Of a DNA stretch of 64,000 nt, positions 1 to 64,000 are shown one piece after another (positions within the stretch are counted from its first letter, which is position 1; the number at the start of each line of letters is the position of its first letter). The notes below the pieces were generated by a model that was not told where the DNA came from, ran no database searches, and worked only from the letters and a program-made list of their open reading frames with translations. Source of the DNA: Olsenella profusa (GTDB lineage: Bacteria; Actinomycetota; Coriobacteriia; Coriobacteriales; Atopobiaceae). The translations under genes were made by a program, and so were the position numbers. The stretch lies in the NCBI RefSeq assembly GCF_016900315.1, contig NZ_JACSNQ010000003.1, positions 124,001-188,000 on the forward strand, read 5' to 3'.

Positions 1-152
1 AGATGGCCCTCTTTGGGGTGGACGGGGTCCTTGCCGCGCTCACCGTGGGAGCCGCCGCCGTGTACGGCGTGAAGGCCTACCGCGAGTCCCACCCGGTACC
101 TGACGGTCCCGGCTCCGGCTCTGACGACAAGAGCCTCGACGAGAAGAACTAA
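1..152 (+). CDS. C-terminal end of a membrane-anchored protein, possibly GH3 family (partial)
   Basis: The reading frame is open from the left edge to a TAA at 150-152. The 49 visible residues are a hydrophobic helix of about 20 residues, then a basic stretch (VKAYRE), then a Pro/Gly/Ser/Asp tail ending in LDEKN. The ATG at 3 is probably internal. The pattern of helix followed by VKAYR resembles the C-terminal tail of the GH3 protein ending at 53461 (helix followed by VRAHR), so I infer that this is the tail of a similar membrane-anchored glycosidase. A single hydrophobic helix is weak evidence. Only 15 bp separate it from the next gene, which suggests cotranscription. Confidence 0.5.
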   Translation, partial: MALFGVDGVLAALTVGAAAVYGVKAYRESHPVPDGPGSGSDDKSLDEKN

Positions 153-167
153 CGGAGGTGGAATCAG

Positions 168-1772
168 ATGCTTGAACGTATGAAGAACCGCGGCGTCGGC
201 GGGGTGCTCTGCCTGGTGGCCGGGCTCGTGGCGCTGGTGACCGCGGTCGTGTTCTTTGCGACGCAGGCCGAGGCCGCACCGCTTGGCCACACGGGCATCA
301 TGCCCGGCGTGGCGCTTCTGGCCGGCGTCGTGGTGACCGTTGCGCTGACGCTCGTGCCCCTGCGTTTTGGCGCGCTCATCCAGACCGTGGTCTACGGCGT
401 GGCCGTGTACTTCTCGGTGACGCAGCTCTACCTCGTGTTTGCCGACGTCATCTTCAGCGTGACGTACGCGGGCGGCAACGCGCTGCTCTGCGTGATGTAC
501 ATGGCCGGCGCGCTTCTAAGCTGCGTGCTCTGCGTGGTGGCGTGCTTCTTTGAGAAGCCCGTCTCCCAGAAGGACCGCCAGGGCTCCAAGAAGCTCGTGC
601 CGGTGGCCGCCGTCCTGGTGGTCGCCGCCGTGGTGGGGGTCTTTGCGGCGAACCTGAGCCTTGGTCCCGGGGCGGCCACGAGCTCCGATTCTGCCTCCGG
701 CTCCGAGGAGGCCGCTACCGGCGCCACGATGAAGTACGCGGACAACGAGTTCAAGGACATGTCCATTGACGAGCTCGCCGCCATCCCCCGCTCCGACTGG
801 GAGGCCAAGGAGGCCAACGGCGACGTTGCCTACTTCTTCGAGGGCCAGTACACCGAGGGGTTTGCCACCGTTGTCGACCCGGCGTGCCTGGACATGTACC
901 TCTGCACGGACGGCTCCATGTACGGCTCCCTGAGCGGCCCGGTCACCTCGGTTGCCCCGGGCGTCACCTACGTGTACGGCTACTGGTACAACGTGGACGA
1001 GTCCGGCGAGAACAACTTTGTGATTCACCTTGCTGGCACCCAGAGCGCTGACGGCACCACGCGCGCCACGAGCACCGAGGGCGGCGAGGACGCCGACATC
1101 CAGATCTTTGACACCGACCACGGTGACTACAACTGGGAGGCGAGCTTCAGCCTCGGTCTCTACGGCGGCGCGATGACGCGCAACATGAACATCTACGGCC
1201 AGGTGTACGCCCCTGCCCAGAGCCTTGAGATCGACGCGTCCCAGCTTGACACCTTCTACACCGGCGACACTTTCAATCCTGCCGCGCTCTCCGTCACCGT
1301 GGTCCGCGCGAGCGGAGCCACCGAGAACATCTGGGGCGGACGCCTGAGCTTCAGCGGCTACGACTCCGAGACCACCGGCACCAAGACGGTCACGGGCTCG
1401 TTCCTCGGCGCCACCGCTACCTTTGACGTGACGGTCGACGAGCTCAACGCAGAGACCTATGCGGGCACGTACGGCCTGGTTACGGGTGATGCGGTCGTTG
1501 ACACCGACGTGACCATGACGGTGGACTACTCCCACAAGACCGTGACCATTGCCTCGGCCGACGGCTCGGCCAAGGTCGTCGGGACGATCAGTGATGCGAC
1601 CGACACCGCCGTGACGATGTCCATCAACGGCAGCGAGCCGCTGACGGCCACGATTTCCGGCTCTGGCGACGCCAAGACCATCACGGTCCCGGCTCACCAG
1701 GAGGTGGTGAACGGCATGACCGGAAGCACTACCTACGACGTGGGTGAGTACACGCTCACGCTGAGCAAGTAG
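168..1772 (+). CDS. Multi-pass membrane protein with extracellular Ig-like domain, function unknown
   Basis: The predicted protein has 534 residues. ATG at 168 follows a GGAGG at 154-158; a second in-frame ATG at 180 is possible. Five hydrophobic segments occupy about residues 10-30, 42-62, 68-95, 100-125 and 143-163. A Ser/Ala-rich linker follows, then an extracytoplasmic part of about 350 residues. Residues ~350-425 resemble a bacterial Ig-like domain (GDTFNPAALSVTVV, then a Gly-rich beta region). The last ~105 residues look like a small all-beta domain with alternating Thr/Val. No catalytic motif is recognised. It lies 15 bp behind the partial gene at 1-152, and a terminator follows at 1800-1840, so this looks like the last gene of an operon. 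It may be a cell-surface accessory protein of a glycosidase, but that is a guess from context. Confidence 0.75.
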   Translation: MLERMKNRGVGGVLCLVAGLVALVTAVVFFATQAEAAPLGHTGIMPGVALLAGVVVTVALTLVPLRFGALIQTVVYGVAVYFSVTQLYLVFADVIFSVTYAGGNALLCVMYMAGALLSCVLCVVACFFEKPVSQKDRQGSKKLVPVAAVLVVAAVVGVFAANLSLGPGAATSSDSASGSEEAATGATMKYADNEFKDMSIDELAAIPRSDWEAKEANGDVAYFFEGQYTEGFATVVDPACLDMYLCTDGSMYGSLSGPVTSVAPGVTYVYGYWYNVDESGENNFVIHLAGTQSADGTTRATSTEGGEDADIQIFDTDHGDYNWEASFSLGLYGGAMTRNMNIYGQVYAPAQSLEIDASQLDTFYTGDTFNPAALSVTVVRASGATENIWGGRLSFSGYDSETTGTKTVTGSFLGATATFDVTVDELNAETYAGTYGLVTGDAVVDTDVTMTVDYSHKTVTIASADGSAKVVGTISDATDTAVTMSINGSEPLTATISGSGDAKTITVPAHQEVVNGMTGSTTYDVGEYTLTLSK

Positions 1773-1799
1773 CTCTCTCCGGATTGCCCCCTTCCCTTA

Positions 1800-1840
1800 G
1801 AGGCCCGTCGCAGAGTCTGTCTGCGGCGGGCCTCTTTGTC
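1800..1840 (+). terminator. Intrinsic terminator
   Basis: A 14-bp stem (1800-1813 with 1821-1834, one G-T wobble) is followed by CTTTGT. It lies 28 bp after the stop of the membrane protein gene. Confidence 0.8.
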
Positions 1841-1966
1841 ATGGGGCGGCGCGTGCTGTCCTGCTGCGCGGCTGACTTCGATATTCCTCTCCCTGCTTGT
1901 TCGATGTGGGCCACTGAATATGAGCAGGTAGATGATGGCAAAGTCGATTTAGCCGATACCGGTTGC

Positions 1967-1980
1967 CGACCACGTGGTCG
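1967..1980. promoter_or_regulatory. Perfect 14-bp palindrome CGACCACGTGGTCG
   Basis: The palindrome lies just 3' of the minus-strand HTH gene, in lower-GC DNA between that gene and the terminator at 1800-1840. No gene is seen in 1841-1996. It could be an operator or a remnant of mobile DNA; nothing distinguishes these. Confidence 0.35.
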
Positions 1981-1996
1981 ATGGTGGAAACGCCGC

Positions 1997-2494
1997 CTAC
2001 ACGTCTCCAGTGCCCAGTAACTTGGTAGCAAGGTGCCCGCGCTTCCACCAGGGAAGGGCTGCCATAGCCTGCTGACGCTCGGCGATGCCGGCAACGCGGT
2101 CGGCGAGGTGCGCGGAGCGGTCATTGGCAACGGAGAGCTGCTCCCTCAGCTCCCTCAGTTCGCGATCACGTGAAGAGCGGAGCTCGGTAAGCTCAGCCAC
2201 AAGCCGCTCGTTCTGTTCCTTGAGGTCCTTGATACGTCCGTTGAGGGCGGCAATTACGGCATCGTTGCCCGTGCTCTGGGCAGGAGGCTCTGGGTCAGGG
2301 TTCTGAGGGGTGCGCGGGGGGATGCTCTTGCCAAGCGCGTCGGCGAGTGCCGAGACAGCAAAGTCATCGAGCACGTCGGTCTTGCCCACACGTGTCACAT
2401 GGTCAGGCGAGAGCCCAAGTTTGTCGATGTAGTTGACTACCGTCTGCTTGGCCACGCCCAGCTGGTCGGCAACCTCTCGTTTTGTAACGCCCAT
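1997..2494 (-). CDS. HTH plus coiled-coil DNA-binding protein (DUF536-like, plasmid type)
   Basis: The protein has 165 residues from ATG at 2494, chosen because AAGGGG lies 7 bases upstream; a GTG at 2500 would overlap that ribosome site. Residues ~3-25 form a helix-turn-helix (VTKREVADQLGVAKQTVVNY). A Pro-rich linker follows, then a long Glu/Arg/Leu-rich coiled coil (~75-135) and an aromatic/basic end (ALPWWKRGH). This layout is that of the DUF536-type regulators common on plasmids of low-GC Gram-positives. It stands alone, opposite to both neighbours, in DNA with lower GC than the rest, which suggests acquisition. Inverted repeats upstream (2566-2609) could serve autoregulation. Confidence 0.7.
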   Translation of the reverse strand: MGVTKREVADQLGVAKQTVVNYIDKLGLSPDHVTRVGKTDVLDDFAVSALADALGKSIPPRTPQNPDPEPPAQSTGNDAVIAALNGRIKDLKEQNERLVAELTELRSSRDRELRELREQLSVANDRSAHLADRVAGIAERQQAMAALPWWKRGHLATKLLGTGDV

Positions 2495-2937
2495 GTACAC
2501 GCCCCTTATACGTCAGGCTTGGCGGCCTGCTCTGCTCGATTATCCGCGTGCCTGTAATTATAGGGTTAGTCAAGGGTTGTTCGGCAAGTATCAACCAACC
2601 ATCGACTAATCTGTGTGACGTGGTCGAAAATATGTGTGACCTCAGACAGCTGTTTGATGAAGGACAAAATGAGGGGCGGAATGTTCGGCCAGTGTAACGG
2701 TCGAACACATCGTCGACTAAAGTGCACAATTGGGGCTACGGTTGGGCATAACGGCGCAGTACGTGGAGCGCCAGCAGGTATGAAAACGTGCGGCGCGCGG
2801 AAAGGCTCGACGTACAAAAATGTGTTCTTAACAAAAGTCAACGCGTTCGGTCTGCAGCTGCCAACAAGCCCCGCCTGCTTGGACTAGAGTAGTTCTTGCG
2901 AGCCACGAGCCCGACGGCGAAGACCCAGGAGGACCGC
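2495..2937. promoter_or_regulatory. Low-GC intergenic region with inverted repeats
   Basis: These 443 bp separate two divergent genes. TTAGTC at 2566-2571 pairs with GACTAA at 2604-2609, and GGTTG (2575-2579) with CAACC (2592-2596), giving an imperfect nested inverted repeat. GTCGACTAA at 2712-2720 repeats one arm. These are candidate operators for the HTH gene at 1997-2494. No convincing open frame is seen. TTAACA at about 2827 could be a -35 element for the NUDIX gene, with no clear -10. Confidence 0.4.
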
Positions 2938-3696
2938 ATGTCCGAGAAGTCCGAGAACATAACTGCCCGTGACGTTACCCAGCCGACGCGTGAGGAGCTT
3001 GGGAGCGCCGTAGACGATATGCGCGATTCCGTGGTTGCGTTTACCTATGATGGCGACCGTTCCTCGCAGGACCACCTCTCCGGAGCGCCCGAGGAGCGCG
3101 ACCTCGTGCTCGGCGAGGACGACCCGCGAGATGCGGCACTGGCCGAGCACCCGCTGACCGAGGACGTGGCCTGGACCGGTCGCATCTTCAACGTTGACCG
3201 CCTGCGCGTGGAGCTGCCCGACGGCCGCGCCGCCATCCGTGACGTGGTGCGTCACCCCGGTGCCGTGGCTGTGGTTGCGCTGACTGAGGACGGTCGCATC
3301 TGCCTGGTGCGCCAGTACCGCACCGCGCTTGGACGCGTGACCGTGGAGATTCCGGCTGGCAAGCTCGCCCCCGGCGAGGACCCGCTTGAGTGCGCAAGCA
3401 GGGAGCTTCTTGAGGAGACCGGTATGAGCGCGCAGAAGATCGCCTTCCTTACCACCATCGCCAGCTCCGCGGGCTTCTGCGACGAGCTCATCCACATCTA
3501 TATGGCCACCGGTCTTGCCTTTGGGAAGTCGGACCCGGACGCCGACGAGTTCATCAACGTGGACCTGGTCCCGCTGGACGAGCTCATCGACGCGGTGCTG
3601 GACGGCCGGATCGAGGACGCCAAGACCGTGGTGGGCGCGCTGGTGTGCGACGCGATCATGCACCGGCTGACGCCCGGCGAGGACGCGGAGGAGTAG
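2938..3696 (+). CDS. NUDIX hydrolase, ADP-ribose pyrophosphatase-like
   Basis: The protein has 252 residues. ATG at 2938 has AGGAGG 5 bases upstream, so the longer TTG-initiated frame from 2896 is rejected. The NUDIX box is complete at residues 141-163: G141, E147, R155-E156, E159-E160 and G162, matching GX5EX7REUXEEXGU. The preceding strand (VRQYR) and following SSAGFCDE loop are typical of ADP-ribose pyrophosphatases, which hydrolyse ADP-ribose to AMP and ribose 5-phosphate. The core of about 180 residues is preceded by an acidic, low-complexity extension of about 75 residues that is unusual for the family. It is a single gene with a hairpin after it. The substrate is inferred. Confidence 0.9.
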   Translation: MSEKSENITARDVTQPTREELGSAVDDMRDSVVAFTYDGDRSSQDHLSGAPEERDLVLGEDDPRDAALAEHPLTEDVAWTGRIFNVDRLRVELPDGRAAIRDVVRHPGAVAVVALTEDGRICLVRQYRTALGRVTVEIPAGKLAPGEDPLECASRELLEETGMSAQKIAFLTTIASSAGFCDELIHIYMATGLAFGKSDPDADEFINVDLVPLDELIDAVLDGRIEDAKTVVGALVCDAIMHRLTPGEDAEE

Positions 3697-4255
3697 CGGC
3701 GCGCTCTCCCAAGCATCACTGTTGATATATAGGTGATAGAGAGAACCGGGCTGGTTACGTCCGGTTCTCTCCGGTTACATACACCTTCCTGAATTAACAA
3801 ATATCAACCTTAAGTCCCAATACATACCGTAAGCAGCCCCCAACCTCCCCTGTTTCTCCAGCGAGAAGAACCTTATGGGTTGGCAGGCTTGCGTTTGACT
3901 GACGTAAAACCTGCGCGTGCGGAGATTTTCGCTCGAAAACTGAATATATCAGTTTCTGAATCGAGCGCTTTGAAAGGCGTACTTGCTGGAAGGAAACTTA
4001 ATAAGGGGAGGGGTGACATCGTTAGAAGTTGAACTACTGCTTCAACAGCATCTTTATCTGTTTTATAAAGTTTAGAATAGAATGTGGGAGGGGGTATTAT
4101 ATAGATACAATAATTTGTAAAATACGAGCTAAACGCTCAATTACATTTACAAAATAGTGAGCTACAACTCTCAAGTCATGGCTTACACTGACCGAGTCTG
4201 GCTGTATTGGCACCATTCTGTCGAGTCAAAAGGTGCTCTTGGCTTGGAGGTTTGT
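3697..4255 (+). promoter_or_regulatory. AT-rich, structured upstream region of the giant adhesin gene
   Basis: This is 559 bp without a gene, and the part after 3780 is much richer in A+T than its surroundings. It holds a copy of the dispersed word (3860-3871); a 38-bp hairpin, CGCTCG (3930-3935) with CGAGCG (3962-3967) enclosing AAAACTGA...TCAGTTT; possible -10 boxes TAGAAT (about 4074) and TACAAT (about 4106); and TTTGTAAA (4114-4121) paired with TTTACAAA (4146-4153) around GAGC/GCTC. The start codon at 4256 lies far downstream. A long structured leader or multiple operators are likely, but the true promoter cannot be fixed by eye. Confidence 0.5.
3739..3771 (+). terminator. Hairpin downstream of NUDIX gene
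   Basis: A perfect 11-bp stem GAGAGAACCGG / CCGGTTCTCTC (3739-3749 with 3761-3771) lies 42 bp after the stop. No T-run follows, so it may be a weak or Rho-assisted terminator. Confidence 0.6.
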
Positions 4256-7200
4256 ATGAAGCACATGAAGCACACCACGGGGGGTGGGTTCTCTTCTAGG
4301 AGAAACCTGAAGTCACCTCTCTCAAGCAAACCCAAGCGGAAGTGGGGGATCTTTGCTGCAGCAGCAATCGTTGTCGTAGCGATTGTTGCCGCAGCGGTTG
4401 CCTCACCGATGGCTGCGCGAGCGGCAGCGAGTGGCACCACGTCCGTCGACCCCGACACCACCAATGCGTGGGAGAACTACACCGCTCCTGGCGGCGAGAC
4501 CTCTACGCAGAACGTCGGCCGTATCTGGACCGACAAGAGCGTGTTCAACACGGATTACACCTTCCAGGGCCAGCTGAGCGGCTCTGTGCAGAAGGGTGAC
4601 TCCGACTTCGTCGTCGGCCTGTCTGCCCTGTCCTCCACCTCGAACCTGACCGAGACCATCACGACGAGCCAGCCGCTCGACATCGTGCTTGTGCTCGATG
4701 TGTCCGGTTCGATGGACGACCCCATGGAATCGTATGAGCCGGTTTACGACCTTCGTACAAACTGGGGTGCACCCACATATTACATTGAGCTCAACGGCGA
4801 GTACCAGGAGATTAGCCATGACAGGCAAGGCTGGTATTATGAGACCGGTTGGGGATGGTCCTCTACTCGTCATGATGTGACCCCCAAGACGTCAGCTGAC
4901 GATCCTAACGGCACGCAGGTGTATCAATATGTCGAGGGCGAGGACAAGATCGATGCCCTCAAGGAAGCCGTTAACGGGTTCATCGACACGGCGAACGAAT
5001 CAAACAGCTCCATCCAGAACCCCGACGACAAGAGCCGCATCTCCATTGTAAAGTTCGCGGGCGACACCTACAGGTATGAAATCGGCAACGATCGCGGTGA
5101 GGGCGGCAGCTCTTCCTACAACTACACTCAGGTCGTTTCTGACTTCACGTCGGATGCCGACGCGCTTAAATCCGACGTTAGAGCGATTCGTGCCGGCGGC
5201 GCAACATCGGCCGATATGGGCCTGAGCCTTGCACAGGATGTGTTCGAAGGTGGCTATCACGGTAATCATTGGGATAACGATACCTATCTTGGCGCTCGAG
5301 ATAATGCCAAGAAGGTAGTCATCTTCTTTACCGATGGCGAGCCGAACCACAGCAGCGGCTGGAACGGCGCGGTGGCAAACGATGCCATCGATGTTGCCCG
5401 CCAGCTGAAGAACGATGGTACGACCATCTACTCGATTGGCGTCTTTGGTGATGCGAATCCGTCTGACACCGAGCAGGATTTCAACGGCTACATGCACGGC
5501 GTCTCGAGCAACTATCCCAACGCGCAGAGCTATAACAACCTTGGGCAGCGTGCGCCGGAAAGTGACTACTATAAGTCGGCGACGAACGCGAATGAACTGG
5601 ATTCTATTTTCGAGGACATCTTCCAGCAGGAGTCGCAGAGTACTGGCTCCGGCTCGCCTATCCAGAGCATCACGCAAGCGGGCGCGCAGGAGACTCCCGG
5701 CAACCTGACCTTCACCGACCGGCTCGGTTCTTACATGGAAGTTACCGGCACCGGCGCGGGTGCTGACAAAATGCAGCTGGCCTATGCAGACCAGCTCTAC
5801 ACAAGCAAGTCTCGCGACGAGCAGCAGATTCAGGGTGGCACCGTCTATACGTACCACTTCGATGGCCAGGTGGCCGGCAACGCCGTGTACGGCGCAGCCA
5901 ACCTCTCCGACATCTCCGTCAAGGTGACGCACTACAATGACGCGGCCCAGGGCGACCTTGTCCAGGTGACCATCCCGGCATCCCTCATCCCGCTGCGCAA
6001 CTATGACGTCAACGCCGACAACAAAACGATGACCGTCTCTAAGGCGTACCCCATCCGTCTCTTCTACGGCGTGAGCCTCAAGCAGGGTGCGGAGGATGCC
6101 ATCAACACAGGTTCCGGCGATGTGTACGACGCCATCGCGCAGAACAACGTCTCCGCCGACAAGCAGACCCTCGACTTCTACACTAACCTCTACACCAACG
6201 GCAGCGGCGACACCACGGCCGTTTTCACGCCGAACGAGGCCAACAAGTTCTACTACTACACCTCCGACACGCCGCTCTACGTGGACGAGGCGTGCACGGA
6301 ACGCGCGACGCGCCAGAACATCGATCAGTACAATAAGGTTTACTATCAGGACACCTACTACGTGCAGACCGAAAACGGCGGCTATGAGCAGCGTACGACG
6401 TCCGTTGCCGTCAACCGCGACGGCTCCGAGTTCAGCCACATCGCCTTCGTTCAGTGGGGCAGCGGGTACGGCAACGCCTACATGCCGGCGCACACCCAGC
6501 GCACCGACCGTCCTGCCACGCTCAACACCGACAAGTTTGAGAATAAAACCGACACCGCCGAAACCGCTCTCGTTCCTTCCTGGAGTGGCGTCAACGAGGT
6601 GTCCCAGGCGCTCGGCAATAACGGCAAGATCAGCTACCCGATGCCCGGCTCCCTCGAGATCAAGAAGACGGTCGACTGGACCAACGGCTCCGACCAGACC
6701 CAGCAGGACAAGAACTCCTTCATCTTCGACATCTCGCTCACGGATGCGAACGACAAGCCCATCAGCGGCACGTACAACTACTACGTGGATAACGCCGAGA
6801 CCGCATCCGGCCAGGTGACCTTCACCGACGACGGCAAGGCGAGCATCCAGGTCAACGGCGGCACCACGGTGCGCATCGACGGTCTGGCCTCGGGCGCCAA
6901 GTTCACGGTGACCGAGCAGGGCGTGGGTCAGAACGGCTTCACCGTCACGTCTGACACCACCTCGCAGACCGACGTTGAGAACACCAACACCACCGACGGC
7001 ATCGTGACCGGCACCATCCCCGCCGGTTCGCAGGCGTCTCTCTCCTTTGTCAACCAGTACCACGCCGAGGACGTGAACCTGAGCACCAACGCCAAGCTGC
7101 AGGTTAAGAAGAACCTGACCGGCCGCGATTGGCGCGACACCGACGAGTTCACCTTCGCGATCGATGGCCTTGCCGGTCCGAACGGTACTGCAGCCCCCGA

Positions 7201-10200
7201 GCCTGACGAGACCACCATCAAGGTCGATGACGAGACCGCCGACTACACGAAGGCCTTCGGCGACATCACCTTCACGCAGCCCGGCGAGTATCGCTACGCT
7301 GTGACCGAGGTAAGCGACGGCATTCAGACCATCCCCGGCATCGACTACTCCGCTGCGCGCTATCGCGTTGTGGTGAACGTGAGCGATAACGGTACCGGCA
7401 ACCTCGTGGTCGACTCCGTGACCATCGAGCAGCGTCTGGACGACGAGGGCCATACGCCGCAGTCTCAGCCCACCATCGATAACAACACGATGGTGTTCAC
7501 CAACAACTACAACCTCGATGCCGCTACGACCAACATCGACGGCACCAAGAACTACACCGACACGACCGGCAAGAACCCGATCAACGCCGACAAGTTTACC
7601 TTCCAGCTGAAGGCGCTCGGCGGTTACGAGACCGAGGGCGGCAGCGCCGACCACTACACGGTTGACGCGGCTGACGTTCCGATGCCGGATACCGCCGACG
7701 AGAACCATGCCGTGACGACCAACAACACGGGTTACGAGTTTGGCTTCCCGACCATTAGCTACGACGGCAACGCCGTGGGTAAGACCTTCGTATACGAGGT
7801 CAGCGAGCTCAAGGGTAGCGAGCAGGGCATGACCTATGACGAGGACACCAAGTACACCGTCAAGGTTGCTGTGTCCGAGATCGATGATCCGGAGAACCCG
7901 GGCCAGAAGATCATCGTGGCCACGCCTGACCTCGATCCCCAGGACATTGTCTTCAACAACACCTACGATCCGGCCGATGCCACGCTCGCGGGCAAAGACG
8001 CCATCCATGGCACCAAGAAGCTGACCGGCCGCGAGATGAAGGAAGGCGAGACCTTCTACTTCCAGCTCACCCAGACGGGTGGCCCGGCCACGCCTGACCC
8101 GAAGGACGGGGACGCCTACGTCCAGGTGCTGAACGCGGCCGAGTACGCGACCGTCTCTCAGAGTGACCAGGACATGTACTTCAACTTCAAGGACATGACC
8201 TTCTCCGTCGCCGGCACCTACACCTTCCAGGTGAACGAGGTCGCCAACCAGTACGGCGATGAGACCACGGACGGCAACGGCCTCACCTATGACAAGAACG
8301 TCTGCACCGTGACCGTGGAAGTCAAGGACAACCATGACGGCACCATGACCGCCATGCCCTCCTACAGCAACCAGAGCCACAGCGAGACCGACAAGGCCGT
8401 GTTCGACAACACCTATCAGGCCGAGATGAACTACGGCGCTAACGGCGCGGGCGGCATCAACGTGACCAAGCAGATGCTCGACCGCCCGATGGCCGAGGGT
8501 GACTTTAGCTTCACCATCACTCCCGAGGGCGAGGATAAGGCGTACGAGACCTTCACCAACACCGCTGCCGAGATGAACGGCACGGTGACCATGAAGCAGC
8601 TCCAGAACCTGACCTTCGACCAGGACGATGCGGGCAAGACGTTCACCTACATCGTGGACGAGTCCGACCCGGCCGAGGGCCAGGCGCTGCCCGAGGTCGA
8701 CTACGACCAGAGCCAGTACAAGGTCGAGATCCAGGTTATCGACAACGGTGACAGCACCATGCACACCGTGACCACAGTGACCAAGATCAAGAACGCCAAG
8801 GGCAAGAGCGTCAACAAAGTTGTCGTGGATCACGCTGATTCCAGCGCCGACGGCTATACCGCTCCGACCTTCGGCTTCGTGAACGACTACAACCCCAAAG
8901 GCACGACCGCCGGCGGCGAGGATGCCGAGCATCCGCTGCAGGTGACCAAGACCGTCGAGGGCGCTCCCTCGCCTGAAGGCGTGGAGTACTCCTTCACGCT
9001 GACGCCGGCTGAGGACTACGGTGAAAAGGTCACGGGCCTGACCGACGGCAAGCTGACCACGCACACCACGGGCAGCATCGCCAAGGGCGAGTCCCAAACC
9101 GTGGACTTCGGCCAGCTGACCTTCACCGAGCCGGGCAACTACACCTTCAACGTGCAGGAGGACCAGCCCGTCGTTGACGCTGGCTGGACCTTCGACGACG
9201 CCAACGGTGACGGCGTGACCGAAGCGCACCAGATCACCGTTGTGGTGACCGACCTCAATGACAAGGGTGAGTACGACGGCAACCTCTACATCCAGAGCGT
9301 GAACGGCAGCCCGGTCCAGGTGACCAACAGCTATCATGCCAACAGCATCACCGTGGGCGGCGAGGGCGCTGACCAGCAGATCAACGTCCAGAAGACCGTG
9401 ACCGGTGCTGACTCCGACGAGAACTTCAAGTTCAAGCTCGAGCCCATCGTCGACGAGACCAACACCGAGGAGGTGTGGGCCAACAACGTCGAGCCCGCCG
9501 AGGGCAACGACGGCACCGCCACCATCGACGGTGGCGTGACCCAGGAGAAGGCCAGCACGACCACCTTCGGCGGCATCACCTTCAAGGCTGAGGGCACCTA
9601 CCAGTTCAACGTGACCGAGGTCCAGGCGCATGACGGCGTGGACGACCCGGCCGGTTGGACCTACGACACGCACACCTCCGTCGTGACCGTGACCGTGACC
9701 GACGAGGGCAACGATGGTCAGCTCGACGCCGCGGTGAGCTACGACAACTCGCAGGCCAAGACCGACGCCGACAAGGGTTGCAAGACCGTTGCCGCGTTCA
9801 CCAACAGCTACGCCCCCGGCGAGATCACCACGACCGACGACACGAGCGTCGACACCAACATCAAGGTGACGAAGAGCGTCACGGGCGCTCCGGCTACCGA
9901 GGCGTTCACGTTCAGCCTCAAGCTGGCTGACGGCCAGGACGGCTCCAACGTGTTCGAGGGTACGGGCGACGACAAGACCCCGTTCGACGGCGTTGAGGTC
10001 ACGACGTCTGACAACATCGCTGCCGACTCCACCGAGACCAAGGCGTTCGCGGGCGTGACCTTCACCAAGGCGGGCGACTACAAGTTCGTCATCGACGAGA
10101 CCACCACGACCGACAAGGCCGGCTGGACCTACGACGGCTCCACGCACGAGATCACGGTCCGCGTTGCGGATCAGGACGCCAAGCTCGTCATCACGGGCAT

Positions 10201-13200
10201 CGACGGCAACAACCCGACCTTCACAAACGCCTACACCACCTCCGGCACCCTGTCCGGGAATGGCGAAGAGGCAATCAAGGTCACGAAGAGCCTCACCGGT
10301 CGCGCGAACGACGAGTGGCTTGACGGCGATTCGTTCAAGGCGATGCTGACCGCTCAGGAGAGCACGGTCGACGGCCAGACGATGGCAGCCGATAGCGTGC
10401 CTATGCCCGGCGGCCGCACCGGTGGCGTGGCGACGGTTGACCTGACGAAGGACAACCATGAGAGCGTGGCCTTCGGCGACATCACCTACACGCGTCCCGG
10501 CACGTACAACTACACGCTGGCTGAGGTCCAGGAGAACGCGATCGACGGCGTTTACTACTCGCTGGCCGAGTACAACGTGGTCGTGACCGCAACCGACAAC
10601 GGCAACGGCACGCTGACCGTCACGTCCGAGATTACCCAGACCAAGGACGACGACGGATTCGGCTCCAGCGAGGAGGGCTATACCGGCAGCACCGAGTCCG
10701 TTGACGTGGCAACCTTCACCAACGTTTACCAGCCCAACTTCGCAACGCTCGACGGTGCGCAGAACCTGACGGTCTCCAAGAACCTTGAGGGCCGTGACTG
10801 GTACGAGGGCGACGAGTGGACGTTCGCGCTGGCGCTCACCGACGGTGATGCGTCCAAGGTGATCATGCCTGCCCAGACGCAGCTGACCATCAACGCGAAC
10901 ACGCCCAACTTCGCGGCGAGCTTCGGCAACATCACGTTCCGTGCGGCTGGCACCTACATCTTCACGGTGACGGAGTCCGGCGTCGTTGAGGGCGTGACCA
11001 ACGACACCGATGCCGAGCGCACCATCGTGGTTGACGTGAACGACGACACCAAGGGCAACCTGATCGCTACGGTCAATGCCGAGCGGAGCGAGGGCCTTAC
11101 CTTCACCAACACCTACCAGCCCACGGGCACCACGATCAGCGGTGACAGCGCCATCACGGTGCAGAAGACCCTGACCGGTCGCGATTGGGCTGACGGCGAG
11201 GAGTTCGGCTTCACCATCAAGAACATCCAGAAGCCCGAGGGCCTGGAGAGCGCGCCGATGCCGGAGAACGACACCATCACGGTGGGCAAGCCGGCCGAGG
11301 GCAACGTTGCCACCGCGCAGTTCGGCGACATGACGTTCACGCAGGCTGGCACCTACGTGTACGAGATCACCGAGAACCCGGGTGACGGTTCCCTGAGCTA
11401 CGACGACCACACCGCCACGGTGACAGTAGCCGTGTTTGAGAACCAGGCCGACGGCACGCTGTCCGCGCAGGTGTCCTACGACAACAGCACGGCAACCACC
11501 GACGGTGACAAGGCCGTGACCGGTGCCGCCGCGTTCACCAACGCATATAACACCGAAGGCTTCGACCTGTCCTTCAGTGGCACCAAGCACCTCGAGGGCC
11601 GTGACTTCCAGCCCGGCGACGAATTCACCTTCATGGTGAACGCCGGTGCCGATGTGCCCGTGCCCGACGGCGTGACCGTCACCTCTCGGGACGAGTCCAG
11701 CTGGACCGGTACGGTTACCATCAAGCCTGAAAGCGGCAACGACGCCACGATTGACTTCGGCAAGGCTGCCATCACTCAGGCTGGCGAGTACACCTACCTG
11801 ATCACCGAGCAGAACACCGGCATCGATGGCATGGGCTACGACGAGTCCACCCACACCATAACCTTCAAGGCGGAGGACAACGGCCAGGGCGGTTTCAATG
11901 TCACCCAGACCGCCGGCGACCTCACGTGGGTGAACAATGCAGCCTTTAAGATGGACAAGCCCGTCTCGCTTGAAGGCACCAAGTCCATGACCGGCGCTGA
12001 CATGTCCAACGGCCAGTTCACCTTCACTGTGGAGCCGCAGGATGGGGCTCCGATGGGCGAGGGCACCCAGGCCGTGACCAACGGCGAGCCCACTCAGAAC
12101 GAGGATGGCAGCTGGACCGCTTCGCTCGACGTGCTGAAGGACGTGTCCTACGATGCACCTGGTGACTACGTGTACCTCGTCACCGAGCAGAACGACGGCC
12201 AGCCCGGCTTCACCTACGACGGCACCCAGTACAAGGTGACGGTCACGGTGGCGCAGGACGGTACCTCGTCCACGAAGGTTGAGAAGTCCACGGACGGCGA
12301 GAACTGGGCCGAGGCTACTGCGGTCGCGTTCAACAACAGCTACGCGACCGAGGGCAGCGCCACGCTCAACGGCTCTGCCAACCTGGGCGGTACCAAGACC
12401 CTCTCCGGCCGTGACTGGACGAACGATGACAGCTTCACGTTCATCCTTGCCGCGGGCGACCAGCCCACGCAGCAGGCCATCGCCGACGGCACCATCCACA
12501 TGCCCGACACGATGGAGGTCGTGCAGGGCGCCTACTCCGACGGCGCTCAGGTGCCGTTCAACTTCGGCAACATCGTGTTCGACCAGGCTGGCACCTACAC
12601 CTTCACCATCTCCGAGCAGCAGCCCGGCGACGATGGCTTCGTTGGCCCGACCGCTGGCATGACCTACGATGATCATGTCCGCACCATCACGGTGACGGTG
12701 GTCGACAACGGCAACGGCCAGCTTGAGGCTGCGGCCGAGGCTGAGGGTGACGCCAACTGGACCAACACCTACAAGGTTGACGGTGAGAACCCCGGCACCC
12801 TCTCCGGTGCTGAGAACCTCGAGGTCACCAAGGTGATTGACGGCCGCGATTGGCAGGATGGCGACAGCTTCACCTTCGAGCTGACCGCCGACGAGGCGAA
12901 CCCCGAGGGCGCCACGCTCCCGGAGAACGCCTCTGGCATCACGATCACCAACGAGACCACCGGCCACAAGGCCGCGTTCGGCGACATCACTTTCAGCAAG
13001 CCCGGCAACTACACGTTCTACGTGAACGAGCAGATGCCGCAGGATGACGACCACGCGACCGAGGGTGTCCAGAGCAACGGCGTGACCTACGACGGCGCGC
13101 AGCGCGTCATCGAGGTGAGCGTTGTCGATAACTATGACGGCACGCTGACGCCGTCCGCCACGGTCACCTCCGACCACGGCCTGACCTTCACCAACACCTA

Positions 13201-15901
13201 CAAGGCGGGCGGCACCACCACGCTTCCCACTACGGGTGAGGGCAGCTTCACGCTGCGCAAGGTCCTGACCGGCAAGGCGTGGAACGGTGACGAGTTCACC
13301 TTCAAGGTCGAGGCGGCTGACTCTGCGTCCGCGAACTACCTGCCCGAGCAGACCGAAGTGACGGTGAACGCCAAGACCGGCACCAACGACGAGGGCTACG
13401 ACTTTGCCAACTTCGCCTTCGGTCCGATCACCTATGACCAGGCCGGCACCTACACCTATACGGTGACTGAGCTACCCGGCTCCAACGCGGGCATCCAGTA
13501 CGATACCCACACCGCCACGGTGACCGTCACCGTCTCCGATAACCTGCACGGCGGGTATATCGCCTCCGCGACGGTTGCCAACGGCACCTTCACCAACGAG
13601 TACGCTACCTCGCTTGACTTCGGCGCCGAGGGCCAGGGTGGTCTCTGGATCCAGAAGAGCCTGACCAACCATGACATCGCGGACGACCAGTTCGAGTTCA
13701 CGGTGACCGCTGCTGACCAGGCCTCGGCCGACAAGGCTGGCTTCGACGGCATGTCCAAGGTCGTGAAGTCCACGGCTGCAACGATGGATGACAATGGCAC
13801 CGCCATGAGCATGGCCGAGATCTTCTCCGACGCCACGTTCACGCAGGACGACGCTGACGACACCTACACCTACACGGTGCGGGAGACCAAGGGTGGCGAG
13901 TTCGGCTACACCAACGATGACACCGTCTACACGGTGACCATCACCACGGCCGACGACGGCCAGGGCGGCATCAAGGTGACCACCACGGTGTCCGCTGACA
14001 ACGGCTACAACCAGTCCTACGTCTACGACAACGACGAGACGACGGACGACCCGCAGGCTATCGTGCCCTTCTCCAACAGCTACGAGGCCACCGGCACGCT
14101 CGGCGGTGACGGTGAGGGCAACGTGACGATCAACGCCACCAAGTCTCTGACCAACCGCCCGATGACGGACGGCGAGTTCACCTTCAACGTGACCGACGCC
14201 AGCGGCAACCAGGTTGCCACCGGCACCAACGATGCCAACGGCAACGTGACCTTCAGCGCGATCGACTACACCAAGGACGGCATGCTCGACGACGTCGAGA
14301 ACGGCCTTGCCAGCTACAGTCAGGTCGACGGCAAGGACACGTTCACCTACACCTACACGGTGGCCGAGGATCAGGCGAGCTTCGACGAGGGCGTGACCGC
14401 CATCGCCGGTAGCTTCCAGATCACGGTTACGGTGACGGACAACAACGACGGCACGCTGGGCATCGCGGTCGCCTACCCCGATGGTGGCGACAGCCTCCAG
14501 TTCCGCAACGCCTACGGTGAGGGCGAGACCGGCCAGGCCACGCTCAACATCAACGGTGCCAAGGTCCTGAACATCCAGTCTGGCAACAACGCGCCTGACA
14601 TCGCCGGTAAGTACAGCTTCACGCTGACCGGCTCCGAGGGCGCTCCGATGCCCGCTACCACCACGGCTACCAACGACGCCGCGGGCAACGTCAACTTTGG
14701 TGACGTCACGTTCACCATGGAGGGCGTGTTCGGCGACACCGGCGGCCAGGCGGCGGCGACCGACGAGGCCGCGACGGACGAGGCCAGCGTGGCCGCCAAG
14801 TCCGCGGTCCGCACCAAGACCTTCACCTACACGGTGACCGAGTCCGGCACCGTTGCGGGCGTGACCAACGACGCCGCGGCCTCCAAGACCTTCACGGTCA
14901 CGGTGACCGACAACGGCGACGGCACGATCTCCGTGGCCACTGACCAGGCCACTGGCGCTGAGTTCAGCTTCACCAACACCTACGCCGTGACTCCGACGCA
15001 GGAGACCCCGACCGGTGACGACGGTGCCACGGGTACCGGTCACATTACCATCGGCAAGGAGCTGACCGGCCGCGCCATGACCGAGGGCGAGTTTGGGTTC
15101 GCGCTGACCGACGCCAACGGCACCGTGGTGTCCCAGGGCACCAACGACGCCAATGGCAACGTTGAGCTTCCGGCCATCACCTTCAACGAGCCGGGCGACT
15201 ACGCCTACACGCTCGCCGAGGTGAACGGCGGCCAGGGCGGCGTGACCTTCGACCAGGCCGTCTACCAGGTGACGGCGCACGTGACCGACAACGGCGATGG
15301 CAGCCTGAGCGTTGCCTGGACCGTCAAGAACTCGGCTGGCGAGCCTGTCAACCAGCTCACCTTCCACAACTCCTACTCCACGGCCCCTGCGACCGTCGTC
15401 TTTGGCGGCTCCAAGGTGCTTGACGGACGTGAGCTTGCGGCCGGCGAGTTCAGCTTCGAGCTCCGTGACCACGACACCGGCAAGGTGCTTCAGACGGTCA
15501 CCAACGCCGAGGACGGCTCGTTCGCCTTCGACACCCAGGTGTTCGGTGGCGTCGGTGAGTACACCTTCGACATCGCTGAGGTTAAGGGCGACGCTGAGGG
15601 CGTGACCTACGACGACATGGTCTATACCGCCAAGGTCACCGTCACAGACGACGGCAACGGGCACCTCCTGGTGACCGGTCTCACCTACAACGACAAGGTC
15701 GAGCTGCCGGTGTTCACCAACACCTACGTGGAGCCCGCGGCGCCCGAGCCACAGGAGCCCGAGCCCGCGGCACCGACGCCTGAGCCCGAGATTCCCGACA
15801 CGGGCGACCACACGAGTTCCGTGCTGCCTGCCGTCCTGATCGCATGTGGCGTGGCGCTGGCCGGCGGCGCCTGGGCGCTGAGGAAGCACCAGGGCAGGTA
15901 A
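4256..15901 (+). CDS. Giant VWA-headed, FctA-repeat, sortase-anchored surface adhesin
   Basis: The protein has 3,881 residues. ATG at 4256 has GGAGG 5 bases upstream; the in-frame GTG at 4157 lacks a ribosome site. The N-terminus is a long signal peptide: basic KPKRK, then an Ala/Val core ending near ASPMAARA. A von Willebrand A domain (~140-460) carries the MIDAS motif DVSGS, and FFTDGEPN follows in it. After a linker of about 330 residues come 20-21 repeats of about 110-150 residues of the FctA/Spy0128 pilin type. Each opens with a Lys-containing strand (xKxLxGRDW, then F.F.L), contains FGDITF..PGxYxYxVxE, and ends with FTNxY; Lys-Asn isopeptide bonds are expected in this family. The C-terminus has a Pro/Glu spacer, IPDTG (about 3846-3850, an LPXTG variant), a membrane helix and a basic tail. 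It is probably a cell-wall-anchored tip adhesin. The ligand is unknown, and no sortase is adjacent; the nearest is at 22631. Confidence 0.93.
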   Translation: MKHMKHTTGGGFSSRRNLKSPLSSKPKRKWGIFAAAAIVVVAIVAAAVASPMAARAAASGTTSVDPDTTNAWENYTAPGGETSTQNVGRIWTDKSVFNTDYTFQGQLSGSVQKGDSDFVVGLSALSSTSNLTETITTSQPLDIVLVLDVSGSMDDPMESYEPVYDLRTNWGAPTYYIELNGEYQEISHDRQGWYYETGWGWSSTRHDVTPKTSADDPNGTQVYQYVEGEDKIDALKEAVNGFIDTANESNSSIQNPDDKSRISIVKFAGDTYRYEIGNDRGEGGSSSYNYTQVVSDFTSDADALKSDVRAIRAGGATSADMGLSLAQDVFEGGYHGNHWDNDTYLGARDNAKKVVIFFTDGEPNHSSGWNGAVANDAIDVARQLKNDGTTIYSIGVFGDANPSDTEQDFNGYMHGVSSNYPNAQSYNNLGQRAPESDYYKSATNANELDSIFEDIFQQESQSTGSGSPIQSITQAGAQETPGNLTFTDRLGSYMEVTGTGAGADKMQLAYADQLYTSKSRDEQQIQGGTVYTYHFDGQVAGNAVYGAANLSDISVKVTHYNDAAQGDLVQVTIPASLIPLRNYDVNADNKTMTVSKAYPIRLFYGVSLKQGAEDAINTGSGDVYDAIAQNNVSADKQTLDFYTNLYTNGSGDTTAVFTPNEANKFYYYTSDTPLYVDEACTERATRQNIDQYNKVYYQDTYYVQTENGGYEQRTTSVAVNRDGSEFSHIAFVQWGSGYGNAYMPAHTQRTDRPATLNTDKFENKTDTAETALVPSWSGVNEVSQALGNNGKISYPMPGSLEIKKTVDWTNGSDQTQQDKNSFIFDISLTDANDKPISGTYNYYVDNAETASGQVTFTDDGKASIQVNGGTTVRIDGLASGAKFTVTEQGVGQNGFTVTSDTTSQTDVENTNTTDGIVTGTIPAGSQASLSFVNQYHAEDVNLSTNAKLQVKKNLTGRDWRDTDEFTFAIDGLAGPNGTAAPEPDETTIKVDDETADYTKAFGDITFTQPGEYRYAVTEVSDGIQTIPGIDYSAARYRVVVNVSDNGTGNLVVDSVTIEQRLDDEGHTPQSQPTIDNNTMVFTNNYNLDAATTNIDGTKNYTDTTGKNPINADKFTFQLKALGGYETEGGSADHYTVDAADVPMPDTADENHAVTTNNTGYEFGFPTISYDGNAVGKTFVYEVSELKGSEQGMTYDEDTKYTVKVAVSEIDDPENPGQKIIVATPDLDPQDIVFNNTYDPADATLAGKDAIHGTKKLTGREMKEGETFYFQLTQTGGPATPDPKDGDAYVQVLNAAEYATVSQSDQDMYFNFKDMTFSVAGTYTFQVNEVANQYGDETTDGNGLTYDKNVCTVTVEVKDNHDGTMTAMPSYSNQSHSETDKAVFDNTYQAEMNYGANGAGGINVTKQMLDRPMAEGDFSFTITPEGEDKAYETFTNTAAEMNGTVTMKQLQNLTFDQDDAGKTFTYIVDESDPAEGQALPEVDYDQSQYKVEIQVIDNGDSTMHTVTTVTKIKNAKGKSVNKVVVDHADSSADGYTAPTFGFVNDYNPKGTTAGGEDAEHPLQVTKTVEGAPSPEGVEYSFTLTPAEDYGEKVTGLTDGKLTTHTTGSIAKGESQTVDFGQLTFTEPGNYTFNVQEDQPVVDAGWTFDDANGDGVTEAHQITVVVTDLNDKGEYDGNLYIQSVNGSPVQVTNSYHANSITVGGEGADQQINVQKTVTGADSDENFKFKLEPIVDETNTEEVWANNVEPAEGNDGTATIDGGVTQEKASTTTFGGITFKAEGTYQFNVTEVQAHDGVDDPAGWTYDTHTSVVTVTVTDEGNDGQLDAAVSYDNSQAKTDADKGCKTVAAFTNSYAPGEITTTDDTSVDTNIKVTKSVTGAPATEAFTFSLKLADGQDGSNVFEGTGDDKTPFDGVEVTTSDNIAADSTETKAFAGVTFTKAGDYKFVIDETTTTDKAGWTYDGSTHEITVRVADQDAKLVITGIDGNNPTFTNAYTTSGTLSGNGEEAIKVTKSLTGRANDEWLDGDSFKAMLTAQESTVDGQTMAADSVPMPGGRTGGVATVDLTKDNHESVAFGDITYTRPGTYNYTLAEVQENAIDGVYYSLAEYNVVVTATDNGNGTLTVTSEITQTKDDDGFGSSEEGYTGSTESVDVATFTNVYQPNFATLDGAQNLTVSKNLEGRDWYEGDEWTFALALTDGDASKVIMPAQTQLTINANTPNFAASFGNITFRAAGTYIFTVTESGVVEGVTNDTDAERTIVVDVNDDTKGNLIATVNAERSEGLTFTNTYQPTGTTISGDSAITVQKTLTGRDWADGEEFGFTIKNIQKPEGLESAPMPENDTITVGKPAEGNVATAQFGDMTFTQAGTYVYEITENPGDGSLSYDDHTATVTVAVFENQADGTLSAQVSYDNSTATTDGDKAVTGAAAFTNAYNTEGFDLSFSGTKHLEGRDFQPGDEFTFMVNAGADVPVPDGVTVTSRDESSWTGTVTIKPESGNDATIDFGKAAITQAGEYTYLITEQNTGIDGMGYDESTHTITFKAEDNGQGGFNVTQTAGDLTWVNNAAFKMDKPVSLEGTKSMTGADMSNGQFTFTVEPQDGAPMGEGTQAVTNGEPTQNEDGSWTASLDVLKDVSYDAPGDYVYLVTEQNDGQPGFTYDGTQYKVTVTVAQDGTSSTKVEKSTDGENWAEATAVAFNNSYATEGSATLNGSANLGGTKTLSGRDWTNDDSFTFILAAGDQPTQQAIADGTIHMPDTMEVVQGAYSDGAQVPFNFGNIVFDQAGTYTFTISEQQPGDDGFVGPTAGMTYDDHVRTITVTVVDNGNGQLEAAAEAEGDANWTNTYKVDGENPGTLSGAENLEVTKVIDGRDWQDGDSFTFELTADEANPEGATLPENASGITITNETTGHKAAFGDITFSKPGNYTFYVNEQMPQDDDHATEGVQSNGVTYDGAQRVIEVSVVDNYDGTLTPSATVTSDHGLTFTNTYKAGGTTTLPTTGEGSFTLRKVLTGKAWNGDEFTFKVEAADSASANYLPEQTEVTVNAKTGTNDEGYDFANFAFGPITYDQAGTYTYTVTELPGSNAGIQYDTHTATVTVTVSDNLHGGYIASATVANGTFTNEYATSLDFGAEGQGGLWIQKSLTNHDIADDQFEFTVTAADQASADKAGFDGMSKVVKSTAATMDDNGTAMSMAEIFSDATFTQDDADDTYTYTVRETKGGEFGYTNDDTVYTVTITTADDGQGGIKVTTTVSADNGYNQSYVYDNDETTDDPQAIVPFSNSYEATGTLGGDGEGNVTINATKSLTNRPMTDGEFTFNVTDASGNQVATGTNDANGNVTFSAIDYTKDGMLDDVENGLASYSQVDGKDTFTYTYTVAEDQASFDEGVTAIAGSFQITVTVTDNNDGTLGIAVAYPDGGDSLQFRNAYGEGETGQATLNINGAKVLNIQSGNNAPDIAGKYSFTLTGSEGAPMPATTTATNDAAGNVNFGDVTFTMEGVFGDTGGQAAATDEAATDEASVAAKSAVRTKTFTYTVTESGTVAGVTNDAAASKTFTVTVTDNGDGTISVATDQATGAEFSFTNTYAVTPTQETPTGDDGATGTGHITIGKELTGRAMTEGEFGFALTDANGTVVSQGTNDANGNVELPAITFNEPGDYAYTLAEVNGGQGGVTFDQAVYQVTAHVTDNGDGSLSVAWTVKNSAGEPVNQLTFHNSYSTAPATVVFGGSKVLDGRELAAGEFSFELRDHDTGKVLQTVTNAEDGSFAFDTQVFGGVGEYTFDIAEVKGDAEGVTYDDMVYTAKVTVTDDGNGHLLVTGLTYNDKVELPVFTNTYVEPAAPEPQEPEPAAPTPEPEIPDTGDHTSSVLPAVLIACGVALAGGAWALRKHQGR

Positions 15902-15920
15902 CTGCCAAGATAGACCGAGC

Positions 15921-15960
15921 GCGGCCGGCGTCCCTGCGGGGGCGTCGGCCGCCTTCTTTA
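15921..15960 (+). terminator. Intrinsic terminator of the adhesin gene
   Basis: A GC-rich stem (15921-15930 with 15943-15952, one G-T wobble) is followed by CTTCTTT. It lies 20 bp after the stop codon. Confidence 0.8.
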
Positions 15961-15973
15961 AGAGGTGGTAGGT

Positions 15974-16273
15974 ATGAGCAATGCGGACCAGAGGGCCAAG
16001 GCGGCTCCCAAGCGCCTGACGCCGACGGAGCGCCGCATACTCCTCTATGTGGCCGAGCGCGAGGGAAAGTCGTGCTCAAAGGCCGAGATGGCCGAGGCAC
16101 TCGGACGGAACCGCAAGACCATCGACCGTCTTGTCGCCCATCTGCGGGAGGAGGGGCTGATCGTCTCCAAGCCCGTGTGGGACAAGAACGGAGCACAGCT
16201 TCCCAATTCCTATCGGCTGGCGCGCAACAAGGACGCGCGACGCGCCGCGGAGGCGGCGAGCGAGGCGTCGTAA
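15974..16273 (+). CDS. Small winged-helix DNA-binding protein
   Basis: The protein has 99 residues. ATG at 15974 follows a weak GAGG-containing site (15963-15966). Residues ~18-75 form a winged helix: LTPTERRILLYVAEREG, then SKAEMAEALGRNRKTIDRLVAHL as helix-turn-helix, then a wing (GLIVSKPVWDKNG). The basic, Ala-rich tail is unstructured. This is similar to stand-alone replication-initiator or MarR-like wHTH domains. It starts only 14 bp beyond the adhesin terminator, so readthrough could couple the two. Regulation of the adhesin or of the ABC transporter that follows is possible but unproven. Confidence 0.7.
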   Translation: MSNADQRAKAAPKRLTPTERRILLYVAEREGKSCSKAEMAEALGRNRKTIDRLVAHLREEGLIVSKPVWDKNGAQLPNSYRLARNKDARRAAEAASEAS

Positions 16274-16320
16274 CGCAGCGAATCCGCCGCCCATCCGCAT
16301 CGCTGCCACAACGGCCCCAG

Positions 16321-16332
16321 GTTCTTCTCGCT
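16321..16332 (-). repeat. Dispersed 12-bp word, one mismatch
   Basis: GTTCTTCTCGCT lies between the winged-helix gene and the ABC transporter gene. It differs from the consensus only at the terminal base. Confidence 0.7.
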
Positions 16333-16409
16333 GCTGCGGTGCCTGCGGTGGGGGCGGCGGTGCTACCCTAGTGCGGCATGTCTCGCGCCAACCCAGACCG
16401 GAGTCGTTC

Positions 16410-18194
16410 ATGTCGCTCTTCTCGCGCTTTCTGACCTACTACAAGGGCCAGCTGCACCTCTTTGTCATCGACACCATCGCCGCCATCGCGGTGGCCGGCA
16501 TCGACCTCGCGTTCCCGCAGATCCTGCGCACCCTCACGGGCGGCCTCTTCACGGAGGGCGCGGGCGCCATCATGGGGGCGCTGGCCTACCTGGCCGTAGG
16601 CCTCGTGGCCATGTACGCCGTCCGCTTTGCGTGCCGCTACTTCGTGATCTTCTGGGGTCACGTGATGGGCGCGCGCATGGAGAGCCGCATGCGCGAGGAC
16701 CTCTTTGACGCCTATGCGCGCCAGAGCTTCAGCTTCTTTGACCACAACAAGTCGGGCGACCTCATGAGCCGCCTGGTCTCGGACCTTTTTGACATCGCCG
16801 AGGCCGCCCACCACGGCCCGGAGTTCGTCCTCATCGGCGTGGTGGAGGTCACGGGCAGCTTCATCATCCTCTCCACCATCAACGTGCCGCTCACGGCCGT
16901 GCTGGCACTCATCGCGGTGCTGCTGGTGGCCTACAACGCCTACGCCAACTTCCGCATGCGCGCGGTCTACACGGAGAACCGCGTGCGCATCTCCGGCGTC
17001 AACTCCCGCCTGGAGGACGCGCTCAGCGGCATGCGCGTGGTCAAGAGCTTTGCTGCGGAGGACGTGGAGCGCGCCAAGTTCCGCGCCTCCAACGACGCCT
17101 ACCTGGACTCCAAGACCCGGATGTATCGCGCCATGGGCCGCTACCAGGCGGCCATCGCGGTCATGATGGGAGCGCTCAACACGGCCGTGGTGGTCCTGGG
17201 CGGCTGGCTCATCGCGCAAGGGCAGATGCAGGCCATCGACCTTGCCACCTACGCGCTCTACATCACGCTCTTCACCTCGCCCATCCAGTCCATCCTGGAC
17301 TTCACGGAGACCTTCCAGAAGGCCATCGCGGGCTTCCGCCGCTTCTGCGAGGTGCTGGACGCGCAGCCGGACATCCAGGACGCCCCCGGCGCGCCCGACC
17401 TCGTGGTAAGCGAGGGCGCCATCAGCTACCAGGACGTCCACTTTGCCTACGCGGAGGCGGACGGCCGCAAGGACGAGGAGGTCATCCGCGGCCTCACGCT
17501 GGACATCCGCCCCGGGGAGACCATCGCGCTGGTGGGGCCCTCGGGCGGCGGCAAGTCCACCACCTGCTCGCTGCTGCCGCGCTTCTACGACGTTGACTCC
17601 GGCTCCATTACGATCGACGGCCAGGACGTGCGCTCCGTCACGCAGCGGAGCCTGCGCGAGGCCATCGGCCTGGTGCAGCAGGACGTCTACCTCTTTGACG
17701 GCACCATCGCGGAGAACATCGCCTACGGCAGCCCGGACGCCACGGACGAGCAGATTCGCGAGGCCACGCGCCGCGCCAATATTGCGGAGTTTATCGAGAG
17801 CCTGCCGGAGGGCTACCAGACCCAAGTGGGCGAGCGCGGCAGCCACCTCTCCGGCGGCCAGAAGCAGCGCGTGGCCATTGCGCGCGTGTTCCTCAAGAAC
17901 CCGCCGATTCTCATCTTTGACGAGGCGACCTCGGCCCTGGACAACGAGTCCGAGCAGGCCGTCCAGGAGTCGCTGGCCGAGCTCTCTCGCGGGCGCACCA
18001 CGCTCGTCATCGCACACAGGCTCTCCACCATCAAGAACGCTGACGAGATCGTCACGATGGAGCACGGCCGGGTCTCTGAGCGCGGCACCCACGAGGAGCT
18101 GCTGGCTCTGGGCGGCACGTACGCGCGCTACTACCACATGCAGTTCGCGGACGGCGCGGAGCCGGCGGCGACCGCGGCGCGGGACGCTCGGTAG
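16410..18194 (+). CDS. ABC exporter half-transporter (fused membrane and ATPase domains)
   Basis: The protein has 594 residues. ATG at 16410 has GGAG 7-8 bases upstream; a GTG at 16371 would add 13 residues. About six membrane helices fill residues 15-310 (type IV exporter fold). The nucleotide-binding domain has Walker A GPSGGGKST (~377), LVQQDVYLFDG Q-loop region (~425), signature LSGGQ (~481), Walker B ILIFDEATSALD (~503) and the H-loop AHRLST (~537). All catalytic residues are present. One subunit type suggests a homodimer, like MsbA or BmrA, or pairing with a gene elsewhere. No substrate gene lies alongside, so drug, lipid or peptide export cannot be separated. The gene is monocistronic by spacing. 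Confidence 0.9.
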   Translation: MSLFSRFLTYYKGQLHLFVIDTIAAIAVAGIDLAFPQILRTLTGGLFTEGAGAIMGALAYLAVGLVAMYAVRFACRYFVIFWGHVMGARMESRMREDLFDAYARQSFSFFDHNKSGDLMSRLVSDLFDIAEAAHHGPEFVLIGVVEVTGSFIILSTINVPLTAVLALIAVLLVAYNAYANFRMRAVYTENRVRISGVNSRLEDALSGMRVVKSFAAEDVERAKFRASNDAYLDSKTRMYRAMGRYQAAIAVMMGALNTAVVVLGGWLIAQGQMQAIDLATYALYITLFTSPIQSILDFTETFQKAIAGFRRFCEVLDAQPDIQDAPGAPDLVVSEGAISYQDVHFAYAEADGRKDEEVIRGLTLDIRPGETIALVGPSGGGKSTTCSLLPRFYDVDSGSITIDGQDVRSVTQRSLREAIGLVQQDVYLFDGTIAENIAYGSPDATDEQIREATRRANIAEFIESLPEGYQTQVGERGSHLSGGQKQRVAIARVFLKNPPILIFDEATSALDNESEQAVQESLAELSRGRTTLVIAHRLSTIKNADEIVTMEHGRVSERGTHEELLALGGTYARYYHMQFADGAEPAATAARDAR

Positions 18195-18216
18195 ACGCGG
18201 GGGCGGCCTATTGCGG

Positions 18217-18228
18217 GTTCTTCTCGCC
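18217..18228 (-). repeat. Dispersed 12-bp word, exact copy
   Basis: GTTCTTCTCGCC lies in the intergenic gap after the ABC transporter gene, upstream of the promoter of the next gene. Confidence 0.85.
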
Positions 18229-18278
18229 GTGCGGGATGCGTGAGGGCCCTGCGGGGCGTCTGCGGGGGCGGAATTGCG

Positions 18279-18284
18279 TATACT
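18279..18284 (+). promoter_or_regulatory. -10 promoter element TATACT
   Basis: GCGTATACT is shared with the purE and metA upstream regions (22106 and 59528). It lies about 80 bp before the start at 18367, with no clear -35 element. Confidence 0.55.
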
Positions 18285-18366
18285 GTGAGGGATTGAAGCT
18301 ACTCCGCTTGGAGCCCGGCGCACGTGACCGGAGGTCGTCGCCGCATCTGTGACGGGAAGAGAACGC

Positions 18367-19164
18367 ATGGCTAAGAAGAGCGAGATCGCGCGCATCCAGA
18401 AGGGCGCCCTCACGGCCGACGAGGCCGAGGAGCTGTTCTCGCGCGTCGACCACACGGGTCACACGGACGAGGAGCGCGCCCGTCGGCAGCGCGCGCACCG
18501 CAAGGAGAAGGGCGTCTCACTTGATGTGGACCCCCTCTCGGAGGACGATCCCTCCGGCTCCAACGTCGGCAAGGTCATCGCCAAGACGGCCGTGCTCTTT
18601 GTGGCGGTCTTCCTGGTGGCCGTGGTTGTGGGCCAGGTGGCCTTTGGCCTCATTCGCCGTGCCAACACCGCCAACCTGGCCGAGGAGGCCAACGTCCGCA
18701 CCGTGGCCTCGGCGCTCTCCGGTGGCGTGGAGTGGGGCAACGGCTTCACGCAGTTCCCGGAGGACTTCACCGTCCAGGAGGCGGACGAGAACACCGGCCG
18801 CGTGGAGGTCACCGTCATCGACACCAGCTCGGAGAACGCGCTGGAGTGCTTTGCCGGCTCACAGGTGCAGGCCACGGCGTTTGCCGTGAACGCGCTGCTC
18901 AACCCCAACATCAACACCGTGGTCTACCACGTGAACGTCCACACGGACCCCGACGGCAAGATTCAGCAGTCCTCGCTCTTCGGCTTCCTCAAGCCAACCG
19001 GTGACGTGACGTCGTTCATGACCTTCGTCTGGACCAAGACGCAGTCCGAGGCGGGCGTGCAGTTCTCCTGCCACATCACCGGCATCGACGACGCGGTCCA
19101 GGACGAGCTGCGCGACCAGATTACCACTTCGTTCACCCCGGTCCAGATCCTGAGCGGCAACTAG
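18367..19164 (+). CDS. Single-pass membrane protein of unknown function
   Basis: The protein has 265 residues from ATG at 18367, with GGGAAGAG as a poor ribosome site. The first ~75 residues are cytoplasmic and charged (KKSEIARIQKGALTADEAEELF is helical). One membrane helix spans about 82-105. The remaining ~160 residues are extracytoplasmic and look alpha/beta, with several conserved-looking aromatic and Thr patches (NTVVYHVNVHTD, FMTFVWTKT) and two cysteines. I do not recognise the family. The N-terminal helical segment followed by a helix and an external domain resembles small sensor or envelope proteins. It is flanked by intergenic DNA on both sides and is probably monocistronic. Confidence 0.75.
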   Translation: MAKKSEIARIQKGALTADEAEELFSRVDHTGHTDEERARRQRAHRKEKGVSLDVDPLSEDDPSGSNVGKVIAKTAVLFVAVFLVAVVVGQVAFGLIRRANTANLAEEANVRTVASALSGGVEWGNGFTQFPEDFTVQEADENTGRVEVTVIDTSSENALECFAGSQVQATAFAVNALLNPNINTVVYHVNVHTDPDGKIQQSSLFGFLKPTGDVTSFMTFVWTKTQSEAGVQFSCHITGIDDAVQDELRDQITTSFTPVQILSGN

Positions 19165-19242
19165 GGGCGGCCTGGCCGTCCCGCGGGGCGGCCCGCAGGT
19201 GGGCCACCGGGTGGGCCGCAAGGCGACGCCCGGGCACGGGCT

Positions 19243-19254
19243 GGCGAGAAGAGC
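19243..19254 (+). repeat. Dispersed 12-bp word, one mismatch
   Basis: GGCGAGAAGAGC lies in the 260-bp intergenic region 19165-19424. That region holds no gene that I can see. TACTTT at about 19384 is a possible -10 for the gene at 19425. Confidence 0.6.
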
Positions 19255-19424
19255 CGACGCTCTTGGCATGTGTGGCCTATAGGCGTCCCGTCCTACGTGC
19301 TTCTTACCGGTGCTTTGGTTCAACTTAGCGAAAAGCCAGCTTCTAAGCTTGATTTGAGATGGGCGCGGCCTCCCTGGTCATGCTACTTTGGTAGCGTGCA
19401 AGAAGGTGACAGGGGAGGTCGTCC

Positions 19425-20930
19425 ATGAGGTGCGGGAACTGCGGTGAGGAGCTGCCCGGGCGCGCGAGGTTCTGCCCCGCCTGCGGTGCTCCCGTGGACC
19501 AGCCCACCGAGGAGGAGTTGACTGACACTGCCGTGATCGGGGCCGGCGGCCTCGGGGCGGATCAGGAGGTTGACCCCGAGGACCTCCCGGCGTCCAAGAA
19601 GCTCGAGGAGCCGCTCGAGCCGGTTGGCCTGGGTGCCGTCCCGCTGATGCCCGTTGTCCCGCCGCCTCGCGCAACCCGCGTGCGACCAAGGTCGCCGCGC
19701 CCGTATGCCTCCCATGGCCACCCCGGCTCCGCGTCCGTTCCCCCGAGCCAGCGCGTCTGGTCCCCCGACGAGCGGGAATGGCAGGAGCGCGAACGGGAGG
19801 CCGAGCGCCAGGCCGAGCCTGCCGCCGAGCCCGACGCCGCCGCTTCCGGACAGGACGCTCGGGACTCGTCCGGGAATCTCCTCCGCGGTGCCGCCCGTCG
19901 CGTCGCCGCCGGCGCCAGGCGGGCCGCCGACCGTGCGAGGTCGCTTGACCGTCGCCGCATCGGCATAGTTGTCGGCGCCCTTGCGGTGGCCGCCGTCCTC
20001 GTGGCGGCATTCGTCGGCGTGGTGTCCACGAGCTGGCTGGGGCCGTTCAGCCCCGACGACGCACCGGCGCCGCAGGTCCAGCCTCCCTCGGACGGCAGCA
20101 TTGACCCCATCCAGCCCGATGACTCCGCCGAGGAGCAGCCGGATGAGGCGGGCTCGCAGCTCCCCGAGGGCGCGCCCGAGGTTCGCGCGACGGTGGAGGA
20201 CTACTCCTGGGAGGAGCTCTCGCAGATCTCCGCCCTCATCGCCGGCGCCTCTTCCGACGCCGAGGGCCTGGAGATTGCCGAGACCTACCATCTCTGCGGG
20301 GCGGACGGCACCCTAGATGGTACACAGGCCAAGTCGCTGGAGCTTTCCGACGGCACTGAGGTCACCATGCGCGTGGTCGGCTTCCGCCAGGACCAGAAGG
20401 CCGACGGCTCCGGTCCGGCAGGCATCACGCTGCTCTCCGAGGACGGCGTCTCCGAGCAGGCCATGAACGCAACCGGCCAGCTCGTGGGCGGTTGGGAGGA
20501 GTCCACGCTGCGTCCCTGGATGAACCAGAGCCTCATCGGCGAGCTGCCGAGTGAGGTGTCCGACCTGATCGTGAGCGTGGAGAAGACCACCAACCCGCCC
20601 GCCGGCACCGGCGAGGTGGGCCAGGACGTCACCGAGGACAAGCTCTGGGTGCCGTCCTACTCCGAGGTGGTCGGCGAGCCGGGCTCCGGCAGCAATCGCT
20701 ACGGCCTCTACGAGTACGAGGGCCCGCAGTACCAGCTCTTCTCCGACCTCGGCATCACGTGGGCCCAGCCGAGCCCCGAGCTCATCATCCCGTCCGGTGG
20801 CTACTGGTGGCTGCGCAGCCCGGACGTGGCAAACGACCGCTGGTTTGTCGTCGTGGGGCCGGAAGGCCAGAGCGCCTACGGTCACCGACCGGCCACGGAG
20901 AACGCCATCGTCATGGGGTTCTGCCTGTAG
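19425..20930 (+). CDS. Zinc-ribbon membrane protein with DUF6273-like external domain
   Basis: The protein has 501 residues. ATG at 19425 has GGGGAGG 8 bases upstream. Residues 2-24 are a zinc ribbon (CGNCGEEL..ARFCPACG, two CxxC pairs). A Pro/Arg/Glu-rich disordered linker reaches ~165, a membrane helix lies at ~180-203, and an acidic Pro/Gln linker follows. The C-terminal ~250 residues resemble the DUF6273 domain: WMNQSLIGELP, a stretch ending in DKLWVPSYSEV, and GYWWLRSPD...RPATENAIVMGFCL. This fold is common in extracellular proteins of Coriobacteriia and Firmicutes, possibly binding sugar or peptide. The cytoplasmic ribbon linked through the membrane to a sensing-type domain is a recurring architecture without a known role. 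A strong terminator follows at 20969. Confidence 0.8.
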   Translation: MRCGNCGEELPGRARFCPACGAPVDQPTEEELTDTAVIGAGGLGADQEVDPEDLPASKKLEEPLEPVGLGAVPLMPVVPPPRATRVRPRSPRPYASHGHPGSASVPPSQRVWSPDEREWQEREREAERQAEPAAEPDAAASGQDARDSSGNLLRGAARRVAAGARRAADRARSLDRRRIGIVVGALAVAAVLVAAFVGVVSTSWLGPFSPDDAPAPQVQPPSDGSIDPIQPDDSAEEQPDEAGSQLPEGAPEVRATVEDYSWEELSQISALIAGASSDAEGLEIAETYHLCGADGTLDGTQAKSLELSDGTEVTMRVVGFRQDQKADGSGPAGITLLSEDGVSEQAMNATGQLVGGWEESTLRPWMNQSLIGELPSEVSDLIVSVEKTTNPPAGTGEVGQDVTEDKLWVPSYSEVVGEPGSGSNRYGLYEYEGPQYQLFSDLGITWAQPSPELIIPSGGYWWLRSPDVANDRWFVVVGPEGQSAYGHRPATENAIVMGFCL

Positions 20931-20968
20931 CCCTTCGACTGACCTACGAGGACCATCCTACAGACAAC

Positions 20969-21017
20969 GGGCGGGCGAGAAGTACCGTGATCGAGGTTCT
21001 TCTCGCCCGCCCTTTTT
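20969..21017 (+). terminator. Intrinsic terminator built from an inverted pair of the dispersed word
   Basis: GGGCGGGCGAGAAGTACC (20969-20986) pairs with 20995-21012 around an 8-base loop, followed by TTTTT. The left arm carries a one-mismatch word (20974-20985) and the right arm an exact word (20996-21007). It could also serve the convergent pyridoxal kinase gene. Confidence 0.9.
20996..21007 (-). repeat. Dispersed 12-bp word, exact copy
   Basis: GTTCTTCTCGCC forms the right arm of the terminator stem at 20969-21017. Confidence 0.85.
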
Positions 21018-21071
21018 GAGCCGTTGTGGTGGGGCCGGCCTTGCCCGGGGTGCCCGAGCGTGGCGCTCGGG

Positions 21072-21953
21072 CTACGCGAGCAGCGCGGTGACGTCGCCGA
21101 GGACGCTCTCGAAGCTCACGCCGCGCACCTCGTAGTCCGGCTGCGCCGGGGTGATCTGCATGGCGTGGCGCACCAGCGAGCTCGCAAACTCCACGGAGGA
21201 GCGCAGGTCACGGCCGGTGTAGATGGCCGCGGTGAGGCCGGAGGCAAAGAGGTCGCCGGTGCCGTGCAGCATGTAGGGCAGAAGCTCGCCGGAGACCTCC
21301 TCCACCATGCCGTCCCCGCCGGCCACGGCCACGTAGTTGCGGATGACGCTCTCGCCGGCGTGGACCACGCCCTTGAGGACCACGGACTTAGCGCCCATCT
21401 CAAGCAGGGCGTCGGCCATGCGGCGGACGTAGGCCTCGTCCACGTCCTGGCCCTCGTAGGGGATGCCGGTGATGATGGACGCCTCGGTGAGGTTGGGCGT
21501 GAGGACGTCGGCGCCGTCAACGAGGCCCTTGGTGGCCTCGCACATCTCGTCGGTGTAGGTGGGGTACTTGGAGCCGCCGTCGCCCATCACCGGGTCGACG
21601 ATCCTGAGGGCGCGCGGGTACTCGCGGTAGAGGCGCAGGATGGCGTCAACCTGCTCGGCCGAGCCGAGGAAGCCCGAGTAGACGCCGTCGAGGTCAATGC
21701 CCTCCTCGCGCCAGGCGTCGAGGTACTCGCCCAGCATGGGCGTGGTGTCGTGCATGTAGAACTTGGGGAAGCGCGTGTGCGCCGAGAAGAGCGACGTGGG
21801 GACCGGGCAGACGTCGATGCCCGCCGCCGAGAGCACCGGGATCGCCACGCCGAGGGAGCACTTGCCGTAGCCGCAGAGGTCGTGGACGGCCGCCACGCGT
21901 GGCAGGTAGGCGCCCTTGCGCTCGTACAGGTGCAGGTTGCTGGCTGTGTTCAT
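21072..21953 (-). CDS. pdxY: Pyridoxal/pyridoxamine kinase
   Basis: The protein has 293 residues. ATG at 21953 has AAAGGAGA 5 bases upstream. It is a ribokinase/PfkB-fold enzyme of the pyridoxal kinase branch. It has VAAVHDLCGYGKCSLGVAIPVL at the N-terminus (inserted Cys-type loop), the DPVMGD motif (~173), TPNLTEASIITG (~206) and the anion-hole/catalytic-base motif GTGDLFAS (~252, Asp as base). It phosphorylates pyridoxal, pyridoxamine or pyridoxine with ATP for PLP salvage in the cytoplasm. It is a single gene converging on 19425-20930. TATCCT on the minus strand at about 22007 may be its -10. Assignment to pyridoxamine rather than pyridoxal preference cannot be made by eye. Confidence 0.88.
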   Translation of the reverse strand: MNTASNLHLYERKGAYLPRVAAVHDLCGYGKCSLGVAIPVLSAAGIDVCPVPTSLFSAHTRFPKFYMHDTTPMLGEYLDAWREEGIDLDGVYSGFLGSAEQVDAILRLYREYPRALRIVDPVMGDGGSKYPTYTDEMCEATKGLVDGADVLTPNLTEASIITGIPYEGQDVDEAYVRRMADALLEMGAKSVVLKGVVHAGESVIRNYVAVAGGDGMVEEVSGELLPYMLHGTGDLFASGLTAAIYTGRDLRSSVEFASSLVRHAMQITPAQPDYEVRGVSFESVLGDVTALLA

Positions 21954-22105
21954 GGGATTCTCCTTTGTCCGCGGACTGATGGACCAGCGTACAGGGGCAA
22001 AGGATAGACCTTTACGGGCCCGTGGGTGCCGGCGCGGGCGAAACGTGCTGGTTTCATGGCGGCGTGCGCACTTCCTGCCGTCGGGACGCGTCCGTGCAGG
22101 TTGCG

Positions 22106-22111
22106 TATACT
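22106..22111 (+). promoter_or_regulatory. -10 promoter element TATACT of the purine operon
   Basis: TTGCGTATACTAAAGG lies 30 bp before the purE start. The predicted leader is only about 25 nt, so there is no room for a purine riboswitch. Confidence 0.65.
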
Positions 22112-22141
22112 AAAGGGCTGTAGCCAATCGAGAGGAGCAAC

Positions 22142-22603
22142 ATGGCAGACCAGCCGCTCGTTGGAATCATCATGGGTTCCAAGTCAGACATGCCCACGAT
22201 GGAAGCCTGCACCGCGCAGCTCGAAGAGCTCGGCGTTCCGTACGAGCTGGTTGTTGCCAGCGCGCACCGCAACCCCGAGAAGGTCCACGAATGGGCCGGA
22301 AGCGCCGCCGAGCGCGGCCTCAAGGTCATCATTGCCGCTGCCGGCAAGGCGGCCCACCTCGGCGGCGTGGTGGCTGCGTTCACCCCGCTGCCCATCATCG
22401 GCGTGCCGATGAAGACCTCCGACCTCGGTGGCATGGACTCGCTGCTCTCCATGGTTCAGATGCCCTCCGGCGTGCCGGTGGCGTGCGTGGCCATCAACGG
22501 GGCCAAGAACGCCGCCATCTATGCCACGCAGATCCTCGGCGCCACCATGCCCGAGTATCGCGAGAAGATCGTGGAGTTCAAGCGACAGATGGCCGAGGCG
22601 TAG
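22142..22603 (+). CDS. purE: N5-carboxyaminoimidazole ribonucleotide mutase (PurE)
   Basis: The protein has 153 residues. ATG at 22142 has GAGGAG 4 bases upstream. It converts N5-CAIR to CAIR in de novo purine synthesis (class I), working with PurK, which is not in this window. Signatures are GIIMGSKSDMPTM at the N-terminus, SAHRNPE with H42, and the Ala/Gly-rich AAHLGG loop with H72; the usual Pro after HL is Gly here. DSLLSMVQMPSGVPV and NAAIYATQIL are typical of PurE. It is the first gene of the operon purE-sortase-purF-purM-purN. The length fits the family (about 160). Confidence 0.95.
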   Translation: MADQPLVGIIMGSKSDMPTMEACTAQLEELGVPYELVVASAHRNPEKVHEWAGSAAERGLKVIIAAAGKAAHLGGVVAAFTPLPIIGVPMKTSDLGGMDSLLSMVQMPSGVPVACVAINGAKNAAIYATQILGATMPEYREKIVEFKRQMAEA

Positions 22604-22630
22604 GGCCTCGGAAGGGAGGCGGGAGCCCAG

Positions 22631-23869
22631 ATGGCTTCGCACTTCAAGCAGCCGGGCCCGGACGAGACGCCACGCCGCACAGGGAGCCACGCGGCGGGGG
22701 CGGGCCCTTCTCGCCCGGTGGGACGGCACGCCGCTGGTGACGCCGCCGGTTCGCGGGGCGCTCACGGGCAGGCGGCCCCCGACGCTACCGTGCCTCGGAT
22801 GGAGGGCGGCCTGCGTGGGCACCTTTCCACCCCGCGCGGCGGCGACGAGTCCTATCACGCCCCCGTGGGCAATCCGCACGCGGCGCACGTGACGGAGCGG
22901 TCTGACGGCTACATCTCGGTCGTCTCCGAGGGCCCCGGCGACGGTCGGCGGTCTCGTGGGAGGCGGCGTCGCGAGGACGGGTTTGTTGAGACGGACCCCT
23001 ACGACCTCTCCGGCCGCCGAAGCAGGGACCCCCGGAAGCGCGTGGGCCGCGTTGTGTCCGTGCTGCTGTTCGTGGTGGGCATTGCCCTCATTGCCGTCGC
23101 GGGGGGCATGTGGCTCTACAACCAGTGGCAGTACCACGAGCAGGACCGCATCAACGAGGAGCTGGCCACCTTTGCGGACGTCTCGGACAACGGGACGACG
23201 CCGCCGCAGGTTGACTGGGAGGCCCTCAAGGCCCTGAACGACGAGGTGGTCGGCTGGGTGCAGATTCCCGGTACGGCGGTCAACTTCCCGGTCTATCAGG
23301 CGTCGGACAACGAGAAGTACCTTCACACCAGCGCCGAGGGGAGCTATTCGCTTGGCGGGCAGGTGTTTATGGACTACGAGAACACGCCGCCCGGCATGAT
23401 CGACGCCCAGACGGTGATCTACGGTCACCACCTGCGCAACGGCGCCATGTTCAAGCCCGTCTCGGACATGACCAACCAGGAGATGTTCGACAGCGTGTCG
23501 ACCATCTGGTACGTCACGGAGGACGCCACCTACGAGCTGGAGCCGCTGCTGGTGTATGAGACGGACGCCTCGGACACGGGGGCGCGCACGTTCAGTTTTG
23601 CCTCCGACGACGACCTGCACGCCTACCTCACAGACCTGCTGTCCCGCTCGGTCACGAGCCGTGCGGACGCCGCGGACGTGATCTCCCGCACGAGCCATGC
23701 GCTCACGCTCTGCACCTGCAACTATGAGAACGGCGACTCGGGCCGCACGCTGCTGGTCTGCGTGCCCAAGTCCGAGGCGGCCGGTGACGCTGCCGCCTCT
23801 GGCGCCGCCGACGCCGCCGCTGGCGAGACCCCTGCCGACGAGACCGCCGAACAGACCCCCACGGAGTAG
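22631..23869 (+). CDS. srtB: Class B-type sortase with long cytoplasmic N-terminal extension
   Basis: The protein has 412 residues. ATG at 22631 follows a GGGAG site. The first ~135 residues are hydrophilic, rich in His/Arg/Gly and Pro, and cytoplasmic. A membrane helix lies at ~139-163. The sortase beta-barrel follows (~195-385), with VGWVQIPGTAVNFPV at its start, the catalytic His in YGHH (~265), the catalytic Cys in TLCTC (~363) and Arg in GRTLLV (~371). A Pro/Ala/Glu tail ends the protein. Sortases join LPXTG-type proteins to peptidoglycan or pili; class B is inferred from the VxWIxIPGT start and the insert between His and Cys. Its position inside the purine operon is odd. The giant adhesin at 4256 (IPDTG) is a possible client, though other sortases may exist elsewhere. 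Confidence 0.88.
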   Translation: MASHFKQPGPDETPRRTGSHAAGAGPSRPVGRHAAGDAAGSRGAHGQAAPDATVPRMEGGLRGHLSTPRGGDESYHAPVGNPHAAHVTERSDGYISVVSEGPGDGRRSRGRRRREDGFVETDPYDLSGRRSRDPRKRVGRVVSVLLFVVGIALIAVAGGMWLYNQWQYHEQDRINEELATFADVSDNGTTPPQVDWEALKALNDEVVGWVQIPGTAVNFPVYQASDNEKYLHTSAEGSYSLGGQVFMDYENTPPGMIDAQTVIYGHHLRNGAMFKPVSDMTNQEMFDSVSTIWYVTEDATYELEPLLVYETDASDTGARTFSFASDDDLHAYLTDLLSRSVTSRADAADVISRTSHALTLCTCNYENGDSGRTLLVCVPKSEAAGDAAASGAADAAAGETPADETAEQTPTE

Positions 23870-23881
23870 GAAGGACCACCC

Positions 23882-25447
23882 TTGCCCAGCCACACCAACC
23901 CCACGTCCTGGAAGTGCCGTTCATGCGAGCGGGGAGGCTGCCCTGCCGGCGGCTGTCCCGGCTGCGGTGACGACAAGCTCCACGAGGAGTGCGGCGTCTT
24001 CGGCGTGTGGGCGCCCGGACGCGACGTGGCGCGCATCACCTACTTCGCCCTGCGCGCCCTGCAGCACCGCGGGCAGGAGTCGGCGGGCATCGCCGTGGGC
24101 GACGGCAAGACCGTCCTGATTCGCAAGGACCTCGGCCTGGTCACGCAGGTCTTCTCCGACGACGACCTCTCCGCCATGCCGGGCAAGGTGGCCTGCGGCC
24201 ACTGCCGCTACGGCACCGCGGGCGCCAAGGGCTGGGAGTCGGCCCAGCCGCACCTCTCCACCATCGACGACATCATCATCGCGCTGGCGCACAACGGCAC
24301 GCTGGTCAACTTTGACGACCTGCGGCGCGAGCTCATCGAGATGGGCATCCCGTTCCGCTCCAACACGGACTCCGAGGTGGCAGCGCGCCTCATCGGCTAC
24401 TTCACCCAGCGCAGCCACCGCCTGCGCACGGGCATCGCGCACACGATGCGCATGCTCGAGGGCGGCTACGCGATGGTGCTCGTGCGCGAGAACGCGCTCT
24501 ACGCCTTCCGGGACCCGCACGGCATCCGCCCGCTGGTGCTGGGGCGCCTGGGCGACGACGGCTGGGTCGTGGCCAGCGAGACCTGCGCGCTGGACATCTC
24601 CGGCGCCACCTTCGTGCGGGAGGTCGAGCCCGGCGAGATCATCCGGGTCTCTGACGACGGCATTCGCTCCGAGCGCGGCTGCAAGGCGCTCTCTCCCGCG
24701 AACTGCATCTTCGAGCACGTGTACTTCTCGCGCCCCGACTCGGTGAAGGACGGAGCGAGCTTCTACCTCATGCGCCACAACATGGGCCGCCGCCTTGCGC
24801 AGGAGACGCCCGTCGACGCCGACCTGGTGATCTCCGTGCCGGACTCGGGCACCCCGGCGGCCGAGGGCTTTGCCCAGGAGCTGGGGATCCCCTTTGGCAC
24901 GGGCCTCATCAAGAACCGCTACGTGGCACGCACGTTCATCCAGCCCACGCAGGAACTGCGTCAGATGGGCGTGCGTCTCAAGCTCAACGCGCTGCCGGAC
25001 GTGGTGCGCGGCAAGCGGCTGGTGATGGTGGACGACTCCATCGTCCGTGGCACCACGAGTCGCCAGATCGTGAGGATGCTCAAGGCCGCGGGTGCCACCG
25101 AGGTCCACGTGCGCTCGGCCTCCCCGATGGTCAAGTGGCCGTGCTTCTACGGCATCGACACGGGCAGCCAGGACCAGCTCATTGCAGCCAACATGTCTCT
25201 TGACGAGATTCGCGCCCACATCGAGGCGGATTCCGTGGGGTTCCTCTCCACCGAGGGTCTGCTTGCCTGCGTGCCCAAGGCGGGGTACTGCGAGGCGTGT
25301 TTCACCGGCGAGTACCCCGTGGAGATTCCGCATTCCTTCTGGAGGGAGCGCTTCCTGCCCGGTTACGAGCCCCACAACCTGACCCCTGCCTCGAAGACCT
25401 CGCAGATGTCCCTCGAGCAGGCCGAGAAGGTCATGTCGCAGGAATAG
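23882..25447 (+). CDS. purF: Amidophosphoribosyltransferase (PurF) with cysteine-rich leader
   Basis: The protein has 521 residues. The start is TTG at 23882 with GGAAGG 7 bases upstream; no ATG or GTG lies before the catalytic Cys in this frame. It makes phosphoribosylamine from PRPP and glutamine, the committed purine step. The Ntn-type glutaminase nucleophile is C37 (ECGVFGVW), exposed after propeptide cleavage. RALQHRGQESAGIA, then CGHCRYGT, are glutaminase motifs. The PRPP-binding loop is VMVDDSIVRGTTS (~382-394). Cys residues in ANCIFEHVYF, WPCFYGID and YCEACF match the 4Fe-4S ligands of the Bacillus-type enzyme. The 36-residue leader has six Cys (CxxC, C, C, CxxC spacing 3-5), which is unusual. 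It is the third gene of the operon. Confidence 0.95.
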   Translation: MPSHTNPTSWKCRSCERGGCPAGGCPGCGDDKLHEECGVFGVWAPGRDVARITYFALRALQHRGQESAGIAVGDGKTVLIRKDLGLVTQVFSDDDLSAMPGKVACGHCRYGTAGAKGWESAQPHLSTIDDIIIALAHNGTLVNFDDLRRELIEMGIPFRSNTDSEVAARLIGYFTQRSHRLRTGIAHTMRMLEGGYAMVLVRENALYAFRDPHGIRPLVLGRLGDDGWVVASETCALDISGATFVREVEPGEIIRVSDDGIRSERGCKALSPANCIFEHVYFSRPDSVKDGASFYLMRHNMGRRLAQETPVDADLVISVPDSGTPAAEGFAQELGIPFGTGLIKNRYVARTFIQPTQELRQMGVRLKLNALPDVVRGKRLVMVDDSIVRGTTSRQIVRMLKAAGATEVHVRSASPMVKWPCFYGIDTGSQDQLIAANMSLDEIRAHIEADSVGFLSTEGLLACVPKAGYCEACFTGEYPVEIPHSFWRERFLPGYEPHNLTPASKTSQMSLEQAEKVMSQE

Positions 25448-25538
25448 ACCAGCCGTGTGGAGCGGCCCGGCGCGTCTTGCGGCGCCTGGGCCGACGCCAG
25501 GGATCCCGTTTGTCAGACCACCCAGAAAGGGGAGAAAG

Positions 25539-26624
25539 ATGGCCGATACGCCCAGCACCAAGCATGTGAGCTACGAGGACGCCGGCGTCGACACCGCCGA
25601 GGGCGCTCGTGCGGTCGACGCGATCAAGGCGGCCGTGGCAAGCACCAACCGCCCCGAGGTCGTGAGCGAGCTGGGCGGGTTTGGCTCGTGCTTCTCCATG
25701 AAGGCGTTCAAGGACATGGAGGACCCCATTCTGGTGTCCGGCACGGACGGCGTGGGCACCAAGCTCGCCATCGCGCAGCTGCTTGACCGGCACGAGACGG
25801 TGGGCGAGGACCTTGTGGCCATGTGCGTCGACGACGTGGTGCCCGTGGGAGCCGAGCCGCTCTTCTTCCTGGACTACGTGGCCATCGGCAAGCTGCGCGC
25901 CGAGCACGTGGCCAAGATTGTGGGCGGCATCGCCGAGGGCTGCCGCAAGTCGGGCTGCGCGCTCGTGGGCGGCGAGATGGCCGAGCACCCCGGCGTCATG
26001 GCCGCGGACGACTACGACCTCGCCGGCTTTGTGGTGGGCGTGGTCGACCGACCCAAGATGATCGGGCCGGAGAAGGTGCACGTTGGCGACGTCATCCTGG
26101 GTCTGCCCAGCTCGGGAATCCATTCCAACGGCTACTCGCTGGTGCGCAAGGTTGCCATCGAGGGCCGGACGGTGGAGGAGCTCGAAGCTCCGCTCGAGGA
26201 GCTGGGCGGCGAGTCGCTCGCGGACGCCGTGATGCGGCCGACCACCATCTACGCCGGCGGTCTGGTGCGCGCGCTGCGCGCCGGGGCACCGATTCACGCG
26301 ATGGCGCACATCACCGGCGGTGGCATCACGGAGAACCTTGACCGTGCGATGCCCGACGGCGTGGACGCGCTGGTCTACCGTGGTGGCGAGGACGGCCCCG
26401 CGTGGGACATCCCGCCCGTGATCACGTACATGGTGCGCGAGGCCGGGCTCACCCTCGATGAGGCGTATCGCACGTTCAACATGGGCGTGGGCATGGCCGT
26501 GATCTGCGCACCGGAGGACGAGGACACGGTCAGGGCCGCGCTTGAGGAGCAGGGGTTCGCCCCGTTCCGCGTGGGCGAGTGCGTGCCTGGTTCCGGCAAG
26601 GTGGTGTACGACGATGAGCGATAG
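25539..26624 (+). CDS. purM: Phosphoribosylformylglycinamidine cyclo-ligase (AIR synthetase)
   Basis: The protein has 361 residues. ATG at 25539 has AAAGGGGAG closely upstream; the longer frame from 25455 lacks a site. It closes FGAM to AIR with ATP. Signatures are YEDAGVDTAEGARAVDAIK near the N-terminus, GSCFSMKAFKDMEDPILVSGTDGVGTK, the CVDDVVPVGAEPLFFLDY segment (ATP/Mg site) and HITGGGITENLDR at the C-terminal domain. The length is slightly above the usual 340-350. It lies 91 bp after purF and overlaps purN by 11 bp, giving translational coupling. Confidence 0.96.
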   Translation: MADTPSTKHVSYEDAGVDTAEGARAVDAIKAAVASTNRPEVVSELGGFGSCFSMKAFKDMEDPILVSGTDGVGTKLAIAQLLDRHETVGEDLVAMCVDDVVPVGAEPLFFLDYVAIGKLRAEHVAKIVGGIAEGCRKSGCALVGGEMAEHPGVMAADDYDLAGFVVGVVDRPKMIGPEKVHVGDVILGLPSSGIHSNGYSLVRKVAIEGRTVEELEAPLEELGGESLADAVMRPTTIYAGGLVRALRAGAPIHAMAHITGGGITENLDRAMPDGVDALVYRGGEDGPAWDIPPVITYMVREAGLTLDEAYRTFNMGVGMAVICAPEDEDTVRAALEEQGFAPFRVGECVPGSGKVVYDDER

Positions 26625-27252
26625 GGACGTGGCGGCCGAGCCGCTCAAGATCGGCGTGCTGATCTCCGGGAGCGGGACCAACCTGCAGGCGATCATCGAC
26701 CGGATCGCGGACGGCTCTCTGAACGCCTCGATCGAGCTGGTGGTGAGCTCGCGCCCGAGTGCGTACGGCCTCAAGCGCGCCGAGGCGGCGGGCATTCAGA
26801 CGCTCACCCTCTCCAAAGACATCTATGCCGATCCCGAGCAGGCCGACGAGGTCATTGCCGCCGAGCTGAGGCGCCGTGGCGTCGAGTACGTCATCATGGC
26901 CGGCTACATGCGCAAGGTGCACGACCCGATTCTGGCGGCCTTTCCCAACCGCGTGGTCAACCTGCACCCGGCGCTGCTGCCGAGCTTCCCGGGGGCGCAC
27001 GCCATCGCCGATGCCTACGAGCGCGGCGTCAAGGTTACGGGCGTGACGGTGCACTTTGCCAACGCGGACTACGACGCTGGCCCCATCATCGCGCAGCGTG
27101 CGCTGCCGATCGAGGAGGGGTGGACCGTGGACGAGCTCGAGGCGCACATCCACGAGATTGAGCACGAGCTCTATCCAGAGGTCGTGGGGCTGCTTGCCGC
27201 TGGTCGCGTCCATGTGCGGGACAACGGGACCGTGGCCATAGACCCCGCGTAG
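26614..27252 (+). CDS. purN: Phosphoribosylglycinamide formyltransferase
   Basis: The protein has 212 residues. ATG at 26614 lies within the end of purM (11-bp overlap, ATGAGCGATAG), with no strong ribosome site of its own, so coupled translation is likely. It transfers formyl from 10-formyl-THF to GAR. ISGSGTNLQAIID binds phosphate near the N-terminus, HPALLPSFPGAHA carries the catalytic Asn/His region (usual form N-x-H upstream: VVNLHPALLPSF), and VHFANADYDAGPII supplies the catalytic Asp. It is the last gene of the operon and is followed by a very strong hairpin. A purH or purD would be expected next but is absent here. Confidence 0.95.
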   Translation: MSDRDVAAEPLKIGVLISGSGTNLQAIIDRIADGSLNASIELVVSSRPSAYGLKRAEAAGIQTLTLSKDIYADPEQADEVIAAELRRRGVEYVIMAGYMRKVHDPILAAFPNRVVNLHPALLPSFPGAHAIADAYERGVKVTGVTVHFANADYDAGPIIAQRALPIEEGWTVDELEAHIHEIEHELYPEVVGLLAAGRVHVRDNGTVAIDPA

Positions 27253-27262
27253 AGTTGTTGAG

Positions 27263-27312
27263 ATAACTCAGGGGCGCCCGGCGAAGTCCTTCGCCGGGCG
27301 CCCCTGAGTTAT
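27263..27312. terminator. Strong hairpin terminator after purN
   Basis: A perfect stem of about 22-23 bp (27263-27285 with 27290-27312) with a 4-base loop lies 10 bp after the purN stop, followed by GGCCTCTTTGG. The near-perfect symmetry would work on either strand. Confidence 0.8.
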
Positions 27313-27442
27313 GGCCTCTTTGGCGTGCGGTGTGGGTGGCACCGCGGTTTGCAGCGTCACCGGCGCGTCCCATGTTCTGAGGCTTTTGTCGTCCGGCCCG
27401 CCCCTGCCTGGTTCCCGTAATCAGCCTCTAGCCGGTACCCTC

Positions 27443-27669
27443 AATTTGCAATTTGGCCATAACTGTGACGTTTGACCCGGTAGATTTGCAATTCGGCTAT
27501 AAGTGTGACGTGTCTGTGGGGCTCGCCTAGTAGCGCTACCACAAAGCCGCAGGAAAACACATAGCAAACGAAACCAAAAGAGCCCTTACGGGCTCGTTGC
27601 CGTCACAGTTATGGCCAAATTGCAAATTTAGGGGCCTGCACGTCACAGTTATGACGAAATTGCAAGAAC
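27443..27669. repeat. Inverted-repeat element: two direct plus two inverted copies of a 28-bp unit
   Basis: The region 27253-27733 (481 bp) has no gene. Units lie at 27443-27471 and 27482-27511 in one orientation, and 27601-27630 and 27641-27669 in the other. Each contains TTGCAATTTGGCCATAACTG or a close variant, followed by TGACGT. Units within a pair are about 10 bp apart, giving a ~40-bp period. The 89-bp centre holds a hairpin (GAGCCC/GGGCTC) and a GTAGCGCTAC palindrome. A second element with the same layout lies at 37025-37208. It resembles a REPIN/BIME or miniature mobile element; no transposase is present. Confidence 0.75.
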
Positions 27670-27733
27670 GGACGCGCCTGCCCGCCAGTGCATGGGCGCT
27701 GGACCGCCGCGGGCGCCCGCGGATGCACCCGCG

Positions 27734-28900
27734 CTACCTCCGCACAAGCGTGGCGACGCACTCCACGTGCTTGGTGTGCGGGAACATGTCCACCGGCGCC
27801 ACGCGCTCAAGCCGATAGCCGCGCTCGCGCAGCAGCGCAAGGTCGCGCGCCTGCGTGACCACGTTGCAGGAGACGTAGACCACCCGCTTCGGGGAGAGCC
27901 GGGCCACCCCGTCAAGGAACTCGGGCGTGCTTCCCGCGCGAGGCGGGTCCATGACCACAACGTCAAAGCGCTCGTGGGCCCCCTCGCGCGCCATCCAAGC
28001 CGTTGCGTCCGCCGCCACAAAGCGGCATCGCCCGTCCACGCCGTTGGCCGCTGCATTGCGCCGCGCACACGCCACCGCCCCGCGAACCTGCTCAACCCCC
28101 GTGACCTGCAGCCCAGGTGACGCAGCCGCCGCACAGATGCCGATTGTCCCCGTTCCGCAGTAGGCGTCGAGCGCGCGCTCGGCGCCACCGACGCCCTCGA
28201 GCGCCAGCTGGTAGAGCACCTCGGTCTGCTCGGGGTTGGTCTGGTAGAAGCTCGTTGGCCCTATCTCAAAGCGGCAGCCGAGCAGCTGGTCGTGCATGAC
28301 GCCCGGCCCGTAGAGCGTACGGCTCCGTCGTCCTAGGATCGCGTTGGTGCGCCGGTCGTTTACGTTGAGCACGATGCTCGTGACCTCGGGGCAGGCCGCT
28401 CGGAGCTCGTTGACCACGGTCCTCTCTCCGCGGAGCTCGTTCACGCGAGAGACCAGCACCAGCAGCACGTCGTCCGTCTTCCATCCACACCGGACGACCG
28501 CATGGCGCAGCACGCCCGTGCCCCGGTCCTCGTCGTACGGCGGGATGTGCAGCCGCTCGGCAACGCGGGCGACGCCGTTCAGCACGCGCCGGGCACGCTC
28601 GTCCTCAACCAGGCAGTCCTGGCACCGCACGATCCGGTGCGTGCCCGCGGCGTAGAACCCGCTCAGCACGTGTCCACGTCCGCCATATGCAAACGGTGTC
28701 GCCGCCTTGTGCCGGTAGCGCACCGGCTCAGCCATGCCGCGAATGCCCTCTACGGCCGCCCCGTCCTCCTGGGCCATCGAGCCCAGAAGCTTCTCGACCT
28801 GTTCCTGCTTACGGTGCAGCTGTATGGGATAGGGGACCGCGAGCCATTCGCAGCCGCCGCAGTCACGCGCAATCGGGCAGGTGTACGTCTTATATCCCAT
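27734..28900 (-). CDS. rlmD: 23S rRNA uracil-C5 methyltransferase, RlmD/TrmA family
   Basis: The protein has 388 residues from ATG at 28900. There is no good ribosome site, but a -10-like CATACT ends 7 bases upstream, so the mRNA may be leaderless. The N-terminus holds 4Fe-4S ligands (CPIARDCGGCEWL plus RCQDC at ~95). The SAM-binding motif is LDAYCGTGTIG (~245), followed by DPPRAG (~320) and the catalytic Cys in VSCNVVTQARDL (~347). The final motif is KHVECVATL with the catalytic Glu. The family methylates U1939/U747 of 23S rRNA or U54 of tRNA; Fe-S ligands favour RlmD/RlmC/RlmCD. There is no TRAM domain at the N-terminus, as in the RlmC-like short forms, so the exact target is uncertain. Confidence 0.88.
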   Translation of the reverse strand: MGYKTYTCPIARDCGGCEWLAVPYPIQLHRKQEQVEKLLGSMAQEDGAAVEGIRGMAEPVRYRHKAATPFAYGGRGHVLSGFYAAGTHRIVRCQDCLVEDERARRVLNGVARVAERLHIPPYDEDRGTGVLRHAVVRCGWKTDDVLLVLVSRVNELRGERTVVNELRAACPEVTSIVLNVNDRRTNAILGRRSRTLYGPGVMHDQLLGCRFEIGPTSFYQTNPEQTEVLYQLALEGVGGAERALDAYCGTGTIGICAAAASPGLQVTGVEQVRGAVACARRNAAANGVDGRCRFVAADATAWMAREGAHERFDVVVMDPPRAGSTPEFLDGVARLSPKRVVYVSCNVVTQARDLALLRERGYRLERVAPVDMFPHTKHVECVATLVRR

Positions 28901-28907
28901 GTGCCCC

Positions 28908-28913
28908 AGTATG
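28908..28913 (-). promoter_or_regulatory. -10 element CATACT placed for a leaderless mRNA
   Basis: The element lies exactly 7 bases upstream of the rlmD ATG, which places the predicted transcription start at or next to the start codon. Confidence 0.5.
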
Positions 28914-29130
28914 ACAGGGGGGTGCGGGAGTTTGTCAACCCCGCTCCCGTCGTCCCGCGCGGATGACGCTGCAAGGCGCTTGTTCCGTCCTGCCACTCGC
29001 CGCCACCGCCCGACCGTCTGCGTCTTCCTCTTGCAATCATCCTCTTGCGCAGAAACCAATCTGATATCACAATGGTCTCAGACGAGGGCGACCATCCCGG
29101 GGCGCGCCCGTCACGAGGAAAGGAACCGCA

Positions 29131-30150
29131 ATGACCGTTGAGAAGAAGGCCCGCGCCGCCTCTGGGTGGCCCATGCTCTTTGTGACCCTTGCCGGCTACG
29201 TGGCCTCCATCTGGGGCATGGTCCAGGGCATCGTCATCCTGGCCACGGCCGAGGAGGCCGGCGTCCCCGCGCCCGTCACCGGTCCCGTGCTGCTCGTCGG
29301 CGGCATCGTGCTGCTCATCGTGGCCATCATTGTCACCTGTGGGTTCTTCTCGCTACAGCCCGGGCAGGCCCGCGTGCTCGTGCTCTTTGGCAACTACGTG
29401 GGCACGGTCCGCGAGTCGGGCTTCTACTGGGTGAACCCCTTCTACAGCCACAGCCTGGGCTCGGACGGCACCGGCGCCTCCGTTGACATCAGCCTGGAGG
29501 AGGGCACACCCTCCGTGAAGGCCGCGGCGGCCACCAAGGCGCTCTCCACCAAGGTCTCCCTGCGCGCCCGCACCCTCAACGGCGACCGCCTCAAGGTCAA
29601 CGACAAGATGGGCAACCCCATCGAGATCGCGACCGTCGTGGTCTGGCACGTGGCCGATACCGCCAAGGCCCTCTTTGACGTGGACCACTACCCCAGCTAC
29701 GTGGCCATGCAGACCGAGACCGCGCTGCGCCACGTGGCGAGCGTCTACGCCTACGACCACATGGAGGACGACGACGCCTCCAACAGCTCCATCACGCTGC
29801 GCTCCAACATCGAGGAGGTCTCCGCCACCCTCAAGGAGGAGCTCGACCGTCGCCTTGCCCCGGCCGGCGTCTCCGTGGACGATGCGCGCCTCACCCACCT
29901 GGCCTACGCGCCGGAGATCGCTCAGGCGATGCTGCGCCGCCAGCAGGCCGAGGCCATCATCGCCGCGCGCAAGAAGATCGTGGAGGGTGCCGTCAGCATG
30001 GTGGACATGGCGCTCAAGGAGCTCTCAGACGGCGGCGTGGTGGAGTTTGACGAGGACCGCAAGGCCGTGATGGCGTCCAACCTGATGGTGGTGCTCTGCG
30101 GCGAGTCCGAGGCCCAGCCCGTGCTCAACACCGGCTCGCTCTACCAGTAG
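29131..30150 (+). CDS. SPFH/Band 7 domain membrane protein
   Basis: The protein has 339 residues. ATG at 29131 has GGAAAGG about 8 bases upstream. Two membrane helices lie at about 13-37 and 50-70. The SPFH domain follows (~75-280): [29 protein letters not shown] is the typical opening, then [38 protein letters not shown] and a coiled region ([18 protein letters not shown]). Stomatin/flotillin relatives form oligomeric scaffolds in membrane microdomains. No NfeD partner or protease is adjacent. A one-mismatch dispersed word is embedded at 29343-29354 in the GFFSLQPG coding stretch. It is separated by 20 bp from the ribbon-helix-helix gene downstream, so the two are probably cotranscribed. Confidence 0.9.
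29343..29354 (-). repeat. Dispersed 12-bp word, one mismatch, within coding sequence
   Basis: GTTCTTCTCGCT lies at the boundary between the second membrane helix and the Band 7 domain of the SPFH gene. Confidence 0.6.
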
Positions 30151-30158
30151 CCAGGAAG

Positions 30159-30170
30159 GGCGAGAAGAAC
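30159..30170 (+). repeat. Dispersed 12-bp word, exact copy, abutting a start codon
   Basis: GGCGAGAAGAAC ends immediately before the GTG at 30171, between the ribosome site and the start codon of the ribbon-helix-helix gene. Confidence 0.85.
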
Positions 30171-30359
30171 GTGGCCGCGCGCAAGCAATACCCGCTCCGC
30201 ATAGACCCAGAGGTCTGGGCCGCGGTCGAGCGCTGGGCTGCCGACGAGATGCGCAGCGCCAACAGCCAGGTGGAGTGGATCTTGCGGGACGCGCTGCGCC
30301 GGGCGGGGCGCCTGGGCGGAGCCGCGTCTGAGCGGCGCGAGGATGCGGGGCGGAAGTAG
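30171..30359 (+). CDS. Arc/CopG-type ribbon-helix-helix protein
   Basis: The protein has 62 residues. GTG at 30171 follows AGGAAGGG about 10 bases upstream. [20 protein letters not shown] is the beta strand and first helix of an Arc-like fold, and [18 protein letters not shown] is the second helix. A short basic tail follows. Such proteins bind DNA as dimers and often serve as antitoxins or autoregulators, but no toxin gene is beside it. It follows the SPFH gene by 20 bp and precedes a hairpin at 30362-30399, so it ends the operon. Arc-type proteins paired with SPFH genes recur in actinobacteria as far as I recall; the functional link is unknown. Confidence 0.8.
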
Positions 30360-30361
30360 GC

Positions 30362-30399
30362 GAGGGGGCGGAGGGCCGGCAGGCGCCTCCGCCCCCTCA
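30362..30399 (+). terminator. Hairpin terminator after ribbon-helix-helix gene
   Basis: A perfect 13-bp stem GAGGGGGCGGAGG / CCTCCGCCCCCTC begins 3 bp after the stop codon. No T-run follows. Confidence 0.65.
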
Positions 30400-30406
30400 C
30401 GTTGAG

Positions 30407-30418
30407 GTTCTTCTCGCC
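30407..30418 (-). repeat. Dispersed 12-bp word, exact copy
   Basis: GTTCTTCTCGCC lies in the intergenic gap between the ribbon-helix-helix gene and the radical SAM gene. Confidence 0.85.
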
Positions 30419-30565
30419 GGGCGGGCGGCTGGCGGGCCGTGCTGCATATTTCTTAACCATTCCAAAACGTTGCGACATGCGTTCAAGCTTGCTGACAACG
30501 GGTACACTGACGCCTGTAATCGAACTGAATTCAAAAAGTTCGACCTACGGACGAAAGAGGCACCC

Positions 30566-32032
30566 ATGCAGTCAAAGATCGCTCATGCGGCCGAACGCAA
30601 GGCCTTTGGCCTCGTCCTCGACCAGATCATCAAGGCCGGTTCCGCCCCGGACCGCGAGCAGAAGCTCGACAAGCTGCTCGACATGGCGGGCAACCTGCTC
30701 AAGGACACCTCGCCCGGCTCCATCCGCGGCCTGCGCAAGGGTCTCTATCCCGGCTCGAAGTGGGAGCAGTTCCTCTGGAAGGTCATCGACGAGACCGACC
30801 ACCACGTCCTCAAGACGGCCATCCTGAACGGCGCCTACGAGGCGGCCTTCCGCGGCCTGCGCAACACCACCGCCAACGCCGAGAAGTACCAGTGCAACGT
30901 ACCCTGGATCATCCTGTTTGATCCCACCTCGGCCTGCAACCGTCACTGCGTGGGCTGCTGGGCGGCTGATTACGGCAACTCCCTCAACCTCACCTACGAG
31001 GAAATGGACCGTCTGGTCACCGAGGGCTCCGAGCTTGGGTGTCACCTCTACATGCTTACCGGTGGCGAGCCCCTTGTCCGCAAGAAGGACGTGCTGCGCC
31101 TGGCCGAGGCCCACGACGACTGCCTCTTCAACATCTTCACCAACGCGACCCTCATCGACCAGGAGTTCTGCGACGAGGTGCGCCGCCTGGGCAACATCGT
31201 GTTCTCGATCTCGCTTGAGGGCGACGAGGCCTCCAACGACGGCCGTCGCGGCGACGGCTCCTACGAGGACGCCATGGCCGCCTTTGACCTGCTGCACAGC
31301 AATGGCCTACTCTTTGGCACGTCGACGGCCTACACGCGCGACAACGTGGACATCGTGAGCTCGGACGATTACCTCGACACGATCATTGAGAAGGGCGCTC
31401 GCTGGGCCTGGTACTTCCACTACATGCCCGTGGGCGAGGGCGCCAACGCGGACCTCATGCCCACCGTGGATCAGCGCGAGTACATGCTGCACCGCATCCG
31501 TGAGGTGCGCGCGGTGGAGGGCGGCAAGCCCATCTTTGCGATGGACTTCCAGAACGACGGTGAGTTCGTGGGCGGCTGCATCGCCGGCGGGCGCGTCTAC
31601 TGCCACATCAACGCGCGCGGCGACGTGGAGCCCTGCGTGTTCATCCACTACTCCACGGCCAACATCAAGGAGAAGTCTCTGCTCGAGTGCTTGCGGCAGC
31701 CGCTCTTCCAGGCCTATCGCGAGAACTACCCCTGGAACGACAACATGCTGCGCCCCTGCCCCATGCTGGAGAACCCGGAGATCCTGCCGCGGATCGTCCA
31801 CGAGGCCGACGCGCCGTCCACCGAGTACGTCACGCCGGAGGACGTCGACCACCTCTGTGCTCGTACCACGCCCTACGCGCACGAGTGGGAGAAGCGCGCC
31901 GAGAAGATCTGGCTGGAGGAGCACCCCACCGGCAAGAAGGTCTACGAGGACGCCCTCTCCGACGAGAAGATTTCCGTGAAGGCCAAGCTCATCGCCGAGC
32001 ACGACGCGGAGGCCGAGAAGGACCTTGTCTGA
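30566..32032 (+). CDS. Radical SAM/SPASM-type enzyme of unknown substrate
   Basis: The protein has 488 residues. ATG at 30566 has AAAGAGG 5-6 bases upstream; TACACT at 30503-30508 is a likely -10. The N-terminal ~110 residues are helical. The radical SAM cluster motif is CNRHCVGC (~127-134), then LTGGEPLVRKKDVL (SAM contact) and SISLEGDEASND. C-terminal cysteines in GGCIAGGRVYCHINARGDV, then EPCVF and CPMLENP, match a SPASM/auxiliary cluster region. This large cytoplasmic family (often annotated radical SAM protein in Coriobacteriia and Clostridia) lacks a known reaction. No precursor-peptide gene is seen nearby, which argues against a RiPP maturase at this locus. It is single-gene and followed by a palindromic repeat. 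Confidence 0.88.
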   Translation: MQSKIAHAAERKAFGLVLDQIIKAGSAPDREQKLDKLLDMAGNLLKDTSPGSIRGLRKGLYPGSKWEQFLWKVIDETDHHVLKTAILNGAYEAAFRGLRNTTANAEKYQCNVPWIILFDPTSACNRHCVGCWAADYGNSLNLTYEEMDRLVTEGSELGCHLYMLTGGEPLVRKKDVLRLAEAHDDCLFNIFTNATLIDQEFCDEVRRLGNIVFSISLEGDEASNDGRRGDGSYEDAMAAFDLLHSNGLLFGTSTAYTRDNVDIVSSDDYLDTIIEKGARWAWYFHYMPVGEGANADLMPTVDQREYMLHRIREVRAVEGGKPIFAMDFQNDGEFVGGCIAGGRVYCHINARGDVEPCVFIHYSTANIKEKSLLECLRQPLFQAYRENYPWNDNMLRPCPMLENPEILPRIVHEADAPSTEYVTPEDVDHLCARTTPYAHEWEKRAEKIWLEEHPTGKKVYEDALSDEKISVKAKLIAEHDAEAEKDLV

Positions 32033-32033
32033 C

Positions 32034-32163
32034 GTGACAGGGGGGACAGGGGGACGGAGGAAGTGTCTCCGCTCCGTCCCCACGTCTCGCCAGGGTGCAA
32101 CCGGGACAGGGGGACGGAGCGGAACCACTTCCTCCGTCCCCCTGTCCCGCGTCCCCCTGTCAG
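32034..32163. repeat. Nested palindromic intergenic repeat, GGGACAGGGGGACGG type
   Basis: Outer arms lie at 32034-32066 and about 32127-32163, with inner arms CTCCGCTCCGTCCCC (32068-32082) and the complementary stretch around 32103-32123. The whole can fold into one long hairpin directly after the radical SAM stop, and may act as a terminator. The core GGGACAGG is shared with the element at 60540-60629, which suggests one REP-like class. Confidence 0.7.
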
Positions 32164-32263
32164 GCCCCACTTCCCACCCGCTGCCCGATACGTACGATAT
32201 GCGCCGGCCTCCCGTGGGTAAGGTGAAAGACATCGTGCACACACCCTGTCCGAGGGAGGCATC

Positions 32264-34339
32264 ATGGCAGCAAAGGGAACGGAGAAGGTCAAGAACGTGG
32301 TCCTTGTGGGCCAAGGCGGCGTGGGCAAGACCATGCTGGCCGAGGCCATGCTGCACCTGACGGGCCGCACCACCCGTCTGGGAGGCCACGCCGGCACCAA
32401 GCCCACGCTGGACTACGACGGCGAGGAGGGCGAGCGCGGCTTTTCCATCTCAACCTCGATCGCGCCCGTGACCTGGCAGGGCACTCGCCTGAACGTGCTC
32501 GACGCCCCGTGCTACCCGGACTTCGTCGGTGACGCCTATGCCGCCATGAGCGCCGGCGAGACGGCCGTCTTCGTGGTGGACGCGGCGTCCGGCCCGGGCA
32601 CCATCACCACGCGTCTGTGGTATGCGGCCGAGGACCTCTCCCTCGCACGCGCCCTCTTCGTGAACCGCCTCGACCGTCCGGACGCGGACTTTGACGTGGC
32701 GTTTGCCACGCTCCAGGAGCGCTTTGGCAACAACCTTGGCGCCGTGACCATCCCGATGGGCTCGGGTGAGTCGTTCGCCGGCATCATCGACGTGGTGCAC
32801 ATGACGGCGCGCCACCTCGAGGATGGAAAGCCCGTGGTGACCGACGTCCCGGCCGAGTACGTCGATGCCGCCGAGGCCGCCCGTGCCCAGCTCACCGAGC
32901 TCGTGGTCGAGGCTGACGACGAAATCATGATGAAGTACCTGGAGGGCGAGGAGGTCACCCAGGAGGAGCTCGAGGGGCTTCTCGCCAAGGCCATGCGCGA
33001 GCGGGTCTTCGTGCCCGTCTTCTCCGGCAGCTGCGTGCGCGAGGAGGGCGTCATCTCCTTCATGGACGCCGCGGTGGAGTGGTTCCCCACGATGGCCGAC
33101 TTCGGTCGCATCCCGCTGGTCAACGGCGAGCAGCTCGACATCTCCGAGGACGACGAGCGCCCCGTGGTCTTTGCCTTCAAGTCCCTCAACGACCCGCAGA
33201 ACGGTCGCCTCTCCTTCCTCAAGGTCCTCGCCGGCACCATCACGCCGGGCGTCGAGCTCACCAACGCCCGCACGCGCAAGACCGAGCGCCTGGGCCACCT
33301 CTACCAGATGTGTGGCAAGGAGACCACCGACGTGCAGAGCGCCGCGGCCGGCGATATCGTGGTGGTGCCCAAGCTCGAGGCCATGACCGGCGACACGCTC
33401 TCCGTGACGGGTAAGGTCGAGGCCGCCGAGTTCCGCTTCCCCAACTCGCTCTATCGCATCGCCATCGAGCCGGACAAGCGCGGCACCGAGGGCAAGCTCT
33501 ACGCCTTCCTGGAGAAGTCCGCCGACGCCGACCCCACCCTCAAGGTGGAGCGCGACGAGGACACCGGCCAGACCGTCATCTCCGCCATCGGCGAGGCGCA
33601 GGTCAGCGTTCTGCTTGACCGTCTTGAGGATCGCGCCGGCATCACGGCGCACACCGTGGCGCTCAAGATTCCGTACCGCGAGACCATCCGTCGCGTGGCC
33701 AGCGCCCAGGGCCGCCACAAGAAGCAGACCGGCGGCGCGGGTCAGTACGGCGACTGCTGGCTGCGCATCGAGCCCAGCCCCGGCCAGGGCTACGAGTTCG
33801 TGGACGAGGTCGTGGGCGGTCACATCCCGCGCGGCTTCATCCCGGCCATCGACAAGGGCGTCCAGGAGACCATGCGCGACGGCGTGCTCGCCGGCTACCC
33901 GATGATCGACGTCAAGGTTGCCGTCTACGACGGCTCCTACCACCCCGTGGACTCCAACGAGATGGCGTTCAAGACCGCTGCGCGCATCGGCTTCCAGAAG
34001 GCCGTCGCGCAGGCCGAGCCCGTGCTGCTCGAGCCGATGGCGCACCTGCGCATCACCGTGCCGGAGAGCTACGCCGGCTCCGTGATGGGCGACGTCTCTG
34101 CCTCCCGCGGCCGCGTGGAGGGCATGGAGGCCGGGACCGGCGCACACGCCGGCGAGACCACCGTCGTGGCCACGATTCCGTACGCCGAGGTCACTGACTA
34201 CGCCACGCGCCTGCGCTCGCTCTCGCGCGGCACCGGTGAGTTCGAGATGGAGCTCTCCGGCTACGAGCAGGTTCCACACGACATCCAGCAGCGCCTGGCG
34301 GACGACTACGCCGCCCGCCGCGCCGCCGGCGAGAAATAA
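32264..34339 (+). CDS. Elongation factor G-like GTPase (EF-G2 type)
   Basis: The protein has 691 residues. ATG at 32264 has GGGAGG 5 bases upstream. It has the EF-G layout: G domain (~1-270), domain II (~290-380), III (~385-460), IV (~460-590) and V (~590-680, ITVPESYAGSVMGDVSASRGRVEGME). The G motifs differ from canonical EF-G: G1 GQGGVGKT; switch II DAPCYPDF in place of DTPGHVDF, losing the catalytic His; and NRLDRPDAD instead of NKMDR. This fits the EF-G paralogues found in actinobacteria beside, not replacing, fusA. Role in translation or recycling is unproven. It is a single gene with its own terminator. It ends in GEK, a partial match to the dispersed word. Confidence 0.9.
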   Translation: MAAKGTEKVKNVVLVGQGGVGKTMLAEAMLHLTGRTTRLGGHAGTKPTLDYDGEEGERGFSISTSIAPVTWQGTRLNVLDAPCYPDFVGDAYAAMSAGETAVFVVDAASGPGTITTRLWYAAEDLSLARALFVNRLDRPDADFDVAFATLQERFGNNLGAVTIPMGSGESFAGIIDVVHMTARHLEDGKPVVTDVPAEYVDAAEAARAQLTELVVEADDEIMMKYLEGEEVTQEELEGLLAKAMRERVFVPVFSGSCVREEGVISFMDAAVEWFPTMADFGRIPLVNGEQLDISEDDERPVVFAFKSLNDPQNGRLSFLKVLAGTITPGVELTNARTRKTERLGHLYQMCGKETTDVQSAAAGDIVVVPKLEAMTGDTLSVTGKVEAAEFRFPNSLYRIAIEPDKRGTEGKLYAFLEKSADADPTLKVERDEDTGQTVISAIGEAQVSVLLDRLEDRAGITAHTVALKIPYRETIRRVASAQGRHKKQTGGAGQYGDCWLRIEPSPGQGYEFVDEVVGGHIPRGFIPAIDKGVQETMRDGVLAGYPMIDVKVAVYDGSYHPVDSNEMAFKTAARIGFQKAVAQAEPVLLEPMAHLRITVPESYAGSVMGDVSASRGRVEGMEAGTGAHAGETTVVATIPYAEVTDYATRLRSLSRGTGEFEMELSGYEQVPHDIQQRLADDYAARRAAGEK

Positions 34340-34377
34340 CGAGAGGGGACAGCCCTTCGTATCGTTGGCCCCCACGC

Positions 34378-34418
34378 GGGGCGGTCGGCCCACGCGGGCC
34401 GACCGTCCCGTTCTTCTT
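34378..34418 (+). terminator. Intrinsic terminator after EF-G-like gene
   Basis: A 13-14-bp stem with a 4-base loop (34378-34391 with 34396-34409, one mispair/bulge) is followed by GTTCTTCTT. The tail looks like a degenerate dispersed word. Confidence 0.75.
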
Positions 34419-34483
34419 ACCGCGCCGTGCTATGCTAGCTGCCAGAAGGACGCCGTCATTTAGCTGTCACACAAGGAGGCCCC

Positions 34484-35674
34484 ATGCTTTCCGCAGTTCA
34501 GATCAAGCCCGACGTCTACTGGGTCGGCGCGCTCGACTGGAACGCGCGCGAGTTCCACGGCTACACCACCGAGGCCGGCATCACCTACAACGCCTATCTC
34601 ATCATGGACGAGAAGGTCACGCTGATCGACACGGCCAAGATCACCTTTGTCGACGAGCTCGTCCAGCGTATCTCCTCGGTCATCGACCCGTCCAAGATCG
34701 ACGTGCTCATCGCCAACCACGTGGAGATGGACCACTCCGGCTCCACGCCGCGCATCCGCGAGCTGGCGCCCAACTGCCAGATCTACTGCTCCGCGCCGCA
34801 GGGCGTCAAGAACATGACCGCCCACTACGGCGACCTGGGCTACAACGGCGTCAAGACCGGTGACACACTCTGCATCGGCAAGCGCACGCTGGCCTTCGTC
34901 CAGACGCCGATGGTCCACTGGCCGGACAACATGGTCACCTACGACGCCTACGACAAGATCCTCTTCTCCAACGACGCCTTCGGCCAGCACTTCGCCAGCT
35001 CCGCCCGCTTTGACGACGAGAACGACATGTGCGAGGTCATGCACCAGGCGCACAAGTACTATGCCAACATCGTGCAGCCCTACCGTGCACAGGCCGCCGC
35101 GGCCGTGAAGGCGGTGCGCGGGCTCGGCCCGGACGCGCTCGACCTGATCTGCCCGGCGCACGGCGTCATCTGGCGCAGCTACGTCGAGGACATCCTGCGC
35201 GCGTACGAGGGCTTCGTCTCCGGCGAGCTGCAGGAGCGCGCCGTGGTTGTCTACGACTCCATGTGGCACTCCACCGAGCAGATCGCCCGCGCCCTCGTGG
35301 ACGGCTTCCTGGCCGCCGGCATCCCCGCCCAGCTCATGGACCTCAAGGAGAACCACATCTCCAACGTCATGGACGTGTTCATGGACTGCAAGTACGTGTG
35401 CGTGGGCTCGCCGACGCTCAACAGCCAGATGCTGCCCACTGTGGCGAGCTTCCTCACGTACATGAAGGGGCTCTCGCCCAAGAACGGCGACCGCGTCGGC
35501 CTGGCGTTCGGCAGCTACGGCTGGGCGCCGCTCGGTCCCAACAACGTGGGCAAGGAGCTTGAGACCGCCGGCTTCAAGCTGCCCGAGAAGACCTTCGCGG
35601 TGAACTGGATTCCGAGCGAGGAGCAGCTCACCGAGGCACGCGACCTCGTGGCGAGGCTCGTCGCCGCAGAGTAG
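34484..35674 (+). CDS. A-type flavoprotein (FprA/flavo-diiron NO or O2 reductase)
   Basis: The protein has 396 residues. ATG at 34484 has AAGGAGG 5 bases upstream; TATGCT (34431-34436) is a probable -10. The N-terminal metallo-beta-lactamase-like domain (~1-250) keeps the diiron ligands: HVEMDH (~80-85), the His in MVHWPDN (~147), the Asp in SNDAFGQHF (~166) and the His in CPAHG (~226). The C-terminal flavodoxin domain (~255-396) opens with VVVYDSMWHSTEQIA (FMN phosphate loop) and has GSPTLNSQ and FGSYGW. These enzymes reduce O2 to water or NO to N2O in anaerobes, using rubredoxin-type donors; no rubredoxin gene is adjacent. It is monocistronic, with a terminator after it. A detoxification role suits a strict anaerobe. 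Confidence 0.93.
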   Translation: MLSAVQIKPDVYWVGALDWNAREFHGYTTEAGITYNAYLIMDEKVTLIDTAKITFVDELVQRISSVIDPSKIDVLIANHVEMDHSGSTPRIRELAPNCQIYCSAPQGVKNMTAHYGDLGYNGVKTGDTLCIGKRTLAFVQTPMVHWPDNMVTYDAYDKILFSNDAFGQHFASSARFDDENDMCEVMHQAHKYYANIVQPYRAQAAAAVKAVRGLGPDALDLICPAHGVIWRSYVEDILRAYEGFVSGELQERAVVVYDSMWHSTEQIARALVDGFLAAGIPAQLMDLKENHISNVMDVFMDCKYVCVGSPTLNSQMLPTVASFLTYMKGLSPKNGDRVGLAFGSYGWAPLGPNNVGKELETAGFKLPEKTFAVNWIPSEEQLTEARDLVARLVAAE

Positions 35675-35708
35675 CAGGCGCATCGAATTACATTGCAACG
35701 CTGGAAGG

Positions 35709-35744
35709 GCGGTCGTCGGGGCATGTCCCGACGACCGCTTTCTT
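35709..35744 (+). terminator. Intrinsic terminator after A-type flavoprotein gene
   Basis: A perfect 12-bp stem GCGGTCGTCGGG / CCCGACGACCGC (35709-35720 with 35727-35738) with a 6-base loop is followed by TTTCTT. Confidence 0.9.
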
Positions 35745-35764
35745 GTGGCGTGCCGGCCGCGTCC

Positions 35765-35862
35765 GGTTCGACACATGCGCCGCCACGGTCGGTACGACGC
35801 ATGCGCCGTCGCGGTCGGTACGACACGCCGCCGCGCTGGAGCGACACACACCACCGCGGCCG
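35765..35862. repeat. Four degenerate tandem repeats of 23-26 bp
   Basis: Units lie at 35765-35790, 35791-35816, 35817-35839 and 35840-35862, each with a CGACAC/CGACGC core and a GCCGCC-type tail. They precede an AT-rich stretch (35885-35960) that probably holds the promoter of the gene at 36005. No gene lies in 35675-36004. They may be iterated operators or simple expansion. Confidence 0.6.
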
Positions 35863-36004
35863 ACCCACGCCGTCCTTCTGGGATTCTTCCTCTTATCCTA
35901 CAAATATAATCAAATTAAAAACAACGATTTACAGGTAAATAACCGTCATTATGCGCTATGGTCAGATACCCTTCCCACGAGAGGTGCCCGAAGGAGGACG
36001 CGCC

Positions 36005-37018
36005 ATGAGAGTTCTGACCATAGGATACGAGTCCGCCCTCGCCTTCTGGCGTTCCGTACGCCTAGCCCAGGAGCCCGTCTGCGAGCGGTCCGAGGACGTG
36101 GTCTACGGAAGGGGAGAGACCTCAACGGCGCGCCTCGCCCGAAGAGCGGCCGAATTGTGCGGGCTTGACCTGCCGATTCGCATTGTGGTGAGCAGCCAGG
36201 CTGAGCGCCCCCATGCAGAAGACCTCGTAGCTCACCTCTCCGGCGCTCCGCTTGAGGCGGCGCACGTGTTCTCGATTGATCGCGAGCTAGCTGTCTGCAG
36301 AATGCCCGCCGTGCTAGTTCAGCTGGGCTCGACGCTGGATGAGATCGACCTAGCCAGAGTCGCCTATGAGATGACAGGCACCTACGGCCTTGACGGAGAG
36401 GGGGAGGCGGTTAGCGATCTGAGGCCCCTGGTTAGCCTTGGTGAGCTGCGGAGCTACGCAACCGCAGCGCGCGCCTGCGGCGCCCGAGGCGCCGCGCGCG
36501 TCATCCGAGCGCTCGATCTGGTGGTTCCCGGGTCGAACTCCCCGCGAGAGACCGACGTGGCCCTTGTGCTGAAGCTTCCCCGCTCTAGGGGAGGCATCGC
36601 GTTTCCGGGGTTTACCCTGAACGAGCGCGTGAGGCTGCCCGAGCGTGCGCAGCGAATCGCGTCCATCCGCGAGCTGCGGCCCGACTTTCACTGGGCCAAG
36701 TGGCTCCTGGCGATGGAGTATGAGAGCGACCGCTACCACCTGAGTCCGGAAGCCATGAAGCGCGACGAGCGTCGGCGTCGCGCACTTGAGGCAGCTGGCT
36801 ATACGGTGAAGCTCCTGACCAACGACATCCTCATGAGCGACACGCAGTTCAACATCTTCATGACTGAGCTCGTGCAGGTGGCGGACCCCTACCGGCGTCC
36901 GGCCTCCGACAAGATGCTCGCCCGCCGCGCCGCGCTGCGCGAGCGCCTGTTCGGCACCCAGAGCGAGGAGGAGGCCCAGCGAGACCTCAGCACGCCCTAT
37001 CAGGGAGTCATCGTTTGA
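36005..37018 (+). CDS. Possible PD-(D/E)XK endonuclease-domain protein (Vsr/DUF559-like C-terminus)
   Basis: The protein has 337 residues. ATG at 36005 has AAGGAGG 7 bases upstream; the longer frame from 35951 is rejected. The N-terminal two thirds is not recognised; it resembles the AbiEi-like/DUF559 proteins of actinobacteria in overall plan. The C-terminal part has WLLAMEYESDRYHLSPEAMK followed by RDERRRRALEAAGYTV, like the E-x-D...R-D..R...L...G motif of Vsr-type or DUF559 nucleases, though a second acidic residue pair is unclear. Tandem repeats lie upstream and an inverted-repeat element begins 6 bp after the stop. Composition and AT-rich flank suggest acquisition. Function in DNA defence or repair is only a possibility. 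Confidence 0.6.
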   Translation: MRVLTIGYESALAFWRSVRLAQEPVCERSEDVVYGRGETSTARLARRAAELCGLDLPIRIVVSSQAERPHAEDLVAHLSGAPLEAAHVFSIDRELAVCRMPAVLVQLGSTLDEIDLARVAYEMTGTYGLDGEGEAVSDLRPLVSLGELRSYATAARACGARGAARVIRALDLVVPGSNSPRETDVALVLKLPRSRGGIAFPGFTLNERVRLPERAQRIASIRELRPDFHWAKWLLAMEYESDRYHLSPEAMKRDERRRRALEAAGYTVKLLTNDILMSDTQFNIFMTELVQVADPYRRPASDKMLARRAALRERLFGTQSEEEAQRDLSTPYQGVIV

Positions 37019-37024
37019 AAAAGT

Positions 37025-37208
37025 GCCATAACTGTGACGTGGTGGCCCCGCGATTTGCAATTTGGTCATAACTGTGACGTTCAAAGTGGCCTGTATTCAG
37101 ATTCGGCGTCTACTGCCCCACCGTTGCCCCACAAAGGGCCAGTTGATGCGGGGCCGATGCATGGCCTGTAGGGGAAAGACGTCACACTTATGGCCAAATT
37201 GCAAATTG
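37025..37208. repeat. Second copy of the 28-bp inverted-repeat element
   Basis: A truncated unit (37025-37040) and a full unit (37052-37080) are direct, and an inverted unit lies at 37179-37208. The unit sequence and ~11-bp spacing match the element at 27443-27669; the 98-bp centre does not. It begins 6 bp after the stop of the endonuclease-like gene. The rest of 37019-37512 has no gene that I can support. Confidence 0.75.
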
Positions 37209-37425
37209 TGAGAGCGGCTTGTAGCACTTGTTAGGCTTCTGCAAAACTTATGTCAAGCTGAGGCCAAGCGGGAGCGTCCGCATGTGGCGGAGAGGCCCCA
37301 GTGGCGCGCGGTCATGCCAATCGCCGTGCCAGCAAGGCCGATCCGAGCCCACAGAGCCCGGCAAAGGCGTTCCGTCAAGCCGTTACCATCCCGCCCCCTC
37401 AAGTGCGCCCGTGCTCGCGACCTGC

Positions 37426-37431
37426 TAAAAT
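37426..37431 (+). promoter_or_regulatory. -10 element TAAAAT of the CorC-type gene
   Basis: TGCTAAAATC is an extended -10 (TG-N-TAAAAT) 82 bp upstream of the start at 37513, in an otherwise GC-rich segment. Confidence 0.5.
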
Positions 37432-37512
37432 CTACCTCTATGCCCATCGGTGTCAGCGTCCCTGCCGACGGCATGCATCTGACCCCAGACCAAGGAGGTT
37501 GCGCACGAGCGC

Positions 37513-38859
37513 ATGGACGTAGCAATAAGTATTGTGGTCACCTTCCTGCTCACCCTGGCCAACGGCTATTTCTCGATGTCCGAGATGGCGGTGGTGAGCG
37601 CCAAGAGGGCAGTCCTCGAACCCGAGGCAGAGGATGGTGACCGCAAGGCCCGTGCTGCCCTCGATCTGGGCTCCAACTCAGAGCAGTTCCTCGCGACCAT
37701 TCAGGTCGCCATCACCCTTGTTGGCTTTGCGTCGTCCGCCTTCGCGAGCACGAACCTCTCGGACCCGCTGGACACCTGGTTCATGAGCCTCGGTATGCCG
37801 GAGGCCATCGCCACCCCGCTGGCACCCGTCATCATCACGCTGTTGGTCTCCTACCTCTCCATCGTCGTCGGCGAGCTCGTCCCCAAGCGCATGGCCCTCG
37901 CCAACGCCGAGGGCGTCGCCAAGTCCATCGCCGGGCCCATCCGCGGCTTCATGCACGTTGCCCGCCCGCTGGTCTGGCTTACGGCCAAGTCCGCCAACGG
38001 CATCTCCTCCCTGCTGGGCATCAAGTCTGCCGACGAGCGCGAAAGCGTCTCCGAGGAGGAGATCAAGTACATGGTGACCGACGCCGACGAGCTCTCCGAC
38101 CAGGAGAAGTCCATGATCCACGAGGTCATCGACATGGGTGACACCATCGCCCGCGAGGTCATGGTCCCGCGCGTCGACATGACCGCGATGGAGGACACCT
38201 CCACGCTCTCCGAGGTCATGGCCGTCATGCGCCGCACCGGCTACTCCCGCATCCCCATCTATCACGAGTCGGTCGACCGTATCGTGGGCATCGCGCACAT
38301 CAAGGACATCATCAGCCCCATGCTCGACGAGGGCCGCGGCTCCGACCTCATCTCCGCCCACGTTCGCACCGCCGACTTCGTCCCTGACACCAAGGACATC
38401 ATCCCGCTGCTCTCCGAGATGCAGTCCAGTCACGACCAGATGGTCATCGTGGTGGACGAGTATGGCGGCACCGCGGGCGTCATCACGATTGAGGACATCG
38501 TCGAGGAGGTCGTCGGAGAGATCGAGGACGAGTTCGACCCAGACAACAAGTACCTCACCAAGCTCTCCGACCGCGAGTGGCTCGTCGACGGCCGCTTCTC
38601 CCTGGACGACGCCATCGACCTTGGCTGGCCCGTCGAGGACAGCGAGGAGTACGAGACCATTGCGGGCTTCGTGACGGACCTCGCCGACAAGCTTCCGCAT
38701 CCCGGGGACGTCATCGAGAAGGACGGCTATCAGTTCCGCGTGCAGTCCATGCGCGGCCGTCGTCTCTCGATGCTGCGCGTCATCGCTCCTGAGAAGCCGG
38801 TGGAGGACGACCCGGCGGACGCTGACGGCGAGAAGGACGTGGAGTCACCGAAGGATTAA
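37513..38859 (+). CDS. CorC/HlyC-family membrane protein (CNNM-CBS)
   Basis: The protein has 448 residues from ATG at 37513. AAGGAGG lies 14 bases upstream, longer than ideal, so the start is not certain. A DUF21/CNNM membrane domain (~1-190) has three to four helices and the NGYFSMSEMAVVSAKR opening and LVPKRMAL motif. A CBS pair follows (~205-330; MVPRVDM, GYSRIPIYHES). The CorC_HlyC domain is C-terminal (~345-430), after DEYGGTAGVITIEDIVEEVVGEIEDE, a stretch in which conserved acids may contact Mg2+ or nucleotide. Relatives are linked to Mg2+/Co2+ efflux or Na+-coupled Mg2+ export. It heads a tight group with 38939, 39791 and 40250. A one-mismatch dispersed word sits near its 3' end (38827-38838, encoding GEKD). 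Confidence 0.92.
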   Translation: MDVAISIVVTFLLTLANGYFSMSEMAVVSAKRAVLEPEAEDGDRKARAALDLGSNSEQFLATIQVAITLVGFASSAFASTNLSDPLDTWFMSLGMPEAIATPLAPVIITLLVSYLSIVVGELVPKRMALANAEGVAKSIAGPIRGFMHVARPLVWLTAKSANGISSLLGIKSADERESVSEEEIKYMVTDADELSDQEKSMIHEVIDMGDTIAREVMVPRVDMTAMEDTSTLSEVMAVMRRTGYSRIPIYHESVDRIVGIAHIKDIISPMLDEGRGSDLISAHVRTADFVPDTKDIIPLLSEMQSSHDQMVIVVDEYGGTAGVITIEDIVEEVVGEIEDEFDPDNKYLTKLSDREWLVDGRFSLDDAIDLGWPVEDSEEYETIAGFVTDLADKLPHPGDVIEKDGYQFRVQSMRGRRLSMLRVIAPEKPVEDDPADADGEKDVESPKD

Positions 38860-38938
38860 CCCCGTCCCGGGGACATTCATTACAATAGGTGGAAATCGTC
38901 GCCCGCCTGGCGGGCCTGGAGCGAGGGGAAGCCGCACA

Positions 38939-39727
38939 ATGGCCCAGCTGTTCGACATCAGGAAGGTCACGGTCGGCCCGAGGAACCTCGAGGCCGTGGT
39001 TGAGCTCGCGCCTACCGCGCCGCTTATGACGAGCGATGACCCTGCTGGTACCGAGCTCGTCTGCAATCTCATGCCCGAGCTTGCCGACCATGTCTGCCTG
39101 GGTGACTCCGCCCCGCGTTTCGGCGACGTCGTTGCGGACACCGAGCTTGCGCACCTGCTCGAGCACGTGACCGTCGAGCTGCTTGCACGCACGGACGTCG
39201 CCGGGGACGTCTCCTCCGGCCAGACCGTCGAGCTCGCGGAGCGCGTCTATCAGATCACCCTTGCGTGCCCGGACGACGTGCTTGTTGCCGGCGCGCTCTC
39301 CAGCGCCGTCTGGATTCTCCAGTGGGCCTACTCCGGCGGCGGCGAGCCCGAGCCTGACGTCGAGGCCATTGCCTCCGGCCTGGTCGGGCTTGTCCAGAGT
39401 CTCGACGTCCCGTCCGACGGCCAGGATCAGGGGCCGGAGCAGGCCGCTCCTGCCGCCTCGGACCAACGGCCGGAGGACTCCCTCGCCTCGGGGGAGTCTT
39501 TTGAGCAGACGTACGCCCCCGAGCCCGTCCCCGAGTACCCCGCGCCAGATTCGGCGGAGTCCGTGACCGAGTTCGTGGTCGAGTCTGTCGCCGACGAGCC
39601 TGAGCCCGCTGACGCTTCGGCTCAGGAGCCTGCGGCTGAGCCCGTCCAGCCCGCACCCGCGCCCACCGGGTCTTCTGCCTCCGCCTGGGACATGGAGGAC
39701 GTCCCTCGCCCGCACTTCGTTCGCTAG
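38939..39727 (+). CDS. Protein with cyanophycin-synthetase-N-terminal-like domain
   Basis: The protein has 262 residues. ATG at 38939 follows GGGGAAG 7 bases upstream. Residues 1-145 resemble the N-terminal region found in cyanophycin synthetases and Mur-ligase-like proteins: LMPELADHVCLGDSAPRF, then ELAHLLEHVTVELLARTDVAG and VYQITLACPDDVLVAGALSSAVWIL. No ATP-grasp or Mur-ligase domain follows; the remaining ~115 residues are an Ala/Pro/Glu-rich disordered tail ending EDVPRPHFVR. It therefore seems to be a stand-alone domain of unknown role. It lies 79 bp after the CorC-type gene and 63 bp before the YtxH gene. Confidence 0.65.
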   Translation: MAQLFDIRKVTVGPRNLEAVVELAPTAPLMTSDDPAGTELVCNLMPELADHVCLGDSAPRFGDVVADTELAHLLEHVTVELLARTDVAGDVSSGQTVELAERVYQITLACPDDVLVAGALSSAVWILQWAYSGGGEPEPDVEAIASGLVGLVQSLDVPSDGQDQGPEQAAPAASDQRPEDSLASGESFEQTYAPEPVPEYPAPDSAESVTEFVVESVADEPEPADASAQEPAAEPVQPAPAPTGSSASAWDMEDVPRPHFVR

Positions 39728-39790
39728 CACGTCCGTTAGTCGGCGCACACCCCGCGCCATCGCATTGGCCAGCACTGACAGGAGGAACTC

Positions 39791-40246
39791 ATGAACAAGA
39801 AGACGGTTGGTTTCATCCTCGGTAGCATCGTTGGCGCCGCTGCTGGCGTTGTCGCGGGCATCATGCTTGCGCCTCGCTCCGGCGCGGAGAGCCGCGCCAT
39901 GGCGGCCGACGCCATGAACGACGCCTGGGACTCCGCGGTCGACACCTACGAGCGCGGCGCCGGCGTCGTGACCGACAAGTTCAACAGCGTCCGTCCCACG
40001 GTCGACGCCAAGACCGACGAGCTCCGCGCTAAGGTCGACCTTGCCCGCGAGCGCATGGACCAGCTTCGCGACTCCCTCTCCGAGGCCGTCGCCGGCGCCT
40101 CCGCTCAGGTGCAGGACGCCGTGTCCTCCGTGGCCGACCGCGTCTCCGCCATGGCCGACGCCCCCGTCGCCGGCGAGACGCCTGCCGACGCCGTCCACGT
40201 CGAGGTTGTTGACAGCGACGACGCCACCGAGACCACCGAGGCCTAG
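39791..40246 (+). CDS. YtxH-domain envelope protein
   Basis: The protein has 151 residues. ATG at 39791 has AGGAGG 5 bases upstream. A membrane-spanning Gly/Ala helix (residues ~5-27, VGFILGSIVGAAAGVVAGIML) is followed by APRSG, the YtxH signature. A long amphipathic helix/coiled coil reaches ~120 (repeat-like AxxRMDxLRDxLSE), with an acidic tail. YtxH proteins are general-stress and envelope-associated proteins of uncertain role. Next gene starts 3 bp after the stop. Confidence 0.85.
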   Translation: MNKKTVGFILGSIVGAAAGVVAGIMLAPRSGAESRAMAADAMNDAWDSAVDTYERGAGVVTDKFNSVRPTVDAKTDELRAKVDLARERMDQLRDSLSEAVAGASAQVQDAVSSVADRVSAMADAPVAGETPADAVHVEVVDSDDATETTEA

Positions 40247-40249
40247 CGC

Positions 40250-41341
40250 GTGCTCAAGATAAGCGACCTCACGGGTCTGCGTGTCCTTGTCCCCAAGTCC
40301 GCGAAGAAGGCCAAGGACGGGACCGTCACCGAGCGCTTCCAGAAGCTCGGGAAGGTGCACAACGCGGTCTTCTCACCCAGCGGGAAGCGGGTCGTGGGCC
40401 TCATGGTCAAGCGACCGGATGTTGCGGGCATGGTCAAGCGCGCCGACGTTTTCCTGGCCTGGGACTCCTTTGAGCTCCAGGACGAGAAGACCCTCCTCGT
40501 CACCCGCCCGGACGACGGCATGGACAAGGCCGCCCGTCGCCGTCTGAGCCTCAACTGGGACGCCTGCATCATCTGGACCGGAATGGACGCCCACACCACG
40601 GCGGGCAAGTCCCTCGGCTACGTCTCCGACGCCGAGGTGGACCAGAAGACTGGCCGAGTGAGCCGCTTCCTGACCACGGACGGCAGCGTCTCCCGCGCGC
40701 TCGTCGGCTCCTTTGTCATCACTGCCGACATGGTGCGTGGCTACCGTGACGGCTGCATGATCATCGACCCTGGCGAGAAGAACGTGGAGCTTGACGGCGG
40801 GCTCGCCGGCGCTGCCGGAGAGAGCTACGCCCGCGCCAAGGCCAAGGGCGCCGAGGTTGGCAAGAAGGCTGCCGTCGTGGCCGGCGAGGCCGTGGACAAG
40901 GGCTCCTTTGCGCTTGGCCGCGCGCTCGGCAAGGCGAAGCGTGCCATTGCTGACGCGGCGTCCGAGGGCGAGGCCGCGGAGAAGCGTCCCCAGCCCCAGG
41001 CTCCTGCCGTGGAGGCGGCGGACGTGCGCGTGGAGAAGCCCGTCGAGCGGCTGCCCGAGCAGGCGGCTGAGGTTCCTGCCGAAGACGCGCGCCCAAAGCC
41101 CAAGACGTACGCGCCGGTTGACACGTCGGCGCAGGGTCAGTCGGCTGCGGCTGCCGCGTCGAAGCCCCGACCCGCAGCACCAAAGACCAGCTCGGCCAGG
41201 ACCGCCCGTCCCGTGGCCAAGAAGAAGCCGGCCTCTACCGGCGACAAGGTCGCCCGCGCGGCAGGAAAGCAGCTCGGAAGCCTGGGCAAGATGTTCGGCT
41301 CCTTCAAGGACGAGTTCGACAAGGCCAGCAAGGGCGAGTAG
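40250..41341 (+). CDS. PRC-barrel domain protein with basic Ala/Pro-rich tail
   Basis: The protein has 363 residues. GTG at 40250 comes 3 bp after the YtxH stop, with GAGG 8-9 bases upstream inside that gene. Two PRC-barrel-like halves lie at ~1-90 (MLKISDLTGLRVLVPKSAKK, FSPSGKRVVGLMVKR) and ~100-180 (GKSLGYVSDAEVDQKTGRVSRFL). A disordered Lys/Ala/Pro tail with KPRPAAPKTSSARTARP repeats of basic residues and a final helix (FGSFKDEFDKASKGE) follow. PRC barrels often bind RNA (RimM) or mediate protein contacts. Co-occurrence with YtxH suggests a shared envelope or stress role. An exact dispersed word at 40772-40783 codes for GEKN in the second half. Confidence 0.8.
   Translation: MLKISDLTGLRVLVPKSAKKAKDGTVTERFQKLGKVHNAVFSPSGKRVVGLMVKRPDVAGMVKRADVFLAWDSFELQDEKTLLVTRPDDGMDKAARRRLSLNWDACIIWTGMDAHTTAGKSLGYVSDAEVDQKTGRVSRFLTTDGSVSRALVGSFVITADMVRGYRDGCMIIDPGEKNVELDGGLAGAAGESYARAKAKGAEVGKKAAVVAGEAVDKGSFALGRALGKAKRAIADAASEGEAAEKRPQPQAPAVEAADVRVEKPVERLPEQAAEVPAEDARPKPKTYAPVDTSAQGQSAAAAASKPRPAAPKTSSARTARPVAKKKPASTGDKVARAAGKQLGSLGKMFGSFKDEFDKASKGE
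40772..40783 (+). repeat. Dispersed 12-bp word, exact copy, within coding sequence
   Basis: GGCGAGAAGAAC is read in frame as GEKN, just after the second PRC-barrel half, at the start of the linker. Confidence 0.85.
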
Positions 41342-41360
41342 TGCCAACGGCAATCGCATC

Positions 41361-41390
41361 AGGGCGGAGGGCCAATCGACCCTCCGCCCT
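41361..41390 (+). terminator. Intrinsic terminator of the four-gene cluster
   Basis: A perfect 11-bp stem AGGGCGGAGGG / CCCTCCGCCCT with an 8-base loop is followed by TTCAT. It begins 20 bp after the PRC-barrel stop. Confidence 0.85.
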
Positions 41391-41420
41391 TTCATGCGGC
41401 GCCTCATAGTTCTGCAAATA

Positions 41421-41480
41421 CTTCCTTGATGAACGAAAAGCTTCATTGATAGAAGAACAACTTCGTTGATTCAGGCAAAA
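41421..41480. repeat. Three tandem 20-bp repeats
   Basis: Three exactly 20-bp units at 41421-41440, 41441-41460 and 41461-41480 each begin CTTC-N-TTGAT and end in an A-rich segment. They sit in low-GC DNA within the gap 41342-41651. Iterated operators or the 5' remains of a decayed gene are both possible. Confidence 0.6.
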
Positions 41481-41609
41481 ATCTGTAGATGCCCAAACCA
41501 GCTACGTCTCGCACAACTATCTAAAGCCGCTGGTTCGGACCGGCGCCCTCGTGCTGACCCCCCCGAGAAGCCTCGCAGTAAGTTCCAGCGTTTTGTGGCG
41601 GCGCGCTAG
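41470..41609 (+). pseudogene. Frameshifted 3' remnant of a winged-helix-tailed regulator
   Basis: Frame 41470 reads DAQTSYVSHNYLKPLVRTGA then LVLT. At a run of seven C (41558-41564) the frame must shift by one to continue as PEKPRSKFQRFVAAR and a stop at 41607-41609. S.V..NYL.PLV..G.L..T.P.KPRSK.Q.. is the typical C-terminal winged helix of AlbA_2/HATPase_c_4-type ATP-binding proteins. No N-terminal part is present, so this is a dead fragment left by deletion. Family assignment is from memory of the motif. Confidence 0.5.
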
Positions 41610-41651
41610 GAGATGCCGCGCGCTAGCCGCCCTGCCCGCCAGCCACTCCGC

Positions 41652-43157
41652 CTACCGCACCTCAAGCGTCCCCAGCAGCGCCCGATGGTCCGTCCCGCCC
41701 ACCTCGATTGCCTCAAGCGAGCTCACCACCAGGCCGGAGTTCCGTGCGTAGACGATATGGTCGATCTCGATCAGCGACGGCAGCGCACCGGAGGGGTACG
41801 TCATGTGGAATCCCTCGCCGCTCTGTTCGCCGGCATCCACAAAGCTGGAGCCCAGAAGCTCGCGGAAGCGCGCGTGGTCCCACGTGGAATTGAAGTCGCC
41901 CATGACCAGGTAGGTGTGGTCGTAGTCGGAAAGCGAGCCGATCACGGAAAGCCCGGAGTCCCACAGGTCCTGCGCCCCGCGCACCGGTGAGTTGGGGTGC
42001 ACGCTCACCACGCGCACCGATCTTCCGCCAATCTGCACGGTTCCTGCTGGCATCGAGCTGGTCTCAATGGGCAGCAGGTTGCCCGAGACGTTGCTCATGG
42101 GCGAGAGGCTCCAGATGCCGTTGCGCCCGCCGTTGCTCACCTCGGACGCGGCGTCGGAAATGACGTAGTACGGCAGCAGGTCGTAGATCCCGGCGTTCCC
42201 CAGCTCGGCGATGAACTCGTCCGAGAGCTCCTGCATGCAAAGAACCTCAACGTTCTGCGAGCGCACCAGGTCAACGACCTCCTGCGCGGACGCGTCGCCG
42301 TTGTGCGTGTTGAGCGTCATGATGCGCGCGGCGGAGTCGGCTGGGTCGGCCGCGGTCTGCGTGGCAGCGGCGGCTGAGGCCGAGACGCGCTCCCCGGGCA
42401 GCAGGTAGCCGTGATGCCACCACACCATAACGGCCAGCGCGGCGACGGTGACCACCAGCAGCAGCCGACGCCGCCACAGCGCAGCCAACACCAGGCACAC
42501 AATGATCGGCGCAAACAGCAGCGGGATGAACGAGACCGCCTCGGGCACCAGCCGGCCGTTCGCAAGCTCCGACGGCAGCACCCGCAGTGCCATCAGACCC
42601 AGCACGCCAAGCATGACCAGCCACAACAGGCTCGAGAGGCAACCGTGACTCGCCGCCCTTCTCAGCCTGCGCCCAGACGCCCGGCGAGAAGAACCTCTCT
42701 CAGAGGGCTCCGTGTCCTGGGCGTGACTGTCCGCCGACCGCGGCGCCGCCACGGTAACGCGGGGTCCCGGAGCCGTGTCCCCGGTGGGGGCTTCAACGAC
42801 AGGGCGAGGGCGTACGATCGTTGACGACGGCTCAAGCCACTCGTCCACCGCCTGTGCCGCCGCCGTGTCTGACTCGTCGTTAGGCTCCGGCAGGGCCGTC
42901 GTCATGGCCCACTCCTCGTCGGACATGGGCTCCCAGCGGGCGTCCGTATCCTCGGGCTCTGCTGGGTTCGGTAGATCTGCCGAGAAGGGCACTGCCCGCA
43001 TGGCGGGGGAAGGGGCGGGCCCTTCCGGCCCCATCAGCCGGGTGGCACCGTCATTCGTGGGAGCGGCCTGGCCCTCGCCAGACCGGGCGCCCTGCGCCTC
43101 AGTGGCCTCGCAGCCCGAGGGTCGCATCGTTTCGTTCTCGCGGAAGTGCTGCGCCAT
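41652..43157 (-). CDS. Membrane-anchored endonuclease/exonuclease/phosphatase-family protein
   Basis: The protein has 501 residues. ATG at 43157 has AAAGGGG 6 bases upstream; TTG at 43175 is rejected. The first ~165 residues are disordered and acidic/Pro-rich (cytoplasmic). Three helices follow at about 172-195, 205-230 and 233-252. The external EEP domain (~275-500) has TLNTHNGDASAQEVVDLV, MQEL (Glu), VSVHPNSP, GDFNSTWDH (Asp, Asn) and GGTDHRALLGTL (Asp-His), so the catalytic set looks complete. Relatives include DNase I-like nucleases and phosphodiesterases. Outside location suggests action on extracellular DNA or lipids. An exact dispersed word lies at 42683-42694, coding in the disordered-to-membrane junction. 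TAGGAT on the minus strand (43190-43195) may be the -10. Confidence 0.85.
   Translation of the reverse strand: MAQHFRENETMRPSGCEATEAQGARSGEGQAAPTNDGATRLMGPEGPAPSPAMRAVPFSADLPNPAEPEDTDARWEPMSDEEWAMTTALPEPNDESDTAAAQAVDEWLEPSSTIVRPRPVVEAPTGDTAPGPRVTVAAPRSADSHAQDTEPSERGSSRRASGRRLRRAASHGCLSSLLWLVMLGVLGLMALRVLPSELANGRLVPEAVSFIPLLFAPIIVCLVLAALWRRRLLLVVTVAALAVMVWWHHGYLLPGERVSASAAAATQTAADPADSAARIMTLNTHNGDASAQEVVDLVRSQNVEVLCMQELSDEFIAELGNAGIYDLLPYYVISDAASEVSNGGRNGIWSLSPMSNVSGNLLPIETSSMPAGTVQIGGRSVRVVSVHPNSPVRGAQDLWDSGLSVIGSLSDYDHTYLVMGDFNSTWDHARFRELLGSSFVDAGEQSGEGFHMTYPSGALPSLIEIDHIVYARNSGLVVSSLEAIEVGGTDHRALLGTLEVR
42683..42694 (+). repeat. Dispersed 12-bp word, exact copy, within coding sequence
   Basis: GGCGAGAAGAAC lies antisense to the nuclease-family gene. 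On the coding strand the stretch reads GSSRRA, in its disordered cytoplasmic segment. Confidence 0.85.
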
Positions 43158-44532
<1,375 letters not shown>

Positions 44533-44631
44533 GCCGTCACCGGTACGGCGCGGCCCACGTCCTCCCGTGGCCAGCCCTGGCTGCGAGGCTTTTCCTCGTC
44601 TTAGGTCGGCGGGGTAGAGGACTCATGTACT

Positions 44632-44643
44632 GGCGAGAAAAAC
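44632..44643 (+). repeat. Dispersed 12-bp word, one mismatch
   Basis: GGCGAGAAAAAC lies in the 148-bp gap between rfbB and the MEMO/AMMECR1 gene, some 37 bp before its start codon. Confidence 0.6.
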
Positions 44644-44680
44644 GGGCACAATGTCGGTAACGCCGTCTGAGGAGGCTGCC

Positions 44681-46087
44681 ATGTCCGTTGTTGCCGCGTT
44701 TGCCGTTCCGCACCCGCCCGTGATCGTGCCGGGGGTGGGCCACGGCCGAGAGGAGGGCGCGGCGGCAACCATCGCCGCCTACGAGGAGGCAGCCCGCCGC
44801 ATCGCCGACCTTGCGCCTGACACGCTGGTGATTTCCAGTCCGCACACCGTTTCCTACCTAGACTACCTGCATGTCTCCCCGGGGCGCGGCGCCCACGGGG
44901 ACTTCTCCGATTTCGGCGACCGCGCTGACTCCTCGTCCGTCATCTACGACGAGGAGTTCGTCCGGGAGCTCTGCGCGGAGGCCGAGGATGCCTGCATTCC
45001 AGCCGGAACCCGGGGCGAACGCGACCCCTCGCTTGACTGGGGCGTTCTCGTCCCGCTCCACTTCATCCAACAGCGCCGCGATGCCAGCGAGTTTAAGGTG
45101 GTTCGCATGGGACTCGCGGGCTTCTCGCCAATTGAGCATTATCGGCTGGGGCGGCTCGTTCAGCAGACGGCCGAGCGGCTTGGTCGGCGCGTGGTCTACG
45201 TGGCGTCCGGCGACCTCTCGCACAAGCTCTCCGCGGACGGCCTCTACGGGTTCCATCCGGACGGGCCCACCTTTGATCAGGCGGTGTGTGACGTCTTTGA
45301 GACGGGGAACTTCCTGAGTCTTCTCACAATGGACCCGGGCCTCTGCGAGCGTGCGGCGGAGTGTGGGCTACGTTCGTTCCAGATCATGGCAGGAGCGCTC
45401 GACGGTACGCCGGTGCGGCCCGAACTGCTCTCTCACGAGGCGCCGTTTGGCGTGGGCTATGGCGTTGCGGCCTTCACGCCCACGGGCCCGGCCGGGTCTG
45501 ACCCGGCGCGCTCGTATGAGGAGGCCTATCTTTCCTGGCACGCAGACCAGCTCGCGCAGACGCGGGCTACCGAGGACCCGTACGTCCGCCTTGCGCGCGC
45601 CTCCCTGGAATCTTACGTGCGTACGGGGAAGAGCCTGCGCCTTCCAGACGACCTGCCCGCCGGGCTCGCGAGCCGTCGTGCGGGCGCGTTCGTCTCACTC
45701 AAGAAGGACGGGCGCCTGCGCGGCTGCATCGGGACCATCGCGCCCACTCGCGCAAGCCTTGCGGAGGAGATCGTGGCCAACGCAGTCTCAGCTGGCTGCC
45801 ATGACCCGCGCTTCTCGCCGGTCACGGCCGACGAGCTTGACGAGCTTGTCTATGACGTGGACGTGCTCGGCGCGCCGGAGCCGGTGGCGGATCGCAGCCA
45901 GCTTGACCCTGCGCGCTACGGCGTCATCGTGAGCACGCCCGACGGGCGGCGCGGCCTGCTGCTGCCCGCGCTCGACGGCGTGGACACCGCCGACGAGCAG
46001 CTGCGGATAGCCGCACGCAAGGGTGGCATCTCCCTTGCCAAGAAGAACGTGCGCCTGGAGCGCTTTGAGGTGGTGCGTCACCCGTGA
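44681..46087 (+). CDS. Fused class III dioxygenase-like (MEMO-type) and AMMECR1 protein
   Basis: The protein has 468 residues. ATG at 44681 has GAGGAGG 5 bases upstream; an ATG at 44651 is rejected. Residues ~1-275 are LigB/MEMO-like: VPHPPVIVPGVGHG, ISSPHTVSYLDY, DWGVLVPLHFI and SGDLSHKL, with His residues placed as in extradiol dioxygenases. Residues ~285-465 are AMMECR1: YVRLARASLESYVRTGK, GAFVSLKKDGRLRGCIGTI, HDPRFSPVTADEL and a C-terminal QLRIAARKGG. MEMO and AMMECR1 proteins with a radical SAM enzyme form the conserved AmmeMemoRadiSam trio, whose reaction is not known. The gene overlaps the radical SAM gene by 4 bp (GTGA). Confidence 0.92.
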   Translation: MSVVAAFAVPHPPVIVPGVGHGREEGAAATIAAYEEAARRIADLAPDTLVISSPHTVSYLDYLHVSPGRGAHGDFSDFGDRADSSSVIYDEEFVRELCAEAEDACIPAGTRGERDPSLDWGVLVPLHFIQQRRDASEFKVVRMGLAGFSPIEHYRLGRLVQQTAERLGRRVVYVASGDLSHKLSADGLYGFHPDGPTFDQAVCDVFETGNFLSLLTMDPGLCERAAECGLRSFQIMAGALDGTPVRPELLSHEAPFGVGYGVAAFTPTGPAGSDPARSYEEAYLSWHADQLAQTRATEDPYVRLARASLESYVRTGKSLRLPDDLPAGLASRRAGAFVSLKKDGRLRGCIGTIAPTRASLAEEIVANAVSAGCHDPRFSPVTADELDELVYDVDVLGAPEPVADRSQLDPARYGVIVSTPDGRRGLLLPALDGVDTADEQLRIAARKGGISLAKKNVRLERFEVVRHP

Positions 46088-46959
46088 GCGTCGAGTCGTG
46101 CGCGACGTGTGACGTCTGCCCGCGTCACTGTCGACTTTCTCCGGGCGCGCTTGGCGCGTGCCGGGCGCGGCGCAACGTTGGTGGCGTGGTGGTGCCGGAG
46201 AACTACGGCCGCGTGACCTCGCTTGCGCTCGACCCTGTTGAGAAGAAGCCGCTGGCGCGCTGGCTCCACGGCAGCTACGTGGTCTCCGTGGGAGGCTACG
46301 GCTGCAACCTGACGTGTCCGTTCTGTCAGAATCACGAGATCTCGCAGGCAGGCAAGGATGACGTTCACTGGCGAGAAATCTCCCCGAAGGCTCTCGTGGA
46401 GCTTACTGCTGACGCTGCGGCGCGAGATCGTCGCGTGGCGGGGATAGCCTTTACCTACAACGAGCCGCTCGTGGGCTGGGAGTACGTGAGAGACGTGGCG
46501 CGGCTGGCACGCAGGCGTGGCCTTGCATCCGTGCTGGTTTCTAACGGCTGCGCCGACCTGCGGGTCATTGAGAGCCTAGCGCCTCTTCTGGATGCGGCGA
46601 ACATCGACCTCAAGGGCTTCTCGCCAGCGTTTTACGAGGCGTGCGGGGCTCCGACAGCAGCGCTTGACGCAGTGAGGGCAACGATTGAGCGCCTTGCGGC
46701 CGAGTCTGGCTGCCACCTCGAGGTCACGACGCTCGTGGTACCCGGCATGAACGACTCCGAAGACGAGATGGATGCTATCGCGACGTGGCTGGCCGGCCTC
46801 ATGGGCGGTTGCGGTGCCGACGAGCTCACCCTGCACGTCACCCGCTTCTTTGGGCGCTGGCGGATGGCCGATACGGCCCCGACTCCGGTGGAGACGGTCT
46901 ATCGGCTTGCTGACGTGGCGCGCCGCCACCTTCGGTACGTCTTCACGGGCAACTGCTGA
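46084..46959 (+). CDS. amrS: AmmeMemoRadiSam system radical SAM enzyme
   Basis: The protein has 291 residues. GTG at 46084 overlaps the previous stop (GTGA), so translation is coupled. The N-terminal CATCDVCPRHCRL and GACRARR are typical, and the cluster motif is CNLTCPFCQN (~76-85). TYNEPLVGWEYV and ANIDLKGFSPAFYEACGA follow, then VTTLVVPGMNDSEDEM, as in PflA-like/AmrS activases. It is predicted to generate a 5'-deoxyadenosyl radical for substrate or partner modification; the partner is unknown but the fused MEMO/AMMECR1 protein is the obvious candidate. It ends 10 bp from the convergent transporter gene, without a terminator between them. Confidence 0.92.
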   Translation: MSVESCATCDVCPRHCRLSPGALGACRARRNVGGVVVPENYGRVTSLALDPVEKKPLARWLHGSYVVSVGGYGCNLTCPFCQNHEISQAGKDDVHWREISPKALVELTADAAARDRRVAGIAFTYNEPLVGWEYVRDVARLARRRGLASVLVSNGCADLRVIESLAPLLDAANIDLKGFSPAFYEACGAPTAALDAVRATIERLAAESGCHLEVTTLVVPGMNDSEDEMDAIATWLAGLMGGCGADELTLHVTRFFGRWRMADTAPTPVETVYRLADVARRHLRYVFTGNC

Positions 46960-46969
46960 GCGGCGCCCC

Positions 46970-48241
46970 CTACACCCCCATAGCCTGCATCACGAACATC
47001 ACCACGGTGAGCACCGCCACGGCAACGACCATCGCCCAGGTGAGCGTGTTCCACACGCGGCCGTTGGCAAAGCGTCCCATGACGTGGCGGTCGCTCGCAA
47101 TGAGCACCATGAACACCAGCAGCACCGGCAGCAGCACGCCGTTGATGACCTGCGCGAGCATCATGATCCCAAACAGGTCCACGTTGGGCAGCACCACCAC
47201 GAGCGCGGAGACAAAGATCACCGCCGTGATGATGCCACGATAGACCGGCGCCTCGGTCCAGCTGCGGTCGGCGCCGCGCTCCCAGCCGAAGGCCTCGCAG
47301 ATGGCGCTCGACGTGATGCCCGGCAGCACGCACGCAGCCAGGAACGACGCCCCCACCAGCCCCGCGCCAAAGAGGGCCTCGGCGTAGTCGCCCACCAGGG
47401 GCGCCAGCGCGCTCGCGGCCGCCTGGGCGCTGTCCACCGTGACGCCCGCCGGGAAGAGGACCGCGCCGGTGGTCAGGATGATGAACCAGCTGATGACGCT
47501 TGCCACCACGGCCCCGGTCACGGTGTCGATCCGCTGGTAGGGGAGGTCGTCGGCGTGCGCGTTCTTCTCGACCACGTTGCTCTGCGCCAAAAAGAGCATC
47601 CACGGCGCGATGGTGGTGCCGATGTTGGCCACCAGCAGCGAGAGGTAGGCCGGGCTCCCGGAGAGCTGCGGCACCACGGTGGCCGTGAGGGCCGCCCCCC
47701 AGTCGGGACCAACCATGACCCCGGCCACCACGTAGGTAACGAACACGCACGCCACGGCGAGAAGGACCTTCTCGATGCGGCGGTACGACCCGCTCATCGT
47801 GAGCATCCAGATGGCGACGGCCGCCACGGGGACGGAGACGTAGACGGGCACGCCGAAGAGCGCCAGGCCGGACGCGATGCCGGCGAACTCGGAGAGCGTG
47901 ACCGTGGTGTTGGAGACCAGGAGCGCGAGCATGGCCACGGCGGAGAGCCGCACGCCGAACTGCTCGCGGATGAGCGAGGCGAAGCCCTTTCCGGTGACGC
48001 AGCCCATGCGCGCGGCGGTCTCCTGCGCCACGATGAGCAGGAAGCACATCACCGGCACGGTCCAGAGCTGGCCGAAGCCGAACAGGGCGCCGGCGTTGGA
48101 GTAGGTGGCCACGCCGCCGGCGTCGGCGCCCGCCAGCGCGGCGAGCATGCCGGGGCCCATCGCGGCGAGGACGCGGCGGGGCTCGAGCCGCGCCCGGCTG
48201 CCCGCGTCGTCGCGCGACTTGCGCCGGGCCACGCTAGCCAA
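46970..48241 (-). CDS. Nramp-related divalent metal transporter, probably Mg2+-type (NRMT-like)
   Basis: The protein has 423 residues from TTG at 48241, overlapping the previous gene by 8 bp; GTG at 48232 is an alternative. About eleven helices are predicted. In helix 1 the Nramp metal motif DPGN reads D40-AGG, and the helix 6 MPH-type motif reads APWMLFLAQ. Canonical Mn/Fe Nramps need the Met of helix 6 and the Asn of helix 1. Loss of both is the hallmark of Nramp-related Mg2+ transporters, a clade characterised in the coriobacterium Eggerthella lenta. The MgtE-like gene directly upstream supports Mg2+. Exact substrate remains inferred. Two one-mismatch dispersed words (47561-47572, 47756-47767) lie inside. 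Confidence 0.85.
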   Translation of the reverse strand: MASVARRKSRDDAGSRARLEPRRVLAAMGPGMLAALAGADAGGVATYSNAGALFGFGQLWTVPVMCFLLIVAQETAARMGCVTGKGFASLIREQFGVRLSAVAMLALLVSNTTVTLSEFAGIASGLALFGVPVYVSVPVAAVAIWMLTMSGSYRRIEKVLLAVACVFVTYVVAGVMVGPDWGAALTATVVPQLSGSPAYLSLLVANIGTTIAPWMLFLAQSNVVEKNAHADDLPYQRIDTVTGAVVASVISWFIILTTGAVLFPAGVTVDSAQAAASALAPLVGDYAEALFGAGLVGASFLAACVLPGITSSAICEAFGWERGADRSWTEAPVYRGIITAVIFVSALVVVLPNVDLFGIMMLAQVINGVLLPVLLVFMVLIASDRHVMGRFANGRVWNTLTWAMVVAVAVLTVVMFVMQAMGV

Positions 48242-50096
48242 CCGTCCCGGGCTGTCCCGTGGCCAGCATCGCGGCCAAGAGGAACACGGCCACCGTCACG
48301 AGCATCGCCACCACGGCGAGCGTGAAGCCGGAGGTCTCCTTGTTGGCGTCGTCACGCCGGCGCAGGACAACCAGGTAGACCGGCGAGGTGGCAAAGGAGA
48401 CGAAGATCGCCGCCGCGGCCGCCACGCCCCCGCGCGCGAGCGCGTCGCCGCTCCCGGGGGTGGGGACCCACGCGGGCGGCGCCAGGGTGGGGACGACCTG
48501 CGCAACGCAGACCGTCACGAGCGCCACCAGCGCGCCGAGCACGAGGCCGAGGCCCAGCCCCCTGAAGGCAAAGCCGATGAGCGAGGGGGAGTCCTCGTCG
48601 TCGGGGTCGTGCTCGAGGAAGAAGCTGGTCACGTAAGAGACCGCGTCGTTGGCAAGCACGAGTGCCGCCGCAAGCGGGGCGCAGAGCGTCAGCACCTCGG
48701 GCACCAACAGCCGCCCGCCCAGGGCGAGCTCGAGCGCAAGCGCGCAGAGGGCCCACGGGAGCACCCAGGCGCTGCGGCGCAGGAGCCAGGCCAGGGCGCT
48801 CGTGTGGCCGGAGTCGTCGCCCTCGACCGAGCCGCCTGCCACGCGCAGGTCCTGTGCGTGCTCCTCCTCCAGGACGTCCAGCGCGTCGTCCACGGTCACG
48901 ATGCCCAGCAGCCGCCCGTCGTCGTTGACCACCGGCATGGCCAGCAGGTTGTACTTGGCGATGTCCTCGGCCACGTCCTCCTGGTCGTCCTCGGGGCCGG
49001 CCGTGATGAGGTCCTCGGTGGCGAGGTCGGCGAGCGGGGCCTTGGGGTCGGACACCAGCAGGCTCATGAGCGGCACCGCGCCCGCGAGCTTGCCCTCCTC
49101 GTCGTTCAGGTAGACGTAGCGGACGCTCTCGAAGTCCTCGTCCAGCCCGCGCAGCAGCGCCACGGCGTCGCCCACCGTGGAGCCCTCGCCCAGCACGGCC
49201 ACCTCGGAGGTCATGATGCGGCCCGCCGTGCCCTCACGGTAGCCCAGGAGCTGCCGGACGGCGCGCTGCTCCTTGACGCCCATCAGGCGCAGGAGCTTCT
49301 CGGCCTTGTCGTAGTCCAGCTCGGAGACCAGCTCGGCGGCGTCGTCGGGGTCCATCTCGGACAGCATGCGGGAGGCGTCGGTCTCGTTCATGCCGCCCAT
49401 GAGCTCCACGGCCATCGCGTCGTCGTCGAACTCCGCCATGGCGCCCGCGCGCTGCTCGTCGTCAAGCTGGGCGAAGACCTGGCCGCGCAGCCGTGGGTCC
49501 AGCCGCTCGATGATGTCGGCGATGTCGGCGGGGTGCATGTCGTCGAGGGTCTTGTGGGAGACGGAGAGCTTCACGTTGGAGAGGTCGCGCTCCACGAGGT
49601 CCATGTAGCTCCACGCGATGATCTTCTCCGGCAGCGGGTGGCCGAAGGTGCGCGCCAGCCGCAGCGCCAGGCGCTCGAGCGCCGGGTGGAGGCTGCGCAG
49701 CAGGCCGCGCACGCCCACCTCGGCGCCCAGCAGGCGCAGCTGCGTGGAGCTGGTGTCGGAGAGCTTGAGGTCGTTCACGCGCACGACGCGCATACCGTGC
49801 GTGTCCACGATCTGCTTGTTCAGGATGTCGCGGGCGAGCAGGACCTCGTCCGGCTGCAGGTAGGAGAAGCGCAGGTCGGTGGCTATGACCTTAAGGCGGA
49901 CCTCGTGCTCGTCGTAGGTCTCCACGTACTTGCGCCAGGAGATCATGATGGGGGTGCGACCGGGCCCCATGAAGGCCAGGCTCGTGATGCGGGGGAAGAC
50001 CTCGCCGGTGGCGATGCCCAGGTCAGAGACCGTGCCGACCTTCTCGCCATCGGCATCAAGAACGGGGTTGCCCAAGAGCTGGGACAGGTAGATCAT
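48234..50096 (-). CDS. PRC-barrel, MgtE_N, CBS and divergent membrane-domain protein
   Basis: The protein has 620 residues. ATG at 50096 has AAGGAG 6-7 bases upstream. Residues ~1-80 are a PRC barrel (MIYLSQLLGNPVLDADGEKVG). MgtE_N follows at ~180-310, with superhelical repeats (MHPADIADIIERLDP, ELDYDKAEKLL) ending in TAGRIMTSE, a hallmark of MgtE. A CBS pair lies at ~310-440 (NLLAMPVVNDDGRLLGIVTVDD). Five helices fill ~455-615, but they lack the GGNxGxQ and pore motifs of MgtE. It therefore seems to be an Mg2+-sensing, MgtE-like regulator or scaffold rather than a channel. The 8-bp overlap with the Nramp-related gene suggests a joint complex. Confidence 0.85.
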   Translation of the reverse strand: MIYLSQLLGNPVLDADGEKVGTVSDLGIATGEVFPRITSLAFMGPGRTPIMISWRKYVETYDEHEVRLKVIATDLRFSYLQPDEVLLARDILNKQIVDTHGMRVVRVNDLKLSDTSSTQLRLLGAEVGVRGLLRSLHPALERLALRLARTFGHPLPEKIIAWSYMDLVERDLSNVKLSVSHKTLDDMHPADIADIIERLDPRLRGQVFAQLDDEQRAGAMAEFDDDAMAVELMGGMNETDASRMLSEMDPDDAAELVSELDYDKAEKLLRLMGVKEQRAVRQLLGYREGTAGRIMTSEVAVLGEGSTVGDAVALLRGLDEDFESVRYVYLNDEEGKLAGAVPLMSLLVSDPKAPLADLATEDLITAGPEDDQEDVAEDIAKYNLLAMPVVNDDGRLLGIVTVDDALDVLEEEHAQDLRVAGGSVEGDDSGHTSALAWLLRRSAWVLPWALCALALELALGGRLLVPEVLTLCAPLAAALVLANDAVSYVTSFFLEHDPDDEDSPSLIGFAFRGLGLGLVLGALVALVTVCVAQVVPTLAPPAWVPTPGSGDALARGGVAAAAAIFVSFATSPVYLVVLRRRDDANKETSGFTLAVVAMLVTVAVFLLAAMLATGQPGTVG

Positions 50097-50114
50097 TCGC
50101 GCTCCTTACGTGTT

Positions 50115-50128
50115 GCGTCGGCCGACGC
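50115..50128. promoter_or_regulatory. 14-bp palindrome in the leader of the MgtE-like gene
   Basis: GCGTCGGCCGACGC lies 19 bp before the start codon at 50096, within a leader of about 110 nt that begins after TACAAT on the minus strand (50214-50219, the likely -10). It is a candidate operator or attenuating hairpin. I do not recognise an M-box or ykkC-type riboswitch. Confidence 0.4.
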
Positions 50129-50269
50129 GCCGTGTGGGAGCGCGCCGCAGGCTCATCGACAGTGAGGTCGAGGTTTCATGCGGACCTTTCTCTTGGGTTG
50201 CGTTGCCTGAGCCATTGTAGTCCCGCGAGCGAGCGGCCGCTATCATGAACCCAGAGAGAAGGAGGCCTC

Positions 50270-53200
50270 GTGAGAAGATCCGCAGGCAAGAGGACTGGCG
50301 AGAAGGACGGCGAGAAGCCCGACCAGGCGGACGGCACCCCCGGTGCCTCGGCGGGCCCGCGCCGCCGAGGCCTCCTGCGCCGGCGTGCCCCCCGGCGCGC
50401 GGGTCAGTCTGCGGGCGGTTCCCGCCGCCCGACCGCCCGCCGCGTGGGCCGCGTGGTTGCGGGCGGGGTGGCGGTGGTCGCGGTGGCGGGCCTGGCGGCG
50501 GCCACCGTTGCGATGGCGCTTCTCGGCGACACGGTGAAGTCCTACCTCGGCACGGACGTGGTCGACGTCACCCAGGAGGAGCGCGACGCCACGATGGCTG
50601 CCGGCCGCGCCCTTGCCGAGCGCGTGGAGGCCGAGGGCATGGTGCTCGTGCGCAACGAGGACGAAACGCTGCCGCTTCCCGCGGACGTCACGCAGGTCAA
50701 CGTCTTTGGCTGGGCCTCCACGCAGTGGGTAGGCTCGGGGTCTGGCTCCGGCCAGGTCACGGGGCAGGTCATGGGGCTGCTCGACGCGCTGTCCGAGCGC
50801 GGGGTCTCCTACAACACCGAGCTCACGGACATGTACCGCTCCTTCCACGGGGAGCGCGCCTATAAGGCGGCCGGCGCGCTCAACAGCCGGGCCACGGAGT
50901 TCTGCCGGCTCTACGAGCCTCGCATCACCGATAGGACGTACTACACGGACGATCTTCTCGCCAACGCGAAGGCGTACTCGGACACAGCGATCGTGGCCGT
51001 TGGGCGGGTGTCCGGCGAGTCGGTGGACTGCCCGGACGCGCAGTACAAGGTGAACGAGCGCGGCGGCGCGGTGGACGTGGACGTCACACGCGGCTACCTG
51101 GAGCTCTCCGCCGAGGAGGAGGCGCTGCTGCGCTACGTGGGCGCCACCTACGAGCACGTCGTGGTGGTGGTCAACTCCACCAACGTGATGGAGCTCGGCG
51201 AGCTGGAGACCATTCCCGGCATCGACGCGGCGCTTCTGGCCGGGCCCACCGGCGAGGTGGGCGCGCGGGCTGTGGTGTCGGCGCTCTGGGGAGACGTCAA
51301 CCCCTCCGGCCGCACCACCGACACCTACGCCTACGACTTCTCGACGGCCGCGAGCTGGGCGAACTCCGGCGTCATGGGCGAGGGCATCTACACCAACGGC
51401 CAGGGGCTCTACCCCGCGGACGGCACGCTCAACGCCAACGTGGGCGTGACGGAGACCTTTGACGCGGTGCGCTTTGTGGACTACGCCGAGGGTGTCTACG
51501 TGGGTTACCGCTGGTACGAGACGGCCGATGTCGAGGGTTTCTGGGACGATGTCTCCAACGAGCACGGGACCGGCTATGACGCCGTGGTCCAGTACCCGTT
51601 TGGCTACGGCCTCAGCTACACGGACTTCTCCTGGGAGGTCGTGGGCCGCTCGCACGCGGACGGCGCGTGGGTGGGCCGTACGAGCGAGGTCTCGCTCACG
51701 GTGCGCGTGACCAACACCGGCCAGGTGGCGGGGCGTGACGTGGTGGAGCTCTACTGTGCCGCTCCCTACACGCCGGGTGGCATCGAGAAGCCGGCCGCGA
51801 CCCTGGTGGCGTTTCAGAAGACGCGGCTGCTCCAGCCGGGGGAGAGCCAGGACGTGACGGTGTCCTTCTCGCTTGACGACGTGGCCTCCTACGACTGCTA
51901 CGACGCCAACGGCAACGGCTTTGCGGGCTACGAGCTGGAGGCCGGCGACTACGCGGTGGAGCTCAGGCGGGATGCTCACACCTTGGACGCCTGCGCGGGC
52001 GCGCGGACCGTGCTGCACCTCCCCGGTGACATTCAGTGCGCGGACGACCTCGCCACGGGAGCTGCGGTGGAGAACCGCTTCACGGGGGAGGCGGCCGTCG
52101 ACGGCGTGTCCGTGGACGGCTCTGACTCCGGGGCGGGCATCGAGTTCCTCTCGCGCGCGGACTTTGCGGGGACGTTCCCGCGGACGGGGGACGCGGACCG
52201 CACGATGACGGACAACGTGGCCGCCCTGAACCTCTACGGCGAGCAGGATGTGGAGGCCGACGCGCTCTCCTACGCCGACCACCTGCTCACGGACTACTAC
52301 CAGCCCACGCTCTCCTCCGGCAGGGGCACCTGGCAGCTGGGCGAGAACGGCGAGCTCACGGACCTGGGCCGGGAGCTGGGCGCGGACTACGGCGACCCGC
52401 GCTGGGAGATCGTGCTGGACCAGGTCTCCGTGAGGGACATGGAGCGTCTCGTGCTCCACGGCTACCTGGCTACGGCGTCGATCGACGGGATCGGCAAGCC
52501 GCTCACCAAGGAGGTGGACGGCCCGGCGCAGGTGGGCTCGTTCAACCAGCTCTCCTACGGCGTGGGCTACCCGGCGCCGATGGTGCTGTCCCAGACCTGG
52601 AACGCCGACCTGGCGCGCGAGTACGGTCGGCAGTTGGGCCTGGAGGCCGCCATGCTCGGCGTGGACGGGCTCTACGCGCCGTGTGCCAACCTGCACCGCA
52701 CGCCCGTCGGGGGCCGCAACTACGAGTACTTCTCCGAGGACCCACTCGTCTGCGGGACCATGGCCGCCGAGGTGGTGGGCGGCGCGGCGGACTCCGGCAC
52801 GTACTGCTTCCTCAAGCACTTTGCCGTGAACAACCAGGACTCCTACCGCGACTCCCTCTACACCTGGCTCACCGAGCAGGCCCTGCGCGAGCTCTACCTG
52901 CGGCCGTTCCGGATTGCGGTGGAGGAGGGCGGCGCCACGGGCCTCATGACGGCGTACAACCGCGTGGGGGCGGTCTGGGCCGGGGGCAGCAAGGCGCTGC
53001 TCACGTGCGTGCTGCGTGGCGAGTGGGGGTTTGAGGGCGCGGTCATCACGGACTACGCGGACCACCAGCGGTACATGAACGTGGACCAGATGCTGCGCGC
53101 GGGCGGGGACCTCTTCATGGACGGCGTGTTCCGCAACGGCTCCTTTGCCTATGGGATGAGCCAGGAGCAGCTCTCCGCCGCGCGGGGCACGCCGAACGCG

Positions 53201-53461
53201 GCGCGCGCTACGAGTTACCTGACCAACCTGCGCCGCGCCACCAAGGACGTGCTCTACGTGTGGCTCTCGGCGCGCGAGGCCAACCTCTCCTACAACGAGT
53301 CCGCCGCCGAGGCGGGTGCGCCGCAGATTGAGCGGCCCGTGAAGCGGGAGGGCTTCAACTACGTGGGCACCGCGCTGGCGCTGGCGGACGCCGTGGCCGC
53401 GACGGCCGTGGCGGTGCGGGCGCACCGCGCGCTGGAGCGGAGGCGCGCGCGGCGGGCGTAG
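50270..53461 (+). CDS. Membrane-anchored GH3 glycosidase with permuted domain order
   Basis: The protein has 1,063 residues. GTG at 50270 has AAGGAGG 4-5 bases upstream. A basic cytoplasmic start (with GEKDGEKP, two dispersed-word variants) leads to a helix at ~62-84. GH3_C comes first (~105-360; VNVFGWASTQWVGSGSGSG, ALWGDVNPSGRTTDTY), then a fibronectin III-like domain (~480-570), and then GH3_N (~680-960) with the nucleophile Asp in GFEGAVITDY (~928). KHFAVNNQDSYRDS (substrate loop) is intact. A second helix and basic tail end the protein (~1035-1055). This reversed order is known from some ruminal beta-glucosidases. It likely cleaves beta-glucosides or similar at the outer face of the membrane. 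Confidence 0.93.
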   Translation: MRRSAGKRTGEKDGEKPDQADGTPGASAGPRRRGLLRRRAPRRAGQSAGGSRRPTARRVGRVVAGGVAVVAVAGLAAATVAMALLGDTVKSYLGTDVVDVTQEERDATMAAGRALAERVEAEGMVLVRNEDETLPLPADVTQVNVFGWASTQWVGSGSGSGQVTGQVMGLLDALSERGVSYNTELTDMYRSFHGERAYKAAGALNSRATEFCRLYEPRITDRTYYTDDLLANAKAYSDTAIVAVGRVSGESVDCPDAQYKVNERGGAVDVDVTRGYLELSAEEEALLRYVGATYEHVVVVVNSTNVMELGELETIPGIDAALLAGPTGEVGARAVVSALWGDVNPSGRTTDTYAYDFSTAASWANSGVMGEGIYTNGQGLYPADGTLNANVGVTETFDAVRFVDYAEGVYVGYRWYETADVEGFWDDVSNEHGTGYDAVVQYPFGYGLSYTDFSWEVVGRSHADGAWVGRTSEVSLTVRVTNTGQVAGRDVVELYCAAPYTPGGIEKPAATLVAFQKTRLLQPGESQDVTVSFSLDDVASYDCYDANGNGFAGYELEAGDYAVELRRDAHTLDACAGARTVLHLPGDIQCADDLATGAAVENRFTGEAAVDGVSVDGSDSGAGIEFLSRADFAGTFPRTGDADRTMTDNVAALNLYGEQDVEADALSYADHLLTDYYQPTLSSGRGTWQLGENGELTDLGRELGADYGDPRWEIVLDQVSVRDMERLVLHGYLATASIDGIGKPLTKEVDGPAQVGSFNQLSYGVGYPAPMVLSQTWNADLAREYGRQLGLEAAMLGVDGLYAPCANLHRTPVGGRNYEYFSEDPLVCGTMAAEVVGGAADSGTYCFLKHFAVNNQDSYRDSLYTWLTEQALRELYLRPFRIAVEEGGATGLMTAYNRVGAVWAGGSKALLTCVLRGEWGFEGAVITDYADHQRYMNVDQMLRAGGDLFMDGVFRNGSFAYGMSQEQLSAARGTPNAARATSYLTNLRRATKDVLYVWLSAREANLSYNESAAEAGAPQIERPVKREGFNYVGTALALADAVAATAVAVRAHRALERRRARRA

Positions 53462-53516
53462 GCGTGCGGGCGCTGCGGCGGGGGCGCGGTCTGCCCCCCG
53501 TTGCCCCGCGGCGGCC

Positions 53517-54035
53517 CTAGTCGCCGGCCGCGGCCTGCTGCCCCCGCGCCGCCTTTCTCGCCGCGCGCCGCGCGCGGAAGAAGGTGCGGAGCTGCTCGGC
53601 CGCCTCGTCTGCGAGCACGCCGGGCGTGACCTCGAACTCGTGGTTGAGCCGCTCGTCATGGCTCACGTCGTAGAGCGTGCCGAGCGCGCCGCCCTTGGGG
53701 TCGGGCGCGCCGTAGACGCAGCGGTCGATGCGGGCGTTCACCATGAGGCCCGCGCACATGAGGCAGGGCTCCAGCGTCACGTAGACCGTGCAGCCCGTGA
53801 GCCGCCAGCGCCCCAGGGTGTGCGCGGCCTCCACCAGGGCGGTGAACTCGGCGTGGGCGGAGGGGTCGGCGTCGTTCTCGCGACGGTTGTGGGCGCGTGC
53901 CACCACGGCGCCGTCACAGACCACAACGGCCCCGATGGGCACCTCGCCCTCGGCAATCGCGAGCTCGGCCTCGGCCAGCGCCAGGCGCATGAGGCGCTCG
54001 TCGTCCAGCCGCACGTTCTTCTCGCCAGCGTCCAT
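53517..54035 (-). CDS. tadA: tRNA-specific adenosine deaminase
   Basis: The protein has 172 residues. ATG at 54035 has GGGAGG 5 bases upstream. The zinc-dependent deaminase fold has H61-A-E63 (zinc ligand and catalytic Glu) and P90-C91-L-M-C94 (zinc ligands). AIAEGEVPIGAVVV and DPSAHAEFTALVEAA are typical of TadA. It converts A34 to inosine in tRNA-Arg(ACG). Length fits the family, with a short extra basic C-terminal tail. The N-terminus contains an exact dispersed word (54015-54026), read as GEKN. It converges on the GH3 gene and diverges from tRNA-Ser. Confidence 0.96.
   Translation of the reverse strand: MDAGEKNVRLDDERLMRLALAEAELAIAEGEVPIGAVVVCDGAVVARAHNRRENDADPSAHAEFTALVEAAHTLGRWRLTGCTVYVTLEPCLMCAGLMVNARIDRCVYGAPDPKGGALGTLYDVSHDERLNHEFEVTPGVLADEAAEQLRTFFRARRAARKAARGQQAAAGD
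54015..54026 (-). repeat. Dispersed 12-bp word, exact copy, within coding sequence
   Basis: On the tadA coding strand it is GGCGAGAAGAAC, residues 4-7 (GEKN), ahead of the conserved deaminase core. Confidence 0.85.
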
Positions 54036-54071
54036 CGGGCCTCCCGGGTCTGCTTGCCTGCCACATGGGGT

Positions 54072-54079
54072 AGGATACT
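54072..54079. promoter_or_regulatory. Overlapping divergent -10 elements, tadA and tRNA-Ser
   Basis: AGGATACT reads as GATACT on the plus strand (54074-54079, for tRNA-Ser) and TATCCT on the minus strand (54077-54072, for tadA). The two promoters would compete for one site. Confidence 0.45.
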
Positions 54080-54094
54080 AGTGCTTGCGCACTC

Positions 54095-54184
54095 GGAGGA
54101 GTGGCAGAGTGGTTGATTGCAGCGGTCTTGAAAACCGTCGAGCGGGCAAACCCCGTTCCGAGGGTTCGAATCCCTCCTCCTCCG
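54095..54184 (+). tRNA. tRNA-Ser, anticodon TGA
   Basis: The 90-nt cloverleaf has an acceptor stem GGAGGAG / CTCCTCC (54095-54101 with 54177-54183) and discriminator G. The anticodon loop is CTTGAAA (anticodon TGA) in GCGGTCTTGAAAACCGT. A long variable arm (CGAGCGGGCAAACCCCGTTCC) and T-arm GAGGGTTCGAATCCCTC are class II features of tRNA-Ser. CCA is not encoded. Confidence 0.96.
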
Positions 54185-54244
54185 CCTACGCCGGCCCCTG
54201 GCGAGACGCGCAGGCCATCGTCAGACATCGCTCAAGGAGGAGCC

Positions 54245-54802
54245 ATGGACTGGTTGCCTATCGTCATTGCCCTGGTCGTGATCGTGGCGCTGGTCGTGGT
54301 GTGGATCAGCGTCTACAACGGGATCGTCACGGCGGACAACAAGTGCGACAACGCCTGGCAGACCATCGACGCGCAGCTTCAGCGCCGTAGCGACCTCATC
54401 CCCAACCTCGTCGAGACCGTGCGCGGGTACGCAAAGCACGAGTCCGCCACGCTGAGCGCCGTCACCGAGGCTCGCGCCGCCGTGGACAGCGCGCCCACGC
54501 CCGAGGCCAAGATGGAGGCGTCCAACGCCCTGACCGACACGCTGCGCAGCCTCTTCGCCGTGGCGGAGAACTACCCCGACCTCAAGGCCAACGCCAACTT
54601 CGCGCAGCTTCAGAGCGAGCTCGCGGACACCGAGAACCGCATCAGCTATGCGCGCATGAGCTTCAACGACATGGTGCTCGAGTACAACAATGCCATCGAG
54701 ACCTTCCCGGGCAGCCTCGTGGCCGGGCGCAGGTTCAAGCCGCGCACGGGTTTCGAGGTCGCGAGCGACGCCGCGCGCCAGGCCCCGCAGGTCAAGTTCT
54801 AG
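54245..54802 (+). CDS. LemA family protein
   Basis: The protein has 185 residues. ATG at 54245 has AAGGAGGAG 3-7 bases upstream; the longer frame overlapping the tRNA is rejected. One N-terminal helix (residues ~3-25, DWLPIVIALVVIVALVVVW) is followed by the LemA four-helix bundle: NKCDNAWQTIDAQLQRRSDLIPNLVETV, ENYPDLKANANFAQLQSELADTE and NRISYARMSFNDMVLEYN. These are membrane proteins of unknown function, often paired with a peptidase or TPM-domain gene, which is absent here. It lies 60 bp after tRNA-Ser and may share its transcript. Confidence 0.95.
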   Translation: MDWLPIVIALVVIVALVVVWISVYNGIVTADNKCDNAWQTIDAQLQRRSDLIPNLVETVRGYAKHESATLSAVTEARAAVDSAPTPEAKMEASNALTDTLRSLFAVAENYPDLKANANFAQLQSELADTENRISYARMSFNDMVLEYNNAIETFPGSLVAGRRFKPRTGFEVASDAARQAPQVKF

Positions 54803-54903
54803 CTGCGGCGCGGCGCTCACAGGCGGGCCCGGCGGCATGGTGACCGCGGCCTAGGGGGCAGGCCGGGATGCATGGGCTGGACCCCCACATGTGCCCGTCT
54901 CCC

Positions 54904-54915
54904 GGCGAGAAGAGC
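54904..54915 (+). repeat. Dispersed 12-bp word, one mismatch
   Basis: GGCGAGAAGAGC lies in the convergent gap between LemA and the lactate permease, ahead of the terminator at 54947-54985. Confidence 0.6.
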
Positions 54916-54946
54916 TCACGCCCCTAGTCCCATCCGCACGCTATGC

Positions 54947-54985
54947 AAAAAGAGCGCCGGGAGGAGCCTTGGCCCCTCCCGGCGC
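54947..54985 (-). terminator. Intrinsic terminator of the lactate permease gene
   Basis: An 11-bp stem GCGCCGGGAGG / CCTCCCGGCGC (54954-54964 with 54975-54985) is followed on the minus strand by TCTTTTT. It can also act on LemA transcripts. Confidence 0.9.
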
Positions 54986-55029
54986 GTTTCATCTGGGTTG
55001 CGCGTGCACCCAACCTAGGCGTGTGCCCG

Positions 55030-56601
55030 TTAGCCGAGGACGAGCGTCCCCACGTAGACCAGTACGGACATGCAGATCGCAAACGCAAAGGCGTACTTGG
55101 CGATCTTGCCGAGGATCTCGCCGTCCTTGCCGGTGAGCCCGCAGGAGGCGCAGCCGATGGCGATGTTCTGCGGGGAGAGCATCTTGCCCGCGCTCACGCC
55201 GAGGGAGTTGGACGCCACGAGCCAGGTGGGGTCGGTCCCGATGGCCTCGGCGGCGTGCTGCTGGACGGTGCCAAAGAGAACCTCGCTGGAGGTGCCGGAG
55301 CCGGTCACGAAGGTGCCGAGCGCGCCGAGCAGCGGGGCCACGAGCGGGTAGAAGGGGCCGAGCGCCGCCACGAAGAACGCAGCGATGCTCGCAATCATGC
55401 CGGAGTAGCTCATGATCTTGGCGCAGGCCAGCACGCCGAGCATGGTGATGACGGTCTTGCTCATCTGCTTGCAGGTGTCCACGAAGACCTGGACCATCTC
55501 ACGGGCGGGGCAGCGCTGGATGATGCCGCCCACGATGCCGCAGATCATGATGAGCACGCCCGGCGTGTTGACCCAGGTGAAGGTCAGCGTGGCCGTGGGG
55601 TCGCCCGCGTAGATGTTGACGGTGCTCGTGAACTGGGAGAGCGGGTCGTGGATGAAGGGGAAGAGCTGGCTGGTGGCCAGGAGCACCACAAAGATGAGGG
55701 CGAACGGGGACCACGCGCGCAGCTGGTCGGCCACGGTCTCGGTGGGCGCGTCGGCGGCGCTGCCGGCGCCCTCGGTGGAGCCGGTGCTGAGGAGGTAGGC
55801 CTCCGGCACGGGGTGGTCCTTGGTGCGGAGGCAGAACGCAAAGGTCACGGCCAGGGAGACCACGGACGCCACCACGTCGGTGAGGGCGGGGCCGATGAAG
55901 CGCGCGGCAAGGACCTCGGGCACGGCCATGGAGAGGCCGGCCACCAGCGCGGCGGGGATGGCGCCCTTGAGCGCCTTGGGGCCGTCGCCCACGATGATGA
56001 CCATGAGGATCGGACAGGCGACCACAAACGGGAACACCTGGATCGCCTGCGTGAACGCGAGCTCAAACTGGTCGATGCCGGTGATGGAGGCAAGCGTGGT
56101 GGTGGGGATGCCGATGGAGCCGAACATCGTGGGCACGCCGTTGGCCACCAGGCAGGCAAGAATCGCGGTCACGGGGTTGATGCCAAGCGCCATGAGCATG
56201 CTCGCGGGGATGGCCACCGCGGTGCCAAAGCCGGCCATGCCCTCGAGGAATCCGCCGAAGCACCAGCCGATGAGCAGCGTGAGCAGGCGCTTGTCGGCGG
56301 AGACTGAGCAGAGCATGCGCTTGATGGTCTCCATGGCGCCGGTGTGCACCGTGAGGTTGTAGGTGAACACCGCGGCGATGATGACGATGACGATGGGCCA
56401 GAACGCCATCGCAAAGCCCTCGAGCGCGGCGGTTGCCATGTTGACGGCGGACATGCCCCAGCCCAGCATGGCACAGACGATGGCCACGACGAGCGCGCCG
56501 ACACTGGCCACGTAGGCCTCCATGTGCAGGCCGCAGAGCGCGATGACCAGCCAGATGATGGGTGCGAGGGCTAGGACGAACATACCGAAGAGCTCAAGCA
56601 T
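55030..56601 (-). CDS. lctP: L-lactate permease
   Basis: The protein has 523 residues. ATG at 56601 has GGGAG 5 bases upstream. It is LctP-family, with about 12-13 helices. Typical motifs are GGFLEGMAGFGTAVAIPASML (conserved AGFG), ANGVPTMFGSIGIPTTTLAS, GPALTDVVASVVSL and the C-terminal TGSGTSSEVLFGTVQQHAA and GVSAGKMLSPQNIAIG. It moves lactate or glycolate with H+ across the membrane. No lactate utilisation or dehydrogenase gene is beside it. TACATT on the minus strand at about 56635 may be its -10. The terminator is at 54947. Confidence 0.95.
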   Translation of the reverse strand: MLELFGMFVLALAPIIWLVIALCGLHMEAYVASVGALVVAIVCAMLGWGMSAVNMATAALEGFAMAFWPIVIVIIAAVFTYNLTVHTGAMETIKRMLCSVSADKRLLTLLIGWCFGGFLEGMAGFGTAVAIPASMLMALGINPVTAILACLVANGVPTMFGSIGIPTTTLASITGIDQFELAFTQAIQVFPFVVACPILMVIIVGDGPKALKGAIPAALVAGLSMAVPEVLAARFIGPALTDVVASVVSLAVTFAFCLRTKDHPVPEAYLLSTGSTEGAGSAADAPTETVADQLRAWSPFALIFVVLLATSQLFPFIHDPLSQFTSTVNIYAGDPTATLTFTWVNTPGVLIMICGIVGGIIQRCPAREMVQVFVDTCKQMSKTVITMLGVLACAKIMSYSGMIASIAAFFVAALGPFYPLVAPLLGALGTFVTGSGTSSEVLFGTVQQHAAEAIGTDPTWLVASNSLGVSAGKMLSPQNIAIGCASCGLTGKDGEILGKIAKYAFAFAICMSVLVYVGTLVLG

Positions 56602-56677
56602 GATGACTCCCGTGGTCGTGCGTACAGTCAGCTGCTAAATGTAGCACTCCCCGAACGCTCTCATGCCGCTCGCTGAA

Positions 56678-56716
56678 AGGTTCTTGACAATTGGTCGCAT
56701 CTGGCGATAAGAACCT
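56678..56716. promoter_or_regulatory. Inverted repeat AGGTTCTT / AAGAACCT with a one-mismatch dispersed word
   Basis: AGGTTCTT (56678-56685) pairs with AAGAACCT (56709-56716) across a 23-bp spacer. The right arm overlaps GGCGATAAGAAC (56703-56714). A TTGACA (56684-56689) lies in the spacer. It sits between rlmI-like and lctP genes, both leftward, so it may be an operator of lctP or a terminator. Confidence 0.5.
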
Positions 56717-56767
56717 CGCGCTTCTCGCGCATATTTCTTACCCCTGCCACCCGCGGGGCCGGTCTCG

Positions 56768-58057
56768 TCACACCACCTGGAAGATGAAGAAGTCGAGGTA
56801 GTGGCTCTCGGAAAAGCCCCAGAGGATGGGGTGGTCCGGTGCCTGCTGCCGCTCCTCGACCTGCTTGAGCTGCACGTTTGCCTGGTGGGCAGCCTCGGCT
56901 ATCGCCTTGGCGAGAAGGTCGCGCGTCATGTGCTGCGAGCAGCTGCACGTGGCGAGGTAGCCGCCGCGCGGGAGCAGCCGCAGGGCCTCGTAGTTGATCT
57001 CGCGGTAGCCGCGCGCCGCGTGGGACACGGTGCCGCGGCTCTTGGTGAAGGCGGGCGGGTCCAGCACGATGAGGTCGAACGGGCCGCCCTCCTCGCGCAG
57101 GCGACGACGGTCGTGTGCCAGTTCGGGCAGGTAGTCGAGGACGTTGGCGCAGGTGAAGTCCATGCGGGCGTCAAGGCCGTTCAGGCGGGCGTTCTCGCGC
57201 GCGAGGTCGATGGCGGTCTGGCTCACGTCCACGCAGCGCACGAGCTCCGCGCCGCCCGCCGCCGCGTTGAGGCCGAAGGGGCCCACGTGGCAGAAGCAGT
57301 CGAGCACGCGCCGGCCGGCGGAGAGCTCGCGCACCGCGCGCCGGTTGTACTTCTGGTCGAGGAAGAAGCCGGTCTTCTGGCTGTTCTCGATGTCGAGGTC
57401 AAAGCGGAGGCCGTTCTCGCACACCATGACGCGCGGGGACTCGGGGACGCTCACGCCCGGGCCGTCCCACCAGCCCTTCTCAAGCGGCAGGCCCTCCTTG
57501 GCGCGGGAGGGCGTGTCGTTGCGCTCGTAGAGGGCGGTGACGTCCTGGCCGTCGGCGTGCAGGGCGTCCAGCACGGCGGCGTAGACGGTCGGCCGCAGGC
57601 GGTCCATGCCGAAGGTGCCCACCTGGGCCACCAGGACGTTCTCGTAGCGGTCCACCACGAGGCCCGGAAAGCCGTCCGCCTCGGAGAAGACCACGCGGCA
57701 GGCGTTGGTGTCCGGCTCCGCGCCCGGCAGCGAGCGGCCGCCCATCGCGGTGCGGCGGTGGGCCCACGCCCACTGCGCCCGACGGCGCCAGAACGCCTCG
57801 TCAACGCGGTCGTTTGCGTTGCGCGTGACGATGCGCACGCGAATCTTGGACTGCTCGGACAGAAGCCCCGCGCCCTGCCAGGTGCCGTTCTCCTCAAAGA
57901 CGTCCACCACGTCGCCGTTCTCGGCAACGCGCCCGTCGGCCGGGCTCGGCTCAAGCCGCAGGACCTCGCCCTCAAAGACCCACGGGTGCCCGCCCGCGAG
58001 CGAGCGCGCTGCCTTGCGCGTGACGATGACGTGCGGATACGGGCGGACCTGCTTCAT
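56768..58057 (-). CDS. PUA-domain class I SAM-dependent rRNA methyltransferase (RlmI-like)
   Basis: The protein has 429 residues from ATG at 58057, with GGGGGC as a poor ribosome site. The N-terminal PUA domain (~10-90) opens with PHVIVTRKAARSLAGGHPWVFEGEV. The middle EEHEE-like segment includes FSEADGFPGLVVDRY. The SAM motif is VLDCFCHVGPFGLNAAAGGA (~240), followed by DPPAFTKSR (catalytic region ~340). TCSCSQHMTRDLL and FFIFQ near the end are typical. RlmI/RlmK-type enzymes methylate C5 of a 23S rRNA cytosine. It follows the DEAD-box helicase gene by 39 bp on the same strand, so both may serve ribosome assembly. Confidence 0.92.
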   Translation of the reverse strand: MKQVRPYPHVIVTRKAARSLAGGHPWVFEGEVLRLEPSPADGRVAENGDVVDVFEENGTWQGAGLLSEQSKIRVRIVTRNANDRVDEAFWRRRAQWAWAHRRTAMGGRSLPGAEPDTNACRVVFSEADGFPGLVVDRYENVLVAQVGTFGMDRLRPTVYAAVLDALHADGQDVTALYERNDTPSRAKEGLPLEKGWWDGPGVSVPESPRVMVCENGLRFDLDIENSQKTGFFLDQKYNRRAVRELSAGRRVLDCFCHVGPFGLNAAAGGAELVRCVDVSQTAIDLARENARLNGLDARMDFTCANVLDYLPELAHDRRRLREEGGPFDLIVLDPPAFTKSRGTVSHAARGYREINYEALRLLPRGGYLATCSCSQHMTRDLLAKAIAEAAHQANVQLKQVEERQQAPDHPILWGFSESHYLDFFIFQVV

Positions 58058-58072
58058 GGCTTGCTGCCCCCG

Positions 58073-58084
58073 GTTCTTCTCGCC
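58073..58084 (-). repeat. Dispersed 12-bp word, exact copy
   Basis: On the minus strand GGCGAGAAGAAC lies 15 bp before the start of the RlmI-like gene, in the 39-bp gap behind the helicase gene. Confidence 0.85.
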
Positions 58085-58096
58085 GTGTCTAGGTGC

Positions 58097-59359
58097 CTAG
58101 TAGTGACGGCCGTAGCGGCCGCCACGGGGACCGCGGCCGCGCTGGCGCGAGCCGGCGAACATCGTGCGCGTGGAGCGCTTGGTCGAGCGGCCCGGCTGCG
58201 GGATGATGCGGCCTGCGTCGTAGGTGAAGCCGGGGAGGTCCCACACGGGCACGAGCTTCTTGGTGAAGTACTCGATCTCACGCAGGGGGCTGATCTCGTC
58301 GGGCGCCACGAAGGTGTAGGCGTGGCCGGTGGCGCCGGCGCGGCCCGTGCGGCCGATGCGGTGCACGTAGTCCTCCGGGTCCATGGGCACGTCGAAGTTC
58401 ACCACCGCGTCGATGCCGGAGACGTCGATGCCGCGGCTCATGACGTCGGTGGCCACGAGCACCTGAACCTTGCCGTCGCGGAAGCGCTCGAGCGCGCGGG
58501 CGCGGGCGGCCTGCGGGCGGTCGGCGTGCATGACGTCGACCTTCACACCGGCGTTCTTGAGCGTCTTGGAGACGTCGTCCACGCGGTGCTTGGTACGGCA
58601 GAACACCAGCACGCGCTCGGGCTTCTCGCCAGCCGCTCCGCCGGTCTCAAGCAGGGCGCGCAGCAGGTCGATCTTCTGGCCCTGCGTGACGGGGCAGAGG
58701 TGCTCCTCGACGGTGTCCGCGGTCTCGCCCACGTGGGCGATCTCCACCGAGACGGGGTCGGTGAGCAGAGCGTCGATGGTCGACTTGATCGACGGTGGGA
58801 TCGTTGCCGAGAAGAGCAGCGTCTGGTGGTGCTCGGGCAGCGCGTGCATGATGCGGCGGACGCTCGGCCAGAAGCCCATGTCCAGCATGCGGTCCGCCTC
58901 GTCCAGCACGAGCACCTTGACCTGCGCGAGGCTCACGTGGTTGTGCTCCATGAGGTCGATGAGGCGGCCCGGCGTGGCAACCAGGAGGTCGCAGCCGCGC
59001 TCGAGCTCCGCGATCTGGCGGTCGAACTTGGTGCCGCCCATGACGATGACCGCGCGTTGGTCGGTCTCCTTGCAGACCACGCTCACGACGTTTTCGATCT
59101 GCGCGGCGAGCTCTCGCGTGGGGGTGACCACCAGCGCGTGCGGACCCTTGCCCTGCGCGTCCGCGATGAGCTGCAGCGCCGGCAGCGCGAAGGCCGCCGT
59201 CTTGCCCGTGCCCGTCTGCGCGGAGGCCACGACGTCGCGGCCCTCCAGGACCACGGGGATGGCCTGCGCCTGAACGGGGGTCGGCGTGGTGAAGCCGAGG
59301 GCGTCGACCCCGGCGAGGATCTGCTCGTTAAGCCCGAGCTCGGCAAATGTAGTAGTCAT
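58097..59359 (-). CDS. DEAD-box ATP-dependent RNA helicase
   Basis: The protein has 420 residues. ATG at 59359 is chosen because the Q motif starts here (FAELGLNEQILAGVDALGF); the longer frame to 59824 is rejected. Motifs are ASAQTGTGKTAAF (I), PTRELAAQI (Ia), TPGRLIDL (Ib), DEADRMLD (II), SATIP (III), ATDVMSRGID (V) and HRIGRTGRAG (VI). The tail is basic and RGG-like (RQRGRGPRGGRYGRHY). It is probably a ribosome-assembly or cold-adaptation helicase (RhlE-like). A TATACT -10 ends 7 bp before the ATG, and no ribosome site is seen, so the mRNA is probably leaderless. Confidence 0.94.
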   Translation of the reverse strand: MTTTFAELGLNEQILAGVDALGFTTPTPVQAQAIPVVLEGRDVVASAQTGTGKTAAFALPALQLIADAQGKGPHALVVTPTRELAAQIENVVSVVCKETDQRAVIVMGGTKFDRQIAELERGCDLLVATPGRLIDLMEHNHVSLAQVKVLVLDEADRMLDMGFWPSVRRIMHALPEHHQTLLFSATIPPSIKSTIDALLTDPVSVEIAHVGETADTVEEHLCPVTQGQKIDLLRALLETGGAAGEKPERVLVFCRTKHRVDDVSKTLKNAGVKVDVMHADRPQAARARALERFRDGKVQVLVATDVMSRGIDVSGIDAVVNFDVPMDPEDYVHRIGRTGRAGATGHAYTFVAPDEISPLREIEYFTKKLVPVWDLPGFTYDAGRIIPQPGRSTKRSTRTMFAGSRQRGRGPRGGRYGRHY

Positions 59360-59366
59360 GGCTGCA

Positions 59367-59372
59367 AGTATA
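59367..59372 (-). promoter_or_regulatory. -10 element TATACT placed for a leaderless mRNA
   Basis: It ends exactly 7 bases before the ATG at 59359, the same geometry as rlmD at 28900. No Shine-Dalgarno is present. Confidence 0.55.
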
Positions 59373-59527
59373 GTGCATGGGTGCGTTTTGCCGCACGCCG
59401 GGCCGCGGTGCGCAGGGCCGCGGCACGCGGGGTGGCGCGGCATGCAGGGTGGCGTCGGCGCCACGCCCCCGCAACGGAATCGCGGAAAACTTGCCGCTAC
59501 GGGGCGGCGCCCCGACGGCGTCCGCCG

Positions 59528-59533
59528 TATACT
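59528..59533 (+). promoter_or_regulatory. -10 element TATACT of metA
   Basis: CCGTATACTAAAC lies about 31 bp before the start at 59565. The leader is short, so a SAM riboswitch is not possible here. Confidence 0.6.
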
Positions 59534-59564
59534 AAACGGGCAAAATAGCGGAAACGGAGACGAC

Positions 59565-60539
59565 ATGCCCATTAACATCCCGGATGGCCTGCCTGCCAAG
59601 AAGATCCTGCAGCAGGAGCGCATCTTCGCGCTTGAGGAGGAGGTGGCCAGCCACCAGGAGATTCGCCCCCTGCGCGTGGCGATCCTCAACCTCATGCCCA
59701 CCAAGATCGAGACGGAGACACAGATCCTGCGCCTCATCTCCAAGTCCCCGCTGCAGGTGAGCTGCGACTTCATGCGCGTCTCCACGCACGAGTCCACGCA
59801 CGTCTCCAAGGACCACCTGGTCAAGTTCTACGATACCTTCGACGCCTTCCGTGACAAGAACTACGACGGCCTCATCATCACCGGCGCGCCCGTGGAGCAC
59901 CTCGAGTACGAGGAGGTCGACTACTGGGACGAGTTCTGCGAGATCGTTGACTGGAGCCAGCAGCACGTCTTCTCGACGATGTTCCTCTGCTGGGGCGCCC
60001 TCGGCGCGCTCTGGCACCTCTATGGGATTCCCAAGCGCCCGCTGGGAGCCAAGCTCTTCGGCGTGTTCAAGCAGCGCCTCTGTGACGAATACAGCTTCCT
60101 CACCAACGGCTTCGACGAGGTCCACTACATGCCGCACAGCCGCCACGCCGCCATCGATACTGGCGAGCTCGCCAAGCACCCGGAGATCTGCGTGCTCTCC
60201 GAGGGCTTCACGAGCGGCCCGTCGCTTCTGGCCACGCGCGACTTCCACGAGGTCTACGTGACCGGCCACTTTGAGTACGGCCGCGACACCCTGGCCGACG
60301 AGTTCTGGCGCGACTTCCACAAGGGCCTGCCCATCCGCGTCCCGGAGAACTACTTCCCCGACGACGACCCCGAGCAACAGCCCCTCTTCACCTGGCGCGC
60401 CCACGCCAACCTGCTCTACCGCAACTGGCTCAACTGGGTCTACCAGATGACGCCCTACAACGTGGACGACATCCCCGCGGCCATCGCCGAGCTGCGCGCC
60501 CGCGCGACCGCCGCCACCGGTCACGTGGACAAGTTCTGA
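59565..60539 (+). CDS. metA: Homoserine O-acetyltransferase (MetA type)
   Basis: The protein has 324 residues. ATG at 59565 follows ACGGAGACGAC. Numbering matches the family directly: catalytic Cys is C142 (FLCWGALGAL), E111 lies in GAPVEHL, and the later HFEYGRDTL stretch has the catalytic His and Glu region. E. coli MetA has Gly at 111 and uses succinyl-CoA; Glu111 in Bacillus cereus gives acetyl-CoA specificity. I therefore call it homoserine O-acetyltransferase despite the usual succinyltransferase label. It activates homoserine for methionine synthesis. It is monocistronic and diverges from the helicase gene. Confidence 0.95.
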   Translation: MPINIPDGLPAKKILQQERIFALEEEVASHQEIRPLRVAILNLMPTKIETETQILRLISKSPLQVSCDFMRVSTHESTHVSKDHLVKFYDTFDAFRDKNYDGLIITGAPVEHLEYEEVDYWDEFCEIVDWSQQHVFSTMFLCWGALGALWHLYGIPKRPLGAKLFGVFKQRLCDEYSFLTNGFDEVHYMPHSRHAAIDTGELAKHPEICVLSEGFTSGPSLLATRDFHEVYVTGHFEYGRDTLADEFWRDFHKGLPIRVPENYFPDDDPEQQPLFTWRAHANLLYRNWLNWVYQMTPYNVDDIPAAIAELRARATAATGHVDKF

Positions 60540-60629
60540 GACAAAGGGGACAGGTTCCTTTGTCTCATCTCTATGACTTTGCCCTCTTTGTCTCACCGCC
60601 ATGCGACAAAGGAACCTGTCCCCTTTGAC
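60540..60629. repeat. Palindromic intergenic repeat, GGGGACAGGTTCC type
   Basis: Arms of 25 bp (60540-60564 and 60605-60629, one mismatch) flank a 40-bp centre. They contain GACAAAGGGGACAGGTTCC and its complement. The left arm begins one base after the metA stop. Hairpins of this type occur widely in anaerobes, often near RAYT-like transposases, none of which is here. It may end metA transcripts. Confidence 0.8.
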
Positions 60630-60652
60630 TCATGGCGGGAAGGAGCGAAGCC

Positions 60653-61093
60653 ATGGCGCAGGAACGACTGACCGAGGAGCTGCTCGAGCGTCTGCTGGCG
60701 GCCGAGCGTCCGGAGGCCTACCTCGACGAGGGCCTCACCATAGACCGCGACCTGCCTGACTATCTGCGCGAGCTGCTGGCGGAGAAGGGTCTCAAGCGCG
60801 CTGACGTGGTGCGCGCCTCGGGCCTCAACAGCACCTTCGTCTACGACGTCTTCCAGGGCAAGAGCCACATGGGGCGCGACAACGCCGTCATGCTGGCGCT
60901 GGGCCTGGGCTGCACGCTCATCGAGACCCAGCGGCTGCTGCGGCTGGACGGCGTCTCCGAGCTCTGGCCCAAGGTCCGGCGCGACGCCATCATCATCTGG
61001 TGCGTGGAGCACGGCCTCTCCCGCGTGGAGACCGACGACGAGCTCTACGCCCTCGGCGAGAAGCCCCTGCTGGGCACTGGCCCGCTGAAGTAG
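60653..61093 (+). CDS. XRE-like helix-turn-helix protein
   Basis: The protein has 146 residues. ATG at 60653 has AAGGAG about 9-10 bases upstream; an ATG at 60632 would overlap the palindromic repeat. A helical N-terminus (~1-45) leads to an HTH (LLAEKGLKRADVVRASGL, NSTFVYDVFQGKS, ~45-80). The C-terminal half has GLGCTLIETQRLLRLDGVSELWPKVRRDAI and a short acidic end. Small HTH proteins of this type sit beside Ser/Thr kinase genes in several anaerobes, as I recall, and one lies downstream at 62659 past the AAA gene. The stop codon is inside the left 40-bp direct repeat. Confidence 0.8.
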   Translation: MAQERLTEELLERLLAAERPEAYLDEGLTIDRDLPDYLRELLAEKGLKRADVVRASGLNSTFVYDVFQGKSHMGRDNAVMLALGLGCTLIETQRLLRLDGVSELWPKVRRDAIIIWCVEHGLSRVETDDELYALGEKPLLGTGPLK

Positions 61094-61126
61094 CGCCGCG
61101 GCGGCCGCCCGAGGTTCTTCTCGCCG
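61087..61126 (+). repeat. Left copy of 40-bp direct repeat flanking the AAA ATPase gene
   Basis: It is identical at 38 of 40 positions to 62512-62551. It starts at the last sense codons of the HTH gene (AAG-TAG stop at 61088-61093) and ends with an exact dispersed word (61114-61125). The AAA gene stop lies 2 bp further on. Confidence 0.9.
61114..61125 (-). repeat. Dispersed 12-bp word, exact copy
   Basis: GTTCTTCTCGCC ends the left 40-bp direct repeat, 4 bp from the AAA gene stop. Confidence 0.85.
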
Positions 61127-61128
61127 TG

Positions 61129-62367
61129 TTACAGATCCCCGTCGGAGGCCATGAGCTCGATGAGGTTGCGGTGCGTGACTCCGTCTCGCTCGAGGGGGAG
61201 CGGGTCGAGCGTGAGGAGGTACTGCGGATAGTTGTCGCGCACTTTGGAGAAGGGCCGGTACTCACGCTCCTCGACCGATTTGTCGGCAACGGTCATGGAT
61301 ACCTGGATGTAGCAGTAACCCTCGTCCGCTCTTCGCGCGATAAAGTCGACCTCGAGCCTTCCGATTTCCCCCACGCTTATCCGGTAGTCCTTGGATGCCA
61401 GGTACGTGAAGACCACGTTTTCGAGCAGGGGACCGTAATCCATCGTGGCGTTGACGTTGCGCGCGAAGTAGATGCCCGTGTCGGCGAGATAGTACTTCTC
61501 GCCTCCCTGAAGGGACCGCTTCGACTTCATGTCAAAGCGATTGCAGCGATAGAGCAGCTTGGCCTTCACGAGCAGGTCGATGTAGCTTGCAAGGGTTTCG
61601 CGCTTGATGGATATGCCCAGCGTGTTGTGCAGGTAGCTTGCCATCCCGGTTAGGTTTGTTGGCGCGGCGAAGTTGTTGATAACGTAGGTCATTACCTTCT
61701 CGAACGTCGAACGGTTGCGAATCTTGTGCCGAGACCGGATGTCCTTGTCGATGATCTGCCCGACGGCCTCCTCGACATATCGGGCCTTGGCCTGCGGATC
61801 GTCGTATTCAAGTGCCTTGGGAAAGCCGCCGTAGCGCAAAAAGTCACGGAAGAGCTGATGGACAGGGGCGGCGGGCTTGCCCAGGAACGCTCGCATCCCC
61901 AGGTATTCAGCAAACGAGAGCGTGAACATTTCTATCTCTACGTACCGTCCGGTGAGGTTGGTCATGAGCTCGCCTGAAAGCAGGTACGAGTTTGAGCCTG
62001 TGATGAACACGGAGAAGCCGCCGTCAGCGCGATAGGCGCCTACGACCTCCTCAAACCCCTCGACTCGCTGCACCTCGTCGATGAAGAGGTATATTGTGCC
62101 CTCGGCGGAGGGGGGCAGACGCTGCTCTATTGCCTCTTCCAGCTGGTCGGGCGTCCTCACGCTGCGCAGGCCGCGCCTCTCTAGGTCAAGATAGACGATG
62201 CTCTCCGCTGGGACGCCTCGTTCCTCCAGCTCGGCCGCCACCGTTTTCATGAGGCAGGACTTGCCGCAGCGACGGATTCCGGTTACCACCTTGATGATGT
62301 CCGTGTCCTCGACGAAGGGGCGAATCTTCTCGAGGTATGCCGTGCGTCGGTATAGAGGTTGGGTCAC
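61129..62367 (-). CDS. AAA ATPase with DUF4143 domain
   Basis: The protein has 412 residues. GTG at 62367 has AGAGGAAG 5-6 bases upstream. AAA_14 fold: Walker A G30-IRRCGKS (30-37), Walker B YLFIDEVQ (93-100), then FITGSNSYLLSGEL (sensor 1) and LTGRYVEIEMFTLSFAEYL. DUF4143 occupies ~205-385, with KYYLADTGIYFA and LLENVVFTYL, and a nuclease-like VDFIARR segment without a clear catalytic set. These stand-alone ATPases are widespread and often horizontally transferred; their role is not established. Base composition is lower in GC than neighbours, and it is flanked by 40-bp direct repeats, so I infer insertion between the HTH and kinase genes. Confidence 0.92.
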   Translation of the reverse strand: MTQPLYRRTAYLEKIRPFVEDTDIIKVVTGIRRCGKSCLMKTVAAELEERGVPAESIVYLDLERRGLRSVRTPDQLEEAIEQRLPPSAEGTIYLFIDEVQRVEGFEEVVGAYRADGGFSVFITGSNSYLLSGELMTNLTGRYVEIEMFTLSFAEYLGMRAFLGKPAAPVHQLFRDFLRYGGFPKALEYDDPQAKARYVEEAVGQIIDKDIRSRHKIRNRSTFEKVMTYVINNFAAPTNLTGMASYLHNTLGISIKRETLASYIDLLVKAKLLYRCNRFDMKSKRSLQGGEKYYLADTGIYFARNVNATMDYGPLLENVVFTYLASKDYRISVGEIGRLEVDFIARRADEGYCYIQVSMTVADKSVEEREYRPFSKVRDNYPQYLLTLDPLPLERDGVTHRNLIELMASDGDL

Positions 62368-62393
62368 GATGGCTTCCTCTCTAGTTATTTCAC

Positions 62394-62442
62394 GTTTAAG
62401 AGTAGCAAACTTATAAAAAATACAAAAGTGCTACCCTTAAAC
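62394..62442. promoter_or_regulatory. 14-bp inverted repeat around the AAA gene promoter
   Basis: GTTTAAGAGTAGCA (62394-62407) and TGCTACCCTTAAAC (62429-62442) pair with one mismatch across 21 bp of nearly pure A+T. It lies 27 bp upstream of the AAA start and would overlap its promoter, so an operator is likely. A terminal repeat of the inserted DNA is an alternative. Confidence 0.6.
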
Positions 62443-62511
62443 AGCCATTATCCCTTCATTCTGTTTGAGGCGCGACGAGTGGTGCGGGCGTTCTTTCGGG
62501 AGGCTTCCGCC

Positions 62512-62551
62512 GAAGTAGCGCCGAGGCGGCCGCCCGAGGTACTTCTCGCCG
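62512..62551 (+). repeat. Right copy of 40-bp direct repeat
   Basis: It repeats 61087-61126 with two substitutions. Its end carries a one-mismatch dispersed word (62539-62550). It includes a copy of the HTH gene's last codons (GAAG-TAG) with no gene in front. Confidence 0.9.
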
Positions 62552-62571
62552 CGCCCCCGCCGTCCACACCG

Positions 62572-62609
62572 ATTCAGTTGCCAGCTGAGGAATCAGTACC
62601 CAACTGAAT
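62572..62609. promoter_or_regulatory. 9-bp inverted repeat ahead of the kinase gene
   Basis: ATTCAGTTG (62572-62580) and CAACTGAAT (62601-62609) are perfect complements 20 bp apart. They lie just before TAGTAT (62618-62623), a possible -10 for the kinase gene, so an operator is plausible. Confidence 0.5.
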
Positions 62610-62658
62610 ATACCCTCTAGTATTGTTATGACGCCGAGGAGCAAACGAGGTAGAGCGG

Positions 62659-64000
62659 GTGAACGACCAGCAGGTCATGCATGCCATGAACATCGATGAC
62701 GCCTATCACGTCGAACGCACGCTCGCCAGCGGGATGGGCGGCGTGACCGAGCTCGTCACGCTGGACGGGTCCGGCCCGTTCGTCCGCAAGCGCATCCCCT
62801 CCAAGCTCGCACGCCGCGGCGTGTGGGTCATGCTTGCCGAGTGCGCCTGCCCGCGCCTGCCGCACGTTGAGGCAACCTACGAGATGCCGGACGAGTTCGT
62901 GGTGGTCTGCGACTACGTCCCCGGGCAGAACCTCGAGGAGCTCGTGCGCTCGTCCGGCCGCATGGGCGAGAAGGACGCGCGCCAGATCGTCTCCCAGCTC
63001 TGCGAGGCCGCGGGCGCGCTCCACGCGCACAACATCGTTCACCGCGACATCTCCCCGCGCAACGTGATCGTTGCTGCCGACGGCGCCCACCTCATCGACC
63101 TGGGGATCGCGCGCTTCAGGTCGGAGGACGCCACGCACGACACCACCCAGCTCGGGACCGTGGGCTTTGCCTCGCCCGAGCAGCACGGCTTTGCCCAGAC
63201 CGACGCCCGCTCCGACGTCTACTCGATAGGCCGCGTGCTCGGCTACCTGCTCACCGGCGTCATGCCCGAGGTTCCCGACGCCGCCGACTACGAGCGCGCC
63301 CTGTCGGACGAGGGGGTCGTGTCCCCGAGGATGCGCGCGGTCATCGACCGTGCGTGCGCCCTTGAGCCGAGCGCCCGCTTCCAGAGCGCCGCGGAGCTTG
63401 CCGACGCGCTTTCTGGAAAGGGGGAGCCCTCATCCAGCAGCGCCCCTACGTCCGGCGAGAAGAACTTGGGAGCGCCGCCCGCCCCGGTCTCCCCGGTGAC
63501 GTCTCCGGCGCCGCGCGCCGCGTCGGGCGGTCGGGGCGGGGCCTCCCTTGTGCGGGTGGTGGGCGGCCTGGTGGTCCTTCTCGCCCTTTTGGCGGGAATC
63601 GTATTGGTTCTGCAGGGGACCGGCGTGCTTGAGATGGTTTTGGGTGCCGGCGACACGGCGCAGTCCTCGCAGCCTGCTCAGCCCGATCGGTCGACCGGCC
63701 AGGGCGACGCGGCGGGGGCCGGGGCCACCGGCGGCTCCGTAACGGACGCTCCCGTCCCTGTTGAGAACCCGCTTGAGGTTGTGGAGTCCGGCTGGTCCGT
63801 GGACGGCCAGGGGTTTGTCCACTACGCGTTTGGGCTGCGCAACAACGGCGATCTGCAGGTCCTGTACCCCGGCGTGACCGTTACGGGGCGCGACGCCTCG
63901 GGCGGGGTGCTCTTCTCGCAGGAGCAGATCCTCTCGGTTGTGCCTGCGGGCCAGACGGTTTACTTCAGCTCCCTTGCGGGTTCGGGCTCCGTGCCCGAGA
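62659..64000 (+). CDS. Membrane Ser/Thr protein kinase (partial, runs off the right edge)
   Basis: There are 447 residues in this window from GTG at 62659, with GAGG 8-9 bases upstream; the frame stays open to the edge. The kinase domain (~15-255) has a Gly-rich loop (ASGMGGVTELV), K44 (VRKRI), VHRDISPRN (D130, N135) and IDLGIAR (D147-LG in place of DFG), then TVGFASPEQ. All catalytic residues are present. A Pro/Ala/Ser linker contains SGEKNL, encoded by an exact dispersed word. A membrane helix lies at ~298-319. The external part has YAFGLRNNGDLQVLYPGVTVTG, a beta-rich FxLxN-type domain that may sense ligand. The HTH gene at 60653 is a likely partner. Confidence 0.93.
   Translation, partial: MNDQQVMHAMNIDDAYHVERTLASGMGGVTELVTLDGSGPFVRKRIPSKLARRGVWVMLAECACPRLPHVEATYEMPDEFVVVCDYVPGQNLEELVRSSGRMGEKDARQIVSQLCEAAGALHAHNIVHRDISPRNVIVAADGAHLIDLGIARFRSEDATHDTTQLGTVGFASPEQHGFAQTDARSDVYSIGRVLGYLLTGVMPEVPDAADYERALSDEGVVSPRMRAVIDRACALEPSARFQSAAELADALSGKGEPSSSSAPTSGEKNLGAPPAPVSPVTSPAPRAASGGRGGASLVRVVGGLVVLLALLAGIVLVLQGTGVLEMVLGAGDTAQSSQPAQPDRSTGQGDAAGAGATGGSVTDAPVPVENPLEVVESGWSVDGQGFVHYAFGLRNNGDLQVLYPGVTVTGRDASGGVLFSQEQILSVVPAGQTVYFSSLAGSGSVPE
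63454..63465 (+). repeat. Dispersed 12-bp word, exact copy, within coding sequence
   Basis: GGCGAGAAGAAC is read in frame as GEKN in the juxtamembrane linker of the kinase. Confidence 0.85.

What the first reader, a model, noticed from the sequence alone, without database searches (positions are those of the whole stretch)
61087..62551. AAA ATPase gene bracketed by 40-bp direct repeats, splitting an HTH-kinase pair
38 of 40 positions match. The left copy overlaps the end and stop codon of the HTH gene; the right copy carries the same last codons with no gene before it. The AAA gene stop is 2 bp from the left repeat, and the inserted 1.4 kb has lower GC. Duplication of a gene 3' end around cargo is reminiscent of site-specific integration, but there is no integrase. 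Each repeat ends in the dispersed word, so uptake plus duplication-type recombination is another route.
Basis: partly seen in the sequence, partly recalled or inferred. Interest (0 to 1): 0.66.

Follow-up and report, generated by a model that had tools for sequence, protein, structure and literature searches.

The report
Single-gene insertion with 45-bp target duplication
A single foreign gene for a candidate anti-phage ATPase has been inserted between two normally adjacent bacterial genes, duplicating 45 bases of the neighbouring gene's end; the most likely cause is an imprecise DNA-recombination event of a known type rather than a new mobile element, although the same scar turns up at two other single-gene insertions in the same genus.

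Summary
A 45-bp direct repeat (42/45 identical; 61082-61126 and 62507-62551) brackets a 1,380-bp, low-GC insert holding one AAA_14-DUF4143 ATPase gene and its promoter. In 31 other genomes of the genus, family and order the HTH and kinase genes are direct neighbours, so this is an insertion. It leaves both genes and the conserved block upstream of the kinase intact.

The repeat does not look like the signature of a site-specific element: no integrase on the 198-kb contig, no other element at this site, and the closest homologues of the gene (64-84% identity) sit elsewhere without long repeats.

The genus supplies two parallel cases with empty alleles: a related AAA gene at a DUF2200 gene end (45-bp duplication) and a RhuM-Fic gene (110 bp, 98%). 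In both, a sister species carries the same cargo at the same place without the duplication. That points to one-sided recombination (homology at one end, illegitimate joint at the other) while cargo passes between strains; for the window itself this is inferred.

The wider AAA clade clusters at the 3' end of guaA, a known island site. Known kind of event; modest interest.

The parts
61082..61126 (+). Left copy of the 45-bp direct repeat; starts in the HTH gene's last codons and ends with the dispersed word
   Evidence: (42/45 identical to the right copy)
62507..62551 (+). Right copy of the 45-bp direct repeat, an orphan copy of the HTH gene end, continuous with the native region upstream of the kinase gene
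61127..62506 (.). Inserted 1,380-bp segment (AAA gene plus about 140 bp upstream)
   Evidence: absent from the HTH-kinase interval of 31 other genomes; the insert's upstream 139 bp found nowhere else in 31 genus genomes
61129..62367 (-). AAA_14 + DUF4143 ATPase gene, 412 aa, GTG start; PADLOC candidate defence family PDC-S01
   Evidence: AlphaFold2 model pLDDT 89.7, closest solved folds archaeal ATPases 2fna and 2qen
62394..62442 (-). Promoter/operator region of the AAA gene: inverted repeat GTTTAAGGGTAGCACTTT...GCTACTCTTAAAC; homology to Olsenella sp. Marseille-P4559 begins about here
   Evidence: sequence; alignment to L222
60632..61093 (+). HTH (Cro/C1-type, HTH_26) gene, intact
   Evidence: homologues
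62659..64000 (+). Ser/Thr protein kinase gene (runs off the window)
62572..62612 (+). Conserved palindromic block ATTCAGTTGCCAGCTGAGGAATCAGTACCCAACTGAATATA upstream of the kinase gene, left intact by the insertion
   Evidence: present in nearly all same-genus relatives at the same place
61111..61126 (+). Dispersed word GAGGTTCTTCTCGCCG at the end of the left repeat (variant GAGGTACTTCTCGCCG at 62536-62551)

Best explanation
A 1.38-kb module consisting of one AAA_14-DUF4143 ATPase gene and its promoter was acquired laterally and lodged between the 3' end of an HTH gene and the upstream region of the kinase gene. The 45-bp direct repeat is a scar of the recombination event. Incoming DNA paired by homology on the HTH side (gene end and dispersed word), and its other end was joined illegitimately a few dozen bases upstream, inside the HTH gene end, so that this stretch was kept twice (homology-facilitated illegitimate recombination or an equivalent template switch). 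The result leaves HTH, kinase and the block upstream of the kinase intact, which favours its survival. Shown: the insertion, the duplication, absence of an integrase on the contig, intact pairs in relatives, and two parallel cases in the genus. Inferred: the one-sided recombination step and the route of entry (a ComEC gene is present, so natural transformation is possible). The gene is best read as defence-type cargo, not as its own mobilizer.
For: Intact HTH-kinase pairs in 31 other genomes. Parallel 1: in two species an AAA gene at a DUF2200 gene end has a 45-bp duplication (45/45 in one, 44/45 in the other), with seven single-copy empty alleles, one about 99% identical to the right flank over 108 bp. 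Parallel 2: a RhuM-Fic gene with a 110-bp, 98% duplication of the upstream gene's 3' end, and many empty alleles. In both parallels a sister species holds the same cargo in the same place without the duplication (L130, L198). For RhuM-Fic the repeat copies are 98% alike against 87% between the species over that stretch, so the scar is probably younger than the cargo's residence there. At the DUF2200 site the novel joint reads TTGTT-GCCCGC-GGGC where the scar-free allele reads TTGTT-GCCCGC-ACAC and the target reads GCTC-GCCCGC-GGGC: 6 bp of microhomology. No integrase on the contig; ComEC present.
Against: No donor allele (HTH-AAA-kinase without a repeat) was found for the window itself, so microhomology at its own joint cannot be read. 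Two independent AAA cases both have 45 bp, which a fixed-stagger mechanism would predict. A scar-free allele could also arise from a scarred one by later loss of a repeat. No strain-level genomes were available. Competence has not been shown in this group.
Confidence: 0.55

Rival explanations
1. Integrase-less site-specific element: the 45-mer is attL/attR at the HTH gene 3' end, and the module was moved by an integrase supplied in trans.
For: Gene-3'-end duplication is the usual att geometry. Relatives of this AAA gene sit at the guaA 3' end, a known integrase target, often beside orphan copies of the guaA end (PMC9376610).
Against: No integrase on the contig. 31 other genomes have nothing at this site. 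The parallel duplications at DUF2200 and RhuM-Fic sites have unrelated sequences. Sister alleles at those sites lack the repeats.
Confidence: 0.17
2. Staggered-break insertion: the module was joined into a break with ends about 45 nt apart and fill-in made a true target-site duplication, possibly with the DUF4143 nuclease-like domain making the cuts.
For: 45 bp in two independent AAA insertions (window and DUF2200 site). Clean 45-bp duplication against an empty allele. Predicted C-terminal alpha/beta domain with invariant E316, D341, Q355.
Against: The RhuM-Fic case is 110 bp and has no AAA gene. Close AAA homologues at other sites show no such duplication. The conserved motif lacks the usual catalytic lysine (sequence). 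No conserved ends flank the gene.
Confidence: 0.13
3. Campbell-type integration of a circle that already carried a short piece of the HTH gene end, by a single homologous crossover.
For: Gives direct repeats of any length and lets the copies differ from the start, as here (42/45).
Against: Needs a circle with a pre-captured gene end at each different site. 45 bp is short for a RecA crossover. No plasmid or phage gene is in the insert.
Confidence: 0.1
4. Chance similarity or assembly artefact: two copies of a dispersed intergenic repeat happen to flank the gene.
For: The last 16-17 bp of the repeat are a dispersed word.
Against: The other 28 bp, including the HTH gene's last codons, match nowhere else in the genome at this level. 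The copies are not identical, so no long identical k-mer could cause a false join.
Confidence: 0.03

Closest known systems
Homology-facilitated illegitimate recombination (described in Acinetobacter, Streptococcus, Pseudomonas stutzeri; proposed for Vibrio cholerae T6SS module insertion, PMC5361080, and for small variable segments in E. coli, PMC2884548)
   Same: One homologous end, one illegitimate end, single-module insertions in otherwise conserved gene neighbourhoods, retained 3' gene remnants
   Different: Here the remnant is a short 45- to 110-bp duplication of an upstream gene end beside a single cargo gene; the process itself has not been shown in this bacterium
guaA-3'-end genomic islands (e.g. 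GIsul2, PMC9376610)
   Same: AAA_14-DUF4143 genes of the same clade are the first gene after guaA, or follow orphan guaA ends, in this genus and order
   Different: The window copy is not at guaA, has no guaA core beside it, and its repeat is of the HTH gene end
PADLOC candidate defence family PDC-S01 / Pfam AAA_14 + DUF4143
   Same: Full-length match, E = 1.2e-134; Pfam domains over cut-off
   Different: No difference in the protein; function of the family untested as far as found

Membership tests
Tyrosine-recombinase genomic island / integrative element | Encodes or lies beside an integrase | tested here: not met
   None in the insert; genome's PF00589 hits are on contigs C11, C55 and C42, not on C31
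Tyrosine-recombinase genomic island / integrative element | Fixed attB used by the element family | tested here: not met
   Site empty in 31 other genomes; homologues of the gene sit at other places
Tyrosine-recombinase genomic island / integrative element | Excision and circular form | not testable with these tools
   Needs reads or PCR
Insertion sequence / transposon | Transposase plus terminal inverted repeats and short target duplication | tested here: not met
   Only one gene, an AAA_14-DUF4143 ATPase; insert ends 2 bp beyond the stop codon; duplication 45 bp
Insertion by homology-facilitated illegitimate recombination | Homology to the target on one side, novel joint with short microhomology on the other | tested here: inconclusive
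   6-bp microhomology at the parallel DUF2200 joint; no donor allele for the window
Insertion by homology-facilitated illegitimate recombination | Empty allele and scar-free occupied allele both exist | tested here: inconclusive
   Both exist for the two parallel cases; only empty alleles for the window
guaA-3'-end island cargo | guaA 3'-end core ATCGAGTGGGAATA beside the cargo | tested here: not met
   No match within 2 mismatches in the locus (L100)
AAA_14-DUF4143 ATPase (PDC-S01) | Walker A/B AAA_14 domain followed by DUF4143 | tested here: met
Active PD-(D/E)XK nuclease | Complete catalytic motif including lysine | tested here: inconclusive
   E316, D341 and Q355 invariant, but the expected lysine is not conserved in the aligned family; that DUF4143 belongs to this superfamily is from general knowledge, not tested here

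The most novel reading that the evidence does not exclude
AAA_14-DUF4143 proteins, an AAA+ ATPase joined to a nuclease-like domain, are minimal one-gene mobile elements that insert themselves at gene 3' ends (guaA, HTH, DUF2200) and leave about 45-bp target duplications, without any transposase or integrase.
Probability: 0.05. Interest if true: 0.85.

Novelty: new member of a known kind. Interest (0 to 1): 0.36.

Why it matters
It is a clean example of how single defence-type genes enter core gene neighbourhoods without mobile-element machinery, and the genus offers natural empty, scarred and scar-free alleles of comparable insertions, so the joining step can be studied by sequence alone. It also shows that AAA_14-DUF4143 genes, which are hardly mentioned in the papers searched, are recurrent occupants of the guaA hotspot in these Actinobacteria. 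If strain data showed a constant 45-bp duplication for this gene family, it would point to a new insertion mechanism.

Tried and rejected
(1) Repeats as a general property of AAA genes: 7 of 39 AAA loci in the genus scored for flanking repeats against 2 of 137 other genes, but inspection removed most. L098 is an AraC fragment, L112 is a dispersed intergenic repeat shared with L097, L076 contains orphan guaA-end sequence, L120 looks like a degraded AAA-type gene, and L118 and L094 are unclear. Only the window and the DUF2200 case remain as clean AAA examples, so the enrichment is not claimed. (2) No long repeats flank the AAA genes found across the order, apart from two weak pairs, or the closest homologues in named genomes. 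(3) Second copy of the insert's upstream DNA in 31 genus genomes: none. (4) Solved-structure match by sequence: none. (5) Other insertions at the HTH-kinase site in the family: none seen; one genome (L184) has a 430-bp gap that was not examined further. (6) Literature for DUF4143, AAA_14, COG1373 as mobile genes: nothing relevant.

Full report
Observation. The left copy begins in the last four codons (stop included) of the HTH gene, whose stop codon ends at 61093. The right copy has the same codons but no reading frame before it. Between them lie 1,380 bp with one gene, 61129-62367 on the minus strand, whose stop codon is 2 bp from the left repeat. Gene GC is 0.59 against 0.65-0.69 outside. 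The gene encodes AAA_14 plus DUF4143 and matches the PADLOC candidate defence family PDC-S01 over its whole length. The repeat's last 16-17 bp are a word found at dozens of mostly intergenic places, but the full 45-mer occurs only here.

It is an insertion. The HTH gene has homologues across the genus and family. In 31 genomes where both genes lie in the fetched locus (L002-L020 and L181-L192), the kinase follows directly, usually 95-184 bp downstream; one genome has 430 bp, and a few have shorter gaps. Nearly all same-genus relatives carry a palindromic block (TTCAGTTGC-AACTGAGGAATCAGT) upstream of the kinase, and the window keeps it to the right of the right repeat. So the insert spares both genes and that block. 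The insertion is found in 1 of 32 genomes, and no other element was seen at the site.

Is the repeat a property of the AAA gene? In the genus, flanking repeats were scored at 7 of 39 AAA genes and 2 of 137 control genes. On inspection most of these are other things: an AraC fragment, a dispersed repeat, orphan guaA ends, and a degraded AAA-type gene. Across the order, AAA genes related to the window's have no long flanking repeats apart from two weak pairs. The closest relatives in named genomes, Olsenella sp. Marseille-P4559 at 84% and others at 72-77%, have none either. With the Olsenella gene, homology to the insert covers the promoter and gene only, with nothing shared beyond. So the repeat belongs to the event, not to the gene.

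Parallel cases. Two single-gene insertions in the same genus carry the same kind of scar and can be compared with empty alleles. First, in two species (G013, G014) an AAA gene about 37% identical to the window's sits at the 3' end of a DUF2200 gene, between copies of GCCCGCGGGCGCGCCATGGAGAAGATCCTGCGCTCGTAGCCGCCG: 45/45 in one species and 44/45 in the other. Seven other species have a single copy continuous with the same right flank, one of them about 99% identical to it over 108 bp. Second, in G006 a RhuM-Fic gene sits between 110-bp copies (98%) of the 3' end of a membrane-protein gene; many species have the single-copy empty arrangement. In each case a sister species carries the same cargo at the same place without the duplication: L130 for the AAA gene and L198 for RhuM-Fic. 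In the RhuM-Fic case the two repeat copies are far more alike (98%) than the two species are (87% over the same stretch), so the scar is probably young compared with the cargo. Gene conversion or later loss of a repeat could also contribute.

Mechanism. This pattern fits transfer of an occupied allele into an empty one with homology on the upstream-gene side and an illegitimate joint on the other. If the joint falls inside the end of the upstream gene, that end is kept twice. At the DUF2200 site the joint can be read: scar-free allele ...ATTGTTGCCCGCACAC..., target ...GAGCTCGCCCGCGGGC..., scarred allele ...ATTGTTGCCCGCGGGC..., with 6 bp of microhomology. For the window the same route is inferred; no donor allele was found, so its own joint cannot be read. 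The dispersed word at the end of the repeat could have served as part of the homologous side; this is a suggestion only. The genome encodes ComEC, so uptake of DNA is possible but not shown. Published precedents for one-sided joining are in PMC5361080 and PMC2884548.

Rivals. A site-specific element is disfavoured: the genome's tyrosine recombinases are on other contigs, the site is otherwise unused, and the three scars share no evident sequence. A staggered-break origin with a fixed 45-nt stagger is suggested by the two 45-bp cases, but the 110-bp case and the repeat-free homologues speak against it. An artefact is unlikely given the non-identical copies and the intact neighbours.

The AAA protein. 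The predicted model is confident (pLDDT 89.7). Its best matches among solved structures are the archaeal ATPases 2fna and 2qen, and it has an alpha/beta C-terminal domain. Invariant residues include Walker A and B positions, E316, D341 and Q355; the usual catalytic lysine of PD-(D/E)XK nucleases is not conserved in the aligned motif, so nuclease activity is uncertain. Relatives of the gene are concentrated at the guaA 3' end. In 8 of 26 genus genomes with readable sequence, an AAA_14-DUF4143 gene is the next gene after guaA, about 100 bp downstream; elsewhere in the order such genes follow orphan copies of the guaA end. guaA is a known integrase target (PMC9376610). The window's own genome has a guaA region with further AAA genes on contig C42. 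Hence the gene family behaves as mobile cargo, and the window copy is a member lodged at an unusual site.

Verdict. A real insertion with a real duplication, best explained as a recombination scar around single-gene cargo. It is a member of a known kind of event, with a useful natural series of alleles in the genus.

Noticed in passing
L074, L077-L081, L023, L160-L169, L247-L272: guaA 3' end is a cargo hotspot in this genus and order: AAA_14-DUF4143 genes (two subfamilies) stand about 100 bp after guaA or after orphan copies of its last 14 bp, with Gabija-like and DUF262-like genes further along.
   Followed up: partly
G010:C30:83766-84689, G024:C22:97136-98056, G002:C1:163046-163963 and others: Many genomes of the genus carry a second, shorter GuaA-like gene (C-terminal domain only, about 56% identical), in some genomes 7-35 kb downstream of guaA in the same orientation, possibly marking the far end of a guaA island.
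   Followed up: no
window 18218, 20997, 30408, 42683, 58074, 61115 and others: Word GTTCTTCTCGCC (reverse GGCGAGAAGAAC) is strongly repeated, often intergenic, and sometimes in inverted pairs (20997; L064), reminiscent of uptake-sequence pairs that double as terminators.
   Followed up: partly
L071 972-2311 (G006): RhuM-Fic gene between 110-bp direct repeats of the upstream gene's 3' end; empty and repeat-free occupied alleles exist in sister species.
   Followed up: yes
L097 4019-5264, L112 5733-7456: A dispersed intergenic repeat of 85-150 bp with GTTGTGCGCACTT-type units occurs in pairs around genes.
   Followed up: no
window 60537-60632: Long inverted repeat TGAGACAAAGGGGACAGGTTCCTTTGTCTCAT before the HTH gene; related GGGGACTGTCCCC palindromes occur at other intergenic places (L071, L132).
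   Followed up: no
L240 (Pauljensenia hongkongensis chromosome): A partial copy 84% identical to the window's AAA protein occurs in a member of another actinobacterial lineage, a sign of transfer across distant groups.
   Followed up: no
window 62572-62612: Conserved palindromic block upstream of the kinase gene, with a similar 21-bp copy after the kinase in L100; perhaps the operator of the HTH protein.
   Followed up: no
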